Shown one piece after another: positions 1-64,000 of a stretch of 64,000 nucleotides of DNA. The position numbers were made by a program, and so were the translations under genes. The stretch covers positions 372,001-436,000 of the forward strand of contig CANNER010000004.1 in assembly GCA_947503715.1 (NCBI GenBank), in the 5' to 3' direction. A model generated the notes under the pieces. That model was not told where the DNA came from. It did no database searches and saw only the letters and a program-made list of their open reading frames with translations. Source of the DNA: an uncultured Caulobacterales bacterium (GTDB lineage Bacteria; Pseudomonadota; Alphaproteobacteria; Caulobacterales; Maricaulaceae). Positions within the stretch are counted from its first letter, which is position 1, and every line of letters starts with the position of its first letter.

Positions 1-1079
1 ACTATCTTTCCGTCCTGATGAAGGTCTATGCCATCGCGGCACTGGCCAGCATCATCTGGGTCATTGCCGGTTATTCCATCGCCTTTGGCGAAGGCAATGC
101 GTGGTGGGGTGGACTGGACAATCTGTTCCTGAATAATCTGGAGCGCGACGCGGTCTCGGGGACAATCCCCGAAAGCGTCTTCCTCGCCTTTCAAATGACT
201 TTCGCCGTGATCACGCCCGGCCTGATTGTCGGGGCCTTTGTCGAGCGGGTGAAATTCCTGCCCGTCATGATCTTTACGGCCCTCTGGCTCTTGGTCGTCT
301 ATGCCCCCGTCACCCATTGGGTTTGGGGTGGTGGTTGGTTGGCCGAACGCGGCGTGATTGATTTTGCGGGCGGTTTGGTTGTCCATGCGACAGCGGGTAT
401 TTCCGCACTGGTTTACGTCTTCATGTTGGGGAAACGCAAAGGCTTCCCGACAGAGCTTGCCGTGCCGCATCGCCCCGCAATCGTCATGATCGGCGCATCC
501 ATGCTCTGGGTCGGGTGGTTCGGGTTTAATGGCGGCTCTCAACTCGCAGCCGATGGCGGCGCAGGCATGGCCTTGCTCGTCACGCATATCGCGGCCTCAG
601 TCGGCACATTGTCGTGGGTCGTGATGGAAGCGATTGCGAATAAGAAACCGACACTGGTCGGCGCGGCGACGGGCACGATTGCAGGCCTCGCAACGGTGAC
701 CCCTGCGGCGGGTGTCATCGGTCCGGGAGGCGCCTTGCTGATCGGATTGGCAGGCGGGCTCGTCTGTTATTTCGCGGTCAACCTCATTCGTGTGAAGTTA
801 AAAATTGATGACAGCCTCGACGTTTTCGCGGTTCACGGTGTCGGCGGCATGCTCGGTATTCTGGTGCTGCCCTTCCTCTCTGCAGAAATCCTCGGCGGGA
901 CGGGCGATGGGGATATCGTCGCGCAATTGATCGGGACGGGTGCCGTCGTGCTCTGGTCAGCGCTGGCCAGCTTTGTCATCCTCTTCGTTTTGAAAATGAC
1001 ACTCGGCCTGCGCGTCACGGAAGAGCAGGAATATGAGGGGTTGGATATCAGCCTCCACGGTGAAAGCGCGTATAATTAA
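1..1079 (+). CDS. amtB: Ammonium transporter (Amt family), 5' end outside the window
   Basis: Inner-membrane channel conducting ammonium/ammonia. The reading frame is open to the left edge (frame starting at base 3, residues YLSVL before the first Met at 18), so the N-terminal helices lie outside the window. Numbered from that Met, the twin pore histidines are visible as VVHATAG (H123) and FAVHGVGG (H273); the 150-residue spacing equals that of H168/H318 in E. coli AmtB. About nine hydrophobic segments remain and the C-terminal tail (EEQEYEGLDISLHGE) is typical of the family. A PII gene (glnK), the usual partner, would be expected upstream but is not visible. A terminator follows at 1104-1134. 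Confidence 0.95.
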   Translation, partial: YLSVLMKVYAIAALASIIWVIAGYSIAFGEGNAWWGGLDNLFLNNLERDAVSGTIPESVFLAFQMTFAVITPGLIVGAFVERVKFLPVMIFTALWLLVVYAPVTHWVWGGGWLAERGVIDFAGGLVVHATAGISALVYVFMLGKRKGFPTELAVPHRPAIVMIGASMLWVGWFGFNGGSQLAADGGAGMALLVTHIAASVGTLSWVVMEAIANKKPTLVGAATGTIAGLATVTPAAGVIGPGGALLIGLAGGLVCYFAVNLIRVKLKIDDSLDVFAVHGVGGMLGILVLPFLSAEILGGTGDGDIVAQLIGTGAVVLWSALASFVILFVLKMTLGLRVTEEQEYEGLDISLHGESAYN

Positions 1080-1103
1080 ACGCCCGCCTCATAAAGATTA
1101 TCG

Positions 1104-1134
1104 AAAAGGCGTTCCATTTGGAGCGCCTTTTTAT
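1104..1134 (+). terminator. Rho-independent terminator after amtB
   Basis: AAAGGCG pairs with CGCCTTT around a short TCCA/TGGA-extended stem and is followed by TTTTTATTT. It lies 25 bases after the amtB stop. Confidence 0.75.
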
Positions 1135-1170
1135 TTGACCTGATAGGGATTTAATCCTAGCCCATTCTCC

Positions 1171-1797
1171 ATGTTATCACACACAGATATTTGGGCGGCA
1201 CTCGACCGCCTCGCCCGCAAACGGTCTATGTCCCCTTCCGGCCTCGCCAAGGAAGCCGGATTGGACGCCACGACCTTTAATAAATCCAAACGGGTGACAT
1301 CTGCGGGAAAACCGCGCTGGCCCTCGACTGAATCTATCGCGAAAGTCCTGCGACAGGTCGATATGAGCTTTGAGGACTTCGCCTGTATGGCCGCAGATCG
1401 CGGCGCTCGCGGTCCCGCCATTCCCGTCATCGGATTGGCCCAAGCCGGTGGTGAAGGATTTTTTGATGATGCTGGATTTCCGATTGGCGGATCCTGGGAA
1501 GATGTCCGGGTGCCGGGGTTGCAGGACGAAAATGTCTATGCGCTGCAAATCGCGGGCGATTCCATGGACCCCGTCCTGCGCGCGGGTGACAAAGTCCTTG
1601 TCGCGCCTAATGCGGAGTGCCGCCGTGGCGACCGCGTTGTCGTCAAAACGCATCAGGGCGAAGTCATGGCCAAGGAATTGCGCAAACGCACGGGCACAAC
1701 AATCGAGCTCATTTCGCTCAACCCGGAATATGAAGACCGCACGCTGCACATGCATGAGGTCCAGTGGATCGGGCGGATTATTTGGGTCTCTCAATAA
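1171..1797 (+). CDS. LexA-like transcriptional regulator: HTH plus S24 autopeptidase
   Basis: 208 aa. Residues 1-75 form an XRE/HTH-like DNA-binding domain (SPSGLAKEAGLDATTFNKSK is the helix-turn-helix region); residues 85-208 form a LexA/UmuD-type S24 peptidase domain. The Ser-Lys dyad is visible: GDSMDP (S131) and VMAKEL (K168). An Ala-Gly pair at 92-93 is a plausible self-cleavage site. The gene resembles phage CI-like repressors that many alphaproteobacteria keep as chromosomal regulators; it is not LexA itself because the N-terminus is not the LexA winged helix. No phage genes are nearby. Targets cannot be deduced. It is monocistronic, between two terminators or hairpins. Confidence 0.85.
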   Translation: MLSHTDIWAALDRLARKRSMSPSGLAKEAGLDATTFNKSKRVTSAGKPRWPSTESIAKVLRQVDMSFEDFACMAADRGARGPAIPVIGLAQAGGEGFFDDAGFPIGGSWEDVRVPGLQDENVYALQIAGDSMDPVLRAGDKVLVAPNAECRRGDRVVVKTHQGEVMAKELRKRTGTTIELISLNPEYEDRTLHMHEVQWIGRIIWVSQ

Positions 1798-1818
1798 CTC
1801 GATAAATTAAGCGTTGAT

Positions 1819-1946
1819 GTCACACCGACATGGCCGAAGGCCATCCGGTGCCCATGCCGTAAAATTTCCGAAATTCGCAAATTCGATTTAAACGTGACCT
1901 TTACGGCATGGGTACCGGACGTCCGTGCGGGCCGCGACGGTGTGAC
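1819..1946. repeat. Long imperfect inverted repeat, REP/MITE-like or structured RNA
   Basis: The outer arms GTCACACCG (1819-1827) and CGGTGTGAC (1938-1946) are perfect complements. The inner arms TCCGGTGCCCATGCCGTAAA (1844-1863) and its partner at 1900-1919 match at 19 of 20 positions, the exception being a possible G-U pair. Side hairpins (ATGGCC/GGCCAT at 1830-1844, and a GC-rich one at 1920-1937) give a cruciform or cloverleaf outline. It sits exactly between the ends of two convergent genes, a usual site for REP-like elements. Confidence 0.7.
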
Positions 1947-1949
1947 AAA

Positions 1950-2750
1950 TTAATTAAGCTCCGGCTTTTCACCGTCCAGAAACATTCCCGCATAATCCCG
2001 CGCGGCGTCGCGGTCGGCTTTCACCGTTAGGGCCTCCCGCCCGTAATCCATCACCGTCCGGTTCAGATGATCGGGTTGGTCAAGTGCCGACAGATGTTCC
2101 AATATCGCCCAGGCTGCACTCACATTCGGCATATCTTCATCCTCCAGTGCAATCATCGCGAACGCATAGTTCACGCCGATCACAGCGTTATCCGGCTCAA
2201 ACGCAATCGCCTTATCATAAAAGGCCTGCCCGTCGGCGACATTTGCACCGAACCATTTCCGCGCATTCCCATCGCCCGCCTTGCGCACAATGGCGAGATG
2301 CCATGCGCCCATCAGGGCATCGCCCCGCACATCATCGGGATAGTCGAGGCGGTAGGCCTGCACGACCGCCTGCGTTTTCTGCGGCAGTTTTTTCATCCAC
2401 GCCGAGACATCGCCCGTCTCCCGCGTCACAAACCCGTCCGCGATTGTGAATTGTAGCCGCGCATTTTGATGTGCGGCATCAAGTTCCAGCGCTTTGTCCG
2501 CCAATTCACGGGCCTGCTTTGCCTGTTTTTTATTTTTATGCGCCGTCCCCAACATGATGTCGGAAAGGAGACTTTCCGCCGCAAGGGCAAGGCTTTCCGC
2601 CGTCTCTATCGTTTCCGCGACGGTGAAAGCGGCGTCATAATCGCCCGCCGCCATCGCCCGTCGGACTTCCGCGACATTGGCGGCCACGGCCCCCGTCGGG
2701 AGCGCGAGAAGGCCCAAGATAACGATGGTGGATTTGAATAATGTCATCAT
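1950..2750 (-). CDS. Exported TPR-like protein of unknown function
   Basis: About 266 aa from the Met at 2750 (another Met follows at 2747; an in-frame start at 2783 would place 11 polar residues before the signal peptide and is less likely). MTLFKSTIVILGLLALPTGAVAAN is a Sec signal peptide ending at AVA-AN. The mature protein is rich in alanine-containing helical pairs such as AMAAGDYDAAFTVAETIE and ADKALELDAAHQNARLQF, which look like tetratricopeptide repeats. It therefore probably acts as a periplasmic scaffold, but no partner is evident. It is transcribed away from lysK's end and convergent with the S24 regulator. Confidence 0.75.
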   Translation of the reverse strand: MMTLFKSTIVILGLLALPTGAVAANVAEVRRAMAAGDYDAAFTVAETIETAESLALAAESLLSDIMLGTAHKNKKQAKQARELADKALELDAAHQNARLQFTIADGFVTRETGDVSAWMKKLPQKTQAVVQAYRLDYPDDVRGDALMGAWHLAIVRKAGDGNARKWFGANVADGQAFYDKAIAFEPDNAVIGVNYAFAMIALEDEDMPNVSAAWAILEHLSALDQPDHLNRTVMDYGREALTVKADRDAARDYAGMFLDGEKPELN

Positions 2751-2818
2751 CCCCGCAAGCTTTCCACATTTCTGCCGCGTCACAAAGTGAATACGACAGA
2801 ACGCGTTATTGCGGTTTG

Positions 2819-4417
2819 TTACGATAAGTTGCCCGCCAGCGAGGTTTCAATCAGATCCGCCGTCTCTTCAGGACCGTAAATCGCGACGAATGACCCAAAG
2901 CGCGGACCCTGACTCTGGCCGAGGCAGACTTCGTAAATGGCTTTGAACCAATCGCGCAAGTTTTCAAACTCATGGTCCTTCCCAACAGAGAAGATCATCG
3001 TTTGCAGAGCTTCGCCGTCGTTAGATTCCGCCGCTGAGACATTGCGGAACCGTTTGACCAAATCCTCCAGCGCTGCGCGCTCTTGATCTGTGGGGTCGCG
3101 ATAGGCCTTATTCGGTTTCACGAAATCTTCGTAATAGGCGACGGCATAATGCGTCAGACGGTCAAGACCCGGGCTGTTTTCGGGCGTCGCGTCCGGCGCA
3201 TATTTCTTGATGAAGCCCCAGAGTGTTTCTGTATCCGACGCATTGGCCGCGCTGACCAGATTGAGCAGCAGCGCAAATGTCAAAGGCGGGTTTTCATCCG
3301 GGGGCGTGCCGTTATGAATATGCCAGACCGGATTATTCGCGCGTTGTTTTTCGTCTTGCCGCGACCAGCCATCGAGATGCTGGTAATATTCGTCGACCGT
3401 TTTCGGAATGACATCGAAATAGAGTTTCTTTGCCGCGCGGGGCTTAGCGAAATTAAATAGCGAGAGGCTCTCCGGCGGCGCGTATTTCAGCCAGTCTTCG
3501 ACGGAAATACCGTTGCCCTTTGTCTTGGAAATTTTCTCGCCTTTTTCGTCGAGAAATAATTCATAGACGAATTGCACGGGCGGGTTACCGCCGAGGATTT
3601 TACAAATGCGGGAGTAGAGCGGCGCATTATCCTGATGGTCTTTGCCAAACATTTCAAAGTCCACGCCGAGCGCAGCCCAGCGCATCCCGAAATCGGGCTT
3701 CCATTGGAATTTCACATTCCCGCCCGTGACGGACATCGTGACTTCCGTGCCGTCCTCATCATCAAAAGTAATCGTGCCGTCTTCTGGATTGACGGCTTTC
3801 ATTGGCACATAGAGCACGCGGCCCGTAGACGGAGAAATCGGGAGGAAGGGCGAATAAGTCGCCTGACGTTCTGCGCCCAATGTCGGCAGCATGACTTTCA
3901 TAATGTCGTCGAATTTATTCAGGGCGCGGAGGAGATATTCATCATAGGCGCCGGAGCGGTAGAGTTCTGTCGCGGACATAAATTCATAGTCAAAGCCGAA
4001 GCTGTCGAGGAAGGCCCGCAAACGCGCATTCATGTGATTACCAAAACTGTCATGCGTGCCGAACGGGTCGGGCACATCGGTCAGTGGCTTTTGCATATAG
4101 GCTTCGAGTTCGTCCGGGTTTGGCACCGTTCCGGGGACTTTTCGCATCCCGTCCATATCATCAGACACGCAGATAAGGCGTGTCGCGATCTTGCCTTCGG
4201 TCAGCGCAATAAATGCGTTCCGGACCATTGTCGTGCGCACAACCTCGCCAAATGTTCCGATATGCGGCAGGCCGGAAGGACCATAGCCCGTCTCGAATAC
4301 GACCGGTTTATCGCCGCGATCAATCCCGCGTTTTTTTTCAATATCGAGCCGGCGGAGAATGGCGCGGGCCTGATCGAACGGCCAGGCTTTGGAGGTCATG
4401 TAAATTTCATTTGTCAT
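2819..4417 (-). CDS. lysK: Lysyl-tRNA synthetase, class I
   Basis: 532 aa. It charges tRNA-Lys with lysine in the cytoplasm. This is the class I (archaeal/alphaproteobacterial) enzyme, unrelated to E. coli LysS: a Rossmann catalytic domain with the HIGH-type motif in [14 protein letters not shown] (about residue 50) and the KMSKS-type motif KISKTKG (about residue 296), followed by the helical anticodon-binding region. The start at 4417 gives [14 protein letters not shown]; the internal Met at 4399 fits the family's usual N-terminus equally well. No lysS class II gene is seen here. It is divergent from the secreted protein at 4528, with about 110 bases of shared promoter region. Confidence 0.96.
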
Positions 4418-4527
4418 ATGCGGCGATTAGGCTTTGCACGGGACAGCGTCAATCGGACACGTTCACCTGACTGATCTATCACAGCTCAACTTTACGATTA
4501 TTAAGGATTTTTCGCTATTCTCGGTCC

Positions 4528-5919
4528 ATGTGGAAGAAACAAAATATCGGCCTATGCCTGATATTTGGAATGGTATTAGCTCCGGAATGGGCTGCGGCAC
4601 AGACAAATGTCATGGTCCTCGACACATTTATCGAGACACATCGCATTGAGAATGTGTCGGCGAACTGGGAAACGATTGCACTCGCGAATGCTTACACCGC
4701 ACCCGTCGTCAGTTGCACCTATGTCCTACCATCGGCGGCCAGCAACGAAGCTCATACGCGTGTTAGAAACGTGATGCCGACCTCTTTTGAAGTTCGCGTT
4801 CAACGTTTTGAAGATTCTTCGGCGTTCACCGCTTCGGATGTTCACTGCCTTGTCGTGGAAACAGGTGCGCATACACTTTCTGACGGGCGAAAAATCGAAG
4901 CCCGAACAGTACTCTCTGATGATACAAGCGGAAATGCAGTCGGCTGGACCAGTACAGAGACCGAAAACGTTACAGCCAGTCTGACATCCGGCTTTTCGTC
5001 ACTCGCCGTTTTCGGACAAGTCATGACATTCAACGATGCTCAAGCGAGTGTTTTTTGGACGAATAATTGCGGTAATCGAAACACCCCGCCAACACCGACC
5101 GCCTTTTGCGTCGGGAAACATATCGGGATGATCAATGACACTCGGTTCAACGAAACACTGGGTTATATCGTGGCAGAGCCCGGCACTGGTACGGTTAACG
5201 GTGTGACCTATGTTTTTGCGCGCGGCGGAAATTCGATTGCAGGCACGGGGAATTCGCCGCCTTATAGCTATAGCATTTCCGGTGATTTCGAGACCGCTAT
5301 TCTGACCCAAGCCGCTGAAAATGGCGGTAATGGTGGGTGGGCTGTGCTCTTCGGCTCTGATCCATTACCAAATGGATCCATCCAACTCGCTGTGGAAGAA
5401 GAAACAGTCGCGGGTGACACAAGCCGTCGCCACATTAATGAAGAAGTTTATTACAGCGCTTTTCGATCAACTCAGGCCGCCATTTTCTCCGGCACAAAAA
5501 CCGTTGCCATGGCGACGGATAATCCCACTATCTACGCCGTACCGGGAAGCGATGTCATCTACACGATCACATTGGACAATACGGGAACCGGGCCCGTAGA
5601 CCTGAATAGTCTTTTTCTAGTTGATAGCGTTCCGGACGAAATGGAGTTTTTCACAGGCGACATGGGAGGTGGTGGCCCTATCCTCTTCTCGCCCGGCACA
5701 AGCGGTTTAAGCTTTTCACCCAGCACGGATGTTGCCTATTCCTTTGCGAGTGCGCGCCCCACAAATATCGGACAATGCGATAAAACGGAAGCGGACTTAA
5801 ACGCCAGTTATGACGATCAAGTTCGCCATATCTGCCTCGTCCCCAAAGGTTATGTCCGCCCCGGGTCACTCTATCCAGGGAATACGGCCAGCTTTAGTTT
5901 TAGAATGAAAATTCCCTAG
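4528..5919 (+). CDS. Secreted protein with lectin-like N-terminal and DUF11-like C-terminal domains
   Basis: 463 aa. Signal peptide ending at EWAAAQ (about residue 25). Residues 30-135 (VLDTFIETHRIENVSANWET...) resemble the H-type-lectin-like beta-sandwich found in large cell-surface proteins. Residues about 345-463 (YTITLDNTGTGPVDLNSLFLVDSVPDEMEF) match the DUF11/conserved-repeat beta-sandwich used as a stalk in surface proteins. Four or more cysteines in the mature part suggest disulfides, fitting export. No anchor motif or RTX repeats were seen, so how it stays at the surface is unknown. The domain assignments come from recall of family patterns and are moderate in strength. Confidence 0.7.
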   Translation: MWKKQNIGLCLIFGMVLAPEWAAAQTNVMVLDTFIETHRIENVSANWETIALANAYTAPVVSCTYVLPSAASNEAHTRVRNVMPTSFEVRVQRFEDSSAFTASDVHCLVVETGAHTLSDGRKIEARTVLSDDTSGNAVGWTSTETENVTASLTSGFSSLAVFGQVMTFNDAQASVFWTNNCGNRNTPPTPTAFCVGKHIGMINDTRFNETLGYIVAEPGTGTVNGVTYVFARGGNSIAGTGNSPPYSYSISGDFETAILTQAAENGGNGGWAVLFGSDPLPNGSIQLAVEEETVAGDTSRRHINEEVYYSAFRSTQAAIFSGTKTVAMATDNPTIYAVPGSDVIYTITLDNTGTGPVDLNSLFLVDSVPDEMEFFTGDMGGGGPILFSPGTSGLSFSPSTDVAYSFASARPTNIGQCDKTEADLNASYDDQVRHICLVPKGYVRPGSLYPGNTASFSFRMKIP

Positions 5920-5934
5920 ATCGGAAAAGCGCGT

Positions 5935-6672
5935 TTAGCGTTTCCACGTAAAGGACAGCGCCGCTGCATCTTCGACGATCTTGAATTTCTCGGTCGAAGC
6001 CTCACGTCGCATGTAAGACAGCGACACATCCGCATCACCAATCCGGTAACCCAGACCTGCCTGCGCATCTCCGACGATGATCCGGTCCTGCAGGTGGAAT
6101 TGGCCCGAGGTGATCCTGCCCACGGAATTCGGCGCATAGGTCAGCGCTTCCGCATCCGCACCCGCGAAGAAATACCACGTATTATTCTCGAACTCAGACC
6201 CCTGACGCAGGTCTTCGCCAATTTCGATGACGGCCCCCACGACGGCAGAGCTAACCTCATCATTGAAACGCATGGAAGCCCGCGGCATCAGTTTAAGATC
6301 GAGCCCTTTTTCAGAGCGACGATTAAATGTGTCAGACAGACCCAAATTTACGCGGTCATTGCGCTTCAAACAGCCTTCGCCGCCAGAGGCACAGGCGGGG
6401 GAGGACAGGTCGAGTTTAAATAGTGTTGAGCCAACGGCATCCAATGGCAGTTCAAGCTGCGGACCCGTTTGCGTCCCCAGATCAGCCGGTGCGGGAAGGT
6501 TGAAATTCAAGCCCTCCGTTGGGGCCATCGCCTTATTGGCCCCGAGCGTTTCCACGCGCGTCTCAGACGCATCCTGCGCAAAAGCCGGGGTTGCAACAAA
6601 GCACATAGCTGTTAGGGCCACAGCAAGCGTGCTGCGGACAGATTTTGCGTATGTCACTCCCTTGAGGACCAT
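5935..6672 (-). CDS. Outer-membrane beta-barrel, LpxR/DUF2219-like
   Basis: 245 aa with a Sec signal peptide ending FVATPAFAQD. The C-terminal half has alternating strands typical of a small barrel and the segment NTWYFFAGADAEALTY followed by GDAQAGLGYRIGDADVSLSYMRREA, which resembles the lipid A 3-O-deacylase (LpxR) family. Only part of the family length (about 300 aa) is present and the catalytic Asn/Glu residues could not be placed, so deacylase activity is not claimed. The protein ends in a basic residue after an aromatic (FTWKR), not the terminal Phe of most BAM clients. Confidence 0.55.
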   Translation of the reverse strand: MVLKGVTYAKSVRSTLAVALTAMCFVATPAFAQDASETRVETLGANKAMAPTEGLNFNLPAPADLGTQTGPQLELPLDAVGSTLFKLDLSSPACASGGEGCLKRNDRVNLGLSDTFNRRSEKGLDLKLMPRASMRFNDEVSSAVVGAVIEIGEDLRQGSEFENNTWYFFAGADAEALTYAPNSVGRITSGQFHLQDRIIVGDAQAGLGYRIGDADVSLSYMRREASTEKFKIVEDAAALSFTWKR

Positions 6673-6825
6673 AAATTGCGCCTGTTTCCCTTTTATTCTC
6701 TTCTGTCTTATCAGGTCGAAGCCTTTTCTACCACAAGAATGTGACCCCCGAAGACTCGTTGGTAAAGAATGTGTTCCATCTGCAACACTGTTTTACTTTG
6801 GTACAGGCGGTTTTCCGCTTTAACA

Positions 6826-6860
6826 CAAACGAAAAAGGCCACCACAAACCGCGACAGCCT
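6826..6860 (-). terminator. Possible terminator of nrdA
   Basis: On the minus strand AAGGC pairs with GCCTT over a loop of about 17 bases and is followed by TTTTTCG. It lies about 60 bases past the nrdA stop. The stem is short, so support is modest. Confidence 0.4.
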
Positions 6861-6916
6861 TATCATCATTTATATTTTATGAACCCGGACTGAACCGGAT
6901 TTCAAAAAATCATTCC

Positions 6917-8875
6917 TTATTGGCAGGCGAGACATTCCTCATAATCGGTGGGAGCGGCAGCCTCCATGCTCTTTTCCATGTCGGTTTTCGCTTCCGATCC
7001 GGCGAATCCTGCGCGCTGAATAGATTTAGAGCGGCAGTAATAGAGCGACTTCACGCCTTTTTCCCAGGCCTGCCAATGCAACATGTGAAGGTCCCATTTA
7101 TCAATATCACCCGGGAGGAAAATATTGAGCGATTGCGCCTGACAGATCATTGGCGCGCGGTCGGCGGCATGCTCAATCACCCAACGTTGGTCAATTTCGA
7201 AAGCTGTACGGAAGACGGCCTTTTCATGGTCGTCCAAACAGGAAAGATGCTGGACGGAGCCTTCATTTTCCAGAATCGTCGCCCAGACACCGTCCGTATT
7301 CTTGCCCTTCGTCTCCAACAGCTCTTCGAGCATCTGGTTGCGGACGGTGAAGGAGCCGGAGAGTGTTTTATGCGTGTAGATATTAGCCGGGATAGGCTCG
7401 ATCCCCGCGCTCGTCCCGCCGCAGATGATGGAAATTGAGGCTGTCGGTGCCACTGCCATTTTGTGAGAGAACCGTTCCATGACGCCCATATCGGCAGCAT
7501 CCGGACAGGCCCCGCGTTCATGAGCCAAAGTCACGGACGCTTTATCCGCATCACCGCGGATCTTGTTGAACAGGCGCATATTCCAGCTTTTCGCCATTGC
7601 GCTCTCAAACGGGATATTCTTGCTCTGCAACAGGGAATGGAAACCCATCAGGCCGAGGCCGACGGAACGTTCGCGCATGGCAGAATATTTCGCATCATTC
7701 ATCGCTTCCGGTGCGCCCTGAATGAAGCTCTCGAGAACATTGTCGAGGAAGCGCATGATGTCTTCAATAAAGCCCGGAACGTCTTTCCACTGATCATATG
7801 TTTCAGCATTGATGGAGGAGAGGCAGCAAACGGCTGTGCGCTGACGGTCATATTTATCACGGCCCGTGGCGAGCATGATTTCGGCGCAGAGATTGGACTG
7901 CTGAACCTTGAGCCCCGCATCGCGCTGATGTTTGGCGAGGGATTTATTCACTGTGTCAGAAAAGACCATATAGGGCTCACCCGTGGCGAGGCGCATTTCC
8001 AGAATTTTCTGCCAGACCTTGCGCGCATTGACGTGTTTGATCGTCTCGCCCGTATGCGGGCTGCGCAGCGGATATTCCGCACCGTCACGCACGGCGATCA
8101 TGAAATCATCCGTGATGTTCAGACCGTGATGCAGGTTCAGGGATTTGCGGTTGAAGTCGCCGGAGGGCTTGCGGATTTCGAGGAACTCCTCGATTTCCGG
8201 ATGGTGGATGTCGAGATAGACGGCGGCCGATCCGCGACGCAAGGACCCTTGCGAAATGGCGAGGGTCAGGCTGTCCATCACGCGGATGAACGGGATAATG
8301 CCGGAAGTCTTGCCCGCGCGGCCGATCTTCTCGCCAATAGAACGCACATTGCCCCAATAGGTGCCGATGCCGCCGCCATTACTGGCCAGCCAGACATTCT
8401 CGTTCCAGACGTCAACGATGGAATCGAGCGAATCGTCCACGGCGTTGAGGAAGCAAGAAATCGGCAAGCCACGATCCGCGCCACCATTAGACAGGACGGG
8501 CGTTGCCGGCATGAACCAAAGCTGGCTCATGTAATCATAAAGACGTTGTGCGTGGGCTGTGTCATCAGCGTAGGCCTGTGCCACGCGACCAAACATATCC
8601 TGAAAGCTCTCTTCGGGCAGAAGGTAACGGTCCAGAAGGGTGCGCTTGCCGAAATCCGTCAGCAATTCATTGCGGGCTTTGACCTGAACTGGACGTTCCG
8701 GTTTGGGTGTGAATTCCAGTTCCGGCTCGCGCGCGACCTCGGCATCACTCATCGGAATGCCGGACGGGGCGTTCGGGTCGAGATCTGCGCTTAAAATATC
8801 CATGTTTTGTCCGTCCAATTGAGCCAGTTCCGCGTCTACTTCAGCCGTACGGAAGTCTTCGTTATTCTCAGCCAT
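6917..8875 (-). CDS. nrdA: Class Ia ribonucleoside-diphosphate reductase, alpha (large) subunit
   Basis: 652 aa. It reduces NDPs to dNDPs in the cytoplasm using a radical supplied by NrdB. Visible catalytic features: C141 (GLPISCFLNA) and C350/C351 (TAVCCLSSIN) for the active-site disulfide, N328-C330-E332 (SNLCAE) for the thiyl radical site, and the C-terminal electron-relay pair C648/C651 (EECLACQ). The N-terminal 90 residues are acidic linker and contain no ATP-cone, so overall allosteric activity control must sit elsewhere, for instance on NrdB. nrdB is not adjacent, unlike the common nrdAB operon. The upstream region carries two NrdR boxes and DnaA-box-like sites. Confidence 0.95.
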   Translation of the reverse strand: MAENNEDFRTAEVDAELAQLDGQNMDILSADLDPNAPSGIPMSDAEVAREPELEFTPKPERPVQVKARNELLTDFGKRTLLDRYLLPEESFQDMFGRVAQAYADDTAHAQRLYDYMSQLWFMPATPVLSNGGADRGLPISCFLNAVDDSLDSIVDVWNENVWLASNGGGIGTYWGNVRSIGEKIGRAGKTSGIIPFIRVMDSLTLAISQGSLRRGSAAVYLDIHHPEIEEFLEIRKPSGDFNRKSLNLHHGLNITDDFMIAVRDGAEYPLRSPHTGETIKHVNARKVWQKILEMRLATGEPYMVFSDTVNKSLAKHQRDAGLKVQQSNLCAEIMLATGRDKYDRQRTAVCCLSSINAETYDQWKDVPGFIEDIMRFLDNVLESFIQGAPEAMNDAKYSAMRERSVGLGLMGFHSLLQSKNIPFESAMAKSWNMRLFNKIRGDADKASVTLAHERGACPDAADMGVMERFSHKMAVAPTASISIICGGTSAGIEPIPANIYTHKTLSGSFTVRNQMLEELLETKGKNTDGVWATILENEGSVQHLSCLDDHEKAVFRTAFEIDQRWVIEHAADRAPMICQAQSLNIFLPGDIDKWDLHMLHWQAWEKGVKSLYYCRSKSIQRAGFAGSEAKTDMEKSMEAAAPTDYEECLACQ

Positions 8876-8980
8876 GTTTCTCAGTCCTTATCCCCAAAAG
8901 CGGCGCAAAATCCATCCCCTTCCCGCAGTTTGCAGGTGTTCCCGTCGAGGATAGTAATATGATGTGAACCGCTACGTTCC

Positions 8981-9028
8981 ACAACATATAGTGTTGATTT
9001 GCCCCATATGGTCAACACCTAGTGTGTC
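8981..9028 (-). promoter_or_regulatory. Tandem NrdR boxes in the nrdA promoter
   Basis: Two NrdR-box-like 16-mers, ACAACATATAGTGTTG (8981-8996) and CAACACCTAGTGTGTC (9013-9028), resemble the known ACACWATATATWGWGT-type consensus. Their centres are 32 bases apart, about three helical turns, the arrangement bound by NrdR oligomers. The nrdA start is about 105 bases away. Confidence 0.75.
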
Positions 9029-9229
9029 TCTTTAAGGCGAAAAAAGGTTACTAGACTCTTAACCCTTTGGATTTGCCGCAAATTTTTTGAAACCCCGCAA
9101 GCTATCCACAACACCGTCCACATCCCGCAATCCACAGTGTCGCACCTTGCAAAACAAGCGCTTAACACGGCGGGACGGGCATCATTGCGGGACCGGAATA
9201 AAATCGGGGATCAAAGCGATTCGAGCATG
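9029..9229. other. Intergenic DNA between nrdA promoter and TonB-receptor terminator
   Basis: No gene is seen. CTATCCACA at 9102-9110 matches the DnaA box TTATCCACA at 8 of 9 positions, and looser TCCACA-containing sites follow up to 9137. E. coli nrdAB is known to have DnaA sites in its promoter, so these may link nrdA to replication. One GANTC site lies at 9219-9223. Confidence 0.4.
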
Positions 9230-9264
9230 AAAAAACCCACCACCTGCGACGGCAGGGGCGGGTT
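9230..9264 (-). terminator. Terminator of the TonB-dependent receptor gene
   Basis: On the minus strand AACCCGCCCCTGC pairs with GCAGGTGGTGGGTT around a CGTC tetraloop region and is followed by TTTTTC. It lies about 40 bases after the receptor stop codon. Confidence 0.85.
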
Positions 9265-9300
9265 GGTATCTTAGATTATCGTATCTTTATCTAGACGTAT

Positions 9301-12300
9301 CTAGAACTCCCCACGCACACCGAAGAAGAAGAAGCGTCCTCTTGGCCCGACAGGGCGTGCGAGCGAGCCAAGGAACGGCTCTCTATCGGTCACATTTGCG
9401 ACACCGCCATAAAGCGCGAGCTTTTCAGAAAACTCATAGTTCAGGCTGACATCCATTTCGAAACTATCCCCCGTGTTCAGCTGGGAGGGATCGGCCAGGC
9501 CGACATTCTCAGAAACCACGACGGCTCCGTCAACGATTTCTACATCTGTACGGGCGGAATTTGAAAATAATGATGTCGATTCTTCAAAACGACCCGTCCA
9601 ATTGGCGCTCAGTTTTCCGATTTCCCAATCAAGACCCATATTGAAAATCCACTCCGGGGTCCCAATCACGCCTAACAGGTCACTGACCGTCGCTTGGTCT
9701 TCGATGAGCAATTGCTGCTCCAGCGGATCTTCGATGGAAGCAATCGTTTCTCTGATAATTGGATCACTTTCTGTGAACCGCTCTAAGAAATGTGTTCCGA
9801 CGACAGACGCCTGAATGAAGCCCATATCCCGTCCGCCAATTGATGGAGCGTCAAAACCATAGCGAACATCGAAATCGACACCCCTGGCTTTCAGGAAGGC
9901 GAGATTAATATTCCCGGATGTGAATCCTGAAATCGCACCGCCATTGCCCGCATCACGCTCAATCGCATCGCAGAACTGATTATCCGTTGAGGGTAAGTCC
10001 ACGCAGGCGGATGCAATGCCTGCACCCGTCAAACTGCCAACCGCATCATCAATTTCGATGTCATAGTAATCCACCGCGATGACCAAGTTCTCAAGTGCAC
10101 CTGTAGGCTGGAAAACACCCCCCAGAGTAAAGCTGGTGGATGTTTCTTCCGTCAAATCGGGGTTGCCGCCGGTCGTGCCTGTTACGAAGGCCGTTAGGAA
10201 ATCTGAAGAATCGAAGCCGTCTGCGACAAATTCCAAACAGTTTGCAGCCCGGTTACTACTCCCTTGTGTAATATTACCATCATCACAGGGATCCGCATCA
10301 ACGCCGATAAACGCACCAACCTGAGGGCCAAAAAGCTCGCCAATATTTGGCGCACGAATAGCCCGCGAATAGGTGCCGCGCAGGGTCAACCCATCGATAG
10401 GCTGATACCGTCCACCAAAGGAATATGTCTCAGTATTCCCGATCGTATTGTAATCGGAAACACGACCAGCGGCTGTAACTTCGAGTGATTTGGCGAAAGG
10501 TAAGTCTGCGAGAACCGGAACTTTGAGTTCACCGAAAACTTCATGAACACTAATGCCCTGACCATCGATAGGGGATGGTAGAATTGGGTCCTCCGTGTTC
10601 CCAACGACATTCAGAGCATCAATCGCACTGAAAGCGGCAGGCGTGAATTGTGAGGCCTCTTCACGCCATTCAAACCCAACGGCAAACCCGATTGGGCCGG
10701 CTGGTAGTTCAAAATAATCTGCAGAATCACCTGATACTGTGAGGAGCAACTGTTTCTGCGTGATTTCCGTCTCGTCTTCGAGATCAAAGAAGGCAAAGCC
10801 TGCACCCGCGCCCTGAATAGCATTCGCGCCTAGAATATTCACAGGCGCACATTGCCCGTCACCCAGCGCGAAAGTTACGGGACGTGTCAGACTACTGACA
10901 TCAACACCGTTAATCGTTGCGCCGTCCTCGAACAAAGGCGGCGATCCTACGAAAAGGGCGGCTGGGGAAGGCAGTCCGGTCAATTCAGACCGACAGACAA
11001 TATCCCCGACCTGCGCACTGCCGGGATTGATAACAATATCTTCGCCATTGCGGACCGCATTTAATGTTCCAATACCGTTCGCACCAAATGCTACATTTGG
11101 ATTTGTGCCGTCTAAGTCAGCAGCCGTGAGCGCAACTGCATCAATTGCCGTGAAATATCTGTCATTTAGACGCGCATTGCGGGACGTAACAGTGGCGTCT
11201 GTCCGCCCATAATTATAGGACAGTTCATAATCAAAACCGGTTTCCAAAACTTCCCCTCGGAAACCACCGGACAGACGGAATGTCTCACGCTCTGCCGATG
11301 TTCCCGAATTCGTCTCGGACCCCAATATATCGCGGGCAACAAAAATACTGGGCGTATCATCCGGTAAAAGCGCGTCAACAATCGGTATTTGGTTCTGAAT
11401 GGCCAGCGGTAGAAACGGATTGTCCAAAGCAATTGGAATATCGTCTGAGAACGGAATCCCGGCGACTGAGTCAGATTCAACACGTGAATATTTAGCATCC
11501 GCAAAAAACTCAACTTTATCGTTGAGTTCCAAGCTCACCGCCGAAGAGCCCACAAAGCGGGTAATTTCGGGAATCAATGTTAAATCAGGCGCCGTCTCAG
11601 CAATCGCAATACCGTCACCACCGATGGCATTGAACGCTCCGGTGGAGAAGCCTGGATTAAATGCGCGAACCTCGCCAGTCACAGGGTCAATAACCTGAAG
11701 AACTGGAATATCTGTGCCGTCAATAAGTGGAACGGTTCCTGTTGTTGGATTAAAGTCCGTGACGTAGGAAAGTAACTGGCCGAATGGGAAGGCAAAAGGC
11801 GTTGGGTCAATTGCAATTGTCGACCCTGGGCTGGACACAGGAAGCGTACGGTTAGGTACAAAAGCCTGCTCTGCATTCGGGTCAAGCCCCAGAATACCGT
11901 TCAGAAACGCGTTACTATTGTTCAACGAGGAGAAACCCGCGCCTGCAAAATTAGGACGATCCGCATTCACGATGGATGTCGAGTGATTATATTCCCCCGC
12001 CACAACAAAATTACCACGACCCTTTGCAAATTCAGTCCCTGTTGCAATGGATCCAAAAAACTCTTCCGCATCACCTTTGTCAGAAATCCCGCCTTGGAGA
12101 CGATATTCAACGCCGTCAAAATCACTTCCATCCCGCATGACAAAGTTAACGACACCCGACACAGCATCTGCACCATATACCGAGGACGCGCCGCCTGTGA
12201 GAACTTCAGTTCTGGCAATAAGAGCCTGCGGGATTGTGCCAACGTCAACAATCGCCGTACCTTCGAGGCCAGCAACATGACGACGGCCATCTTGCAGAAC

Positions 12301-12663
12301 TAGCGTTCTATTCGCGCCCAAGTTACGAAGGTCTAAGGAGCTTACACCTGTCGCAGCAAAACCTTGCGCGGAATCAAGCGTAGCCGGGTCAGATCCTTGA
12401 AGGGCGGGAACATTCCGAAGACCTGAGGCAATTTCAATGTCACCCGATTTGATAAAACTGTCGATCGTAACGGTTTGCACAGGGCTTGCAGCCGTCAGAG
12501 CCGAGTCAGTCGCGATCCGCGACCCCGTCACAACGATGACATCGTCTGATGTATCTTGGGCTTGCGATGGCACGGAGAGCGCACCGGCGAGGGCGAGTGC
12601 GAGCATAGAACATGACAGACCGCGGCGCACGGGTTTTGCTTGTTGTGATATGTGGAACTTCAT
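9301..12663 (-). CDS. TonB-dependent outer-membrane receptor
   Basis: 1120 aa. Active-uptake porin driven by TonB-ExbBD. A signal peptide ends at SVPSQAQD (about residue 36), the TonB-box-like segment is DVIVVTGSRI, the plug domain spans about residues 60-190 with LRNLGANRTLVLQDGRR and VEVLTGGASSVYGADAVSGVVN-type motifs, and a 22-strand barrel follows up to the terminal Phe of GVRGEF. The size and plug style match the large TonB receptors of Caulobacterales/Sphingomonadales that take up oligosaccharides, peptides or other large substrates; the substrate is not inferable. No FecR/FecI or SusD partner is next to it. It has its own terminator and is divergent from the GT4 gene. Confidence 0.93.
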   Translation of the reverse strand: MKFHISQQAKPVRRGLSCSMLALALAGALSVPSQAQDTSDDVIVVTGSRIATDSALTAASPVQTVTIDSFIKSGDIEIASGLRNVPALQGSDPATLDSAQGFAATGVSSLDLRNLGANRTLVLQDGRRHVAGLEGTAIVDVGTIPQALIARTEVLTGGASSVYGADAVSGVVNFVMRDGSDFDGVEYRLQGGISDKGDAEEFFGSIATGTEFAKGRGNFVVAGEYNHSTSIVNADRPNFAGAGFSSLNNSNAFLNGILGLDPNAEQAFVPNRTLPVSSPGSTIAIDPTPFAFPFGQLLSYVTDFNPTTGTVPLIDGTDIPVLQVIDPVTGEVRAFNPGFSTGAFNAIGGDGIAIAETAPDLTLIPEITRFVGSSAVSLELNDKVEFFADAKYSRVESDSVAGIPFSDDIPIALDNPFLPLAIQNQIPIVDALLPDDTPSIFVARDILGSETNSGTSAERETFRLSGGFRGEVLETGFDYELSYNYGRTDATVTSRNARLNDRYFTAIDAVALTAADLDGTNPNVAFGANGIGTLNAVRNGEDIVINPGSAQVGDIVCRSELTGLPSPAALFVGSPPLFEDGATINGVDVSSLTRPVTFALGDGQCAPVNILGANAIQGAGAGFAFFDLEDETEITQKQLLLTVSGDSADYFELPAGPIGFAVGFEWREEASQFTPAAFSAIDALNVVGNTEDPILPSPIDGQGISVHEVFGELKVPVLADLPFAKSLEVTAAGRVSDYNTIGNTETYSFGGRYQPIDGLTLRGTYSRAIRAPNIGELFGPQVGAFIGVDADPCDDGNITQGSSNRAANCLEFVADGFDSSDFLTAFVTGTTGGNPDLTEETSTSFTLGGVFQPTGALENLVIAVDYYDIEIDDAVGSLTGAGIASACVDLPSTDNQFCDAIERDAGNGGAISGFTSGNINLAFLKARGVDFDVRYGFDAPSIGGRDMGFIQASVVGTHFLERFTESDPIIRETIASIEDPLEQQLLIEDQATVSDLLGVIGTPEWIFNMGLDWEIGKLSANWTGRFEESTSLFSNSARTDVEIVDGAVVVSENVGLADPSQLNTGDSFEMDVSLNYEFSEKLALYGGVANVTDREPFLGSLARPVGPRGRFFFFGVRGEF

Positions 12664-12845
12664 AGTCTAAGTCTCCGAGACTAAATTTTTTGATTATTAC
12701 AGAACAGTTAGCTTTAATTTCGTGACGCGGGCAATCAAAGAGACTGAGAAAATATGTGAAATGACTCAAAAACGCACAAAATTTAGAGAGGCGACCTTAT
12801 TTTGTGCAGGTTTGGTAGAAAGCACGTGAGATCTGGCACACTGAA

Positions 12846-13991
12846 ATGAAAATTCTACTCGTCACAGATGCTTGGCATCCTCAAGTGAATGGCGTCGTCC
12901 GGACGCTGGATAAGACCATGAAAAGTCTGCGCAAGCGTGGACATGAGGTCGAAGTGATTGCGCCGAGCGATGGGTATTTCACCCTCCCCCTTCCGACTTA
13001 TCCGGATATCCGGCTCGCGCCCTTTGCCTATAATGATGTGAAGCGGCGGATGCTGGCCTTTGGACCGGAGGCCATCCATATCGCAACCGAGGGACCATTG
13101 GGGCAGATGGCGAAAATGCTGTGCCATAAATGGGCGATGCCTTTCACCACAAGCTATCACACAAAATTCCCGGAATATATTAAGGCCCGGATGCCCTTTA
13201 TCCCGATGTCTTGGTCCTATCGGTTCGTGCGGGGATTTCACAATGCGGGCGGGCGCACGATGGTGACGACACCGTCCATGGTTGAGTTTCTGGATGAGCG
13301 CGGCTTTACGCGACTCGCCCCTTGGGCGCGGGGCGTGGACACGGTTCTATTTAACCCGGATAAAAAATCCGCACCAGACGATGTCTATGCCGGACTGCCG
13401 CGCCCCATCTGGGTCAATGTCGGGCGGGTCGCCGTCGAGAAAAACCTGCAAGCCTTTCTGGATCTCGATCTCCCGGGTTCAAAAGTCATTGTCGGGGACG
13501 GGCCTCAATTAGAGGAGTTAAAAAAGAAATATCCGGAAGTGACCTTTACGGGCGCGAAATTTGAAGTCGAACTGGCACGCCATTTTGCCGATGCAGATAT
13601 TTTCGTCTTTCCGTCGAAAACCGACACATTCGGTCTCGTCATTATTGAAGCCATGGCAACGGGACTGCCTGTGGCGGCCTATCCGGTCTCGGGGCCGATT
13701 GATATCATCCCGGGATCGAAGGCAGGTATTCTCGATAAGGACCTGAAAACGGCTTGCCTCGCGGCGCTGAAGCTAAAGCCCGCAGACGCCATTGCGCATG
13801 CACATAAATATAGTTGGGACGCGGTGACGGATGTGTTTTTTGAGCTGCTCACGCCGCAATATAAACCGCGAAAGCGCTGGCGAAGGGTGCGGCGTGTGAC
13901 ACGAATCGCCTCGAGCCCTTTTCATATTCTGAGACGGAGCTTGCGGCGGATTTGGCAAATTATGCGCGGAAAGCCGACACCCAAGTCTTAG
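12846..13991 (+). CDS. GT4-family glycosyltransferase
   Basis: 381 aa, GT-B fold. The N-terminal acceptor domain begins MKILLVTDAWHPQVNGVVRTL, the form seen in lipid-glycosylating GT4 enzymes (SqdX-like sulfoquinovosyl-, PimB-like mannosyl- and Agrobacterium Agt-like glycolipid synthases). The nucleotide-sugar domain has NVGRVAVEKNLQAF (about residue 195) and the EX7E-type motif FPSKTDTFGLVIIEAMATG (about 260). The C-terminal 40 residues are strongly basic (KPRKRWRRVRRVTRI), suited to membrane-surface binding. A glycolipid role is therefore likely but the sugar is unknown. Its stop codon abuts that of the convergent hydrolase (TAG|CTA). Confidence 0.85.
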   Translation: MKILLVTDAWHPQVNGVVRTLDKTMKSLRKRGHEVEVIAPSDGYFTLPLPTYPDIRLAPFAYNDVKRRMLAFGPEAIHIATEGPLGQMAKMLCHKWAMPFTTSYHTKFPEYIKARMPFIPMSWSYRFVRGFHNAGGRTMVTTPSMVEFLDERGFTRLAPWARGVDTVLFNPDKKSAPDDVYAGLPRPIWVNVGRVAVEKNLQAFLDLDLPGSKVIVGDGPQLEELKKKYPEVTFTGAKFEVELARHFADADIFVFPSKTDTFGLVIIEAMATGLPVAAYPVSGPIDIIPGSKAGILDKDLKTACLAALKLKPADAIAHAHKYSWDAVTDVFFELLTPQYKPRKRWRRVRRVTRIASSPFHILRRSLRRIWQIMRGKPTPKS

Positions 13992-14960
13992 CTAGAATTT
14001 TTGCCGTTCTAAAAACGCATCAATATGATCGAAAAAGGCGTTGCGATAGATATCCCGCTCAAGGAATAATTCGTGAAGCGCACCCGGCACGACTTCGAAA
14101 TCGCAGCCCGCCTTCCGCGCAAAATTCTCAACACTCGCCGGATCAACGATTGGGTCCGCCCCCGCCGCAATCATCAGGCCAGGAATGCCCAATTTATCCG
14201 CATTCCGGTTGACATAAGACATGGCCGCCAGTGAGGCGCGTATCCAGCCATAGGTCGGCTGCCCAACACGCAATCGCGGTGTCGTCTGAAAATAGGAGGA
14301 CCAGATTTTATAGCGATCCTTATCCGAGGTCAGCTTATTGCCCAAAAACGGGATCGGTAGACCCGAACGCTGCCGTTGAAAGGGCAGGTTCCGCTTGTCC
14401 AAACCGAGCCGTGACAGGGTCACGATCACAGCTCGCAATAAGGGTGTCTCCAGATCAAAAAGCCCTAACATCGGCGCACTGCCAATGACCGCATCCGGAT
14501 TTAACGCGCCTGAAATAATGGCCTGCAACACAATTGTGCCGCCCATAGAGTGACCAATCGCGAGGTGGGGCCGGGGAAGAAGCGGCGCAAATTCTTCCGC
14601 TGCAAAGGCCAGATCATCGGCGTAATCCTGAAAATTCCCAACATAGGATTTCAGGCGGTCTTCCATCAACCGATCTGACAGGCCCTGCCCACGCGGATCG
14701 ACCATCAAGACATTAAATCCGCGCGAAATCAGATCCGCAGTCGTCTCGAAATATTTCTCGATAAATTCAGTGCGGCCCGGCGAAAAAATGATGGAACCAC
14801 GCGGATTATCCGTCGCTGCGCTGGCAAACATCACGCGAAGTCGCAACCCGTTTCGGTTTATGTAATACGTCTTCAGCCGTGGCTCTAATACCGCAGGGAC
14901 GGGCCGACCGCCCGGACGGACGATCTCGGCTTCTTCGAAATTTGGAAGGACGCTGGACAT
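13992..14960 (-). CDS. Alpha/beta hydrolase, lysophospholipase-like
   Basis: 322 aa. The fold is clear from GSIIFSPGRTEF (oxyanion-region strand), the nucleophile elbow GHSMGG (Ser at about residue 148), the acid in AAGADPIVDP (about 265) and the catalytic His in GALHELFLERD (about 290). The pattern matches the PldB-like lysophospholipase family (COG2267), cytoplasmic or membrane-associated. It follows the SCP2 gene by 45 bases on the same strand, so the two may be co-transcribed in lipid turnover; this is inference. Confidence 0.85.
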   Translation of the reverse strand: MSSVLPNFEEAEIVRPGGRPVPAVLEPRLKTYYINRNGLRLRVMFASAATDNPRGSIIFSPGRTEFIEKYFETTADLISRGFNVLMVDPRGQGLSDRLMEDRLKSYVGNFQDYADDLAFAAEEFAPLLPRPHLAIGHSMGGTIVLQAIISGALNPDAVIGSAPMLGLFDLETPLLRAVIVTLSRLGLDKRNLPFQRQRSGLPIPFLGNKLTSDKDRYKIWSSYFQTTPRLRVGQPTYGWIRASLAAMSYVNRNADKLGIPGLMIAAGADPIVDPASVENFARKAGCDFEVVPGALHELFLERDIYRNAFFDHIDAFLERQKF

Positions 14961-15005
14961 AAGAAGGGCGCGAGCGGACTTTATCCCCTCACGCCCGACC
15001 TCAAA

Positions 15006-15299
15006 TTACATATTGGCGAAAAGGCTTTGCAGGCCCATCGCAACGGACATGTCGCCTGCGACCTTTAGCTTGCCTGACATAAACGCCATCATGGGGTCCA
15101 TGGAGCCGGACGCCAACGCGATGAAGTCTGCTTTATCGACAGAGATCGTGCAATCCGCGTCCTTATCGGCGACTTCAGCCGTTGTGCCGGACGCAAAGAC
15201 CTGTCCGCCATCGCCAAAGTCGAATTTTACCGACTTATCGAGACCGCCGGCCTTCTCCAAGGCTTCAGTCATCTTTGTCGCGATTTCTGCATTTTCCAT
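15006..15299 (-). CDS. SCP2 sterol-carrier-domain protein
   Basis: 97 aa, one complete SCP2 lipid-binding domain. DFGDGGQVFASGTTAEVADKD, then DCTISVDKADFIALASGSMDPMMAFMSGKLKVAGDM is the family signature. Such stand-alone SCP2 proteins bind acyl-CoAs or hydrophobic ligands in the cytoplasm. The neighbouring lysophospholipase-like gene downstream fits a lipid-handling role. Confidence 0.88.
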   Translation of the reverse strand: MENAEIATKMTEALEKAGGLDKSVKFDFGDGGQVFASGTTAEVADKDADCTISVDKADFIALASGSMDPMMAFMSGKLKVAGDMSVAMGLQSLFANM

Positions 15300-15336
15300 G
15301 ATGTGTTCTCCAGTCTAGAATCTGTAAAATATATAT

Positions 15337-15353
15337 GGGGCGTCCGCCGCCCC
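15337..15353 (-). terminator. Hairpin between methyltransferase and SCP2 genes
   Basis: GGGGCG pairs with CGCCCC over a five-base loop. On the minus strand it is followed by ATATATATTTTA, so it may partly terminate the upstream methyltransferase transcript. The weak U-tract keeps confidence low. Confidence 0.4.
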
Positions 15354-15380
15354 ATTAAAAGCCAAAATTTGGGAAAGCCC

Positions 15381-16259
15381 TTATTCAGGTTTGCGGAATT
15401 TCAATGTGGCCCGGTCACTTTCGCCGATATTGAAATAGGCTTCCGCATTAAAATCCTTGGCCTCTTCACTGCCCTCTTCCGGTGTGCGGGAGCGCGGTTG
15501 CAGCGTCCAAACACCAAAGGGGTGATCCGCCGTGTCACGCGGGTTTGCATTGACTTCGGATGAGGCCACAAATTCAAAGCCGGCCTTAGCCGCCAAGTCT
15601 TTCATATAGCTTTCCTGCACATAACCGGACCGGCCTTTTGGATTCTGCTCGGCTGTTTCGGGAAGACGATGTTCGACAACACCGAGTATCCCACCCGGCT
15701 TGAGCGCATCATAGAAACGGTTAAACGCATCCTGCGCATAATCACCACCCATCCAGTTATGGACATTCCGGTAGGTCACCAAAACGTCGAGCGGCTCTTG
15801 GCCTTCTGCCAAGATCGGGCCGGAATCCTTCAGGAATTCAGCATATTCGATCTCGCCATAAACATCGGCATCAGAATATTTCTTTTTATAGCCTTCAATG
15901 CGCTGATCGAGACGTTCATTCACACCCATAGGATAGAGTACGGCAACATATTGACCGTCATTCGCGGCAAGATAAGGCGCCGTCGCATTGGTGTACCAAC
16001 CCGGCCAGATTTCACCGACGCGCTTGCCAGGGCCGACTTCAAAAAACTCGAGCGTTTCCTTGGGGTTACGGAACTGATCGCGCTTGGCTTCCTCGGCACG
16101 GCGGGGATGGGCCAGCACGTCATCCAGCGTGACCATTTTCACCTCGGGCTCGGTTACAGTTTCAGCTTTTGTTTCAGCTGTCGTATCACCCCCGCCACAG
16201 GCGGTCAGGGTCAGGGCTGCAGCACTCAAAAGCGCCGCCATTGTTGTTGTCACTCGCAT
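15381..16259 (-). CDS. Lipoprotein-type SAM-dependent methyltransferase (COG4798-like)
   Basis: 292 aa from the Met at 16259, which has a GGAGAG ribosome-binding site a few bases upstream; in-frame upstream starts (16271, 16325) are poorer. A lipoprotein signal peptide ends in LTAC with Cys21, followed by GGGDTT and a linker. The rest is a class I methyltransferase: motif I is FFEVGPGKRVGEIWPGWYT, a later motif is GGILGVVEHR. The odd point is a SAM enzyme with an export signal, because SAM is cytoplasmic; family members annotated as predicted methyltransferases do often carry signal peptides. The substrate is unknown. Confidence 0.8.
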   Translation of the reverse strand: MRVTTTMAALLSAAALTLTACGGGDTTAETKAETVTEPEVKMVTLDDVLAHPRRAEEAKRDQFRNPKETLEFFEVGPGKRVGEIWPGWYTNATAPYLAANDGQYVAVLYPMGVNERLDQRIEGYKKKYSDADVYGEIEYAEFLKDSGPILAEGQEPLDVLVTYRNVHNWMGGDYAQDAFNRFYDALKPGGILGVVEHRLPETAEQNPKGRSGYVQESYMKDLAAKAGFEFVASSEVNANPRDTADHPFGVWTLQPRSRTPEEGSEEAKDFNAEAYFNIGESDRATLKFRKPE

Positions 16260-16357
16260 AAATCTCTCCATCTCGCGAATTGCGTTGCAAGGGAGATAGG
16301 GGCACGCGCGGGAAAGTAAACTCAATTTCTCGTGGGGTGTTTTTTGCAGATAGCCCC

Positions 16358-16383
16358 CTTGAAGGTCAGGACGATATTCCCAT
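16358..16383 (+). promoter_or_regulatory. Sigma-32 heat-shock promoter of hsp20
   Basis: CCCCCTTGAA gives the -35 element CTTGAA (16358-16363), and TTCCCATTT gives a -10 of CCCAT type (16379-16383), separated by 15 bases. This matches the sigma-32 consensus CTTGAA-N13-17-CCCCAT. Transcription would start near 16391. Confidence 0.75.
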
Positions 16384-16390
16384 TTCTAAT

Positions 16391-16478
16391 CCCGCAAACG
16401 CCGATTGTCGGGTTTGCAGCTTACACGGCCCGCCATTTTGGGGGCCAAACACACATTGCTTTTATAAAGGATGACACC
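16391..16478 (+). ncRNA. ROSE-like RNA thermometer in the hsp20 5' UTR
   Basis: Three successive hairpins fill the leader: GCAAAC/GTTTGC (16394-16417) with an inner CGA/TCG stem, GGCCC/GGGCC (16427-16446), and a last one in which TTGCTTT (16456-16462) pairs with AAAGGAT (16466-16472). The last contains the Shine-Dalgarno AAGGA and places G458 opposite G470, reproducing the U(U/C)GCU core and G-G mismatch that define ROSE elements. Melting on heating would free the ribosome-binding site. Confidence 0.72.
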
Positions 16479-16973
16479 ATGAGAACTTATGATTTCTCCC
16501 CCCTCTACCGCAACTTTGTCGGCTTTGACCGCATGGCCAGCATGATTGATGCCGCCGCCAGCCAAGCCGCGCAATCAGGCTCCACCTATCCACCCTATAA
16601 CGTCGCGCGTCTGTCGGAAGACAGCTTTCGCATTGAACTGGCCGTGGCCGGATTTACGGCTGACGAAATCGACATTGAGAGCCATAACGGCATCCTGACC
16701 GTCACGGGCACGCAGGCGCCCAAGGCCGAAAATGACGCGGCAGAATATCTGCACCGCGGTATCGCGGAGCGCGGCTTTGAGCGTCGTTTCCAATTGGCCG
16801 ATCATGTCCGGGTCAGCTCTGCCGATCTCACGAATGGTCTGCTAATCATCAGCCTGGTGCGCGAAGTACCGGAAGCGCTGCGTCCGCAGAAAATCGCGAT
16901 TACAAATGCAGCGGCTGATAATGGCGAAAAGTTAATTGAGGCCAAGTCTGGCAAATCCAAAAAGGCTGCCTAG
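16479..16973 (+). CDS. Small heat-shock protein Hsp20 (alpha-crystallin family)
   Basis: 164 aa. ATP-independent holdase chaperone. The start is the ATG at 16479, 8 bases after AAGG; an in-frame opening from 16332 would read through the promoter and leader and is rejected. The N-terminal region RTYDFSPLYRNFVGFDRM is the class A IbpA type; the alpha-crystallin domain runs from about residue 38 (YPPYNVARLSEDSFRIELAVAG) to 135, ending NGLLIISLVREVPE, with the IxI-like tail QKIAI. Expression is predicted to be controlled at two levels, sigma-32 promoter and leader thermometer. Confidence 0.93.
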   Translation: MRTYDFSPLYRNFVGFDRMASMIDAAASQAAQSGSTYPPYNVARLSEDSFRIELAVAGFTADEIDIESHNGILTVTGTQAPKAENDAAEYLHRGIAERGFERRFQLADHVRVSSADLTNGLLIISLVREVPEALRPQKIAITNAAADNGEKLIEAKSGKSKKAA

Positions 16974-17052
16974 ATTGAAACTATGACGCAACACGCGGCG
17001 GATCGCTCTCCCCCTTAGGGCTTTTATTCCCGCCGCGTGAAACGCGCATAAA

Positions 17053-17105
17053 AGACGGCGTCGTTCGGTTTATCCCTCCCAGACCGAGCGACGCCGCATT
17101 TGTTT
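17053..17105. terminator. Bidirectional terminator between hsp20 and panE-like gene
   Basis: GGCGTCGTTCGGT (17057-17069) pairs with ACCGAGCGACGCC (17083-17095). The stem is followed by CGCATTTGTTTTT on the plus strand and by GTCTTTTATG on the minus strand, so it can serve both convergent genes. Confidence 0.7.
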
Positions 17106-18101
17106 TTATGATATGAATTTCAGAATATCAGAGCCGGAGAGGCGTGGACTTTCACCCAGCTTAAACGCGGCTTCAACAGCGGATTGAATGGCCGCATTTT
17201 TTGGCGCAGTTATCCCGACATTCGCCGCCTGCCGCACGATTTCACCCTGTAAATATTCAATTTCGGGCGGACGGCCTGCCTCCAAATCATCCAACATTGA
17301 AGACCTTGCCTGTGCGTCGATCTTAACAATGAGTTGCATGACGAGAGCGTAGAGCCAATTTGGCAGTCTCAACGTTTTGACAAGTGCGTTGGGCTTTCGA
17401 CCGTTAAAGGTGCCCACCTCAACACCAACGGCTTTTGCAATATCCAGCGCTTCTTCAACACAAGCGGCCAGAGCGCGACGATAATCGCGTTGCATCAGAC
17501 CCTCGCGCAAGGTTCCGCCGGACAGCGTGTTCAGGCCGTTATTCAAATTCACAATCATCTTCGCCCATTGGTCGCCAATGATATTGGGCGACGGGCGAAC
17601 GCCCTGCCCGCTTGCTGCGAGAGCCGCCTCGATTTCGCCGGGAACAGACCCCATGACGAGATCGCCCGCCGTCCCGCAATGAAACGCACCCGGCGCGGTT
17701 GGGGTGACATTAAACGGTACGATGGCCGGAATGATATTCATGCCCTCGGGTAATACAGCCTGCAAAATCTCTGCATTTCGAATCCCGTTTTGGAAACTGA
17801 TGGCGGTCACATCGGCTTTCGCAAATTGCAGGATTTGCTGCGCTGCCGCTTCGGTGTCCTGACTCTTTGTGCAGACCGCGACGATATCCGCTTCACCGAG
17901 CACATCAGGCTTCGTCACATAAGTCACATCCGGTAAATGAATATCAGGCCGTTCGAAATGCGTAAGTGTCAGACCATGTTCCAAAATCTGATCGGCATAG
18001 CGCGCCCGACCAATCAAGATGGTATCAGCACCACCCTTCGCCAAATGTCCACCAATCCAGCAGCCAATAGAACCCGCACCCAATATCGCAATTTTCGTCA
18101 T
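17106..18101 (-). CDS. panE: 2-dehydropantoate 2-reductase family protein
   Basis: 331 aa. NADPH-dependent reduction of ketopantoate to pantoate for CoA synthesis is the family reaction. The nucleotide-binding motif GAGSIGCWIGGHLAKGG opens the protein, CTKSQDTEAA (about residue 78) and NGIRNAEIL (about 105) follow, and the second domain has the GDQWAKMIVNLNNGLNTLSGG signature containing the catalytic-region Lys and Asn. Members with this length are also found acting on other 2-keto acids, so the symbol is tentative. It begins 21 bases after the metalloprotease gene on the same strand and may be co-transcribed with it. Confidence 0.8.
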   Translation of the reverse strand: MTKIAILGAGSIGCWIGGHLAKGGADTILIGRARYADQILEHGLTLTHFERPDIHLPDVTYVTKPDVLGEADIVAVCTKSQDTEAAAQQILQFAKADVTAISFQNGIRNAEILQAVLPEGMNIIPAIVPFNVTPTAPGAFHCGTAGDLVMGSVPGEIEAALAASGQGVRPSPNIIGDQWAKMIVNLNNGLNTLSGGTLREGLMQRDYRRALAACVEEALDIAKAVGVEVGTFNGRKPNALVKTLRLPNWLYALVMQLIVKIDAQARSSMLDDLEAGRPPEIEYLQGEIVRQAANVGITAPKNAAIQSAVEAAFKLGESPRLSGSDILKFIS

Positions 18102-18122
18102 AGGACTGCGCTAGCGGAAAGT

Positions 18123-20981
18123 TTAGTGCGCGTCATCCCTAGAGAATTTTGTAGCCATAGGCTTGCCCGAAAGCGGCCAGAGCTGCGCACCGTCCACAGG
18201 GCGTTTCTCGGTCGGAAAGCCGGTACAATGCGCTTGAGAATCCGCAACATAGAAATCCGTTGGGAAATTCACCTTCTCCGCAACAGCTGCTTTCGCACTC
18301 TCGGACAACTCAAATCCCCAGAGCTCAAGATAGTTGCTCATATCGCGATCAAGAGCATGAGAGAGTGCGATCAGGTTCCAATCATTATTCGTAAGGGCCC
18401 GCGCCTCTTCTCGCGTAAATGCGCCAAAGCCGAGGCCGTCTTTCTTTTCCGCCCAAGCCGTATCGTTATTATCGGCAAGATTAAATTCCCGGTCGATAAT
18501 ATGCTGACGCGCGAGGAGGAAATATCCGTTTTCCAGCAATCCTAAATCCTGTGCAGCCATCATGATTTGCAGGTTTATCGCCGCCCCATCGCTCCAATTC
18601 GTGAGGTTTTGATCCCGCATATATTGCGCGGGATCCGCCGCATTCCGGCTGGCCTGAACCGTCTCAAACAGGTTTTGATAGGGCAGGTTTTGGCAGCCCA
18701 GATCGGACGTATTCGACGTTTCCTTGAAAAATTCAGATTTTGAGAAATAGCTGTAAGGATTCGTGCCCGTATGTCCGGGCTGGCCGGCGTAGAGGAAACG
18801 GCTGCGTTCCAGACCGTGGCCCAGTTCATGAATATCGCCGTGGCCAATCGGGTTGAAATCCCAATAGGCGTCATAGGGGTTGCCGGAACAGCCATATCCG
18901 CAGGTCGCCTGATCGGCATTCATATGTTTGACCGTGTCCAGCGTATAAATCTCCAGACCATTCGCAGCAGCGAAATCGTGGATTTCCGGCACAACATCGA
19001 TACCGTCACCTTTTAATCCCGCAAGAACATGGGGCAGGTTATGGAGATGATATTGCGTGGCTTCCGCGACCTGTGCGGCACTGGGCCAGACGGGATGATT
19101 GACGGTTTCGCGCATTTTTTCCAGCGTCGAGTGAACTTGAAATCCGGGGGTGATCAGCTCCGCCCAATCAAACGTCCCCGCATCTAATTTCGCTTCGAAA
19201 TCGGCATCATCTTCGGGCCCGCGCCACACGGCATGTTCGCCGACATCTTCGAAGCGGAACTGCGTTTCGACATCTTTGCCGTCAAACCGCACCTGTATGG
19301 GACCACCTAGTGGAGACGTAAATGTCAGCGTTTCCCCCGGCGCAATCGGCATATCCTGTGACGACAGATATTTAGGGCGCTTATACCCGTTCGTCTCGAA
19401 CTCATGCGTTGCACCGGAGCGCACGAGGTTGATGCGAATATGCGTCCCGACATCGGAATCATCCAATCGCGTCACACGGACGGTCTGCCCCGGAACAGCA
19501 TAGACTCCGGCGGCAGAATAATGACGGCGGGCTGTCAGATCGACAGTCTTATTCGTCAGCGACGTTCCCGTAAAATCACTGCGTGAGAAATTGCCGAGGT
19601 CAGCCTGAACAGGTGTAGAGCTTCGCGCGGTATGGACGACGTGATCGGCAAACATTGAGCGGAGGAAATCACCGCGCAGTGTCGCGACTTTATCCATGGG
19701 ATAGGTAACATCCTCGCGAAATTTATCCGCCAACAGGACCAAGCCCTTATCCAAACGATGACCGCTGAGTTGAAAAACATCCGTCGCGCTGCGGTCATAG
19801 CCATCAATACGAGATTTCAGGTTTTGCGCAGGCTCGTGGAAATCCGTATTATAGGCATGGCCGTCAGGGCAGGATTTATCTTCGCAAGTCGAGAGATCGA
19901 ACGCGAAACTATCATCGCGTAAATTCGTGAGGAGTGTTTCCAGCGCAGCGGCTTCATCAGACAGGTCGCCATAATTAGCCGTGCCGTCAAAAGCGACCAT
20001 GGATTGCCGCCGCCAGTAATTATCTCCAGCATAATTCGCACCTAGCATCGAGATAAGGCTCGCTCCCAGCGGTTTCAGGTCGCCGTCATGATGTAGATAG
20101 AGAACAGCCTGTCCACGTGCGAGCGCAGCTTCGACCGCAGCAGAAACACCGTCATCTTCGCCGACCTGACTAATGATGAGCAGATCAGGATTATCCGCGA
20201 GACAGCCTGCCAAAGCCGCGCCGTCGCATGCCGCGGCCTCATTATATATAACGCGCGTATCGTAAGCCACGTCCAGCCAAGCGCGCGTGCCGTTTTGATC
20301 CGGGAAATAATAGCTCTGGTCCATCTGGGCGATAACGACATTTAGAGTTCCCGTATCGAGATCGTCCCGCCCCGAGAGCCATGCCACCGCGTTTTTCAAA
20401 AATGCATCCATGCCGTCGGGCGATGCACCCCGATGAATATTCCGCATCGGGTTAGACCCCATGACCAAATGTCGAGCCTCACCTGTCGTTCCCGCCACGG
20501 CCAAACCCGCAGACTGCACCTCATAACCATCGCGCGTCACGGCATTAGAGCGCAGCACGATTCCGGCATCCGCTCCTGCGATCAGGAGTCCGGTATCATG
20601 GGTGGGGTCCCAGCTGATAGAGGTCAGTGAATCCGCCGTGACGGCCCCGTCTTCGGCCAAATTAAAGAGCGCACGTTTCACGCTGTCATGATCAGCGGAT
20701 GTACAGGTGACGACATCCAGCACATCGGAAAATAAATCTCCCATCGTGGCAAGGCTCGCATCACCTGCCGCAATGGCCCGACTGGCATTCGCATTTTTCG
20801 TACGGGCGGCACAGCCTTTTTCAGCACCAACAGATGTGGGCGCAGGAGCCGGTTCGGAAACAGGGGGTGGCGGCGGTGTTGAGACCGTCGGCGAACTTCC
20901 TCCGCCTCCGCCACAGGCAGACATCGCGGTGAGCGCCGTCATAGCCAATAGCGCAGGTTTCAAGACTGTATTGCGGATCAT
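18123..20981 (-). CDS. ImpA-like metalloprotease lipoprotein (M60-like gluzincin)
   Basis: 952 aa from the Met at 20981, with a lipobox MSAC (Cys23) followed by a GGGGG stretch and proline-rich linker (STPPPPPVSEPAPAPT), the layout of a surface-exposed lipoprotein. The catalytic zinc motif HELGH lies at about residue 715 in GHGDIHELGHGLERSRF. The architecture matches the immunomodulating metalloprotease (ImpA) family, whose Pseudomonas member cleaves glycoproteins next to O-glycans. An environmental counterpart would more likely degrade marine mucin-like glycoproteins; this is inference. The upstream thioesterase is divergent. Confidence 0.85.
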   Translation of the reverse strand: MIRNTVLKPALLAMTALTAMSACGGGGGSSPTVSTPPPPPVSEPAPAPTSVGAEKGCAARTKNANASRAIAAGDASLATMGDLFSDVLDVVTCTSADHDSVKRALFNLAEDGAVTADSLTSISWDPTHDTGLLIAGADAGIVLRSNAVTRDGYEVQSAGLAVAGTTGEARHLVMGSNPMRNIHRGASPDGMDAFLKNAVAWLSGRDDLDTGTLNVVIAQMDQSYYFPDQNGTRAWLDVAYDTRVIYNEAAACDGAALAGCLADNPDLLIISQVGEDDGVSAAVEAALARGQAVLYLHHDGDLKPLGASLISMLGANYAGDNYWRRQSMVAFDGTANYGDLSDEAAALETLLTNLRDDSFAFDLSTCEDKSCPDGHAYNTDFHEPAQNLKSRIDGYDRSATDVFQLSGHRLDKGLVLLADKFREDVTYPMDKVATLRGDFLRSMFADHVVHTARSSTPVQADLGNFSRSDFTGTSLTNKTVDLTARRHYSAAGVYAVPGQTVRVTRLDDSDVGTHIRINLVRSGATHEFETNGYKRPKYLSSQDMPIAPGETLTFTSPLGGPIQVRFDGKDVETQFRFEDVGEHAVWRGPEDDADFEAKLDAGTFDWAELITPGFQVHSTLEKMRETVNHPVWPSAAQVAEATQYHLHNLPHVLAGLKGDGIDVVPEIHDFAAANGLEIYTLDTVKHMNADQATCGYGCSGNPYDAYWDFNPIGHGDIHELGHGLERSRFLYAGQPGHTGTNPYSYFSKSEFFKETSNTSDLGCQNLPYQNLFETVQASRNAADPAQYMRDQNLTNWSDGAAINLQIMMAAQDLGLLENGYFLLARQHIIDREFNLADNNDTAWAEKKDGLGFGAFTREEARALTNNDWNLIALSHALDRDMSNYLELWGFELSESAKAAVAEKVNFPTDFYVADSQAHCTGFPTEKRPVDGAQLWPLSGKPMATKFSRDDAH

Positions 20982-21082
20982 CACGGATAGGTCTTCCCAA
21001 GCGACCGGCATTGCCCCAACATGCCGGAAAAGGGCGGCCTATCAGATCGACCAAAAGACAGCGTGAAAAGACAGGGTTAATC

Positions 21083-21877
21083 ATGAATGAAGGCTGGAAT
21101 GATATCCGGGACGCGATACAGGGGGATGGCGACGGATTGTCCGCGCCCATCCCCGATCATTGGCGGCAGGGCCGGACCTGTTACGGGGGGATGACCGCGG
21201 CATTAATGTATGAAGCCGCATTACAGCAGGTTGAGGACTTACCGCCCCTGCGCTCGGCCATTGTCAATTTTGTCGGACCCGTCACGGATACGCCTGTCCT
21301 GACATCAGAACTGTTAAGACGTGGACGGAATGTGACCAATCTTTCCAGCCGTGCGGATGTGGGCGAGCAATGTGTCGGCCGCGCGGACTTTCTCTTCGGG
21401 GCATCACGGACATCTGAGGTCGGCGTGGATTTCCCTGCACCCGACGCACCGCTGCCGGAAGAGTGTGAATTGTTCACACCGGAATTTACGAAACCCATGG
21501 TTCCTGCCTTCTTCCACAATTTCGATACGCGCCTGATCGCGGGCGAACGTCCGATGACCGGTACGGAAGGTTACATCCGAACGTGGTCCCGGCATATGGA
21601 CCCTGCGTCTCGTGCAGGGACGGGCAGCCTGCTCTGTCTGGCCGATGTCCTACCGCCCGCAGCCCTGCCGCTCATCCGGACGATGGCACCCGTCAGTTCC
21701 ATGAGCTGGATCGTCAATATTCTGTCGGATAAACCGGAAACAGAGGACGGCTGGTGGCAGGTCGAATCCCGCCTCACCGCTGCCGGCGGCGGCTATTCCA
21801 CACAGGTCATGCGGATATGGAACACGGCAGGCGAACTCGTCGTCGAAGGCATGCAATCAATAGCTATTTTCGCTTAG
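21083..21877 (+). CDS. Acyl-CoA thioesterase, TesB-like double hotdog
   Basis: 264 aa from the ATG at 21083 (an in-frame opening from 21011 adds a basic non-conserved stretch). Two hotdog halves: residues 1-110 include DHWRQGRTCYGGMTAALMYEA and residues about 155-264 end YSTQVMRIWNTAGELVVEGMQSIAIF. The pattern is the thioesterase-superfamily arrangement of TesB-like enzymes that hydrolyse acyl-CoA to fatty acid and CoA. The stop codon overlaps that of the convergent barrel gene by four bases. Confidence 0.82.
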   Translation: MNEGWNDIRDAIQGDGDGLSAPIPDHWRQGRTCYGGMTAALMYEAALQQVEDLPPLRSAIVNFVGPVTDTPVLTSELLRRGRNVTNLSSRADVGEQCVGRADFLFGASRTSEVGVDFPAPDAPLPEECELFTPEFTKPMVPAFFHNFDTRLIAGERPMTGTEGYIRTWSRHMDPASRAGTGSLLCLADVLPPAALPLIRTMAPVSSMSWIVNILSDKPETEDGWWQVESRLTAAGGGYSTQVMRIWNTAGELVVEGMQSIAIFA

Positions 21878-23022
21878 CGGCGAGCCTTGAATGCGTTCGT
21901 CAAAAACGCTGTGCCATAGGTGAAATTAATATTGGCGGTCCAATTATCCAAGTCGCCCTCGCCGGTGCCGGGGCCATCGCTCCGTTGATAGGCCGCACCA
22001 AATTCGATGTTCATATTAGGACCGAAATTCCAGACAGCCGCCGCACCAAGCTGTCCGTAATCGTCAAAACGATAGAGCGCATCGCCGCGTTGCGCGTTGA
22101 GGTCTTCGCCGGAATAATAGCTGGCATCCAGTCGTACGAGCGTTGAGTCGCTCACGCGCAAATCAACATTCGCACCGACTTCCCACCCATCACCATCGGT
22201 GGACGGCGCATCTTTCGTATTTTCCGAACTAAAGATCGCGGCGCCGCGCAGGCGGACATCTTCAATTGTGTCCCAGCCCAGCGCATTCCCAACACCAACG
22301 GACGCACCCAAAAGACCTGCATAATTATCATCGACACGACGGGATTCTGAAATTTGTCCGCCCGCATGGGCATAGTGGAATTGCCCGTCGAGACGCAGGA
22401 CATCATCGAAGAGACGGACCTGAGAGACGTTTCCGATCTCAAATTCTTCCGCGCGGATATCGCCCTCACGAATGCGCCAATTTATCCAGCTATCCTGTTT
22501 GAAATAATTCTTATTCACGCGGAACTGGAAACCCTGCTCCGCCAAATCTTGAAATTTGTTTGTATCATCGAACAAGGCCTGATGCGACGCATGGGTCGGC
22601 AGGAGTGTGCCTGCAATGATGTGTACATCCTCTGTCGGCTCGACCGCAATCCGAACCAGCGGCTCAATAATATCCAACCCGTCATCATCGCCGAAATTCT
22701 GACCCAGGACCGCGCCGACCTCGAATGTCACTTTTTCATTCGCCTTGTACCGCATCCGAATGGGAGCCAGCACACCGAAGAAGGTCTGACCATCCAAAGT
22801 GTCAAAGCCAATTAATTCCGTGTTCTTGAAGAATACAGCCGTTTCGACGACCACGTCCAGCTCTCCAACGGCCGTTTCAATCTCTTCCGTTCCCGTCGGA
22901 TAATCAAAATTCTGACCAATCGCGGTGGAGGTCAAAATGATGGAACTTTCCTGCGCTTGTACCGTCATGCTCAGAGCCGATGCGGCGATAAGGGCCGTCG
23001 TGAATAAAATTTTGTTCGGCAT
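21874..23022 (-). CDS. Outer-membrane beta-barrel protein, porin-like, unknown function
   Basis: About 382 aa from the ATG at 23022 (a GTG at 23031 is in frame). The signal peptide ends SMTVQAQE. The mature protein is a succession of amphipathic strands with aromatic belts (NIEFGAAYQRS, WTANINFTYGTAF), consistent with a 16-18-stranded barrel. The C-terminus KARR is unusual because BAM clients normally end in an aromatic residue. No specific porin family could be named. It shares a 75-base divergent promoter region with the small XRE gene. Confidence 0.65.
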   Translation of the reverse strand: MPNKILFTTALIAASALSMTVQAQESSIILTSTAIGQNFDYPTGTEEIETAVGELDVVVETAVFFKNTELIGFDTLDGQTFFGVLAPIRMRYKANEKVTFEVGAVLGQNFGDDDGLDIIEPLVRIAVEPTEDVHIIAGTLLPTHASHQALFDDTNKFQDLAEQGFQFRVNKNYFKQDSWINWRIREGDIRAEEFEIGNVSQVRLFDDVLRLDGQFHYAHAGGQISESRRVDDNYAGLLGASVGVGNALGWDTIEDVRLRGAAIFSSENTKDAPSTDGDGWEVGANVDLRVSDSTLVRLDASYYSGEDLNAQRGDALYRFDDYGQLGAAAVWNFGPNMNIEFGAAYQRSDGPGTGEGDLDNWTANINFTYGTAFLTNAFKARR

Positions 23023-23097
23023 GTTCTGCACCCATTAAAAATTATGTCTTTGCGTGTAGGGCGTTATGGTAAACAAAAGATTGGTTTAGGAGACGAC

Positions 23098-23382
23098 ATG
23101 GCAGATGATCAAAATGAAAATTTGGATGTCGCCATTGGGCGTCGGCTCTCCACCCTGCGCGAGACATCAGGTCTTACCCGAACGGAACTCGCGTCGAAAT
23201 CCGGCTATCCGCTCTCAGAAATTATTGCGCATGAGGATGGAAGCCTGCGACTAACCGCGCAACGTATGTTTAAGCTCTGCACACTCTTGGGTGCAAAACC
23301 CGCCGACCTCCTACAGGGCCTGCAAGAAGATGGACGCGGTGGCCGATCACTGCATGATGGATCGGAAGAGTTCGGGGATTAA
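23098..23382 (+). CDS. Small XRE-family helix-turn-helix protein
   Basis: 94 aa. The start at 23098 has the ribosome-binding site TTAGGAGAC. Residues 13-65 form one HTH_3 domain: GRRLSTLRETSGLTRTELASKSGYPLSEIIAHEDG. The C-terminal tail is Gly/Asp/Glu-rich and probably disordered. A nearby target is suggested by its position head-to-head with the barrel gene, but this is inference. It ends in a four-base convergent stop overlap with the phytase-like gene. Confidence 0.85.
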   Translation: MADDQNENLDVAIGRRLSTLRETSGLTRTELASKSGYPLSEIIAHEDGSLRLTAQRMFKLCTLLGAKPADLLQGLQEDGRGGRSLHDGSEEFGD

Positions 23383-25895
23383 TCCAGCTCGACCAAACGC
23401 GTTTCACCGACATTACTGCGCAGGCCGTCATTATCATTCACGATAAATGTGCGTCCGTCCGGCGTCACGGCTAAACCTTCAACGCTATTTGGAATGGTCC
23501 CGTTTCCTGCGGGCAGGTCTTCTGACACAATTAAATCGCGAAACAGCGTTTTGCTCGCCCTGTTACCGGCAGAGACAGTTTCCAAATTAGCCGTGTAAAT
23601 CCGCTTTACGGCTGCATCCGGTCCCGCTTGAGAATCATTTTCCATAAGGCGGAATTCACCGCCACCAATGGACGCGATATCCGTCAAACTCACCCGCCCG
23701 CCATTTTGCGATTCCGGTGTATCAACGCGGTAAAAGATGAAATCCCATTGGCCTGTCGCCGTGTCATAGCGGCCAATCCGATTATCATTTTCCATGCCCC
23801 AAGGTCTTTGGAACGTGACATATAAAACACCATCCTCCTCCGCCACGCCGGAAAACCCACGCGTTTCCTGTAAGGCTTCGACATTGGCGGGCAGTCGAAC
23901 TGCTTCCTGAATCACACCTGCCGCGTCGGTTCTGACGAGGAGGTTGATCGCGTCAATGGGTTCAAACAATGTGTTCTCCGCATCGCCTTCACCCTCTGCC
24001 ACAACCCAGAATCCGCCGCCGGTCGCCACCGTAATGCCCTCAAGATCAAGATTAACCGTGCCGTCCGGATTGGTCAGGTCGTCACGGTCATTTCCGTCAA
24101 ACCGGTCTCTGTCGCTACCCGGGCCGGACACCGTGAGGGTTGAGAGGATGTTATTATCGTCGCGCAATTGGATATCCTCGGCGAGGCGCGCAGGTGTTTC
24201 CGACAAGTCGAGACGGAAAATCCGGTTGGCATCAAAAGCCGCATCTTCGACAGAATAAAGATTCGTCGCATTATTCGGGTCCTCAGTCAGGGCCGAGAGC
24301 GCACCCCAAGGAATAGGTGTGCCATCGAGGCGGTCTACGGCCTTGATAGTCGGGTATGTCAACTCTGAGACGACATATTCGTAGATTGCGATTGAGGACC
24401 GAACATCCTCGGACCGGTCATCTTCCTCGCCCGCGACGACGAGGAGATTACGCGACGGTATGGCTTTTATGCCTTCGGGACTCGCAGGGCTCGGCAAGGT
24501 CTGCGCCGAAATCGGCGCCGTCGGATCGGCAATGTCGTATACAAAAACCAAGTCTCCGCGTTCCGAGCCGATAAATAAATATCGATCCGCGCCAAAAATA
24601 CCGACTTCCGCCCCTTCGGGTTCATTGCCGCTATTCTCTGAGCGGCTGTCAGGGTAATGACCGAGACGGGCGGCCTCGTGATCGAGGGCATTTCCGGCCT
24701 CGACTTGTATCGCGCCAGTTGTGTCAAACACAGTGAAGCCGCGTCCACCGCCCAGTTCTGCGCCCTCATTCGCGGTCGCAAATGTGTCCGTGTTAATCCA
24801 CGCCACACCGTCTGGTTCACGGACGACACCGACGAGACGCTGACTGAGGGAGATGACGTCAATCTCGCCTTCCAGCGCGTCGACATTATCGAGATTAACA
24901 CTTCCGGCGGAGAAATCAGCCGTGACCGTATTCGTATTTAAATCAACGAGGACGAGATGATTATTTGTCTGCAAACTGACAACGCCGATATTGTCGTCAT
25001 TAATATCGACAAATTCCGGTTCGGGATCATTCCCATCGACATCCGCCAAACCCGTCAGATCAATCTGCGTCTCAGTCCAATCCGCAGGCGTGTCAGAGGA
25101 CACATCTAATGAGAGCAAAAAGCCAGGAATAGGCGGCTGGTCGGAACTGTTCGTATTTGGATTTTCAACCGCGACAAGCGCCCGCGTCCCATCCGGTGAA
25201 ATCGCGACAGAGTCTGGATTACCTGCGACTGAAAAAGATCGGACAATTGTTCGCGTTGTGAGGTTTACGACTTCCAGTGACCCATTGTCAGGTCCCGTCG
25301 TATCAGGTCGGTCCACCGCCACGATTGCAAAATTTCCAATCACGGCCAGAGAGGTCGGGGTTCCGGCTAAGTCACGCGTCCCGGCAGCCCCCGGATTGGA
25401 CGGGTCCGTAATATCGACAAAGCCGAGCGTCTGACGGGGCGGGTCGGTATAGATTAGCGTGTTTCCATCCTGCGACACATCTACAATCTCTGCTGAACGT
25501 TGAATATCCGTATCGCAATCGGCGTCCTGTTGTCGGCAGACGGGGAAAGTCGCAATGCGCGTGAAGTTCTCGAGCGTGTTAGGCGGCGCGACATTACAAG
25601 TGAAAGTCGTGCTATCCACTTCACCGGATTCGAGCGTGCCATTCCCGTTATCATCCAAGCCCGTATCCGTGCGCGTGCCGCCCCGGAAACAATTTGCATC
25701 GCCAGCAGCCAATTGAACATCAATCGTAATCGTCGCAGGCGGCGGCGGTGGAGGCGCGGGCGGCGTAACAACAGTCGGGGCTCTCTCACTGCCACCACCT
25801 CCCCCACCACATCCGGCAAGAGCGGTGCAGGCTAAAAGCGCTGCGCCCAAAAAAGTTGACGAAAAACGCCGGGGTACAAAAAGAGATTCGAGCAT
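23379..25895 (-). CDS. Lipoprotein with beta-propeller and phytase-like esterase domain
   Basis: 838 aa. Lipobox ALAGC (Cys29), a GGGGGG stretch and a polyproline linker indicate a surface lipoprotein. Residues about 60-100 (GGTRTDTGLDDNGNGTLESGEV) match the short repeat found at the N-terminus of many marine surface proteins. Residues about 110-480 form a choice-of-anchor-I-like beta-propeller (NFAIVAVDRPD, SVAISPDGTRALVAVENP). Residues about 500-838 match the esterase-like-activity-of-phytase domain, ending NSVEGLAVTPDGRTFIVNDNDG. It may be a phosphate or organophosphate scavenger, but no phosphate regulon site was seen. Confidence 0.78.
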   Translation of the reverse strand: MLESLFVPRRFSSTFLGAALLACTALAGCGGGGGGSERAPTVVTPPAPPPPPPATITIDVQLAAGDANCFRGGTRTDTGLDDNGNGTLESGEVDSTTFTCNVAPPNTLENFTRIATFPVCRQQDADCDTDIQRSAEIVDVSQDGNTLIYTDPPRQTLGFVDITDPSNPGAAGTRDLAGTPTSLAVIGNFAIVAVDRPDTTGPDNGSLEVVNLTTRTIVRSFSVAGNPDSVAISPDGTRALVAVENPNTNSSDQPPIPGFLLSLDVSSDTPADWTETQIDLTGLADVDGNDPEPEFVDINDDNIGVVSLQTNNHLVLVDLNTNTVTADFSAGSVNLDNVDALEGEIDVISLSQRLVGVVREPDGVAWINTDTFATANEGAELGGGRGFTVFDTTGAIQVEAGNALDHEAARLGHYPDSRSENSGNEPEGAEVGIFGADRYLFIGSERGDLVFVYDIADPTAPISAQTLPSPASPEGIKAIPSRNLLVVAGEEDDRSEDVRSSIAIYEYVVSELTYPTIKAVDRLDGTPIPWGALSALTEDPNNATNLYSVEDAAFDANRIFRLDLSETPARLAEDIQLRDDNNILSTLTVSGPGSDRDRFDGNDRDDLTNPDGTVNLDLEGITVATGGGFWVVAEGEGDAENTLFEPIDAINLLVRTDAAGVIQEAVRLPANVEALQETRGFSGVAEEDGVLYVTFQRPWGMENDNRIGRYDTATGQWDFIFYRVDTPESQNGGRVSLTDIASIGGGEFRLMENDSQAGPDAAVKRIYTANLETVSAGNRASKTLFRDLIVSEDLPAGNGTIPNSVEGLAVTPDGRTFIVNDNDGLRSNVGETRLVELD

Positions 25896-25968
25896 TCAGA
25901 CAGCCTCCTGCTTACACTCTGACCGTTCATTCGCACCGGACTCAAGTCACGCTACCTTTCAATTTCCT

Positions 25969-26418
25969 TCAACCCTTTAACGCAATGTAAGATTTGGTTA
26001 TAAACGGTAGGGTCTTTCGGTCCGGTGCGACCCAGTGATTTCGTGCAGCCTTAGAGAATAGCAAATCCTGCGACCAGTAAGCCGTAAGCCAGTCGGACCG
26101 CCCATATTCCGACGTAAGGATTGCATTGACGTTCTGATAAAGATGTAATTCCAAGTTCATATGATGCTGAACCGCGAGCAATGACGCCACCGTAATTGTA
26201 TGATGATAGCCTTCGGTGTCCGTATTCGCGACACCCGTCGCTTCATTATATTCTCGGATGATGTCCGGCATATCCGCGAAGGCGTCCCGTGCAGGATCAA
26301 TCATAATCGCACAGGCAGCAGCAAAATGCGCAGCATGGCTCCAGTCGGGTTTTGGTAGGGTCTTGCGGCACAAGCCCTCATAAATATGCAGGACTTCTTT
26401 ATCGGAAGAATAGATCAT
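25969..26418 (-). CDS. Conserved hypothetical protein, about 150 aa
   Basis: 149 aa, soluble, alpha-helical by eye. The segments PDWSHAAHFAAAC, MPDIIREYNEATGVANTDTEGYHHTITVAS and the HHMNLELH-containing middle are recognisable from a widespread but uncharacterised proteobacterial family. Conserved His (SHAAH, GYHHT) suggest a possible metal site, but no function is known. It is transcribed alone; the hairpin upstream of it is a terminator pointing toward it from gyrB. Confidence 0.75.
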   Translation of the reverse strand: MIYSSDKEVLHIYEGLCRKTLPKPDWSHAAHFAAACAIMIDPARDAFADMPDIIREYNEATGVANTDTEGYHHTITVASLLAVQHHMNLELHLYQNVNAILTSEYGRSDWLTAYWSQDLLFSKAARNHWVAPDRKTLPFITKSYIALKG

Positions 26419-26455
26419 TAGGATGTCCTCGAATTAAATATCAGCGGACTTTGAA

Positions 26456-26484
26456 ATAGAAAACCCACCGACAGGGGTGGGTTG
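26456..26484 (-). terminator. Minus-strand terminator downstream of gyrB region
   Basis: On the minus strand AACCCACC pairs with GGTGGGTT around a six-base loop and is followed by TTCTATTTC. It would stop transcription coming from gyrB through the small plus-strand gene at 26639-26992. Confidence 0.65.
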
Positions 26485-26638
26485 AGTAGGTGTAGATTGA
26501 AACGTCTGTTCTTTAATCCAATACCATGCGCAAACACACCACAAAATCATGCTGTGTCTGTTGCTGTCGATATATAACGGCGTTACGCATGTTTCGCGTA
26601 TAGACTGTATACTCGGCGAAATTCAAGGACCTGATAAG

Positions 26639-29466
<2,828 letters not shown>

Positions 29467-29493
29467 TTACTCAATGTAAGGGCTACAGCCCTC

Positions 29494-30264
29494 TTAGTTC
29501 ATCGTGTAAACGACCCCGAACCGCGTGATCGTGTCGGTTTTCTCACGCCCCGGCAACACGTCCGTATGATGGTCCACGCGGAAACTGGCCCGCGCCGCCA
29601 GATTACCGACCAGATTGGCGGTCAGGCCCAACTCGTTCCACAGATAGGTATCGCTGGAGGAATAGATGACCTCGCTATTATTATAGAGCGAGACGGCATC
29701 GTTGAAATCATAGGCGATCTTGGACGCCCCGCGCAGGGCGAGTTCGTTCTGACGGTCCAAATCACCGGCGGCCTCCAGCACAGCGATTTCCGCCGCTGTC
29801 AGACCCGCAGCAACGGCGGGGAGTTGCGAGCGATAACCGAGGCCGGCTTCCACATCCCAGCCCAGCGGGGCGGGTTGCACCAACGCGTAACCCAGACCGG
29901 CACCGAGAAAGTAACCTTCCTCGAACGCGCCGAACTCATCGCGGTAATAATCCGCATTGCCGAGCGCGTAGAGACGATCCGTAATATCGCGGTTGACCTG
30001 ATAACCGAGCACGTAGCGCTCCTTATTCGTCTCGCCTGAAGCACGGCCAAAATCAGCAGACGCATTGACCGCATGTTTCCAAACGCCGGACTCCTTGGCG
30101 AGCTGCAAGCCCAACCCAATATCCGTCGTTTCTGTATTACCGGTTGTCTTAGAGCCCGTCAGCGACGCCTCGCCGGACCAGCCATCCGCATCCTGTGCCA
30201 TCGCGGTTGTTGCCATCGCCGTTGTCGCCATGAGGGCGATGAGTGTTTTCGAAATTTGTTTCAT
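29494..30264 (-). CDS. DUF481-family outer-membrane barrel protein
   Basis: 256 aa from the ATG at 30264, preceded by a GGAGA site; the frame stays open further upstream but overlaps the mscS start region and lacks a signal peptide there. The signal peptide ends TAMATTAMAQD. The mature protein shows the DUF481/YdiY pattern: GWSGEASLTGSKTTGNTETTDIGLG at the start and barrel strands ending with ITRFGVVYTMN. Such proteins are salt-induced outer-membrane barrels in enterobacteria. It lies upstream of gyrB on the same strand, separated by 72 bases with a short AGGGCT/AGCCCT palindrome. Confidence 0.83.
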   Translation of the reverse strand: MKQISKTLIALMATTAMATTAMAQDADGWSGEASLTGSKTTGNTETTDIGLGLQLAKESGVWKHAVNASADFGRASGETNKERYVLGYQVNRDITDRLYALGNADYYRDEFGAFEEGYFLGAGLGYALVQPAPLGWDVEAGLGYRSQLPAVAAGLTAAEIAVLEAAGDLDRQNELALRGASKIAYDFNDAVSLYNNSEVIYSSSDTYLWNELGLTANLVGNLAARASFRVDHHTDVLPGREKTDTITRFGVVYTMN

Positions 30265-30412
30265 GACCGAGGTCTCCTTCATTTTTGTTGGAGGGGCCAT
30301 ATTTCGAAGAAGGTGTATAATAGATGAACGCCCACATTTCGAAGCGTTCATAAACTGTTCACCCTGTTCCACGGTATGAAGCACCAACGCAATTATATGG
30401 CTGGAGGGCCCC

Positions 30413-31246
30413 GTGGAAAATATCAAAAACTTTTTTAACCCCGACCGACTGGAATCATTGACCAGTACCGGATTGGGATTGGCGACGAATGTCGTTATCG
30501 CGATCATCATCTTACTCGTCGGCCTTTGGGTGTCCAAACGCGTCCGCAACGCCATCGTAAAGATGGGCCAAAAGTACCAGCATCTGGACGAAACCCTGTT
30601 CCGTTTCTTTGCCAGTATAGTCGGCTTCCTGATTATGGCCGTTGTCGCCATCGCGGTTTTGGGCCGCTTTGGCGTTGAAACCACATCCATCGTGGCCGTT
30701 CTCGGCGCGGCGACTGTCGCGGTTGGCCTCGCCCTGCAAGGCACATTGTCCAATCTGGCGGCGGGCGTCATGCTCCTGATTTTCCGTCCCTATAAAGTCG
30801 GTGACTTCATCGACGCGGCCGGCACTTTCGGCAATGTCGAAGAAATCGACATGTTCACGACGATCCTGCAAACCTTTGACAATCAACAGATCATCATCCC
30901 CAACAGCAAGATCTGGGGCGAGAAGATCATCAACCATAGCCACCATCCGGTGCGCGGTGTCGATATGCGCTTTAACGTCGCCTATGAGGACGATGTCCAA
31001 AAAGCCCGCGACGTCATCCAGAAAGTCCTGGCCGACCACCCGCATGTCAAATCCGATCCGGCCCCGTTCATCGAGGTCGAGTCCCTGAGCGAACGGTCCG
31101 TCGAAATCCTCGTCCGTCCGTTCACCGATGGCGCGCATTATTTCGACGTCACCTATTCCGTGCCGGAACAGGTCAAAGCCGCCCTCGGCGCAGCGGGACT
31201 GAGCACACCCTACCCGCAAACCCGCATTATCATGTCCAAAGACTAG
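30413..31246 (+). CDS. mscS: Small-conductance mechanosensitive channel, MscS family
   Basis: 277 aa. Inner-membrane tension-gated channel that releases solutes on hypo-osmotic shock. GTG start with a GGAGG site seven bases before. Three transmembrane helices (residues about 20-42, 65-85, 90-125) with the pore-lining TM3 AAGVMLLIFRPYKVGDFID, then the beta domain NVEEIDMFTTILQTFDNQQIIIPNSKIWG and the C-terminal alpha/beta cage. The length matches E. coli MscS (286 aa). A strong terminator follows. Confidence 0.93.
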   Translation: MENIKNFFNPDRLESLTSTGLGLATNVVIAIIILLVGLWVSKRVRNAIVKMGQKYQHLDETLFRFFASIVGFLIMAVVAIAVLGRFGVETTSIVAVLGAATVAVGLALQGTLSNLAAGVMLLIFRPYKVGDFIDAAGTFGNVEEIDMFTTILQTFDNQQIIIPNSKIWGEKIINHSHHPVRGVDMRFNVAYEDDVQKARDVIQKVLADHPHVKSDPAPFIEVESLSERSVEILVRPFTDGAHYFDVTYSVPEQVKAALGAAGLSTPYPQTRIIMSKD

Positions 31247-31311
31247 GGCTTTGGCCGAGATAACGTGCTCCCCTTGGCGTTTTAAAAAACGCAAAAAGGG
31301 AAGCCCCCGGG

Positions 31312-31347
31312 GTGGCTCGTCCTTCATTGGACGGGCCACTTTCTTTA
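31312..31347 (+). terminator. Terminator of mscS
   Basis: GTGGCTCGTCC (31312-31322) pairs with GGACGGGCCAC (31329-31339) with a six-base loop, followed by TTTCTTTA. Confidence 0.85.
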
Positions 31348-31368
31348 TGAGCCCCACACATTTTATGC

Positions 31369-31411
31369 CTTGTCGTCCTCAGGCTTGACCCGAAGATCCA
31401 TTCGACACAGC
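31369..31411. repeat. REP-like palindrome of the alphaproteobacterial TGTCRTCC...CTTGA type
   Basis: TGTCGTCCTCAGGCTTGACC followed by CGAAGATCC has the form TGTC(A/G)TCC-n-CTTGA-n-GA(T)CC common in intergenic repeats of alphaproteobacteria. The element at 35289-35315 is the same motif read on the other strand. Confidence 0.55.
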
Positions 31412-32052
31412 TTTGACCCGCGCCGATCTTGGTGACAGCGTCATAACGATGACAGAGGTGTGTAAGAGCAGAAGACAAACGCCAACGCTCACCGCCCATC
31501 ACCTTTTTCAAAGGGGGTCGGCAAAACGCATGTTTGTCCGAAAAAAGGACAGCCCGCAGGGTCCGGCCCCGCGATGGAGACCAGTATAACTATGTGTTTT
31601 ACGCGGGGCGAACCCTGCGGCGGTGCTTTACCGATAACGGCCTTACTGGACTGCTCCCGTTCCAGAGAGTCAGGCGCTCGAAATCAGGCCCCTTTCCGCG
31701 ACTGTCACATCCCGGAAATAGACACACCGTCTCTCAGACCAGAAGGTGACGTCCTACCTGTCCCGTATCTGAAAGAACGAGTGTGAATATAGCGCGGGAT
31801 TTATAAGTGGGGATGCGAAATGGCCAAGAAAGGTCCGGGGAACCTTTTTCAGTGGCGCACTGAGCCGGTAAGCTGTTCGGATATAATGATATTTTCGGGG
31901 TGTGCTTCTCAGGTGGTGGTAGGCGAGATTTGGCGCAGAAATCGAGGATTATGTTTTTTTTGTATTATCTATGAAAAGCCCCTTTAAAAAAGCATCCCCC
32001 ACACCAAGTAAGTTTATATATTAATTCACAACCGCAAATACGGCGCAATAAT
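31412..32052. other. Long non-coding stretch at the island's left border
   Basis: No gene with convincing codon use or ribosome-binding site is seen; short open frames of about 70 codons (for example at 31574-31786) have no recognisable product. It holds a GC-rich 15-bp stem, GCAGGGT/ACCCTGC extended by GCCCCGCG/CGCGGGGC (31553-31622, loop about 28 bases), a small hairpin TGTCC/GGACA at 31535-31551, and AAAGGT/ACCTTT followed by TTTTC (31830-31849), a weak terminator. I could not match it to tmRNA, 6S, 4.5S or RNase P RNA. GC content falls sharply towards 32000, where the accessory genes begin. Confidence 0.5.
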
Positions 32053-32502
32053 ATGATACTGGGAATATGTTTAGAGTCAGAGGCATTCCAAGCTGCATTA
32101 GTTTCTGGAAGTAAGACTGCCCCTAAACTTGAGCAACGATACATTTGTAAGAACCCAGAAACAGCAAATTTAGCCCGGTCTGCAAGCTGGTATGAAAACC
32201 GTTTCTTTCAATTAATCGACAATCATTCGCCCACTGAGATCGTAGCGAAAATCCATTACGATGTTAAGAATCAAGCTGGGCTGATCAATCATGGGTTTCC
32301 TCTAGGCATACTAGCAAAGTGTTGCCATGTGAGAGGCTTAGAGTTGACATTGGTAACTGTACAAAAACTGAAGGGCGTTACCCTCTTTAGCTTACCAAAA
32401 GGAACCTCAACTTATGAGTGGATAGATCAATATAAAGACACGCAACCGTATTGGAAAAACTCTGGACGAATTGCTACTCTTGCCGCGCTCTCGAAACTCT
32501 AA
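32053..32502 (+). CDS. RNase-H-fold-like protein (DUF3010-like), coupled to a kinase
   Basis: 149 aa, AT-rich. The outline is of a RuvC/RNase-H-like fold: first strand MILGICLESEAFQAALVSGS, then a helix with WYENRFFQLIDNHS, strand EIVAKIHYDV, glycine-rich turn and helix GLINHGFPLGILAKCCHVRG, strand LELTLVTVQKLKG. It resembles the DUF3010 pattern, but the Asp normally in the first strand (G-I-D) is Cys here, so nuclease activity is doubtful. The stop codon overlaps the kinase start (TAATG), making a translationally coupled pair. The fold call is pattern recognition only. Confidence 0.6.
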   Translation: MILGICLESEAFQAALVSGSKTAPKLEQRYICKNPETANLARSASWYENRFFQLIDNHSPTEIVAKIHYDVKNQAGLINHGFPLGILAKCCHVRGLELTLVTVQKLKGVTLFSLPKGTSTYEWIDQYKDTQPYWKNSGRIATLAALSKL

Positions 32503-33530
32503 TGTCATTTAGTCAAGACGAAGTAATAGGCAACTACCAAATTGTGTCGAGATTAGGAAATGGTGTTTCTGGTGTCGTTTATCGAGCAAACCAAATTCTT
32601 TTGAATGCCGAGAGAGCCGTGAAATTTATTCCGGTAAAATCAGGACAAAGTGTCGTTAAGTTACTCGAAGAAGCTCGAAACTCTCACACGGCGGCTGAAG
32701 AACATGTAGTAAATGTCTTTAACGCAAGCATACTTAGACGAGATACTCAGCACTACGTAGCAATCGAAATGGAGTATCTTCCAGACGGCTCTCTTTATAC
32801 TATAGCGAAAAGAAACCAATTGTCTTTTAAGGACACACTAGCTGCGACACGACATGTCTTATGTGCTCTATCCGCTGCGCATCGTTCTGGCATCATTCAT
32901 TGTGACATAAAGCCCGCGAACATACTTAAGTCAGGTAACAACTTCAAACTCGCCGACTTCGGACATTCGTATTTAAAGTCTTCAAGCAACTCTTTCGATA
33001 GTTTAATTTATGTGTTGCATGCTGCGCCGGAGTTACATGCAAAAGCTAGTGCATCGGAGACCAGTGATATATACGCAGTTGGAATGACGCTCTATCGTCT
33101 CACTCGTCCTTTTAATAACATTGATATAAATCTTCCAAATCTTACCAAGTGGCGTTCAAATAAATTAGTTAAAACATTCCCCGAATACAATGGAATGCCT
33201 GACTATCTGCCAAATAAGTTAAAGACTGTAATAAAGAAAGCGACAAGCATAGATCCAAACTCAAGATATCAAAGTGCAGAAGAAATGATGACAGCCGTTG
33301 AAAGATTGTCAGTGAATTTAGATTGGAAAATTTCAAACAATATGTCCTTCTGGGAAGCTAGCGACGGGTCCAAAAACCATAAAGCAAGCTTAACTGCAAA
33401 AAAGGGCAAGGCAGTATGCCAATATAAGATAAACGGACGGAAACCTCGGTTTTGGAACAATGAAGAACAGACGCCAGAAGCAGCTAGAAAACGTTTAAAC
33501 AAGTTAGTAAAAGATACACTGCTTAAATAG
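32502..33530 (+). CDS. Hanks-type Ser/Thr protein kinase, island-borne
   Basis: 342 aa from the ATG at 32502, which overlaps the preceding stop; an in-frame ATG at 32451 lies inside the previous gene and is less likely. Kinase motifs are complete: glycine loop RLGNGVSGVVY (18-28), VAIK-type Lys41 (RAVKF), catalytic loop HCDIKPANIL (D135, K137, N140) and ADFG (D152), with APE as AAPEL. There is no transmembrane segment, so it is cytosolic, unlike PASTA kinases. The C-terminal 60-70 residues (after NLDWKISNN) are a basic Trp-containing extension of unknown role. Low GC and AT-rich codons set it apart from flanking genes. Confidence 0.88.
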   Translation: MSFSQDEVIGNYQIVSRLGNGVSGVVYRANQILLNAERAVKFIPVKSGQSVVKLLEEARNSHTAAEEHVVNVFNASILRRDTQHYVAIEMEYLPDGSLYTIAKRNQLSFKDTLAATRHVLCALSAAHRSGIIHCDIKPANILKSGNNFKLADFGHSYLKSSSNSFDSLIYVLHAAPELHAKASASETSDIYAVGMTLYRLTRPFNNIDINLPNLTKWRSNKLVKTFPEYNGMPDYLPNKLKTVIKKATSIDPNSRYQSAEEMMTAVERLSVNLDWKISNNMSFWEASDGSKNHKASLTAKKGKAVCQYKINGRKPRFWNNEEQTPEAARKRLNKLVKDTLLK

Positions 33531-33650
33531 TGAAATACAAAAAAATTTATTAGTTAGAACAAGTAACTTCCTTATTGGATCGCCATACAATCAAAACAAC
33601 GAGGCTCAATAAAGAAAATTTTTGACTTTCATAAGTCAACTTTAGTTATC

Positions 33651-34010
33651 CTACCAAACTTCGACTTTGAGATTGTAAAGACCGTCATCCTCGCCAAGTG
33701 AAGCTATGAAATATAGTCGGGTAGGTATGATGCTGACGCCCTTGTAATTTTGCTCCACCTTAAGTTCATCAATAAGGCTGTCAGCTGTCAACTTAAGTAG
33801 TCGATCAACTATATTCTCATATTCTTGCATAGCAGAAGGCGGGATAAACTGTGTATTTAATGGCCCCTCTAAACCCCCAAGTTCAATAGGATAGGGATGG
33901 ATGATTGTTAAATCACCCTTTCGGACAAGCTCGCGTGCGATCTCGATATTCCAAACATCTGAAAAATCTAGGCGTTTCGATTTATTTAATAATTGCTTGA
34001 AAAAATTCAA
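33651..34010 (-). CDS. Short orphan gene immediately after ispG
   Basis: 119 aa if started at the TTG at 34010, two bases after the ispG stop; an in-frame stop lies at 34017-34019 and no ATG occurs until mid-protein, so the start is TTG or the gene is a fragment. The composition is AT-rich like the kinase pair. Features: basic amphipathic start NFFKQLLNKSKRL, then ARELVRKGDLTIIHPYPIELGGLEG and a strand-rich C-terminus IPTRLYFIASLGEDDGLYNLKVEVW. No family recognised. It may be an island gene now reading through from ispG. Confidence 0.5.
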   Translation of the reverse strand: MNFFKQLLNKSKRLDFSDVWNIEIARELVRKGDLTIIHPYPIELGGLEGPLNTQFIPPSAMQEYENIVDRLLKLTADSLIDELKVEQNYKGVSIIPTRLYFIASLGEDDGLYNLKVEVW

Positions 34011-34012
34011 AT

Positions 34013-35164
34013 TTACTCAGCCGCTTCTGCTTTTTCCGAACCCAACCCAGCCGCCCGCTCTTCAACCGCGGCGACAATCTCGTCCACCATCACGTCATTA
34101 TCTGTCTTCCCCGTTTTCTTCCCCGCGTGATACATCATGCCGTAGCCTGCGGAACCGCCCGTGAAGCCGACATCGGTGAACATGGCTTCGCCGGGGCCGT
34201 TGACGACGCAGCCGATAATAGACAGCGTGATCGGCTGGCTGATATGGGCAAGCCGCTCTTCTAGGATTTGGACGGTCTTGATTACGTCAAACCCTTGGCG
34301 GGCGCAGGACGGGCAGGAGATGATGTTCACGCCGCGTGTCCGCAACCCAAGGGATTTCAACATATCGAACCCGACCTTGATCTCCTCCACCGGGTCGGCG
34401 GAGAGGGAGACGCGGATTGTATCGCCTATCCCGGCCCAGAGCAGATTGCCCATGCCGATGGAACTTTTGACCGTCCCGATACGCAGGCCACCGGCCTCCG
34501 TTATGCCGAGATGGAGCGGGGCGTCCGTGGCGTCCGCGAGTTGGTGATAGGCCGCGACGGTCATGAACACGTCGCTGGCTTTGACGGAAATCTTGTAATC
34601 GTGGAAATTTTCATCGTCGAGCATGCGGGCATGCATGAGGGCGGACTCCACCATCGCGTCGGGGCAAGGCTCGCCATATTTTTCGAGGAGTTCGCGCTCA
34701 AGGCTGCCGCCATTGACGCCAATCCGGATGGAGCAGCCATTGGCGCGGGCGGCCGCGACGACTTCTTTCACGCGGTGTTGGCCGCCAATATTGCCGGGAT
34801 TGATGCGCAGGCAGGCCGCGCCCTGATCCGCGGCTTCGATCCCGCGTTTATAATGAAAATGGATATCCGCGACGAGGGGGGTTTGGACCTGATCGACAAT
34901 GCTGCGCAGGGCCGCGGAGCTATCGGGGTCAGGGACCGAGACGCGCACAATATCCGCGCCCGCCTCTTGCAGGGCGAGGACCTGCCCGACCGTCGCGTCG
35001 ACATCATGGGTTAGGGTGTTCGTCATGCTTTGGACCGCAATGGGTGCGTCGCCGCCGACCTCGACTTTGCCGACTTTGATCTTGCGGGACTTGCGCCGTT
35101 CAATCGTGCGCCAAGGCCGGATGGAATTGATGTCTGCCGGAGAATTTGAATGTGTGCCGCTCAT
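34013..35164 (-). CDS. ispG: (E)-4-hydroxy-3-methylbut-2-enyl-diphosphate synthase
   Basis: 383 aa. The 4Fe-4S enzyme of the MEP isoprenoid pathway that converts MEcPP to HMBPP. It opens with [33 protein letters not shown], the TIM-barrel half, and ends in the cluster-binding domain with CPSCARQGF and [10 protein letters not shown] supplying three Cys and the Glu ligand. It follows a rodZ-like gene on the same strand, a pairing common in proteobacteria. Confidence 0.97.
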
Positions 35165-35204
35165 GCGGGAGCTATAGCGCGGGGATGTGTCGGATTAAAG
35201 ACAG

Positions 35205-35315
35205 GATTGCGGGCTTCCCGCACAAACCCGCAGGGTGCAGATGCGGGACCTAGCGGCTGCTTGATTCAGATTGAGTTTTGTAAACGACAGGTCCCGCATC
35301 AAGTGCGGGATGACA
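35205..35315. repeat. Mosaic of REP-like TGCGGGA palindromes
   Basis: TGCGGGCTTCCCGCA (35208-35222) and TCCCGCATCAAGTGCGGGA (35292-35310) are perfect palindromes flanking further ACCCGCA/ATGCGGGA pieces. The second, continued by TGACA, matches the TGTCATCC-n-CTTGA repeat also present at 31369-31411. Confidence 0.65.
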
Positions 35316-35334
35316 TCGAGAAAAACGTTGGCAT

Positions 35335-36033
35335 CTAAGGACTCAGCAAAACATCCGTCAGCGGTTCGCCCTTTGCGCCGAGCGGCCCGATGTTCCGGGT
35401 GCCGTCATAGAGCTCGACCGCGCCCGCATCGCGGACGGACACGGTGTAACCACCGCCAACGGGGCCTTGCCACATCTCGTCCGTGACAAAAATGCGGCTG
35501 ACGAGGGTTGTGCCATTTGCGTCTGAAATCTGCACCCAGCTCGGCGCGGTGGTGCGCAGCGTGATGAGGCCGTCCGTCATGACGGGCGCAACGGGTGTGT
35601 CGATATCGAGCGGCAGGACGGTCTGGCTGATCGGTTGATCGGCGACGGCTTCGGTCTGTAATCCGTACCACGTGCCGAGCATGGCAACAGCCGCGAGGAC
35701 CGAGAGCGCAGGCGCGAAACCGAGCGGCAGGCGGATGCGGCGCTGAAATACGAAATGCGGCGATCCGCGCAGGGGCAGCCCATCGGCCAGTGCGACATCG
35801 CGTTTATAATCTGCGACCGCTTCCGTCGGGTCGAGGTTCAGGCCTTTCGCATAAGTCCGGACAAAGCCGAGGACGTAGCCAATGGCGGGCAACGCGGTCT
35901 GGTCCAGACGCTCTATCGCGATAATATAATCTTCACGCAGGTTCGTCGACATCGCCATGTCCGAGACGGACAGGTCAAGGCTCTCGCGACGGGCGCGGAG
36001 GCGATGTCCAATATGTGTGTGCGGGTCCGGCAT
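35335..36033 (-). CDS. rodZ: RodZ-like protein: HTH, one transmembrane helix, DUF4115
   Basis: 232 aa. Cytoplasmic helix-turn-helix domain (GHRLRARRESLDLSVSDMAMSTNLREDYIIAIER, residues 8-42, with the RodZ-type continuation TALPAIGYVLGFVRTYAKGLNLDP), a transmembrane segment at about 110-128 (FAPALSVLAAVAMLGTWYGL) and a periplasmic DUF4115 domain (LRTTAPSWVQISDANGTTLVSRIF). RodZ links MreB to the elongasome; no mreB is in the window. It lies 170 bases upstream of ispG with REP-like repeats in between. Confidence 0.88.
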   Translation of the reverse strand: MPDPHTHIGHRLRARRESLDLSVSDMAMSTNLREDYIIAIERLDQTALPAIGYVLGFVRTYAKGLNLDPTEAVADYKRDVALADGLPLRGSPHFVFQRRIRLPLGFAPALSVLAAVAMLGTWYGLQTEAVADQPISQTVLPLDIDTPVAPVMTDGLITLRTTAPSWVQISDANGTTLVSRIFVTDEMWQGPVGGGYTVSVRDAGAVELYDGTRNIGPLGAKGEPLTDVLLSP

Positions 36034-36217
36034 TGAACCTAAGTGTCTAGAGTTATGCGCCTGAATGTTTGGTTAATGGACGGTAGGGTTTACGGCCAGT
36101 GGAAACTGCACACCCGCGAGGTTTTCCGGTCAATTAAGCCTGTTAGGCGAGCCAGGTTGACTGTCTTCGCGTGAGATTGCACGAAAGATGGACACTATAA
36201 CATAGCTGGGGCTGTAC

Positions 36218-39200
36218 ATGACTCTCCGACACCTTCTTCTTGGAACCGTTTTCACCGCATTGGGAACCCTAACGAGCCACGCCACCGAGACGGGCTATTA
36301 TATGCAACCCGATCTGCAAGGCAGCGAAGTCGTGTTCAGCAGCGAAGGCGATATTTGGGCAGCAGGCGTCGAAGGCGGCCCCGCCGTGCGCCTGACCACC
36401 CATGTCGAAGTGGAACGCGATCCCGTCCTGTCACCCGATGGGGAGTGGCTGGCCTTTACCGCAAATTATGACGGGGCGTCGGAAGCCTGGGTCATGCCTG
36501 TGACGGGCGGGGCGCCGAAACAGCTGACCCATGAGGCGGGCGGCGTCAGCGTTAAGGGCTGGACGCCCGACGGTCAGGTCATCATCCAATCCCGCAAAGC
36601 CCCCGGCCCCCGCGCCACGCGCATACGAATGATTGATCCGGAGAGCGGAGAGATTGAAACCCTGCCACTAGACGGTGCGACAGATGCGGTCGTCGCGGAA
36701 GACGGCACGATCGTCTTCACACGTTATGGCCTGTCCATGAGCCGCGACAATGCGAAACTCTATCGCGGCGGAACCATGGCGCAGCTTTGGACCTTCGATC
36801 CCGTCAACCAAGTGGCAACGCGGCTAATGGAAGATTTCGACGCGCCGCTGCGTGACCCGATGATTAATGGCGACAGCATTATCTTCGTCAGCGACAAATC
36901 CGGCTCGGATAATTTCTGGTCCGTCGAGATGGACGGCTCTGACCCCGTGGAGTTCACGGCGCTGTCAGATTGGCAAATTCGCGGACCGCGTATGGACGGC
37001 GACAATATCGTCTTCCAATGGGGTGCGGACATTGCCGTGCTGGACATGACCAATAGCGATGTCGAAATCCTCGACATTGAACTCGTCACGGATAGCGACC
37101 CGACCCGCACATGGTTCATCGAAGACCCGCTCAATTTCCTCTCTTCCACCGATATGTCCGCCGACGGGAAAGCCGCCGTCCTGACCGCGCGGGGCCGCGT
37201 CACGGTCGCCTTCCCCGGACAGAGACGCCGTGTCGATCTCGCCATTCCGGGTGAGGCGCGCGCACGGGCCGCAACGCTGAGCAATGACGGGAAAGATGTA
37301 TTCGTCATTCTGGATCAGGGCGAACAGGGTGAAATCTGGCGCTACGCCGCCGATGGGCGCGGGGAAGGTGAACAACTCACAGACGGTTCGGAACATCACA
37401 TCTGGTCGCTCCACCCTTCACCAGATGACGAGACCCTGATCTATCAGGACAAGGCCGGACACCTCCATTCACTGAACATCGAATCCGGTCGGAAGAAAAA
37501 ACTCGCGACGACGGGCAGTGATGATGATTACGCCTTCCGCAATATCACATTCAGCCAGGGCGGACGCTATGTTGCCTTCACAGGGTCGGACCAAAAGGGC
37601 CTCTCGCAATTGGAATTGTTGGACGTAAAAAGCGGCGACGCCACCATCCTCGCGGGTGGGAAATATGCCGCCTATAGCCCCGCCTTCTCTGCTGATGGCG
37701 GATGGCTCTATTTCATCTCGGACCGGAATTTCCGGTCCAACCCGAGCGGACCGTGGGGCGAGCGTGTGCCCGGTCCGGCCTTTGACAAACGCGGCCAACT
37801 CTACGCCGTCCAACTGGATCCGGAAGCGGACTTCCCCTTCACGGCCAAGACTGAACTCGACCTGATGGAAGAGGATAAAGACGAAGAAAAAACACCTGAC
37901 TCTGAAGACGAAAAAGATGAGGACGCCGCGCCCAAAGAGATGGAGATCGAATTTGACGGCCTAGACTCCCGCATCTGGCCCGTCCCCGTTTCGGCTGATA
38001 ATTATTACAATCTCTCCGCCAATAAGAGCCATCTCTATGTCATGTCAGAAGGCAATCTGAAAACAATCGCGATCAGCGATTTGAAGCCTGAGATGAAGAC
38101 CTTCCAGTCCGGCGTTGCGAATTATGAATTGTCTGCGGATGGAAAAACAGTTTTCACCCAAACGCGCGGGAACGAGCCGACCCTCGCCCTCCTCCCCGCG
38201 GGCGCCGAAGCGCCGAAAGATATGTCGGAGCACACGCTCCGCATCAAAGATTGGCGTCCGGGCCTGACCCCGCAGGCGGAATGGACGCAGATGGTTCGCG
38301 ACGCATGGCGTCTGCACCGCGATTTCGCCTATGACCCGTCCTTACGCGGCGTCGATTGGGACGCAGTGCTGGACAAATATCTGCCCCTGACCGAACGCAT
38401 CGCACACCGGAATGAGGTCAATGATCTCCTCGGACAGATGGCGTCTGAACTGGGTATTCTTCACAGCCAGATCGGAACGGGCGATCAGGAAAATGATGAT
38501 GCCACCGGACAAGCGGCCGCCCTCGGCGCGGAACTTTCCGAAGCCCCGAACGGCGTGCGCATTGACCGGATACTGGACGGCGAACGCGACCTGTTCGACC
38601 AACTCGGCCCGCTGCTGAAACCGGGGGTGGATGTCCAAAATGGCGATGTTATCATGGCTGTTGATGGTCGTCCGGTCAGCACCCCTGCCAACCTTCACGC
38701 CGCGCTGCAACATAAGGCCGGACAGGAAGTCCGCCTCGACTTTGAGCGCAATGAAGGCCGTTTCCTGCGCCGCGCGACAGAAATGAGCGCGATCGTCACA
38801 CCCGTCTCCAGCGGGCGGGAAAACCGTCTGCGTTATCATGACTGGGTGCAAACGAACCGCGAGAAAGTCGCCGAGATGAGCGGTGGTGAGATCGGCTATC
38901 TCCACCTCCGCGCGATGGGGGGCGGTGATGTCGCCAGCTTCACCCGCGACTTCGGCGAACATCTGGACAAGGACGGCCTGATCATTGATGTCCGCGGCAA
39001 TAATGGCGGCAATGTCGACAGTTTCATCATCGCGGCCCTGTTGAAAAAAGCGTGGGCCTTCTGGGACTCCCCCGGACCCGGTGCGCCGACCTCCAACATG
39101 CAGGGCGCATTTCGCGGACACCTTGCCGTGTTGATTGATGAGGGCACCTATTCGGACGGCGAGACCTTCGCGGCCGGCGTAAAAGCGCTCGACCTCGGCC

Positions 39201-39511
39201 CGCTCATCGGGACGCAGACTGCGGGGGCAGGCATCTGGCTCTCCGACCGCAACCGCCTCGTCGATGGCGGCGTCGCCCGCATCGGCGAATATGCGCAATA
39301 TAGCGCAGACGGTAGCTGGATGATCGAAGGCAAAGGCGTCGCCCCGGATATCGAAGTCGAGAACCCGCCGATTGCCGCGTTCGAGGGTGAGGACGCGCAA
39401 ATGAAAGCCGCGATTGATTATCTGGAAGAGAAGATTGAGAGTGACCCGATTCCGGAATTAAAGCCGAAGCCGCTCCCGGAACTCGGCGGATATGGCACGG
39501 AGGGAAGGTAG
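36218..39511 (+). CDS. Tricorn-type S41 protease
   Basis: 1097 aa, close to Thermoplasma tricorn (about 1070). Signal peptide ending TSHATET, so periplasmic, unlike the archaeal enzyme. Order: beta-propellers (FSSEGDIWAAGVEGG, LSPDGEWLAFTANYDG and repeated WD40-like PD40 blades) to about residue 620, with an acidic insert near 550-575 (KDEEKTPDSEDEKDED); the C1 domain with WRLHRDFAYDPSLRGVDWDAV; a PDZ domain around 800-840 (NGDVIMAVDGRPVSTPANLH); and the S41 catalytic core with nucleophile S979 in GTYSDGETFAAG. It probably trims oligopeptides for uptake, complementing the exported aminopeptidase and S9 peptidases here. Confidence 0.92.
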   Translation: MTLRHLLLGTVFTALGTLTSHATETGYYMQPDLQGSEVVFSSEGDIWAAGVEGGPAVRLTTHVEVERDPVLSPDGEWLAFTANYDGASEAWVMPVTGGAPKQLTHEAGGVSVKGWTPDGQVIIQSRKAPGPRATRIRMIDPESGEIETLPLDGATDAVVAEDGTIVFTRYGLSMSRDNAKLYRGGTMAQLWTFDPVNQVATRLMEDFDAPLRDPMINGDSIIFVSDKSGSDNFWSVEMDGSDPVEFTALSDWQIRGPRMDGDNIVFQWGADIAVLDMTNSDVEILDIELVTDSDPTRTWFIEDPLNFLSSTDMSADGKAAVLTARGRVTVAFPGQRRRVDLAIPGEARARAATLSNDGKDVFVILDQGEQGEIWRYAADGRGEGEQLTDGSEHHIWSLHPSPDDETLIYQDKAGHLHSLNIESGRKKKLATTGSDDDYAFRNITFSQGGRYVAFTGSDQKGLSQLELLDVKSGDATILAGGKYAAYSPAFSADGGWLYFISDRNFRSNPSGPWGERVPGPAFDKRGQLYAVQLDPEADFPFTAKTELDLMEEDKDEEKTPDSEDEKDEDAAPKEMEIEFDGLDSRIWPVPVSADNYYNLSANKSHLYVMSEGNLKTIAISDLKPEMKTFQSGVANYELSADGKTVFTQTRGNEPTLALLPAGAEAPKDMSEHTLRIKDWRPGLTPQAEWTQMVRDAWRLHRDFAYDPSLRGVDWDAVLDKYLPLTERIAHRNEVNDLLGQMASELGILHSQIGTGDQENDDATGQAAALGAELSEAPNGVRIDRILDGERDLFDQLGPLLKPGVDVQNGDVIMAVDGRPVSTPANLHAALQHKAGQEVRLDFERNEGRFLRRATEMSAIVTPVSSGRENRLRYHDWVQTNREKVAEMSGGEIGYLHLRAMGGGDVASFTRDFGEHLDKDGLIIDVRGNNGGNVDSFIIAALLKKAWAFWDSPGPGAPTSNMQGAFRGHLAVLIDEGTYSDGETFAAGVKALDLGPLIGTQTAGAGIWLSDRNRLVDGGVARIGEYAQYSADGSWMIEGKGVAPDIEVENPPIAAFEGEDAQMKAAIDYLEEKIESDPIPELKPKPLPELGGYGTEGR

Positions 39512-39567
39512 GTCGCATTGCCGTTTCGTAGCGTGACAGACTTGCTCTGTCCCGCTACATCGCCTGC

Positions 39568-40077
39568 ATGATGAACACCCTCCGAAAACTTCACTCCCGT
39601 CGAGCTGCACCCTGGGTCGCCCTCCTCGTCTCCGGCGGGCTTCTCGGCGGCGCTTGGGTTTTCCAATACGGTTTCGGCTACCTGCCCTGCCAGATGTGTT
39701 TCTGGCAGCGTCACGCGCATAAGGCCGTGATTGCGATCTCCATCCTCGCCTTCCTCGCGCAAATCTTTGCCGTTAAAACCAACGAACTTTTCCGCTACGC
39801 CATTGTCCTCGCCTTCCTCGTCAGTTTCGGTCTCGCTGCCTGGCATACCGGTGTCGAGTTCGGTATTTTCCCTGCACCGGACACCTGCGCCGTGGGCGAT
39901 GTCGACGCGATGCCCGTGATCGACCCAAATGACCCGCTGGGCTTTATGGACAAATCGATCAAACCGCCCGCCTGTTCCGAGGCCGTCTGGCACTTCCTCG
40001 GGTTGTCCATGGCGGCGTGGAATGCACTCGTCTCCTTGATTGCGGCGGGGTGGGTCGCTACATCCAAGTCACGATGA
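39568..40077 (+). CDS. dsbB: Disulfide bond formation protein DsbB
   Basis: 169 aa. Inner-membrane four-helix protein that reoxidises DsbA and passes electrons to ubiquinone. First redox pair CQMC (about residues 41-44) in GYLPCQMCFWQRH, second pair in APDTCAVGD and PPACSEAVW. Its stop overlaps the next start (ATGA), coupling it to coq7, an ubiquinone-synthesis gene; the pairing is functionally apt because DsbB uses ubiquinone. Confidence 0.93.
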   Translation: MMNTLRKLHSRRAAPWVALLVSGGLLGGAWVFQYGFGYLPCQMCFWQRHAHKAVIAISILAFLAQIFAVKTNELFRYAIVLAFLVSFGLAAWHTGVEFGIFPAPDTCAVGDVDAMPVIDPNDPLGFMDKSIKPPACSEAVWHFLGLSMAAWNALVSLIAAGWVATSKSR

Positions 40078-40610
40078 CAAAGACACGCACAAACCCTCGT
40101 ATCGCCGAAATGCTCCGTGTTGACCATGCGGGCGAATATGGCGCCGTCGCGATTTACCGCGGTCAGCAAGCCGTCTTCAAAAATCAAATGGCGACGCAGC
40201 CCATGGCCGCGCAACTCGCCGAGATGGAAGCTGAAGAGCAGAAACATCTCGACGCTTTTGATAAACTGCTCGTCGAACGAAATGTCCGCCCAACCGCCAT
40301 GGCTCCGCTCTGGAACGTGGCCGGATATGGCCTCGGCGTCGTCACGGCGCTGATGGGCGAAAAAGCGGCCCATGCCTGTACCGAAGCCGTCGAGACGGTT
40401 ATTGAGGAACATTACGCCGAACAGGCCGAGGCCTGCGCCGAGGAAGAACCCAAACTCGCCGCGACCTTCTTAGAGTTCCGCGAAGATGAACTCCACCACC
40501 GCGACACGGCCATTGAAGGCGGCAGCCAAGAAGCTCCGTTCCACCGCGCCCTATCCAAGGTAATAGAAGCCGGCTGCCGCGTCGCGATTGCGGTTACGGC
40601 GAAGGTTTAA
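40074..40610 (+). CDS. coq7: Demethoxyubiquinone hydroxylase COQ7
   Basis: 178 aa from the ATG at 40074, which overlaps the dsbB TGA. Di-iron monooxygenase of ubiquinone synthesis: LRVDHAGEYGAVAIYRGQQ supplies the first Glu, EMEAEEQKHLDAF the Glu/His, EEHYAEQ and REDELHHRDTA the remaining ligands. All four helices and six expected ligands are present. Membrane-associated. Confidence 0.95.
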   Translation: MTKTRTNPRIAEMLRVDHAGEYGAVAIYRGQQAVFKNQMATQPMAAQLAEMEAEEQKHLDAFDKLLVERNVRPTAMAPLWNVAGYGLGVVTALMGEKAAHACTEAVETVIEEHYAEQAEACAEEEPKLAATFLEFREDELHHRDTAIEGGSQEAPFHRALSKVIEAGCRVAIAVTAKV

Positions 40611-40787
40611 AACCCTCAACTCAATCCTGACTCACAGGGTCCGGTTTTAATAGATATTCAGGCTTCAGATAGAACATTGAGACCCGGCATGCCCTGTACT
40701 GCGATATTTTGACTTTCCGGAAAAAGAGGCTTGTCTTACGAAATTTAATAAGAATAAAAGTTGGCAAACAATAGGGTTGATCTGATT

Positions 40788-42782
40788 ATGTTTAAATTTC
40801 TACGCTTCGCTCCGATTGCTATACTCGGAGGCGTCTTAAGTCTTTCGCCCATCAATGCGCCCGGCACGTCCATCCAAGCCCATGCTGCCACACCTAACAT
40901 TGATATATATGCGCAACTGCCAAGAACGGCCTCTGTCAGAATTTCCCCGGACGGAAAACGGATTGCCATGCTGGCCCCTTATGGCGCGGATAAAGCTGTC
41001 TTCGTTTACAACCTCGAAAATCCTGACGCTAAAACGATTATCATGCTGCCCCCGGAAAACAGTATTGTGAAATCGGTCAGTTGGGCCAGTAATAAACACG
41101 TCGTGACCTATGCGCGTATTCGCGGCAAGGGCACAGGCAAAATGAAAACATTCAGTACGCTCTACGGTCGGTGGTTGTCATATAATATCGAGACTGAAAA
41201 ATCGGCAATTCTGCTGGATGATAGAATCAAGGAAAAATCCTATCCTGTCGTCAATGGCGGAGGATACATGCATAGCCTGCCGAATGATCCTGATAATGTT
41301 TTAATGCTCTTTCGCGAATATGCGGGGAAACCGCTGGAAAGACATTACCGCGTTAATTTGGACACGGGCAAAGAGTCTCTAGATCGCAATCTGCCTATCA
41401 ATACGGGCGCAACGGCTTTGTCCACAGACGGAGAAACATTATTAGCCCGTGAAGAATATGATGACCGATCAGGCCGTTATAAATTATTCTTCGGAGATGT
41501 GGGTAATGAACGCGTCATCTACGAGAAGACATTTGATACCAGCAAAAACCGCACAGAGTATTTCTTTGCCGTCGTCGACGGGAAAGCGCTTTTACAGGAA
41601 ACAGAAAGAGGCGGGTTTTCGCTCTTCACAATTGATCCTAAAACAGGGGCCCGTGCGCCGTTCCGGATGAATGCGGATGTGCCGCGCGGTTATGATTACG
41701 GGCCAATTTTTGACCCCGCGACGGATGAATTGATTGGTGTCGGTTATACCGATGATACGTCAAGAAGCATTTATAGCGCGGAGCCTTATAAGTCGTGGCA
41801 TGAAAAAGCCAAAAAGGCATTAAAAGGCATGGAAGTGTCCATTCTGTCCAGAACCCGCGACAATTCAATGGTGACGATCTATGCCCATAGCGAAGGCAAT
41901 GCCGGAGAGTTCTATTTGATGGAACCTGACAAGGGACAAATCTCTTCGATTGGTGGCATGTATCCGGAACTCGCACCAAGCGAAATCGCGAAAACAATTC
42001 GGGCGGATTATACAGCGCGGGATGGTCTTGAAATACCGGCCTACCTCACACTTCCACCTGGAAAAACAACAGATAGCGGACCGATGCCAATGGTCGTCAT
42101 GCCACATGGTGGACCAACCGCCCGGGACACGGCAGATTTTGATTTTTGGGCCCAATATTTGGCGGCAAAGGGCTATGTTGTCTTTAAACCCCAGTTCCGG
42201 GGCTCAACCGGTTTTGGCTATAATTTCGAAAGAGCGGGTTACGGCGAATTCGGGAAAGGTATGCTCCATGACACGGTTGACGGGGTCAACACACTAATTG
42301 AACAGAACATTGCCGACCCGGATAAAATCTGCGTCACCGGCGCGAGTTATGGCGGCTACCAAGCGCTGGCCCTGCCCATGATTGAGCCGGATATGTTCCA
42401 ATGCGCCCTCTCCGTGAACGGCGTGTCGGACATTCGCGATATTCTGAAATTCGAAGTCGCCAGAACGGGCTCAAATAGTGGTGTCATCAAATTTTGGCGG
42501 AAAATTATTGGAGACCGTAATTCGGATAAGGAGATGTTAATTGAACAATCTCCCGCTGAAAACGCAGAGAAGATTAAAGCGGAAATCGTTCTCGTTCATG
42601 GCACAGATGATATGACGGTCCCCGTCCAACAATCTAAAACAATGGCAAAGGCCCTCAAAAAAGTGGGGCAGTCGGATGATATTATACTGTTGGAGAATGA
42701 TGATCATAATCTGTCTCTTCCAATTTCAAGAAAGAAGCTTCTTGAAGCGAGCGACGAATTATTCGGAAAACATTTGGACTAA
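40788..42782 (+). CDS. Exported S9 prolyl-oligopeptidase-family peptidase
   Basis: 664 aa from the ATG at 40788. Signal peptide ending TSIQAHAATP. A seven-bladed propeller (residues about 40-400, with ISPDGKRIAMLAPYG) covers the alpha/beta-hydrolase domain beginning PMPMVVMPHGGPTARDT. The catalytic Ser520 is in GASYGGYQAL, the Asp in GTDDMTVP and the His in DDHNLSLP. It is of the dipeptidyl-/acylaminoacyl-peptidase type, cleaving short peptides in the periplasm. A second, partial S9 gene lies at the right window edge. Confidence 0.92.
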   Translation: MFKFLRFAPIAILGGVLSLSPINAPGTSIQAHAATPNIDIYAQLPRTASVRISPDGKRIAMLAPYGADKAVFVYNLENPDAKTIIMLPPENSIVKSVSWASNKHVVTYARIRGKGTGKMKTFSTLYGRWLSYNIETEKSAILLDDRIKEKSYPVVNGGGYMHSLPNDPDNVLMLFREYAGKPLERHYRVNLDTGKESLDRNLPINTGATALSTDGETLLAREEYDDRSGRYKLFFGDVGNERVIYEKTFDTSKNRTEYFFAVVDGKALLQETERGGFSLFTIDPKTGARAPFRMNADVPRGYDYGPIFDPATDELIGVGYTDDTSRSIYSAEPYKSWHEKAKKALKGMEVSILSRTRDNSMVTIYAHSEGNAGEFYLMEPDKGQISSIGGMYPELAPSEIAKTIRADYTARDGLEIPAYLTLPPGKTTDSGPMPMVVMPHGGPTARDTADFDFWAQYLAAKGYVVFKPQFRGSTGFGYNFERAGYGEFGKGMLHDTVDGVNTLIEQNIADPDKICVTGASYGGYQALALPMIEPDMFQCALSVNGVSDIRDILKFEVARTGSNSGVIKFWRKIIGDRNSDKEMLIEQSPAENAEKIKAEIVLVHGTDDMTVPVQQSKTMAKALKKVGQSDDIILLENDDHNLSLPISRKKLLEASDELFGKHLD

Positions 42783-42820
42783 AACAAACGGGGTTTGGTG
42801 GATTAACCGTCAAACCCCCA
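42778..42820. terminator. Terminator between S9 peptidase and LysR gene
   Basis: GGGGTTTG (42790-42797) pairs with CAAACCCC (42811-42818). On the minus strand it is followed by CGTTTGTTTT, suiting the LysR gene; it may also slow the convergent plus-strand transcript. Confidence 0.55.
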
Positions 42821-42861
42821 AGTCTTAGGTTTTGCTCAAAAAGGACGCTTGAAGTCTCAAA

Positions 42862-43770
42862 TCACGACATAATGGCTTCCGCAACGCGCCTCATCACTTG
42901 TCCTATTTTTTCATATTTTTCAGCCAGCGGAGACGAATTACGCCAAACAAGCCCGATTTGTCTTTGCGCCTTTGGATGCAGGATGCGGCGGACAATGAGC
43001 TGCGGATCTTTTTTGGCCTCTGAGATGGCATAAAGGCTGGGCAAGACGGCAATACTGCCGCCCATGGCCGCCATCTGACGCAGCGCGTCCAGACTTGTTC
43101 CCTCATATTCACCGCTTGTCGTCGCACCGGCTTGCAGGGCTAGATCTTTTACGACGGTTGCGAATTTATGACCATAACCCAGTGTCAGAAATTCTCGCCC
43201 CTTCAGGTCTTCCAAAGCGATATCCTCCCGGCTTTCCGCTAAAGGGTCGTCGGGCGCGACGCAGATGTAAATATTCTCGCGCACAATATCGAAACGCTTG
43301 CAATCGACGGGATGATCCTCCGGGGTTGAGAGGATGAGGTCGAAACGTCCGTCCGTAAGATGATCTTGAAGATCTAATGTGCGTTCCTCCCTCACGAATA
43401 ACCGTAATTCCGGGTAAGCGGCATGGAGCTCTCGCGTCACTTGCGGCAAAAGATAGGGACCAACAGTTGGCAGGACCCCTAATTTCAATCGTCCCGCCAA
43501 TGTGCCCCCGGACTCCCGGACAAGAACTTTTAGCTCTTCCACCTGACGTAAGACAATGCGGACGCGGGCCACGACCTCCTCTCCAATCGGGGTCAATAAT
43601 GCGCCGTGACGTCCCCGCTCCAGCAAGGACACGTCCAAATGAGCCTCCATATCCTTGATCTGCGCCGAGAGGCTGGGCTGGCTGACAAAGGTCTGTTTAG
43701 CAGCTTCGCTAAAAGTACCCGTCTCGGCAATGGCTACGAGATATTCCATCTGGCGTAATGTGGGTTTCAT
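42862..43770 (-). CDS. OxyR-like LysR regulator lacking the redox cysteines
   Basis: 302 aa. N-terminal winged HTH (LVAIAETGTFSEAAKQTFVSQPSLSAQIKDME) and a substrate-binding domain most like OxyR (LKLGVLPTVGPYLLPQ, EGTSLDALRQMAAMGGSIAVLPSLY). At the place of OxyR's GHCLRDQ...FC the protein reads GHKFATVVKDLALQAG, so both peroxide-sensing cysteines are replaced (Cys to Lys and Ala). It must sense something other than peroxide. It is divergent from the small-ORF/nhaA/sbtA locus, which is its likely target. The intergenic region has two LysR-type inverted repeats. Confidence 0.85.
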   Translation of the reverse strand: MKPTLRQMEYLVAIAETGTFSEAAKQTFVSQPSLSAQIKDMEAHLDVSLLERGRHGALLTPIGEEVVARVRIVLRQVEELKVLVRESGGTLAGRLKLGVLPTVGPYLLPQVTRELHAAYPELRLFVREERTLDLQDHLTDGRFDLILSTPEDHPVDCKRFDIVRENIYICVAPDDPLAESREDIALEDLKGREFLTLGYGHKFATVVKDLALQAGATTSGEYEGTSLDALRQMAAMGGSIAVLPSLYAISEAKKDPQLIVRRILHPKAQRQIGLVWRNSSPLAEKYEKIGQVMRRVAEAIMS

Positions 43771-43788
43771 GCTTCGTCCGCGGCATAA

Positions 43789-43837
43789 GATATAAGAAAA
43801 AGTTATATCAAAAATAGTATCTTTATATTTTAACTAT
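43789..43837. promoter_or_regulatory. Candidate LysR-type binding sites
   Basis: GATATAA (43789-43795) and TTATATC (43803-43809) form a perfect inverted repeat with a 7-base spacer (T-N11-A type); ATAGT (43814) and ACTAT (43833) form a second. Both lie in the 115 bases between the divergent LysR gene and the first small ORF. Confidence 0.5.
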
Positions 43838-43885
43838 GGCAATCAGTTTCCTATATTTAACTTGCGATAAAAAAAGGAGAAAGAA

Positions 43886-44035
43886 ATGTTTCGCGCACCT
43901 CAGATTCAAACCATTCCCAACACAAACTCTACGCTCGCCGTTGCAGCCAACCCGCTGACGCTACAGCGTCGCCGTCGCGCGCGGAGAGCCCGTAAAGGTG
44001 TGAATGCAGAAGCCGTAAGGACGGCTTGGTTTTAG
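43886..44035 (+). CDS. 49-residue basic small protein, hypothetical
   Basis: The ATG at 43886 has a strong ribosome-binding site (AAAGGAG, 5-6 bases upstream). The product starts MFRAPQIQTIPNTNSTLAV and has a very basic stretch LQRRRRARRARKG near residues 27-38, then ends AVRTAWF. No family recognised. It is the first gene on the plus strand facing the LysR regulator. The good ribosome-binding site argues it is translated; the sequence itself is not diagnostic. Confidence 0.5.
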   Translation: MFRAPQIQTIPNTNSTLAVAANPLTLQRRRRARRARKGVNAEAVRTAWF

Positions 44036-44118
44036 GCGAAACGAAACGTCTTAAAATTTCGAGCAAGAGGCGAACATGCCAAAACAGTATTTACGAACCA
44101 GCGAACAGGATTATTCCA

Positions 44119-44211
44119 ATGACATTCAAGACACTTGCCTCCAGCGCTGGGAAGATGAAGGCGGAGCTGACCATGGTTATGTTGATCGTTCTGATTGGCG
44201 CGACAGCCTAG
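44119..44211 (+). CDS. 30-residue putative membrane microprotein
   Basis: ATG at 44119 with AGGA eight bases upstream. The product ends in one hydrophobic helix, AELTMVMLIVLIGATA, so it could be a single-span inner-membrane microprotein. A 55-residue soluble alternative in another frame starts at 44076 (AGAGG site, MPKQYLRTSEQDYSND...) and runs to 44243, overlapping it. Only one of the two is likely real and the sequence does not decide which. Confidence 0.35.
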   Translation: MTFKTLASSAGKMKAELTMVMLIVLIGATA

Positions 44212-44368
44212 GTCCGGCGCATTATCCGTTCACCTCAACCTAAATAACGCGCTGAGGCCCTAGCCTTTGCGCATGCATTTGCAAACCTAAACACAACTCC
44301 CCCCGTATTTTTATAAATTACACCGCCCGGTTCCTCGTGAGCTGCGCGGCTTTTTGGATAAGAGTCTT

Positions 44369-45568
44369 ATGCCCCGTATTATCAATAAAGTTCAGGACTT
44401 TTTGAAACTGGAAACATCGGCTGGGTTTGTCCTGATGGGTGTCGCGCTACTCGCTCTGATTGCAAATAATTCTCCTCTATCGGGCTTTTATTCCAGCTTC
44501 CTGACCACGCCGGTGGAAGTACAGTTTGGAACGTTTGAGATTGCAAAACCTCTCTTGCTCTGGATTAATGATGGCTTGATGGCGATTTTCTTCTTCCTTG
44601 TTGGTTTGGAAATCAAAAGAGAAGTCATGGAGGGTGAGCTTTCCAACTTTAGCAAAGCCGCCATGCCAATTTTTGCCGCCTTTGGCGGTATCGTTGTTCC
44701 GGCGCTGATTTACGTCTATTTTAATATTTCCGACCCCGTAGCCATCCAGGGTTGGGCCATTCCTGCGGCGACTGACATTGCGTTTGCCTTGGGTGTCCTC
44801 GCTTTAGTGGGATCGCGCGCACCGGTTTCCCTCAAGATTTTACTCTTGGCTGTGGCCATTATTGATGATCTGGCCGCCATTATCATCATCGCCCTTTTCT
44901 ACACACAGGAATTGTCCCTTGTGGCTCTGGGATGGGGCGGTATTGGCACAATCGGTCTGGTTATTCTCAACCGTATGGGCGTGATGCGGATCACGCCTTA
45001 CGCGCTTATCGGCGTCTTCATCTGGGCTTGTGTGTTGAAATCTGGCGTCCATGCCACACTGGCCGGTGTGATCACAGCGCTGGCCATTCCGCTAAAGGCC
45101 AAAAACCCCGAAGCGAGCTCTCCTTTACACCGTGCCGAGCATGGTCTGCATATTTGGGTCGCCTTCCTCATCCTACCCCTCTTCGCCTTTGCGAATGCGG
45201 GTGTGTCCCTGAAAGGGATCAGTTTTGGTGATCTCCTCGCGCCGCTCCCCCTCGGGATTGCACTGGGCTTATTCGTCGGAAAGCAGATCGGCGTGTTTTC
45301 CTTCGCGTGGCTATCCGTCAAGCTAGGCCTTGCGAAATTACCGACCGGTGCCAATTGGTTGCAGATTTACGGTGTCGCTTGTTTAACAGGTATCGGCTTT
45401 ACGATGAGCCTCTTTATCGGAACGCTCGCCTTTGATGGTGATGAAACCTTGAACGCTGTTCGATTGGGCGTGTTGATGGGATCCATTGCATCCGGCCTAC
45501 TAGGGTTTGCCTTACTGCGGTTCTTCTGTAATGAGCCCAAAACTGTTGAAGAACATCCAATCGGATAA
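44369..45568 (+). CDS. nhaA: Na+/H+ antiporter NhaA
   Basis: 399 aa from the ATG at 44369 (an in-frame TTG 15 bases upstream has no ribosome-binding site). Twelve transmembrane helices expected. The signature AIIDDLAAIIII contains the paired aspartates (D163/D164 equivalents) and PAATDIAFALGVLALVGSR the D133 equivalent. It exports Na+ in exchange for protons. Its gene precedes an APC permease and a sodium-dependent bicarbonate transporter, so it may generate the Na+ gradient they use. Confidence 0.95.
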   Translation: MPRIINKVQDFLKLETSAGFVLMGVALLALIANNSPLSGFYSSFLTTPVEVQFGTFEIAKPLLLWINDGLMAIFFFLVGLEIKREVMEGELSNFSKAAMPIFAAFGGIVVPALIYVYFNISDPVAIQGWAIPAATDIAFALGVLALVGSRAPVSLKILLLAVAIIDDLAAIIIIALFYTQELSLVALGWGGIGTIGLVILNRMGVMRITPYALIGVFIWACVLKSGVHATLAGVITALAIPLKAKNPEASSPLHRAEHGLHIWVAFLILPLFAFANAGVSLKGISFGDLLAPLPLGIALGLFVGKQIGVFSFAWLSVKLGLAKLPTGANWLQIYGVACLTGIGFTMSLFIGTLAFDGDETLNAVRLGVLMGSIASGLLGFALLRFFCNEPKTVEEHPIG

Positions 45569-45631
45569 GCTTCATTCAAACCCTGACGCGTATCTAAGCT
45601 GGGGTCTGAGTGGCTCATCAGGGGAAAATAC

Positions 45632-47728
45632 ATGGCCGACACGAAAACACTTAAGAAGAACCTGACCCTGTTTGACGTCTATGCGATGTCAACAGGCGCA
45701 ATGTTCAGTTCAGGCCTGTTCTTACTGCCCGGGATTGCCGCTTCCTATACAGGCAACTCCGTTTGGCTGGCTTATTTCCTCGCGGGCTTTCTTATTCTTC
45801 CGGCCATGTATTGTATGGCGGAATTATCGACAGCCATGCCAAAAGCCGGCGGCACCTATTACTTCCTCGACCGGGCCATGGGGCCGCTTATGGGGACGAT
45901 TGGTGGACTGGGGTCTTGGGTTGCCGTTGTTTTTAAAAGCGCTTTTGCGCTTGTGGGAATGGGGGCTTATCTGGGGATTTATCTGGATTTACCTTTTACA
46001 CTCACGGCAATACTGCTGACCTTTGCCTTTGGTCTTATTAATGTTTTCGGGGCCAAGGAAACGACCCTGCTCCAACGCATTCTTGTGACAACGCTGGTCG
46101 GCATACTGATTGTCTTTGTTATATTGGGTTTGCGGGAAACCGGGATTGTCAACGCCTTGCAACCCTCTGATGAACATGGAAGCTATTTCAAGACGGGCAT
46201 CGTGGGTTTCGTATCGACCATCGGCCTCGTTTTCGTCTCCTATGCAGGCCTAACCAAAGTCGCGAGTGTTGCCGAAGAAGTGCAAAATCCGGACCGGAAT
46301 ATCCCGCTCGGCATGACGTTATCCCTGATTACGGCCACGGTTATTTATACACTCGGGACGCTTATCCTGATCGAAGTTTTAGAACCCGAAGAACTTTACG
46401 GCAGCCTGACGCCCATTGCGGATGCGGGTCGGAAGTTTCTAAACTGGGCTCCATTTGATCTTGGGGTTATTTTGATCGTCGTGGCAGCGATTGCGGCTTT
46501 TGCTTCGACCGGTAATGCGGGTATTATGTCAGCCTCGCGCTACCCTTATGCGATGGCAAAGGATAAGCTTGTCCCGAACCAACTTTCAAAAATCGGCAGG
46601 TTTGGAACTCCCACGGTCGCGATTATATTTACCGTCCTGGCCATGGTCGCCGTCCTGTTACTCTTTGACGTTGCCTCTGTTGCAAAGCTGGCCAGTGCGT
46701 TTCAGCTCTTACTCTTTGGTCTGGTCTGTATCGCAGTGATCGTGATGCGTGAGTCAAAAATCCCGACTTATCGTCCGGGTTTCCGCGCACCGTTCTATCC
46801 TTGGCTACAGATCGTCGGAATCCTGATTTCTTTCTGGTTGATTATTGAAATGGGTATTCTCGCTATCGCCTTTACGGGCATGGTCATCATTGGCTGCGTG
46901 TTGTGGTATCACTTCTATGCCTCCGGTAATTTAGAACGCCGCGGCGCAATTTTCCACATCCACGAACGACTGGGACAACAGCGTTATGAGGGGTTGGAAC
47001 GCGAGCTTATGACGATCATTCACGACCGGACACAGGCCGAGAACCTCTCCTATGAGGCCCTGATTGCACGGTCTGTCATGATGGACTTCCGCTATGGCAG
47101 TTATGATAGCGCCCATCTGGAAGAAATTTTGTCCGAGCAAGCAACGTCCCGATTTGACGTTCCCGTGGATGTTATCTCCGAGATGATGAAGGAAGAAAAC
47201 CTCTCCTTCCGCCCAATCAGTCCCGGCGTACATATTGTCTATCAAACCCATGAAGAATTGGAAGAGCCGGAACTCTTCGTGCTTCGCTTTGGACCGCAGG
47301 CACGACTGAATATTAAAACAGCGTCTGAAGCGCATACATTAATGTTTCTCATTGTGCCGCCAAAACCCGAAGGGCTCGACCTCCGTCTGGCCGGTCATAT
47401 CGCGGAAGTTGTACAGAGCGATCATTTCGAGAGACGATGGACCAGAGCCGAGAGCGAACGGGATATGAATGAAATCCTGATGCGGGATGACCATTTCCTT
47501 CACGGCCCGCTCTCGCAATTCCCCGTCCTTCTAGAACAGGCCGGACAAAAAATTGCGGATATTTCGTTGCCCGCATCCTGTCTAATCGCAATTATTGAAC
47601 GGGATGGAGATATTATTGTCGCCACACCGGGTACCCATTTAGAAGCGACGGATGAAGTCGCCATCATTGGGGAACCCGTGGACTTAAAAGCTCTGTGCGA
47701 AAAACCCACTAAGCCAGTCACGGAATAA
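45632..47728 (+). CDS. APC-superfamily permease fused to EIIA-like and RCK_C modules
   Basis: 698 aa. Residues about 10-430 are an APC amino-acid/polyamine permease with twelve helices (MSTGAMFSSGLFLLPGIAA, STAMPKAGGTYYFLDRAMG). Residues about 445-620 look like a PTS EIIA type-2 domain (LSYEALIARSVMMDFRYG..., SPGVHIVYQTHEELEEPELFVLRF); the usual phospho-His context IPH is degenerate. Residues about 630-690 are a TrkA/RCK C-terminal domain (DISLPASCLIAIIERDGDIIVATPGTHLEATDEVAIIG). A transporter gated by a nucleotide or ion is implied. SbtA begins four bases after its stop, so they share an operon. Confidence 0.85.
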   Translation: MADTKTLKKNLTLFDVYAMSTGAMFSSGLFLLPGIAASYTGNSVWLAYFLAGFLILPAMYCMAELSTAMPKAGGTYYFLDRAMGPLMGTIGGLGSWVAVVFKSAFALVGMGAYLGIYLDLPFTLTAILLTFAFGLINVFGAKETTLLQRILVTTLVGILIVFVILGLRETGIVNALQPSDEHGSYFKTGIVGFVSTIGLVFVSYAGLTKVASVAEEVQNPDRNIPLGMTLSLITATVIYTLGTLILIEVLEPEELYGSLTPIADAGRKFLNWAPFDLGVILIVVAAIAAFASTGNAGIMSASRYPYAMAKDKLVPNQLSKIGRFGTPTVAIIFTVLAMVAVLLLFDVASVAKLASAFQLLLFGLVCIAVIVMRESKIPTYRPGFRAPFYPWLQIVGILISFWLIIEMGILAIAFTGMVIIGCVLWYHFYASGNLERRGAIFHIHERLGQQRYEGLERELMTIIHDRTQAENLSYEALIARSVMMDFRYGSYDSAHLEEILSEQATSRFDVPVDVISEMMKEENLSFRPISPGVHIVYQTHEELEEPELFVLRFGPQARLNIKTASEAHTLMFLIVPPKPEGLDLRLAGHIAEVVQSDHFERRWTRAESERDMNEILMRDDHFLHGPLSQFPVLLEQAGQKIADISLPASCLIAIIERDGDIIVATPGTHLEATDEVAIIGEPVDLKALCEKPTKPVTE

Positions 47729-47732
47729 GTCT

Positions 47733-48716
47733 ATGTCGTCTGAGCTGATACTTTCGACAATTTTGTCGCCCATCGTTCTCTTCTTCGTTCTCGGGTTGGG
47801 AGCAGCGCTGCTCAGATCTCAGATGACGGTCCCCGAAGCCTTTGCCAAAGGCCTGGCGATCTATTTGATGATGGCAATCGGCTTGAAGGGCGGTGTGGAA
47901 ATGTCCAAAACCGCGCTGACAGCTGATATATTCCTCATCGCTTTCGTCGCCTTATTATTATCATTCGCGACACCGTTCCTGTCCTATATGATGTTACGGG
48001 TGACCAGCAAGATGAGCCGTCTGGACGCCGCTGCGACGGCCGGGCATTACGGTTCAATTTCTATCGTGACCTTCGTGGCTGCGACGCAGGCGCTGCAACT
48101 CGCGGGGATTGTGACCTCCGGATATATGGTCGCGATGGCGGCCCTGATGGAAGTTCCGGCAATTATGTCAGCCCTGCTTCTGGCGCAACGCAGCATGAAA
48201 AAGAGCGGTGAGGTCGCGGGTTCTGAAAAAGGTGAGCTTTTTCGCGAAGTATTCCTCAACGCCTCCGTTGTCGTCCTCGTCGGCGCGCTGGTAATCGGAT
48301 GGATTACCGGAGAAGCAGGCATGGAAAAAGTGGCGCCGTTCTTCGTAACACCGTTCCAAGGTGTCCTCTGCCTCTTCTTGTTGGATATGGGCCTAAATGC
48401 AGGGCGCGGCTTACGCCAGGGGTGGAAGCAACTGGATATAGGTGCATTGAGCTTCGGTATTTCCATGCCCCTGATCAGTGCGGTGATTACGACGGGGCTC
48501 TGTGCATTAATGGGGCTTTCCGTCGGTGATGCAGCCCTGCTCATCACGCTGGCCGCGTCAGCCTCTTATATCGCTGTTCCCGCCGCCATGCGATTGGCCC
48601 TGCCCAAAGCGCAGCCATCTATTTATCTCACCCTCTCCCTTGGCGTGACATTCCCGTTTAATTTGACCTTGGGCATTCCGCTCTACATTCTGCTCGCGCA
48701 GTGGGTTGGAGGATAG
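47733..48716 (+). CDS. sbtA: SbtA-type sodium-dependent bicarbonate transporter
   Basis: 327 aa, about ten transmembrane helices. It begins MSSELILSTILSPIVLFFVLG and contains GLAIYLMMAIGLKGG, AATAGHYGSISIVTFVAA, PFFVTPFQGVLCLFLLDMG and AASASYIAVPAAMRLALP, all characteristic of the SbtA/DUF897 family. In cyanobacteria SbtA imports HCO3- with Na+. Here it is followed within six bases by an SbtB-type PII gene, which strongly supports the call. The host shows no carboxysome or RubisCO genes in this window. Confidence 0.9.
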   Translation: MSSELILSTILSPIVLFFVLGLGAALLRSQMTVPEAFAKGLAIYLMMAIGLKGGVEMSKTALTADIFLIAFVALLLSFATPFLSYMMLRVTSKMSRLDAAATAGHYGSISIVTFVAATQALQLAGIVTSGYMVAMAALMEVPAIMSALLLAQRSMKKSGEVAGSEKGELFREVFLNASVVVLVGALVIGWITGEAGMEKVAPFFVTPFQGVLCLFLLDMGLNAGRGLRQGWKQLDIGALSFGISMPLISAVITTGLCALMGLSVGDAALLITLAASASYIAVPAAMRLALPKAQPSIYLTLSLGVTFPFNLTLGIPLYILLAQWVGG

Positions 48717-48721
48717 TCATC

Positions 48722-49027
48722 ATGCATACGAAAAAACGTTTAGAACTCATCATCGAAAAGCCCGCCCTAAAACGGGCCTGCCGCGTTTTGGAAGAAGCAG
48801 GCGTCAAGGGCTACACGACTTTCTCTGCCATGGGTGGATATGGTGCAAATACACGGTGGCAGCGCGGCACGGACCTCTCCGCCAGTCGGGATATGGTCAT
48901 GATTATTTCAGTTCTGGACGCAAAAGATATGGAGACAGCGATAGGAAAGCTGGAAAATCTTGTGGGATCGCATATCGGTGTTTTGAGCCTGACAGACGTG
49001 CAAGTCCTCCGCCCCGAAAAGTTTTAA
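48722..49027 (+). CDS. sbtB: PII-like regulator of SbtB/CPII type
   Basis: 101 aa from the ATG at 48722. Trimeric PII fold: RLELIIEKPALKRACRVLEEAGVKGYTTFSAMGGYG, then the T-loop region ANTRWQRGTDLSASRDMVMII and the C-terminal VLSLTDVQVLRPEKF. PII classical uridylylation Tyr and the PROSITE signatures are absent, as in the SbtB/CPII group, which bind cAMP, ADP/AMP or bicarbonate. It ends in RPEKF, like CPII proteins, and lacks the redox C-loop CGxxGC of some cyanobacterial SbtB. It probably gates the adjacent SbtA. Confidence 0.88.
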   Translation: MHTKKRLELIIEKPALKRACRVLEEAGVKGYTTFSAMGGYGANTRWQRGTDLSASRDMVMIISVLDAKDMETAIGKLENLVGSHIGVLSLTDVQVLRPEKF

Positions 49028-49096
49028 CATTATTGAGCTACTAAGCCTCAAAACACCTCGAATTCCGTCGCAGGAGAGACCTGTCTTTTTGTTGAC

Positions 49097-51742
49097 TTAC
49101 AAAATGAAATCTGCGGCGTCGATATCTGCGACATCCGTATTCAGGATGAGGATATCGTCGCCATTGCCCAAATCAACGATGACGTGACTACCGGCTTTAC
49201 GGATATTGCCTTCTAATTCCGAGAAATCATTAAAGTCGAAAAACGTCAGATCAATCTTGTCCTTCCCGGCCAGATCAAAATCGACAATACGGTCACGGCC
49301 TGTTCCCGCCTCAAAGACAAAAATATCGTTACCGCCATCGCCGCGTAATCTGTCATTACCTGCACCGCCATTGATGATATCGCCACCACTGCCGCCGCGA
49401 ATATTGTCCAGCCCGTCACCGCCGAGTAGCGTGTCCGTTCCCGGCCCGCCAAAAATAATATCATCGCCGGCAGCGCCCGTGACATTGTCATTACCAAATC
49501 CGGCAGCCAAAATGTCATTACCCGTCTGACCGTCAAGTTCATCATCGCCGTTGCCGCCGATCAATCTGTCGGAGCCTCCGCCGCCAATAAGGGCGTCATT
49601 GCCGTCACCACCTTCGAGTTTGTCATTTCCAGAACCGCCCAAGAGGCTGTCATTACCGTCTTCACCAAAGAGTTCATCATTTCCGCGCCCGCCAAAGAGT
49701 TGATCATTGCCAAGATCACCTGACAAAATATCATCATCATCACCGCCATTTAAAACGTCAGATTCGATACCACCTGTCAGCCTGTCATCGCCGCCCAGAC
49801 CGTTGAAAAATGCGCGTTCTGCGCCCGCAACCATCACGTCGTCACCCGCGCCACCATCAAAACCTTCGACCGAAAAGAACATAATTGAGCCGATTGAAGC
49901 ACCACCCGCATCAAAAAGGTCCGCTTCGCCCGTGCCAAAGTCTACATTGACTGACGCGACACTGTCGTCCAGCGCGATAACATCGCGGTCTTCGCCACCA
50001 TTGATGTCATGCATTCCAGAACCAATGATAAATCTATCATCGCCGGTATCACCGAAAAGACCCGAATCTGCGCTGCCAATGTTGATAATCGTATCATCGC
50101 CGTCGCCTCCCCGGATACGGCTTAGGACATTTAACATATTCGTAATTGTATCATTCCCATTTCCGCCCAGAATGTCTCCGCTGACTTCGCCAGTATTGGT
50201 GATAATGTCATTCCCTTCACCGCCCTCAATATTGGAGAGAACATCAGCTTCATTGGTGATCGTGTCATCCCCGTCCTCACCTTCAATGTTCGAGCTCACT
50301 TCGCCGCGATTGGTGATGATATCGTTCCCGAACCCACCCAATAAATTACTGAAAATGATTGCATTGCTTGCGTTTGTTATTGTGTCATTACCACTACCGC
50401 CATTGACGTTCGATAAAACCGCACCTTCATTGAGAATCGTGTCATCACCAGACTCGCCATCAATATCTGAACCGACCTCACCCCGGTTCGTGATCACATC
50501 ATTCTCAGTACCCGCGAAAATGCCTAGAAAAATGGTGGAGCCGACAGATGTGTTGATCGTGTCCACGCCTTGTCCGCCAAGGACATCACCAAAAACTGTG
50601 CCGTTATTGGCGATCATGTCATCATCATTTGCGCCGTTAATAGAGCCATCAACCAAGCTATTATTTGTAATGAAATCCGCCCCGTCATTTCCGTTAATAT
50701 CTTCAGATACAGTGCCTTCATTCAGAATCGTGTCGTTACCATCATCACCGAGGATGCTGGCGCTGAGCTCGCCGCGATGCGTGATGATGTCATCACCTGT
50801 ACCGCCGCGAATTCTACCAAATTGCCCCGTGATGACGGAATCTACCGAAGTTATAATCGTATCATTTCCTGAGCCGCCAACAATTTCCGCTCCAACGATA
50901 CCATTATTATTGATGGCATCGTCATCATCGCCACCATTGATGCCGGCAGTCAGCTCGCCATCATTCGTAATTGTATCTATGCCATCACCGCCTTGTAAGG
51001 TTAAGGCTGTGCCTGTGGAGGTGTTTAAAATCGTATCATCACCAACATCCCCGCGAATATTGCCCGTGACTTCGCCACGATTGGTGATCGTGTCATCGCC
51101 GATACCGCCGGAAATATTAGCAATCGTGCCAGCTTGATTATTGACGATCGTATCATTCCCATCACTTGCCGAGACATTCCCCGTCAGCGTGCCATCATTT
51201 GTGATAAAATCAGTTTCGTTCCCGCCGGAAATACCGCCATTTACAAGACCGTTATTGGTAAAGGTGTTTGTTCCGCTGGAGGCTGATAAAAACCTCGCCG
51301 TCCCGTTATTTGTAATTGTATCATCATCCAGACCGCCGAAAATCTGTCCGGCCGTTCCATTATTGAGTATGATATCATCTCCAGAGCTACCAAAGATATT
51401 TGAATCGATACGTCCATTATTCTCAACCGTATCATTCCCGTTCCCTGCGAAAATGGTACCCGTCACAATACCGTTGGACGCAATCGTGATTGAGTCATTT
51501 CCGTCGAAACCATTAACGGTATCTACAGTCTCATTTCTGATAATTATGACATCATTCCCACTCGTCCCATCAACATCAAAGAAAGGCGTAGGAATATTCG
51601 CGGGTGTGTAATCCGACATTGGGAATATTAGAACGCTCGTGACTTCGGATAGTGCGCTTACATCCTTGAACAGATCATCGCGGTCAAACGTAAACGCTTG
51701 AAAATCAGTGGTAGCAGATGTCTGAGTGAAGAAGCGTTTCAT
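49097..51742 (-). CDS. Large RTX-type calcium-binding repeat protein, probably T1SS-secreted
   Basis: 881 aa with no Sec signal. Residues about 55-560 are some 23 repeats of about 21 residues built as NNG-x-V/I-x-G-x-I-x-G-x-GDDTI, which would stack as a beta-helix. Residues about 640-800 are canonical RTX nonapeptides GGxGNDxLx (for example GGRGNDELFGEDGNDSL), which bind Ca2+. The C-terminus (EAGTGRDRIVDFDLAGKDKI...ILNTDVADIDAADFIL) is the serralysin-type C-terminal region that carries the type I secretion signal. There is no enzymatic domain. A surface or matrix protein is likely. No T1SS genes are adjacent. Confidence 0.9.
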   Translation of the reverse strand: MKRFFTQTSATTDFQAFTFDRDDLFKDVSALSEVTSVLIFPMSDYTPANIPTPFFDVDGTSGNDVIIIRNETVDTVNGFDGNDSITIASNGIVTGTIFAGNGNDTVENNGRIDSNIFGSSGDDIILNNGTAGQIFGGLDDDTITNNGTARFLSASSGTNTFTNNGLVNGGISGGNETDFITNDGTLTGNVSASDGNDTIVNNQAGTIANISGGIGDDTITNRGEVTGNIRGDVGDDTILNTSTGTALTLQGGDGIDTITNDGELTAGINGGDDDDAINNNGIVGAEIVGGSGNDTIITSVDSVITGQFGRIRGGTGDDIITHRGELSASILGDDGNDTILNEGTVSEDINGNDGADFITNNSLVDGSINGANDDDMIANNGTVFGDVLGGQGVDTINTSVGSTIFLGIFAGTENDVITNRGEVGSDIDGESGDDTILNEGAVLSNVNGGSGNDTITNASNAIIFSNLLGGFGNDIITNRGEVSSNIEGEDGDDTITNEADVLSNIEGGEGNDIITNTGEVSGDILGGNGNDTITNMLNVLSRIRGGDGDDTIINIGSADSGLFGDTGDDRFIIGSGMHDINGGEDRDVIALDDSVASVNVDFGTGEADLFDAGGASIGSIMFFSVEGFDGGAGDDVMVAGAERAFFNGLGGDDRLTGGIESDVLNGGDDDDILSGDLGNDQLFGGRGNDELFGEDGNDSLLGGSGNDKLEGGDGNDALIGGGGSDRLIGGNGDDELDGQTGNDILAAGFGNDNVTGAAGDDIIFGGPGTDTLLGGDGLDNIRGGSGGDIINGGAGNDRLRGDGGNDIFVFEAGTGRDRIVDFDLAGKDKIDLTFFDFNDFSELEGNIRKAGSHVIVDLGNGDDILILNTDVADIDAADFIL

Positions 51743-51907
51743 AATAAGTCTCTTAAGGCGATATTGGGGAATTAAAGTCTGTATCTAAAACAAGGATGAT
51801 AACCAAAGTTAGGATAAGAATGCCAGCTAAAAGAATGAGTTAAACTTGCGAATATTGCCGCACTTCTCGATTGAATCCCCGTCCCGAACACCTCACATAA
51901 TCTCCAT

Positions 51908-52984
51908 ATGTCTGCCAACCCCACATTCACCCTGTCCGACCTCGATACCCGTGCGCGGGACATCTTTCGGGATGTTGTCGATAGCTATCTCCTGACCGGG
52001 CAGCCTGTTGGCTCTAAGACTCTTGCGCTGTCCGAGGGGCGGTCGCTCTCCCCCGCGACTATTCGCGCCGTTATGGCGGAACTGTCTCGCTACGGCCTGC
52101 TCCATTCCCCGCATGTCAGTGCGGGGCGGGTGCCGACACAGGCGGGGTTGCGGCTCTTCGTCGACGGTCTGCTGGAGATTGGCGACTTGAGCGCGGGCGA
52201 GCGTCAACGTATGGAGGCGCGGCTCTCGTCCGCCGGAGCGGAACCGGACCAGCTTTTGGGGCAAGCCTCAGCTATGCTCGCCGGATTGGCAGGCGGGGCA
52301 GGACTTGTGCTGGCACCGGAAAGCGGGGCAGAAGAACAGCCATTGCGTCATGTGGAGTTCGTGAATCTTGACGGCGGGCAGGCCCTCGTTGTGATGGTCC
52401 ATGCCGATGGGCGGGTGGAGAACCGGATCATGCCGCGTCCCGACGGATTGCTGCCGTCTTCCCTCGAACGCGCTGGTAATTTTCTGTCAGCACGGCTCAA
52501 GGGGCGGAAGCTGTCCGAGGCGCGGGCTGACGTCCTCAAAGAAATCGCAGCCGGTGAGGCGCAGATTGATGCGGCGGCGCAGGCGCTTATCAAAAAGGGA
52601 CTCGCGGAATGGTCGTCGCCCTCGGATGCCGCAAAACGCAATTTGATTGTCCGCGGACAGTCGCGACTCCTTGACAATCTGGAGGCTCGAACCGATGTGG
52701 AGCGCATCCGTCAGTTGTTCGACGATTTGGAGCGGCAGGAAGAGTTGATCGACCTGCTGGACCGCGCGGAACAGGCCGACGGTGTGAAGATCTTTATCGG
52801 CTCGGAGAACCCCCTTTTCTCCCTGTCGGGATCATCGGTCATGATCGCGCCCTACCGCGATCGCGACCAGAATATATTGGGGGCGTTGGGCGTGATTGGC
52901 CCGACGCGACTGAACTATGCGCGGGTCATTCCGATTATGGATTACACCGCCACCATTCTAGGCCGCCTGATGGGCGACAAATAG
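51908..52984 (+). CDS. hrcA: Heat-shock repressor HrcA
   Basis: 358 aa. Represses groE/dnaK-type genes by binding CIRCE. The winged helix (FRDVVDSYLLTGQPVGSKTLA, SPATIRAVMAELSRYGLLHSPHVSAGRVPTQAGLRLFVDGLL) is complete, followed by the GAF-like dimerisation domain and the C-terminal GALGVIGPTRLNYARVIPIMDYTA signature. It is co-directional with grpE (11 bases apart). No CIRCE element is visible upstream, so it is not autoregulated through its own promoter here. Confidence 0.96.
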   Translation: MSANPTFTLSDLDTRARDIFRDVVDSYLLTGQPVGSKTLALSEGRSLSPATIRAVMAELSRYGLLHSPHVSAGRVPTQAGLRLFVDGLLEIGDLSAGERQRMEARLSSAGAEPDQLLGQASAMLAGLAGGAGLVLAPESGAEEQPLRHVEFVNLDGGQALVVMVHADGRVENRIMPRPDGLLPSSLERAGNFLSARLKGRKLSEARADVLKEIAAGEAQIDAAAQALIKKGLAEWSSPSDAAKRNLIVRGQSRLLDNLEARTDVERIRQLFDDLERQEELIDLLDRAEQADGVKIFIGSENPLFSLSGSSVMIAPYRDRDQNILGALGVIGPTRLNYARVIPIMDYTATILGRLMGDK

Positions 52985-52995
52985 AGAGACGAGCA

Positions 52996-53661
52996 ATGAC
53001 CGGTGACAATGATACGCCCGCAGGTGACGAGTGGGATGACCTCCTGAAAGACATTAATTCTGAGAAGTCAGAGCAAAAGCGCCGCGCCGCCGCACAGGCT
53101 GCTGCCGATGATATTCTGAAGGCTGCAGGCAAGGCCGAGCCGGAAGACTTGGAAGCGCCCGAACCCGATGCGGGTGCGGCGGCTGTTGCGCGGATCGAGG
53201 AATTGGAACTCGAACTCGCGACCCTCAAGGATCAAGCCCTCCGCGCCATGGCCGATGCCGAGAACGTCAAGCGCCGCTCTGAGAAAGAGGTCGCCGCTGC
53301 GCGAGTCTTCGGGATTGAGCGTTTTGCGAATGATATCCTCTCAGTCCACGACAATCTTTCCCGCGCCTTGTTGACGCTGGAAGGCACAGATAAATCCGAA
53401 CTTGGTGAGAATGCGAAGAACCTCGTCGAGGGCATCGAACTGACAGAAAAAGACCTCATGGCCGCTCTCGCCCGTCACGGCGTAACAGCTGTCCCCGGCG
53501 TCGGCAGCAAGTTCGACCCGAACGTTCATCAGGCCGTCGCGAACATCCCATCATCCGAGGAGAAGGGCAATGTCGCGACCGTCATGCAGACGGGCTTTAA
53601 GATTGGTGACCGGACTTTGCGCGCGGCGATGGTCGCGGTGAGTACGGGCAAGAGCGCTTAA
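52996..53661 (+). CDS. grpE: Nucleotide exchange factor GrpE
   Basis: 221 aa. Stimulates ADP release from DnaK. The acidic, Ala-rich N-terminus (residues 1-55) leads into the long coiled coil VARIEELELELATLKDQALRAMADAENVKRRSEKEV and the beta-domain with GIELTEKDLMAALARHGVTAV and KGNVATVMQTGFKIGDRTLRAAMVAVS, the family's C-terminal signature. It forms an operon with hrcA and lies one base upstream of the apparent mutM start. Confidence 0.96.
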   Translation: MTGDNDTPAGDEWDDLLKDINSEKSEQKRRAAAQAAADDILKAAGKAEPEDLEAPEPDAGAAAVARIEELELELATLKDQALRAMADAENVKRRSEKEVAAARVFGIERFANDILSVHDNLSRALLTLEGTDKSELGENAKNLVEGIELTEKDLMAALARHGVTAVPGVGSKFDPNVHQAVANIPSSEEKGNVATVMQTGFKIGDRTLRAAMVAVSTGKSA

Positions 53662-53662
53662 A

Positions 53663-54502
53663 ATTCCCGAACTCCCCGAAGTTGAAACTGTCCGGCGGGG
53701 ACTAGCCCCCGTTATGGAAGGCGCGACTTTCGCGAAAGTCACGCTGAACCGACCCGACCTGCGGTTTCCCTTCGACCCTGATTTTATCGCGCGGGTGCAG
53801 GGGCAGACCCTCACTCGTCTGACCCGCCGCGCAAAATTCCTGCAGGCGGAACTCTCCTCCGGTGAGCGGCTCTTCATGCATCTGGGGATGAGCGGGCGGT
53901 TCATAATTGAGGGTGATCCTTCACTCGTCAATTTCGTGCATGAACATGCCGCCAATCCAAAACATCATCATGTCGTGTTTGAGATGGATAATGGCACAAC
54001 CATTACATTCAACGATCCGCGTCGGTTCGGGTTCATGGAACTCGTCGCCGCAGACGCGCCCTACCGCCTCGACCATATCGGGCCGGAACCGCTGGGAAAT
54101 GGCTTTAGCGGTCCTGTCCTGCGCGCAGCCCTGAAAGGCAAGAAGAGCAAGATCAAGGCCGCACTCCTCGACCAACGCATTGTGGCGGGGCTAGGCAATA
54201 TCTATGTCTGCGAAGCGCTCTACCGCACGGGCATTTCACCGCGCCGCGCGGCGGGACGGTTAAAGGTCGCGGAAACTGATGCGCTGGCCGGACATATCAA
54301 AGACGTTCTGACGGAAGCCATAGCAGCGGGCGGCAGTAGTTTACGCGACTTCAGCAATACGGACGGCAAACTCGGCTATTTCCAACACAGTTTCGACGTC
54401 TATGGCCGCGAGGGGGAAGCCTGCAAGATCTGCGACGCGCCGATTAAGCGTATTGTGCAGAGCGGGCGGAGTTCGTTTTATTGCGGGGCGTGTCAGAGGT
54501 GA
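53663..54502 (+). CDS. mutM: Formamidopyrimidine-DNA glycosylase MutM with apparent ATT start
   Basis: 279 aa if begun at the ATT codon at 53663, which precedes PELPEVETVRRGL, the invariant MutM N-terminus whose Pro is the catalytic nucleophile. An in-frame stop lies at 53639-53641 and no ATG, GTG or TTG occurs between it and this Pro, so AUU initiation (or a sequencing error of ATG) is implied. Other parts are intact: MHLGMSGRF (K57 region), NDPRRFGFM, H2TH GLGNIYVCEALYRTGI and the zinc finger C-x2-C-x16-C-x2-C at the end. Beginning at the first ATG (53714) would remove the catalytic Pro. It begins one base after the grpE stop. Confidence 0.9.
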   Translation: MPELPEVETVRRGLAPVMEGATFAKVTLNRPDLRFPFDPDFIARVQGQTLTRLTRRAKFLQAELSSGERLFMHLGMSGRFIIEGDPSLVNFVHEHAANPKHHHVVFEMDNGTTITFNDPRRFGFMELVAADAPYRLDHIGPEPLGNGFSGPVLRAALKGKKSKIKAALLDQRIVAGLGNIYVCEALYRTGISPRRAAGRLKVAETDALAGHIKDVLTEAIAAGGSSLRDFSNTDGKLGYFQHSFDVYGREGEACKICDAPIKRIVQSGRSSFYCGACQR

Positions 54503-54921
54503 AGACCAGAAGGTCCACGCACAAATTGATTCCTGTTGGGCTGGGAACCCGGTGGGCCGCAATACAAGTTGATATGCTGTTTCTGTCAGCCATAATCGGA
54601 ATACCGCTTAATATTTTCGTACCGGCTGACCCGTCAGACGGCGTTGTGCTCTTGATAGTTTTTGGACTGTTTTCTCTCTATTTCACAATTGGGAATGCCT
54701 GTTTCGAAGCCACAGTCGGTCAGCGCGTTTTGGGTTACAAAATCATACCGGCTATTGACGAAAAACCTCACTACATCGTCAGGTTTATACTGGGCTTTGT
54801 CGCCTTCTTTTTAGGCTTCATAACGTGGCTCGGAAATCGCCATGTCAAAGATGGTACATATTGGTGGGACTACGAATCCAATACGCGTGCCGTTCCCCTT
54901 CACTACGTTGCACCCAATTGA
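54499..54921 (+). CDS. RDD-family small membrane protein
   Basis: 140 aa from the GTG at 54499, which overlaps the mutM stop (GTGA); GTG at 54490 and TTG at 54481 are alternatives. About three to four hydrophobic helices: MLFLSAIIGIPLNIFV, VVLLIVFGLFSLYFTIGN, IVRFILGFVAFFLGFITWLG. The motif EATVGQRVLGYKIIPAID is the RDD signature (normally SxGKxxxGLRV). Function of RDD proteins is poorly known; some act in ion homeostasis. Base composition is slightly lower in GC than its neighbours. Confidence 0.75.
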   Translation: MKTRRSTHKLIPVGLGTRWAAIQVDMLFLSAIIGIPLNIFVPADPSDGVVLLIVFGLFSLYFTIGNACFEATVGQRVLGYKIIPAIDEKPHYIVRFILGFVAFFLGFITWLGNRHVKDGTYWWDYESNTRAVPLHYVAPN

Positions 54922-54979
54922 ACTCCCCGCCCTGCCACGCTATGCGGGCCGATAGAATTTTGAGAGAGAGCATCCCCCA

Positions 54980-55756
54980 ATGGCTTATGACGATATTGAA
55001 CTGACGCGTGACGGCGCGGTGGCCATCATTCAGATGGACCGTCCCAAGGCGCTAAACGCCCTGAACCTGAATATGATGAAAGAGCTCGCCGATGCGCTAA
55101 GCAAGCTGGAAGCGGATGATTCCGTGAGCTGTGTCATCCTAACCGGGAATGAGAAAGCTTTCGCCGCAGGGGCGGACATTAAAGATATGGCCGAGGATGA
55201 TTATCTGGGCCTGTATAAAAATGACCGGTTCGAGGAAAACCACATGGCCACAGAGCGGTTCCGCAAGCCGATCATCGCGGCGGTCGCGGGTTACGCCTTG
55301 GGCGGTGGCTGCGAAGTCGCCATGATGTGTGATTTCATCATCGCGGCAGATAATGCGAAATTCGGCCAGCCTGAGATAAATCTGGGCGTCATGCCCGGTA
55401 TGGGCGGGACGCAACGCATGCTCCGCGCGGTTGGCAAAGCCAAGACGATGGACCTCTGTCTGACGGGTCGGATGATGGACGCGGATGAGGCGGAACGGGC
55501 CGGACTCGTCAGTCGCGTTGTGCCGCTGGATAAGTTGATGGAGACGGCGAAAGAGGCCGCGGCCAAAATCGCGAGCCAATCCCAACCCATCGCCATGATG
55601 ACCAAAGAGACAGTTGAGGCCGGATTCGAGATGAGCCTTGCCCAAGGCATCCGCTATGAGCGTCGCCTGTTCCAGAGCATGTTTACAACCCATGACCAGA
55701 AGGAAGGCATGGCCGCTTTCATCGAGAAGCGGAAACCGCATTTTAAAAATCGGTAG
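54980..55756 (+). CDS. Enoyl-CoA hydratase/isomerase
   Basis: 258 aa, crotonase superfamily. Hydrates trans-2-enoyl-CoA in beta-oxidation. The oxyanion hole is in [13 protein letters not shown] (about residue 65) and [41 protein letters not shown] holds the catalytic glutamates (about 115 and 135). The position between mutM and rpsT-dnaA is the alphaproteobacterial synteny. A hairpin that can act as a terminator lies between it and rpsT. Confidence 0.95.
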
Positions 55757-55830
55757 GGCACTGTAGAGCCGTCTAAACGCCCTATTGACGACCTGCGACT
55801 CCCTCCGTATATGGCCACCAAGAATTAGCC

Positions 55831-55853
55831 TGCCCGCGCATGGACGCGGGCTT
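55831..55853 (+). terminator. Hairpin between echA and rpsT
   Basis: GCCCGCG (55832-55838) pairs with CGCGGGC (55845-55851) with a six-base loop, followed by TTTG. The weak U-tract suggests partial termination or a leader structure for rpsT. Confidence 0.45.
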
Positions 55854-55884
55854 TGTGCATTGAACGAAGATGAAAGAGTGAAAC

Positions 55885-56148
55885 ATGGCAAATACGTCCT
55901 CCGCTAAGAAGAACGTCCGTAAAATGGCCCGCAAGACGGCCGTCAACAAAGCCCGTCGGTCATCCGTCCGGACTTTCCTGCGTCGCGTCGAAGATGCGAT
56001 CACGGCAGGTGATAAGACAGCTGCAACAGCTGCCCTGAAAGATGCAGAGCCCGCCATGATGCGCGCCGTGTCCAAAGGCATCTTCCACAAGAACACAGCC
56101 AGCCGCAAAATTTCGCGTCTGAACAAGCGCGTTAAAGCGATCGGCTAA
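55885..56148 (+). CDS. rpsT: 30S ribosomal protein S20
   Basis: 87 aa. Starts [36 protein letters not shown], the standard basic S20 start, and ends [19 protein letters not shown]. Monocistronic before a terminator, and just upstream of dnaA as in other alphaproteobacteria. Confidence 0.98.
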
Positions 56149-56196
56149 TCGCCGCTCTCTTACTTTGGCCGCCTGCGCTGCGGTCCCGTAGATTTC

Positions 56197-56230
56197 AAAG
56201 CCGTCTTCCCTTAGGGAGGCGGCTTTTTTC
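56197..56230 (+). terminator. Terminator of rpsT
   Basis: AAAGCCGTCTTCCC pairs with GGGAGGCGGCTTT around TTA and continues into a run of T. It lies about 50 bases after the rpsT stop. Confidence 0.85.
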
Positions 56231-56668
56231 ATGGCGGGTTGATCTCGGCAGGGCGGTTTCCGCGCGGCGATCTCTTGCAAAAATTTACAAGAATCGGGTG
56301 AAACCTCGCCGCGTCCCGACACCCCTGACGAACCGTTCAGAGTCAAGAATTTTCTGTGACAAATTTGTGAATTTATTTTCAGTGGAAAAACGGTTGCGAT
56401 TCAAAGGCCTTTTCGAGTCAAGAACTGAATCGGTGCCGATTCGATTTTTATCACGTTGACGGTATGAAAAAGGGCTGGTTAATAAGGGTCATCGGATGTG
56501 CCCGCGGGGGCAGGACCATCCGGTTCGGGGAAACCCTGACACGTCTATCACTGTGGAAGTGAGGATGGGACAGGTGTTCACATTAGATAAGGATTTCAAA
56601 GACTTGTGTTTTCAGGTCGCCGGTTTCGTACGGCTTGGAAACAAATGGTCTTTCGATAGGAGATGGCA
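56231..56668 (+). promoter_or_regulatory. dnaA promoter and leader with GANTC cluster
   Basis: 438 bases without a gene. Six GANTC sites lie at 56291, 56340, 56398, 56415, 56427 and 56438, far above the roughly 0.6 expected in 152 bases. GAGTCAAGAA occurs twice (56340 and 56415). A sigma-70-like promoter follows: TTGACG (56456-56461), 17-base spacer, TTAATA (56479-56484). The resulting leader is about 178 bases. No convincing DnaA boxes or AT-rich unwinding region were seen, so this is not proposed as oriC. Confidence 0.6.
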
Positions 56669-58180
56669 ATGGGCAGAGCGGCTGACAGTATGACAGACAG
56701 AGTGAAGGCCCCTGATCTTTATACAGGTGAGCCGCCCCTGCAATCCGCACATAATACGTGGAAACAGGTTAAGACAGATTTGGCCTATGCATTGGGTCCG
56801 AATGTTCACCGCTCTTGGACCGGACGCCTGCACATTACGCAAGCGGACGAATCCATTGTCACCCTCGCCGCGCCCACAAAATTTATCACCTCCAAGATTG
56901 AAGCCAATTACGCGGATACTGTCCGCCGTCTCTGGGAGAAACATGATCAGGTCGATCCCCCGCGCCGTTTGTCCTTTGTCGCCAATCCAGGTGCCGTCCG
57001 CGCACCAATCCGGACCGCCCAGCCCGCTGACCGCGTCGCAGGGCTTGGCGCATCCATCCCTTCAGAGCGCGCAGCGGCAGCGCCCAAAATAGAAGCGGAA
57101 ATAGCGCCCGCAACAGCCACAGGCGAAAGCCCGCGTGATCGCTTCACCTTTGACAATTTCGTTGTCGGCCAATCCAATGAGCTTGCCATGGCTGTCGCGC
57201 GCCAAGTCGCGCAGAATGCCGGAAAGGGTCGCGCACCGCAATATAATCCCATCGTCATTCACGGCACGAATGGGATGGGGAAGACCCACTTGCTCTATGC
57301 GATTGAAAATGCGTTCCGCGAGAATTCGCCGGAAAAACGCATGCGCTTCATCTCCGCAGAAGATTTTGTCTCAACCTTCGTCGCTTCTGTGCGCGGTCAG
57401 GGCCGCGAGGGGATTTCAGCGTTTAAAGCCTCCCTGCGCGACGTCGACCTACTCGTCATAGATGATGCGCATTTCATTGCGGATAAGCCGGGCAGCCAGG
57501 AAGAACTGCTCCATACGCTCGTCAGCCTTGTCGATGGCGGCAAACAAATCCTGATCGCCGCCGACCGCCATCCGGACAAGATCGACAAAGCGTCAGAGCG
57601 CCTCAAGAGCTATATGTCGTCCGGATTGGTTTGTAAGATCGGCGCGGCGGATTATGAGCTACGTCTGCGTATTCTCGACCGCCTGATCCAGCGCCGCCGG
57701 ACCAGCGGACAGCCGGACCTTGCCATTCCGCAAAATGCGCGCGACCATCTCGCCGCGCGCATGAATGCGACACCGCGCGATCTCGAAGGCGCCTTTAACC
57801 AGATCGTCGCGCAGAGCGAATTTCTCGGCACAGCCATCACCTTGGAAAGCGTGCAGGAGACCCTCTCGGATTCACGCTACATGATGGGCCAACGCCTAAC
57901 GGTAGACCGCATCCAACGCGCCGTCTGCGAAGTCTTCTCCGTTACGCCGACGGATATGGTCAGCAAGCGCCGCGCCCGCGTCATCGCACGTCCGCGACAG
58001 GTCGCCATGTATCTGTCCAAAAAATTGACCAAACGCTCACTGCCCGATATTGGCCGTCGCTTTGGCGGACGTGACCACACAACGGTCATGCACGCCGTCA
58101 AGCGCATCGACCAACTCCGCGCCGATGACGCCGCCTTCAACGCGCAGATCGAGACAGTGGAAACGTTGTTGAAGGCTTAG
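56669..58180 (+). CDS. dnaA: Chromosomal replication initiator DnaA
   Basis: 503 aa from the ATG at 56669, six bases after AGGAG; ATG at 56663 has no spacing from that site and ATG at 56690 is further. Domain I (residues 20-100), a variable linker, the AAA+ domain with Walker A GTNGMGKTHLLYA and Walker B DVDLLVIDDAHF, the arginine-finger region, and the C-terminal helix-turn-helix VAMYLSKKLTKRSLPDIGRRFGGRDHTTVMHAVKRI, the DnaA-box-binding signature. Length is typical. Expression is likely coupled to methylation of the upstream GANTC sites. Confidence 0.98.
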   Translation: MGRAADSMTDRVKAPDLYTGEPPLQSAHNTWKQVKTDLAYALGPNVHRSWTGRLHITQADESIVTLAAPTKFITSKIEANYADTVRRLWEKHDQVDPPRRLSFVANPGAVRAPIRTAQPADRVAGLGASIPSERAAAAPKIEAEIAPATATGESPRDRFTFDNFVVGQSNELAMAVARQVAQNAGKGRAPQYNPIVIHGTNGMGKTHLLYAIENAFRENSPEKRMRFISAEDFVSTFVASVRGQGREGISAFKASLRDVDLLVIDDAHFIADKPGSQEELLHTLVSLVDGGKQILIAADRHPDKIDKASERLKSYMSSGLVCKIGAADYELRLRILDRLIQRRRTSGQPDLAIPQNARDHLAARMNATPRDLEGAFNQIVAQSEFLGTAITLESVQETLSDSRYMMGQRLTVDRIQRAVCEVFSVTPTDMVSKRRARVIARPRQVAMYLSKKLTKRSLPDIGRRFGGRDHTTVMHAVKRIDQLRADDAAFNAQIETVETLLKA

Positions 58181-58223
58181 AGCTTATAAAGCCTATCCCA
58201 CCAATAGGTTGCGTTTGACGATC

Positions 58224-58242
58224 CGTCAGGTTTAACCTGACG
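58224..58242. promoter_or_regulatory. Perfect 9-bp palindrome over the ribosome-binding region
   Basis: CGTCAGGTT (58224-58232), one base, then AACCTGACG (58234-58242), ending two bases before the ATG of the Sel1-repeat gene. It could be a dyad operator or an RNA hairpin hiding the start site; no canonical Shine-Dalgarno sequence lies outside it. Confidence 0.5.
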
Positions 58243-58244
58243 TC

Positions 58245-59396
58245 ATGTTTCTCCGCCTTTTACTCTCCCTTTGCCTCTCCCTCATGATTGGGGTTTCTGC
58301 CGTCGCCGCAGAACCCGATTACGCCAAACTGGATGATGCAACACTCTCGCAATTGATGGGGGCCGGTGACGGCCAAGCCGCCTTCACGCTCGCCTTCAAT
58401 GCGATGGAGGCTTTGGAAGAACAGACCGTGACCTCGGATCAAGCAGACGCCGTTATAGCCATGATGGTCAGGGCTGATGAGCTTGGCAGTGCTGAAGCCC
58501 CGAATGCCCTCGCCCTGATTTATGAAGGACAAATTTTTGAAACCGTGACGCCTGACTCTGTGAAAGCCGGAGCTGCCCTCGAACGGGCCGTAGAGCGGGG
58601 CAGCGAGGCTGCTGCTCTCAATCTAGGCTTACGGTTGCTGGGGAATGAAGACCCTGCTGCACATGATCGCGCATTTTCGCTTCTGGATCCCTTACGTGAA
58701 TCAGAAACGATAGGCGCCCTCACCGCCAGTCAGCTTCTGGAGCCATACCTCATGGGGTATGGGGCGCGGGCCCCGCAAATGGATAAGGTCCGTGAAACCG
58801 CGACGCAATGTAGTGAACACGAACCCTCAGAAAGCTATTGCGCTTTTATCATGGGACGGGCTTTACAAAGCGGCTGGGGCGGGCCGACGGATCCAGCGGC
58901 CGCAACCCCATGGTTCGCACAGTCTGCCAAAGCTGGCGATGCAAGAGCCCAATGGTATTATGCCATGGCCCTCTTACAGGGGCTTGGCATAGCCGTTGAT
59001 CAGGCTGAGGCTTATAAGTGGGTAAAAGCGTCCGCCGAACAGAATCATATAAATGGATTAATCAGTTTTGCCGTTATGAGCGCGCAAGGCGACGGCACTG
59101 ATGTCAATTTTCAAGCCGCATTTGACGCCTATGACACCGCCGCTAAATTGGGGAGCACCCATGCCTTGCGCGGCCTGTCAGGTATGTTGATTTCGGGTGA
59201 AGGCCGCGCTGTGGAATTGGATAAAGGTTTGGCGGGATTAATCGTCGCCGCCGATAATGGCGACGATCTCGCTTTAAAACTCTTTGATATGATGATCGAG
59301 GGCTCAGCCTCACCCGAGGAAAAACGAGCGGCTCAACGCTTAAAGCTTTCCGCAGAGATTAACGAGGTGAAGACCAAATATGGCTTCACCCCCTGA
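58245..59396 (+). CDS. Exported Sel1-repeat protein
   Basis: 383 aa with signal peptide MFLRLLLSLCLSLMIGVSAVAAEP. The mature part carries Sel1-like/TPR repeats, clearest at GDARAQWYYAMALLQGLGIAVDQAEAYKWVKASAEQNHINGLISFAVMSAQGDGTDV and TAAKLGSTHALRGLSGMLISGEG. Such proteins mediate protein-protein contacts in the envelope. Cys pair ATQCSEHEPSESYC may form a disulfide. No enzymatic motif. It ends 15 bases before the convergent aminopeptidase. Confidence 0.82.
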   Translation: MFLRLLLSLCLSLMIGVSAVAAEPDYAKLDDATLSQLMGAGDGQAAFTLAFNAMEALEEQTVTSDQADAVIAMMVRADELGSAEAPNALALIYEGQIFETVTPDSVKAGAALERAVERGSEAAALNLGLRLLGNEDPAAHDRAFSLLDPLRESETIGALTASQLLEPYLMGYGARAPQMDKVRETATQCSEHEPSESYCAFIMGRALQSGWGGPTDPAAATPWFAQSAKAGDARAQWYYAMALLQGLGIAVDQAEAYKWVKASAEQNHINGLISFAVMSAQGDGTDVNFQAAFDAYDTAAKLGSTHALRGLSGMLISGEGRAVELDKGLAGLIVAADNGDDLALKLFDMMIEGSASPEEKRAAQRLKLSAEINEVKTKYGFTP

Positions 59397-59411
59397 GTTA
59401 TAAGGTAAGCC

Positions 59412-60935
59412 CTACTCCGCCTCATAATCGCGGACCAGTTGATCCATAAACCGAACGCCCCAGCCTGCATGGCCTTTGGGGGCTGTTGGAGTTGGGCTGT
59501 CACGCCAGTCGACGCCGGCCATATCAATATGAACCCACGGTTGATCCTCTTCGACAAATGTGCCGATCACCGCTGCGCCGATAGAAGCACCCGGTGAACC
59601 GGCCGTCGATTTAATATCAGCGATGTCGGATTTGATTTGCTTATAATGGTTAGGATGAAGCGGGAGCGGCCAGACGTCTTCGCCGGACCGTTCACCAATA
59701 TCCATCATCGTCTGTGCGAGTTCGAAATCGCGTGTAATCACACCGCCATATTCATCGCTCAAGGCGCGTCCAACAGAGCCTGTCAGAGTTGCGATATTGA
59801 CAATGAGCTCGGGCTCGTATTTTTCAATCGTATAGGGCACAGCATCGACGAACAGGAGTCGACCTTCCGCATCGGTCGACATAACTTCAATCGTTTTACC
59901 GTTATAAGTCGTCAGCACATCCCCCGGACGAATGGCTTTCCCGTCCGGCATATTTTCGGCGAGTGGCATGACGCCGACAAGATTGATATCCGCGCCGCGT
60001 TTCGCCGTCGAAATCAATGTCCCTGCGACAGCCGCCGCACCGGACAGATCGGATTTCATCAACCACTGACCGCTATTGGGTTTCAGGCTGATCCCGCCCG
60101 TATCAAAGGTGATGCCCTTTCCGACTAGAGCAAGCGGAGCTTCGCTGGAGGCCGCGCCGTTATATTCCAGAATGAGCAAACGCGGATCATGGACGGACCC
60201 CTTCCCGACACCGAGGATGGCGCCCATCCCCTCGCGTTCCATCTCGCGCACGCCCATGACACTGATTTTCAGGTTCGCGATACCGCGCGATTCATTGCGG
60301 ACGCGGTCGACAAATGTTTCGGGATAAACTTCAAGCCCCGGCGCATTGCCGAGATCGCGGACCATGGAGATCGCATCGGCAACACCTTCATAATCCGTCT
60401 CCGTCAGCGCATCTGCCGCACGGTTATCTGAGCCCGCAAAAATCACGTCCCGATCTTCGGGCAGGTCGCCCGTTTTATAAGTCGTGAAGCTGTAATCGCC
60501 GAGGCGGTAACCCAGGGCCAGATCCGCGCTTGGTGCAGTGACATCCGTGTTTAATCCGTCAACGACAATCGTCAGCGCCCCCTCACCCGGTGCTTTGATG
60601 GCATGTCCACCCAGATCATGAAGATTACGACGCGTGAGAACATCCCCGCCCGTTCCAATGACAGTCACGGACTTCATATCCCCAAGTCCATAGAAATGCT
60701 GGCTGGTCCCGAAATCACCCTTAAATCCAGAGCCTTCAATCGCACGGGTCAGCGCGTCAGACATCTCGTCGTTCATATCCGCCGGCAGGCTCAAGTCATC
60801 ATTCAGATAGAGCACAACATGATCGCTGAGCGCCGTATCGGCGGCGGCGAATGAAATATCGTCGGCAAAGGCCGGAGCCGCCATGAGCGAGAGGGCCGCG
60901 GATGTGAGAGCCGTTTGACGGATTGAAAGGCGCAT
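59412..60935 (-). CDS. Exported leucyl aminopeptidase, M17 family
   Basis: 507 aa. Signal peptide MRLSIRQTALTSAALSLMAAPAFADD, so it works in the periplasm or outside, unlike cytoplasmic PepA. The N-terminal macro-like domain (to about residue 175) precedes the catalytic domain. The dizinc motifs are VGKGITFDTGGISLKP (Lys and Asp), SDLSGAAAVAG (Asp) and the M17 signature STDAEGRL, which has Ser in place of the usual Asn. Leucyl or cysteinyl-glycyl dipeptides are likely substrates. It complements the tricorn and S9 peptidases in this window as a peptide-utilisation set. Confidence 0.9.
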   Translation of the reverse strand: MRLSIRQTALTSAALSLMAAPAFADDISFAAADTALSDHVVLYLNDDLSLPADMNDEMSDALTRAIEGSGFKGDFGTSQHFYGLGDMKSVTVIGTGGDVLTRRNLHDLGGHAIKAPGEGALTIVVDGLNTDVTAPSADLALGYRLGDYSFTTYKTGDLPEDRDVIFAGSDNRAADALTETDYEGVADAISMVRDLGNAPGLEVYPETFVDRVRNESRGIANLKISVMGVREMEREGMGAILGVGKGSVHDPRLLILEYNGAASSEAPLALVGKGITFDTGGISLKPNSGQWLMKSDLSGAAAVAGTLISTAKRGADINLVGVMPLAENMPDGKAIRPGDVLTTYNGKTIEVMSTDAEGRLLFVDAVPYTIEKYEPELIVNIATLTGSVGRALSDEYGGVITRDFELAQTMMDIGERSGEDVWPLPLHPNHYKQIKSDIADIKSTAGSPGASIGAAVIGTFVEEDQPWVHIDMAGVDWRDSPTPTAPKGHAGWGVRFMDQLVRDYEAE

Positions 60936-61037
60936 GATGATCTCCTGTAATAGTTTCTTACATTTACCTACGAATGAGAGACGAACAGGGCCATCATATT
61001 TTTACTATGGGAAATATGGGTTCTGCCTATGGGCGGA

Positions 61038-61214
61038 TCATCGCCGCCGTTTCAGGTAGAACACACTGGGATAGGTATCGGTTTTGACGTGGTAACATTC
61101 CCAGCCCTGCAGGCCGAAATTATTCAGCATCGTCTCGCTGCTGGCGCGAATGGAATCGCCTGTCAGGCCTTTGCTGTCGCCCTGTATGATTTTATATTCC
61201 CAACGGTCCGACAT
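61038..61214 (-). CDS. DUF4177-family small protein, second copy
   Basis: 58 aa; begins MSDRWEYKIIQGDSKGLTG, continues NNFGLQGWECYHVKTDTYPSVFYLKRRR and ends at TGA (61040-61038). The WEYK...GWE...YLKR layout is the DUF4177 signature. Its ATG (61214-61212) directly abuts the stop of the first copy (TAGATG), so both are translated from one mRNA. Function unknown. Confidence 0.8.
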   Translation of the reverse strand: MSDRWEYKIIQGDSKGLTGDSIRASSETMLNNFGLQGWECYHVKTDTYPSVFYLKRRR

Positions 61215-61397
61215 CTAACTCGCCCGCTTAAGATAAAGGCGCTGTGACGTGCCGTAAGGCGTGACCGAGACAAGCTCCCATCCCTCAATGCCCAATCGCG
61301 TGAGGCGGTCTTGAATCTGCGCATCATGTTTTTCGATCTTTGAATTCCACATTGAGACCTTCACCGTCTCAACTCTATACTGCCAACGTTTACTCAT
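61215..61397 (-). CDS. DUF4177-family small protein, first copy
   Basis: 60 aa from the ATG at 61397, beginning MSKRWQYRVETVKVSMWNSK and containing LGIEGWELVSVTPYGTSQRLYLKR. An in-frame opening from 61484 would read over the RHH gene and is rejected. It overlaps the end of the RHH gene by eight bases. The paired copies differ mainly in their middle loop, suggesting duplication and divergence. Confidence 0.8.
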   Translation of the reverse strand: MSKRWQYRVETVKVSMWNSKIEKHDAQIQDRLTRLGIEGWELVSVTPYGTSQRLYLKRAS

Positions 61398-61557
61398 CCT
61401 TCGTCTCCTTTTTGAGGCGTCCTTCGCGGCGCAGGGCCTCACGTAGGGCCCATTCGATCTGGCCATTGAGCGAACGGAGATCATCCGCGGCCCAGGCCTT
61501 CATAGCGGACAGCACCGGAGCGCTGATCCGCAGGGGATATGATTTCTTATCCGGCAC
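61390..61557 (-). CDS. Arc/MetJ-like ribbon-helix-helix protein
   Basis: 55 aa from a GTG start at 61557, six bases after the SPFH stop (61564). Sequence: residues 1-20 read (M)PDKKSYPLRISAPVLSAMK, then AWAADDLRSLNGQIEWALRE, then ALRREGRLKK. This strand (SYPLRIS) and two helices match the small Arc-like RHH family that sits beside SPFH genes in alphaproteobacteria. As an RHH dimer it would bind DNA; the palindrome at 62490-62510 upstream of the operon is a candidate operator. Too short to have been called by length cut-offs. Confidence 0.8.
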   Translation of the reverse strand: MPDKKSYPLRISAPVLSAMKAWAADDLRSLNGQIEWALREALRREGRLKKETKDE

Positions 61558-61563
61558 AGGGTC

Positions 61564-62430
61564 CTAGTAGAGGGAGCCGGTATTCACGACGGGCTGTGTG
61601 GCCTTGTCGGAGCAGAGAACGACGAGCAGGTTGGACACCATAGCCGCGCGGCGTTCATCATCCAGCTCGACAATGTCTTTGGCGGAGAGCGCATTGAGCG
61701 CATCCTCGACCATACCGACCGCGCCTTCGACAATCTGCTTCCGTGCGGCGATAATCGCACCGGCCTGTTGGCGTTGCAGCATGGCACCCGCAATCTCCGG
61801 AGCATAGGCGAGATGCGAAATCCGTGCCTCGATGACATTGATCCCGGCCTTGGATAGGCGGTCCTGGATTTCATCCCGCAGGCGGTCGGAGATTTCAGTC
61901 GGATGCGACCGCAGGCTGATCGTACCGTCACTATGTTGGTCATAGGGATAGCTGGTCGCCATGGCGCGGATGGCGGCCTCGGACTGAATTTGTACAAAGC
62001 TCTCATAATCGTCGACATTAAAGACGGCTTCCGCAGAGTCGTTGACTTCCCAGACAACAATCGCAGCGATTTCAATCGGGGAGCCGTCCAGTTCGTTGAC
62101 TTTCAACTTGCCGCTCTCAAAGTTGCGCACGCGCAGACTGATCTTCTGTTTCGTGTAGAACGGGTTGTTAAAGCGAAGACCCGGTGTGCGAACCGTGCCG
62201 ATATATTTCCCGAATAGGGACAGGACCGCCGATTGGTTGGGTTCGACTTTATACAGGCCGGATAGACCGGTCAGAATAATTAAACTTCCAATGACGAGGA
62301 GAAGTAATTTCATCCCCTTTGGCTCAATATTTATAACGCCAAAAACCAACGCGGCTGACGCAGCCAGCAATACAAACAGGAACGGTATACCGCTCGTGGA
62401 TTTGACTTCTCTTTCTCTAATTTCGGCCAT
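61564..62430 (-). CDS. SPFH/band-7 membrane protein
   Basis: 288 aa. Two N-terminal hydrophobic segments (residues about 14-35 and 45-62: [30 protein letters not shown]) anchor a prohibitin-like SPFH domain with [34 protein letters not shown] and the helical ERQQAGAII-type tail ([21 protein letters not shown]). Such proteins form membrane cages or rafts. First gene of a four-gene micro-operon (SPFH, RHH, two DUF4177). Confidence 0.9.
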
Positions 62431-62489
62431 GAAATTCTCCCTCTTTTAGCCCTATCACTCCTGATTACCGGATTGGCACACCCTATGAA

Positions 62490-62510
62490 GTGATATCATT
62501 TATATATCAC
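62490..62510. promoter_or_regulatory. Candidate operator upstream of the SPFH-RHH operon
   Basis: GTGATAT (62490-62496) and ATATCAC (62504-62510) form a perfect inverted repeat with a 7-base spacer, 60-80 bases upstream of the SPFH start. The inner TGATATCA (62491-62498) is itself a palindrome. Autoregulation by the RHH protein is inferred from position only. Confidence 0.4.
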
Positions 62511-62551
62511 ATATGTTGTTTTTCGATAATTTGACAAGATGGGAGAGCCAA

Positions 62552-62580
62552 GAAAAAACGCCGCCCAAATGGACGGCGTT
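62552..62580 (-). terminator. Terminator of the S9 peptidase gene
   Basis: On the minus strand AACGCCGTCC pairs with GGGCGGCGTT around ATTT and is followed by TTTTTTC. It starts about 27 bases past the stop codon. Confidence 0.88.
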
Positions 62581-62606
62581 GATTCAGAACGAAATTTTCC
62601 GGCTGT

Positions 62607-64000
62607 TTACTCGACCCCCAGAACCTCTTCGAGGAATTCCGCCTGCCGTCTTTGATAGTAAAGCTGGTTATCGACCTTGCGCCATCCATGCCCTTCATCA
62701 GGGAACCGGATATAGGGCGCATCGATACCGTTGGCGCGCAGGGCGCGGACCATGGTCTCCGTCTCTGCAATATCAATCCGAGGGTCCATTGCACCGTGGG
62801 AGAAGAGGACGGGAACTTTGATCTTATCCGCATTCCGGATGGGGGATTGTTCGGTGTAGAAGTCCCGCCATTCCTGCTCTTCGATATTCCCGTATTCGAT
62901 CAGGTCAGCGGCTTTCAGCGCGGGACTGGCCACTTCCAAGGCCGTGACCCAATCCGCCACACCGAAGAGCGAGACCCCTGCGACGAAAGCGTCGGGATAT
63001 TCACTCAAGACCGCATTGACGGCATAGCCACCATAGGACCCGCCCATTACCGCCGCACGGTCTGTGTCAACGCGGACCATCAGTTCAGGGGAGCCCAGCA
63101 TATCCACGAGATCGCGAATAGAATCGAGCCGTTTCCGACGATCATCCAACGTCGTATAGGTTCGCCCAAATCCGGTCGAGCCGCGGACATTCGTCTGGAA
63201 AACGGCAATCCCGCGCGAGACGAGATATTGCACAGTCGGATTATAGGACGGTCGCGCCTGCGCTGTCGGCCCGCCATGGACCATGAAGACGACGGGCGGT
63301 TTTGTGTTGGAAGAGTCGGACGGCATATAGAGAAGGCCTTGGACCTCCAACCCGTCCCGCGCGGTCATACGGATAGAGATTGGGGTGATAAGGGAGTTTT
63401 TATCTAAGGCACCATACTCAGAAGAATATATGAGTTTAGGTTCCGGATTTTTCAAATCGAGCATGTAAACGTCACCCGGAATATCTGGCCCCGTGACACG
63501 AATGACAGCTTTGTTACGAGAACAATCAATTGAATAAACACCACGAGGGAGACCGTTGACAGGGTTGACCTGCTCCATTCCCCCACTGCCTAAAACTGCT
63601 AACTCAGAGAAACCATCTCGATTAATTGAAACAAGGTTTCGTCCGCAAGATTCTACTGCATCAATATCAGACCCATCGACTGAAAACAACTTTCTTGGTA
63701 TTGTTGGATAGTTCGGACTAGCCTGCAATGTGAATAGGGATGAGAATTCGTCGGTCATATTTGTCGCTAATAAAATATGGCTTTTTTCTAAGAAATGAAT
63801 ACCTGCATTCGTATGATTTGCGCGTGGAGTTGGGTCTGATAGCAAGTGTCGTTCCCCACTTTCTACGTCCAATAAGAATATTTTATCGCTGTCTTCACCC
63901 ACTGTTTCAGATACAATTAGTTCTGTACCGAGGTAGTTAACAGCTTCGACAAAATTGCCATAGACGCCTTCAAAGACACGGCTCACCTCACCGCTTTCCA
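62607..64000 (-). CDS. S9 prolyl-oligopeptidase-family peptidase, 5' end outside the window
   Basis: The frame is open to the right edge (residues GEVSRVFEGV at the boundary), so the N-terminal half of the propeller and any signal peptide are missing. About 464 residues are visible. After propeller blades (SVDGSDIDAVESCG, LDKNSLITPISIRMTARDGLEV) comes the hydrolase domain VVFMVHGGPTAQARPSYN with nucleophile GGSYGGY, Asp in HGAMDPRID and the catalytic His in DEGHGWRK. It is related to, but not a copy of, the S9 gene at 40788. Confidence 0.9.
   Translation of the reverse strand, partial: ESGEVSRVFEGVYGNFVEAVNYLGTELIVSETVGEDSDKIFLLDVESGERHLLSDPTPRANHTNAGIHFLEKSHILLATNMTDEFSSLFTLQASPNYPTIPRKLFSVDGSDIDAVESCGRNLVSINRDGFSELAVLGSGGMEQVNPVNGLPRGVYSIDCSRNKAVIRVTGPDIPGDVYMLDLKNPEPKLIYSSEYGALDKNSLITPISIRMTARDGLEVQGLLYMPSDSSNTKPPVVFMVHGGPTAQARPSYNPTVQYLVSRGIAVFQTNVRGSTGFGRTYTTLDDRRKRLDSIRDLVDMLGSPELMVRVDTDRAAVMGGSYGGYAVNAVLSEYPDAFVAGVSLFGVADWVTALEVASPALKAADLIEYGNIEEQEWRDFYTEQSPIRNADKIKVPVLFSHGAMDPRIDIAETETMVRALRANGIDAPYIRFPDEGHGWRKVDNQLYYQRRQAEFLEEVLGVE

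Follow-up and report, generated by a model that had tools for sequence, protein, structure and literature searches.

The Pfam family Sbt_1 bears the title Na+-dependent bicarbonate transporter superfamily, and Slr1512, the cyanobacterial SbtA which is paired with the SbtB protein Slr1513 (TC 2.A.83), is a member with known structure and transport. Replacement with alanine of any one of the four bicarbonate contacts docked in Slr1512 (S114, Y140, S324 and S327) leaves ~10-40% of the activity (PMC8352866). The occurrence of SbtA-like proteins in many heterotrophs is described in an excerpt of PMC10117731, and an anaplerotic role for Sbt in another alphaproteobacterial lineage is proposed in an excerpt of PMC10008586; hence, Sbt in heterotrophs, including the anaplerotic role, is already in print. 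Comparable cases by description are the Sbt proteins of 'Candidatus Phycosocius' and of some SAR11 IIIa/LD12 which are likewise alphaproteobacterial and, in excerpts of the respective studies, are read as non-autotrophic and linked to anaplerotic enzymes (PMC10008586, PMC10030771).

The window, that is, the entire stretch of 64,000 nucleotides analysed here, contains a locus in which a lysR gene faces nhaA, followed by a gene for an APC permease fusion, an Sbt_1 transporter gene and a PII-like gene. Gene calls and profile matches recovered all of the genes named in the initial annotation, each in its place. The 4-base gap reported ahead of the Sbt gene is correct (the APC gene ends at 47728 and Sbt_1 starts at 47733), and the sbtB-like gene indeed lies directly beside the transporter gene, at a distance of 5 bases rather than 6 (the stop codon ends at 48716 and the ATG is at 48722). 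A start at GTG 48701 would instead make sbtB overlap the Sbt gene. Scanning the window for Rfam families and tRNAs gave no match. When relatives were compared, the gene order proved to be kept at 64-91% Sbt identity, with the block rearranged in two of them. Hellea balneolensis carries this locus as well (L142). Because the full set of LysR, NhaA, APC fusion and SbtB surrounds Sbt in 12 of 157 loci, the window included, the grouping of these genes exceeds chance.

We interpret the locus as a divergon under LysR control that would serve the Na+-driven uptake of inorganic carbon in a bacterium lacking RuBisCO, a reading to which we assign a probability of about 0.58; this gene set is still best explained by inorganic carbon and Na+. 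We infer a scheme in which NhaA would pump Na+ out, the Sbt_1 protein would bring HCO3- in on the inward Na+ gradient, and the imported HCO3- would feed ordinary carboxylations and/or pH balance. The PII protein might gate the transporter according to cell state, and the LysR regulator, which lacks the peroxide-sensing cysteines, would respond to some cue and bind the tandem boxes of ATAG-N7-CTAT type in the divergent intergenic region. From the first interpretation, the sodium and inorganic-carbon links, the lack of RuBisCO, the gene order and the recurring LysR survive, whereas the assignment of the transporter to the cyanobacterial type of SbtA does not.

The Sbt_1 transporter (47733..48716, + strand; Pfam Sbt_1 370.6 bits, cut-off 27) shares the domain with Slr1512, along with a PII-like gene next downstream, but the two proteins are only 29% identical. 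In Slr1512 numbering, the window protein carries S114, A140, S324, Y325 and A327, so that S114 and S324 are kept, Y140 and S327 are both replaced by alanine, and D325 is changed to tyrosine; all four bicarbonate contacts are retained in just 8 of 190 aligned rows. The family splits into two classes with 100/100 support and in 200 of 200 bootstrap trees (36 rows), with the window protein and Slr1512 on opposite sides, the cyanobacterial side of this comparison being a single protein with 288 residues in two segments. The same split was recovered in a 187-row FastTree (loci L111-L140 entered the trees but were left out of the context counts), and all 30 loci taken from a phylum search, the window among them, belong to the window class. 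A cyanobacterial-type SbtA-SbtB module residing in a heterotroph, as first annotated, would account for the shared Pfam families and sbtA-sbtB order; however, beyond the class split, related genomes encode true SbtA-type proteins (62-66% identical to Slr1512) as distinct genes, and within the window's genus a window-class Sbt and a true SbtA-type gene coexist in three genomes, which renders this explanation very improbable as regards class membership.

The outcome that the initial annotation had named as speaking against it, clustering with non-bicarbonate family members, is half borne out, because the window protein falls in an Sbt_1 clade apart from Slr1512, but many members of this clade adjoin carbonic anhydrase. 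Transport of another small anion, such as formate, or export of bicarbonate made by carbonic anhydrase could be envisaged for the window class, given that two of the four bicarbonate contacts are replaced. By the alignment in an excerpt of PMC12093963, SO_3758 of Shewanella oneidensis carries S268, A269, S270 and I272, a serine-alanine-serine motif with I272 which, judged from that description, resembles the window class; unlike in our reading of the window locus, that study links SO_3758 to formate tolerance and considers it to fit an efflux pump better (PMC12093963, same excerpt). The repeated linkage of Sbt to two unrelated classes of carbonic anhydrase argues against this alternative, and a Na+-coupled carrier next to Na+ extruders favours import, so we consider this alternative decidedly unlikely. 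The distinction matters as Slr1512 is not of this class: should the window-class proteins carry inorganic carbon, many bacteria without RuBisCO would import bicarbonate actively via a Na+ cycle, and the changed site would offer a natural comparison for bicarbonate recognition; otherwise, an annotation in wide use is mistaken.

Immediately downstream, the sbtB-like PII gene (48722..49027, + strand) encodes a protein of 101 aa (PF00543 45.1 bits, cut-off 25). Among solved structures, CPII matches the PII profile best and along its entire length (58 bits), compared with 32 bits for cyanobacterial SbtB, so that the protein called SbtB is closer to CPII. The structure in question is PDB 5d4n which we take to be CPII of Thiomonas, a protein that, going by the title of its study, is reportedly a carboxysome-associated, bicarbonate-regulated PII protein; the window genome, for its part, lacks RuBisCO, and in this it differs from Slr1512-Slr1513 as well. 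None of 123 PII proteins contains the C-terminal cysteine pair and, accordingly, the CGPxGC redox loop is missing from them, including the window's protein, in contrast to Slr1513. This loop is conserved in some SbtB. A PII-like gene is located within 400 bases of Sbt in 121 of the 157 loci.

To compare genomic contexts, we counted neighbours by tblastn, since greedy gene calling missed Sbt in some loci, across 157 unique loci including the window (161 before removal of the duplicates L141, L142, L143 and L146), in 761 kb of near and 1539 kb of far sequence; related loci among these are not independent events. The inorganic-carbon link suggested earlier is upheld by beta-carbonic anhydrase, found within 2.5 kb of Sbt in 50 loci and at 2.5-8 kb in 1, and by alpha-carbonic anhydrase, which 5 loci of a single genus carry at a distance of ~0.4 kb from Sbt. 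The N-terminus of the alpha enzyme resembles a signal peptide. The sodium link likewise holds: NhaA is near in 21 loci and far in 1, and MnhE, a subunit of the Mrp type by Pfam naming, in 13 and 0, respectively, whereas the large Mrp subunit shows 0 near and 13 far occurrences in the same operons, further along. Weighing against our main reading, neither carbonic anhydrase, antiporter nor partner LysR accompanies Sbt in 45 of the 147 window-class loci with context, 37 of which have SbtB only and 8 nothing. Likewise, no carbonic anhydrase was detected in 19 kb around the window's own locus, and the genome encodes one beta-carbonic anhydrase. A narrow literature search on Sbt-carbonic anhydrase operons in alphaproteobacteria mostly returned no match. 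The idea that Sbt substitutes for carbonic anhydrase was discarded, with the beta enzyme missing from 16 of 77 Sbt genomes versus 15 of 122 others (p = 0.11); 4 of these 16 genomes have an alpha-carbonic anhydrase.

The Na+/H+ antiporter gene nhaA (44369..45568, + strand; Pfam 498.8 bits; TIGR00773 481.3 bits, cut-off 254) has a conserved ATG start, although TTG 44354 is also open. It is the first large gene of the block, and the genome has no other NhaA match; both points would fit a unit devoted primarily to Na+/pH homeostasis, in which NhaA takes the leading part while Sbt, PII and the APC permease tune internal pH and charge through transport of HCO3- and of a further solute. The Mrp-type antiporter that partners Sbt in 13 other loci and the TrkA_C domain in the APC tail, known from K+ systems, point in the same direction. 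However, not one of the 50 loci that pair Sbt with beta-carbonic anhydrase has NhaA or MnhE in range, and carbon rather than Na+ balance is therefore the commoner theme, leaving homeostasis as the primary function rather unlikely. Returning to carbon uptake, we tentatively propose, at somewhat less than even odds, that window-class Sbt_1 proteins constitute a second transporter family in which Na+ drives the movement of inorganic carbon and the binding site is altered; this family would be widespread among Pseudomonadota and would have been recruited several times together with carbonic anhydrase (beta, or secreted alpha), NhaA or a Mrp-type antiporter. In the Litorimonas-Hellea lineage, the same proposal would unite the transporter in one regulon with an APC permease bearing a non-phosphorylatable EIIA sensor, two novel microproteins and an OxyR that is blind to peroxide.

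The APC permease fusion (45632..47728, + strand) comprises a permease (residues ~1-440; AA_permease_2 161.7 bits), an EIIA-fold domain (~513-616) and a TrkA_C domain (637-690; 38.2 bits, cut-off 27). The PTS_EIIA_2 profile scores only 15.4 bits, under the cut-off of 27, and the fold is predicted from a weak model of the tail (pLDDT 60.7). Foldseek matched this model to PtsN (EIIA-Ntr; E 4.3e-06) and to SLC4 proteins (2.4e-05 to ~1e-03) with low TM-scores of ~0.2-0.5 and rmsd ~12, and also gave a TrkA match for TrkA_C. The middle domain of the tail thus appears to share its fold with PtsN and with the cytosolic part of SLC4 bicarbonate transporters. Unlike PtsN, it is fused to an APC permease and has tyrosine in place of the phospho-histidine (AIPH in PtsN versus HIVY); none of 14 aligned APC fusions, the window's included, has histidine in this column. 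We regard the tail as a probable sensor incapable of EIIA-type phosphorylation; as first proposed, it may regulate the APC protein. A narrow search for literature on APC proteins with EIIA and TrkA-C mostly found no match.

On the opposite strand, the LysR-type regulator (42862..43770, - strand; LysR_substrate 132.5 bits, HTH_1 70.1 bits) is derived from OxyR, and its best solved matches are OxyR; it nevertheless scores 217.4 bits against the NCBIfam OxyR model, below the cut-off of 329, and 79.3 bits (cut-off 450) against the only CbbR model reported. The OxyR redox cysteines are replaced, as noticed initially, by K and A in the window; among 34 LysR proteins, the first is K or R in all 34, and the second, as aligned here, is A in 33 and S in 1. 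The divergent LysR recurs within 5 kb of Sbt in 35 of 157 loci (25 near, 10 far, the far cases mostly with nhaA and the APC gene in between). LysR genes beside Sbt that fell under the score limit (e.g. L064, L067, L069, L100 and L103) were not counted as partners; two such genes flank true SbtA-type genes. In the divergent promoter, positions 43792..43828 hold a putative OxyR-type operator made up of two relaxed boxes in tandem (ATAA-N7-TTAT and ATAG-N7-ATAT, 7 bases apart; motif as defined in an excerpt of PMC8787470) within a conserved block extending to 43838. While the window has only the relaxed tandem, exact ATAG-N7-CTAT boxes occur in 16 of 33 upstream regions (L144, with only 2 bases upstream, was also left out), against a mean of 0.07 and a maximum of 2 regions in 300 dinucleotide shuffles, a comparison uncorrected for kinship.

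The absence of RuBisCO, initially noted for the window, extends to the full genome, which is 99.97% complete and has no match to PF00016. Across 199 genomes, 7 have a RuBisCO match above the cut-off, and Sbt, which 77 genomes carry, is absent from all 7; this avoidance (p = 0.045) is descriptive because 5 of the 7 RuBisCO genomes belong to one genus. An eighth match, in genome G130, is weak and below the cut-off. An anaplerotic consumer of bicarbonate is not secured, because the match of a PEPC-like ORF is only partial (59.8 bits) and no match to pyruvate carboxylase was found.

Finally, the small ORFs reported upstream of nhaA are real: two of them precede this gene, and both have conserved counterparts in relatives. 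The frame 44076-44243 was rejected as the second small gene, being not conserved, whereas relatives keep 44119-44211. The first ORF (43886..44035, + strand; 49 aa) has no Pfam or NCBIfam match and shares with most of its counterparts an MFR/MLR start, an arginine run and a W[FY] end. The second (44119..44211, + strand; 30 aa), without a Pfam match, combines a conserved K[ML]KAEL[TA] motif with a hydrophobic tail which is likely to form one membrane helix.

The genes named in the initial annotation are present as described: a lysR gene faces nhaA, followed by the genes for an APC permease fused to an EIIA-like domain and a TrkA_C tail, an Sbt_1 transporter and a PII-like protein, although the spacing before the last gene is 5 bases rather than 6. 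NhaA exceeds its curated cut-off. The identification of the transporter as a cyanobacterial-type SbtA is not upheld: it shares only 29% identity with the cyanobacterial reference Slr1512 across 284 aligned residues and falls into another Sbt_1 clade (hereinafter, the window class), the split between the two classes having 100/100 support and being recovered in 200/200 bootstrap trees. By comparison, eight proteins of related genomes are 62-66% identical to Slr1512. In a 187-row tree, the branch between the two classes amounts to 2.35 changes per column. In Slr1512, alanine at any of four side chains of a site that was itself docked reduces transport to ~10-40% (PMC8352866); at these positions, the window protein retains S114 and S324, but residues 140 and 327 are both A. 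All 182 window-class rows, a few of which are duplicates, have Y rather than D at position 325. The serine-alanine-serine motif of the window class is also described for Shewanella SO_3758 (PMC12093963). In the window's genus, three genomes (G014, G016 and G017; loci L105, L100, L104 and L091, L090, L092) encode a window-class Sbt in one place and a Slr1512-type SbtA in another, which makes it unlikely that the two classes are interchangeable. Some genomes of genus g5 show this combination of identities as well.

Sbt_1 proteins are not uncommon, with 55 of 398 Pseudomonadota genomes scoring above the cut-off and control matches including Caulobacter vibrioides. Among the genomes compared, 77/199 encode Sbt homologues, the window's own counted. 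We collected 80 stretches from 74 of the 76 other Sbt genomes and 80 named loci, for a total of 161 loci including the window, or 157 once duplicates were dropped. In 12 of these 157, Sbt is surrounded by LysR, NhaA, the APC fusion and SbtB all together, and the order of the window is conserved in 10 of the 12 (window included; Sbt identity 64-91%). The other two, L090 and L093, are rearranged, with the APC gene downstream of sbtB; additional loci are truncated by contig ends. In L107 (G117) and L108 (G196), the Sbt match is split in two pieces, in L107 adjoining nhaA and lysR, and L035, L055 and L060 encode a 217-248 aa protein with a glycine-rich N-terminal part between nhaA and Sbt.

The best evidence for the transported substrate comes from the gene neighbours. 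Beta-carbonic anhydrase genes lie within 2.5 kb of Sbt in 50 loci, compared to a single locus at 2.5-8 kb, despite the far zone having double the length (1539 versus 761 kb searched). The corresponding near and far counts are 21 and 1 for NhaA and 13 and 0 for the Mrp-type subunit MnhE. Kinship among the loci means that these counts do not represent independent events; even so, the partners differ by lineage under a constant theme. Only beside window-class Sbt did we find carbonic anhydrase, NhaA, Mrp and the partner LysR, although two true SbtA-type genes are flanked by other, less similar LysR genes. Beta-carbonic anhydrase was found in none of the 35 loci with the partner LysR versus 50 of the 122 without it. 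As counter-evidence, 45 of the 147 window-class loci with context lack carbonic anhydrase, an antiporter and the partner LysR alike; 37 contain SbtB only. In five loci from one genus (L034, L038, L045, L050 and L054), an alpha-carbonic anhydrase gene lies ~0.4 kb downstream of Sbt in convergent orientation, with LysR present and no SbtB detected; the N-terminus of this enzyme resembles a signal peptide. In L031, L032, L041, L043, L044, L046, L048, L053, L056 and L096-L099, Mrp-type subunits (MnhE, MnhF, MbhD-like and the large subunit) follow Sbt and the PII-like gene.

The best solved-structure matches of the LysR protein are to OxyR. In all 34 proteins, the first redox cysteine is replaced by K or R, and the second position, as aligned, is A or S. 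An ATAG-N7-CTAT box is present in 16 of the 33 upstream regions, against a mean of 0.07 and a maximum of 2 in 300 shuffles. The binding site of OxyR proteins consists of two ATAG-N7-CTAT repeats in tandem, at an interval of 7-10 bp (PMC8787470); a relaxed tandem with 7-base spacing was recovered by pattern in the window and three relatives (shuffle mean 0), and a similar arrangement was judged by eye in an alignment for three more (L071, L074 and L075). Taken together, the boxes and the replaced cysteines suggest that the OxyR operator grammar outlived the loss of the peroxide switch. For the PII-like partner, the nearest solved match is CPII.

Two small conserved ORFs lie between lysR and nhaA. 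sORF1, searched for as an ATG following an A[AG]GAG site, was recovered from 11 of the 13 upstream regions, starting with MFR/MLR in 11/11 and ending with W[FY] in 9/11, with an arginine run in most. In sORF2, K[ML]KAEL[TA] and a hydrophobic tail are kept across the seven loci compared, with dN of 0.19-0.52 and dS of at least 0.84, where computable, in 22-codon comparisons.

The EIIA portion of the APC protein scores under the Pfam cut-off, and its assignment is supported by weak hits (E 4e-05 to 9e-04) against free-standing PtsN-like proteins encoded by seven other genomes and by a Foldseek match of the predicted model to PtsN (E 4.3e-06; modest model confidence, pLDDT 60.7). Foldseek with this domain (model 46922-47725) also finds SLC4 anion/bicarbonate transporter entries, mostly cytosolic domains, with low TM-scores. 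The fusion is present in the window and 15 relatives; since no further strong match to its tail was obtained among 398 genomes sampled across the phylum, the tail looks lineage-specific.

The lack of a RuBisCO match, first noted for the window, extends to the full host genome (3.15 Mb, 99.97% complete), and none of the seven RuBisCO genomes among the 199 compared carries Sbt. The host genome encodes one beta-carbonic anhydrase, with no carbonic anhydrase in the 19 kb surrounding the locus; neither alpha-carbonic anhydrase nor pyruvate carboxylase was found in this genome. PEPC is matched only in part, over 250 residues, by a 947-residue ORF (G000:C2 near 593372-594124, L221), which is either a divergent PEPC or something else. 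Numerous heterotrophs have SbtA-like proteins (PMC10117731), Sbt has been proposed to serve anaplerosis in 'Ca. Phycosocius' (PMC10008586), and an Sbt permease has been noted in some SAR11 (PMC10030771); the general idea of Sbt in heterotrophs thus predates this analysis. Searches of open-licence papers did not turn up the class split, the linkage counts or the divergon.

Elsewhere in the window, the AT-rich segment 32001-34000 (GC 0.397 versus 0.54-0.61 in the flanks) contains two ORFs, 32053-32502 and 32451-33530, the latter resembling a protein kinase. Directly past sbtB, on the opposite strand, 49097-51742 (-) encodes an 881-aa protein with many Asn/Gly/Asp-rich repeats (DDTI, GGxGND) resembling RTX-type calcium-binding repeats.
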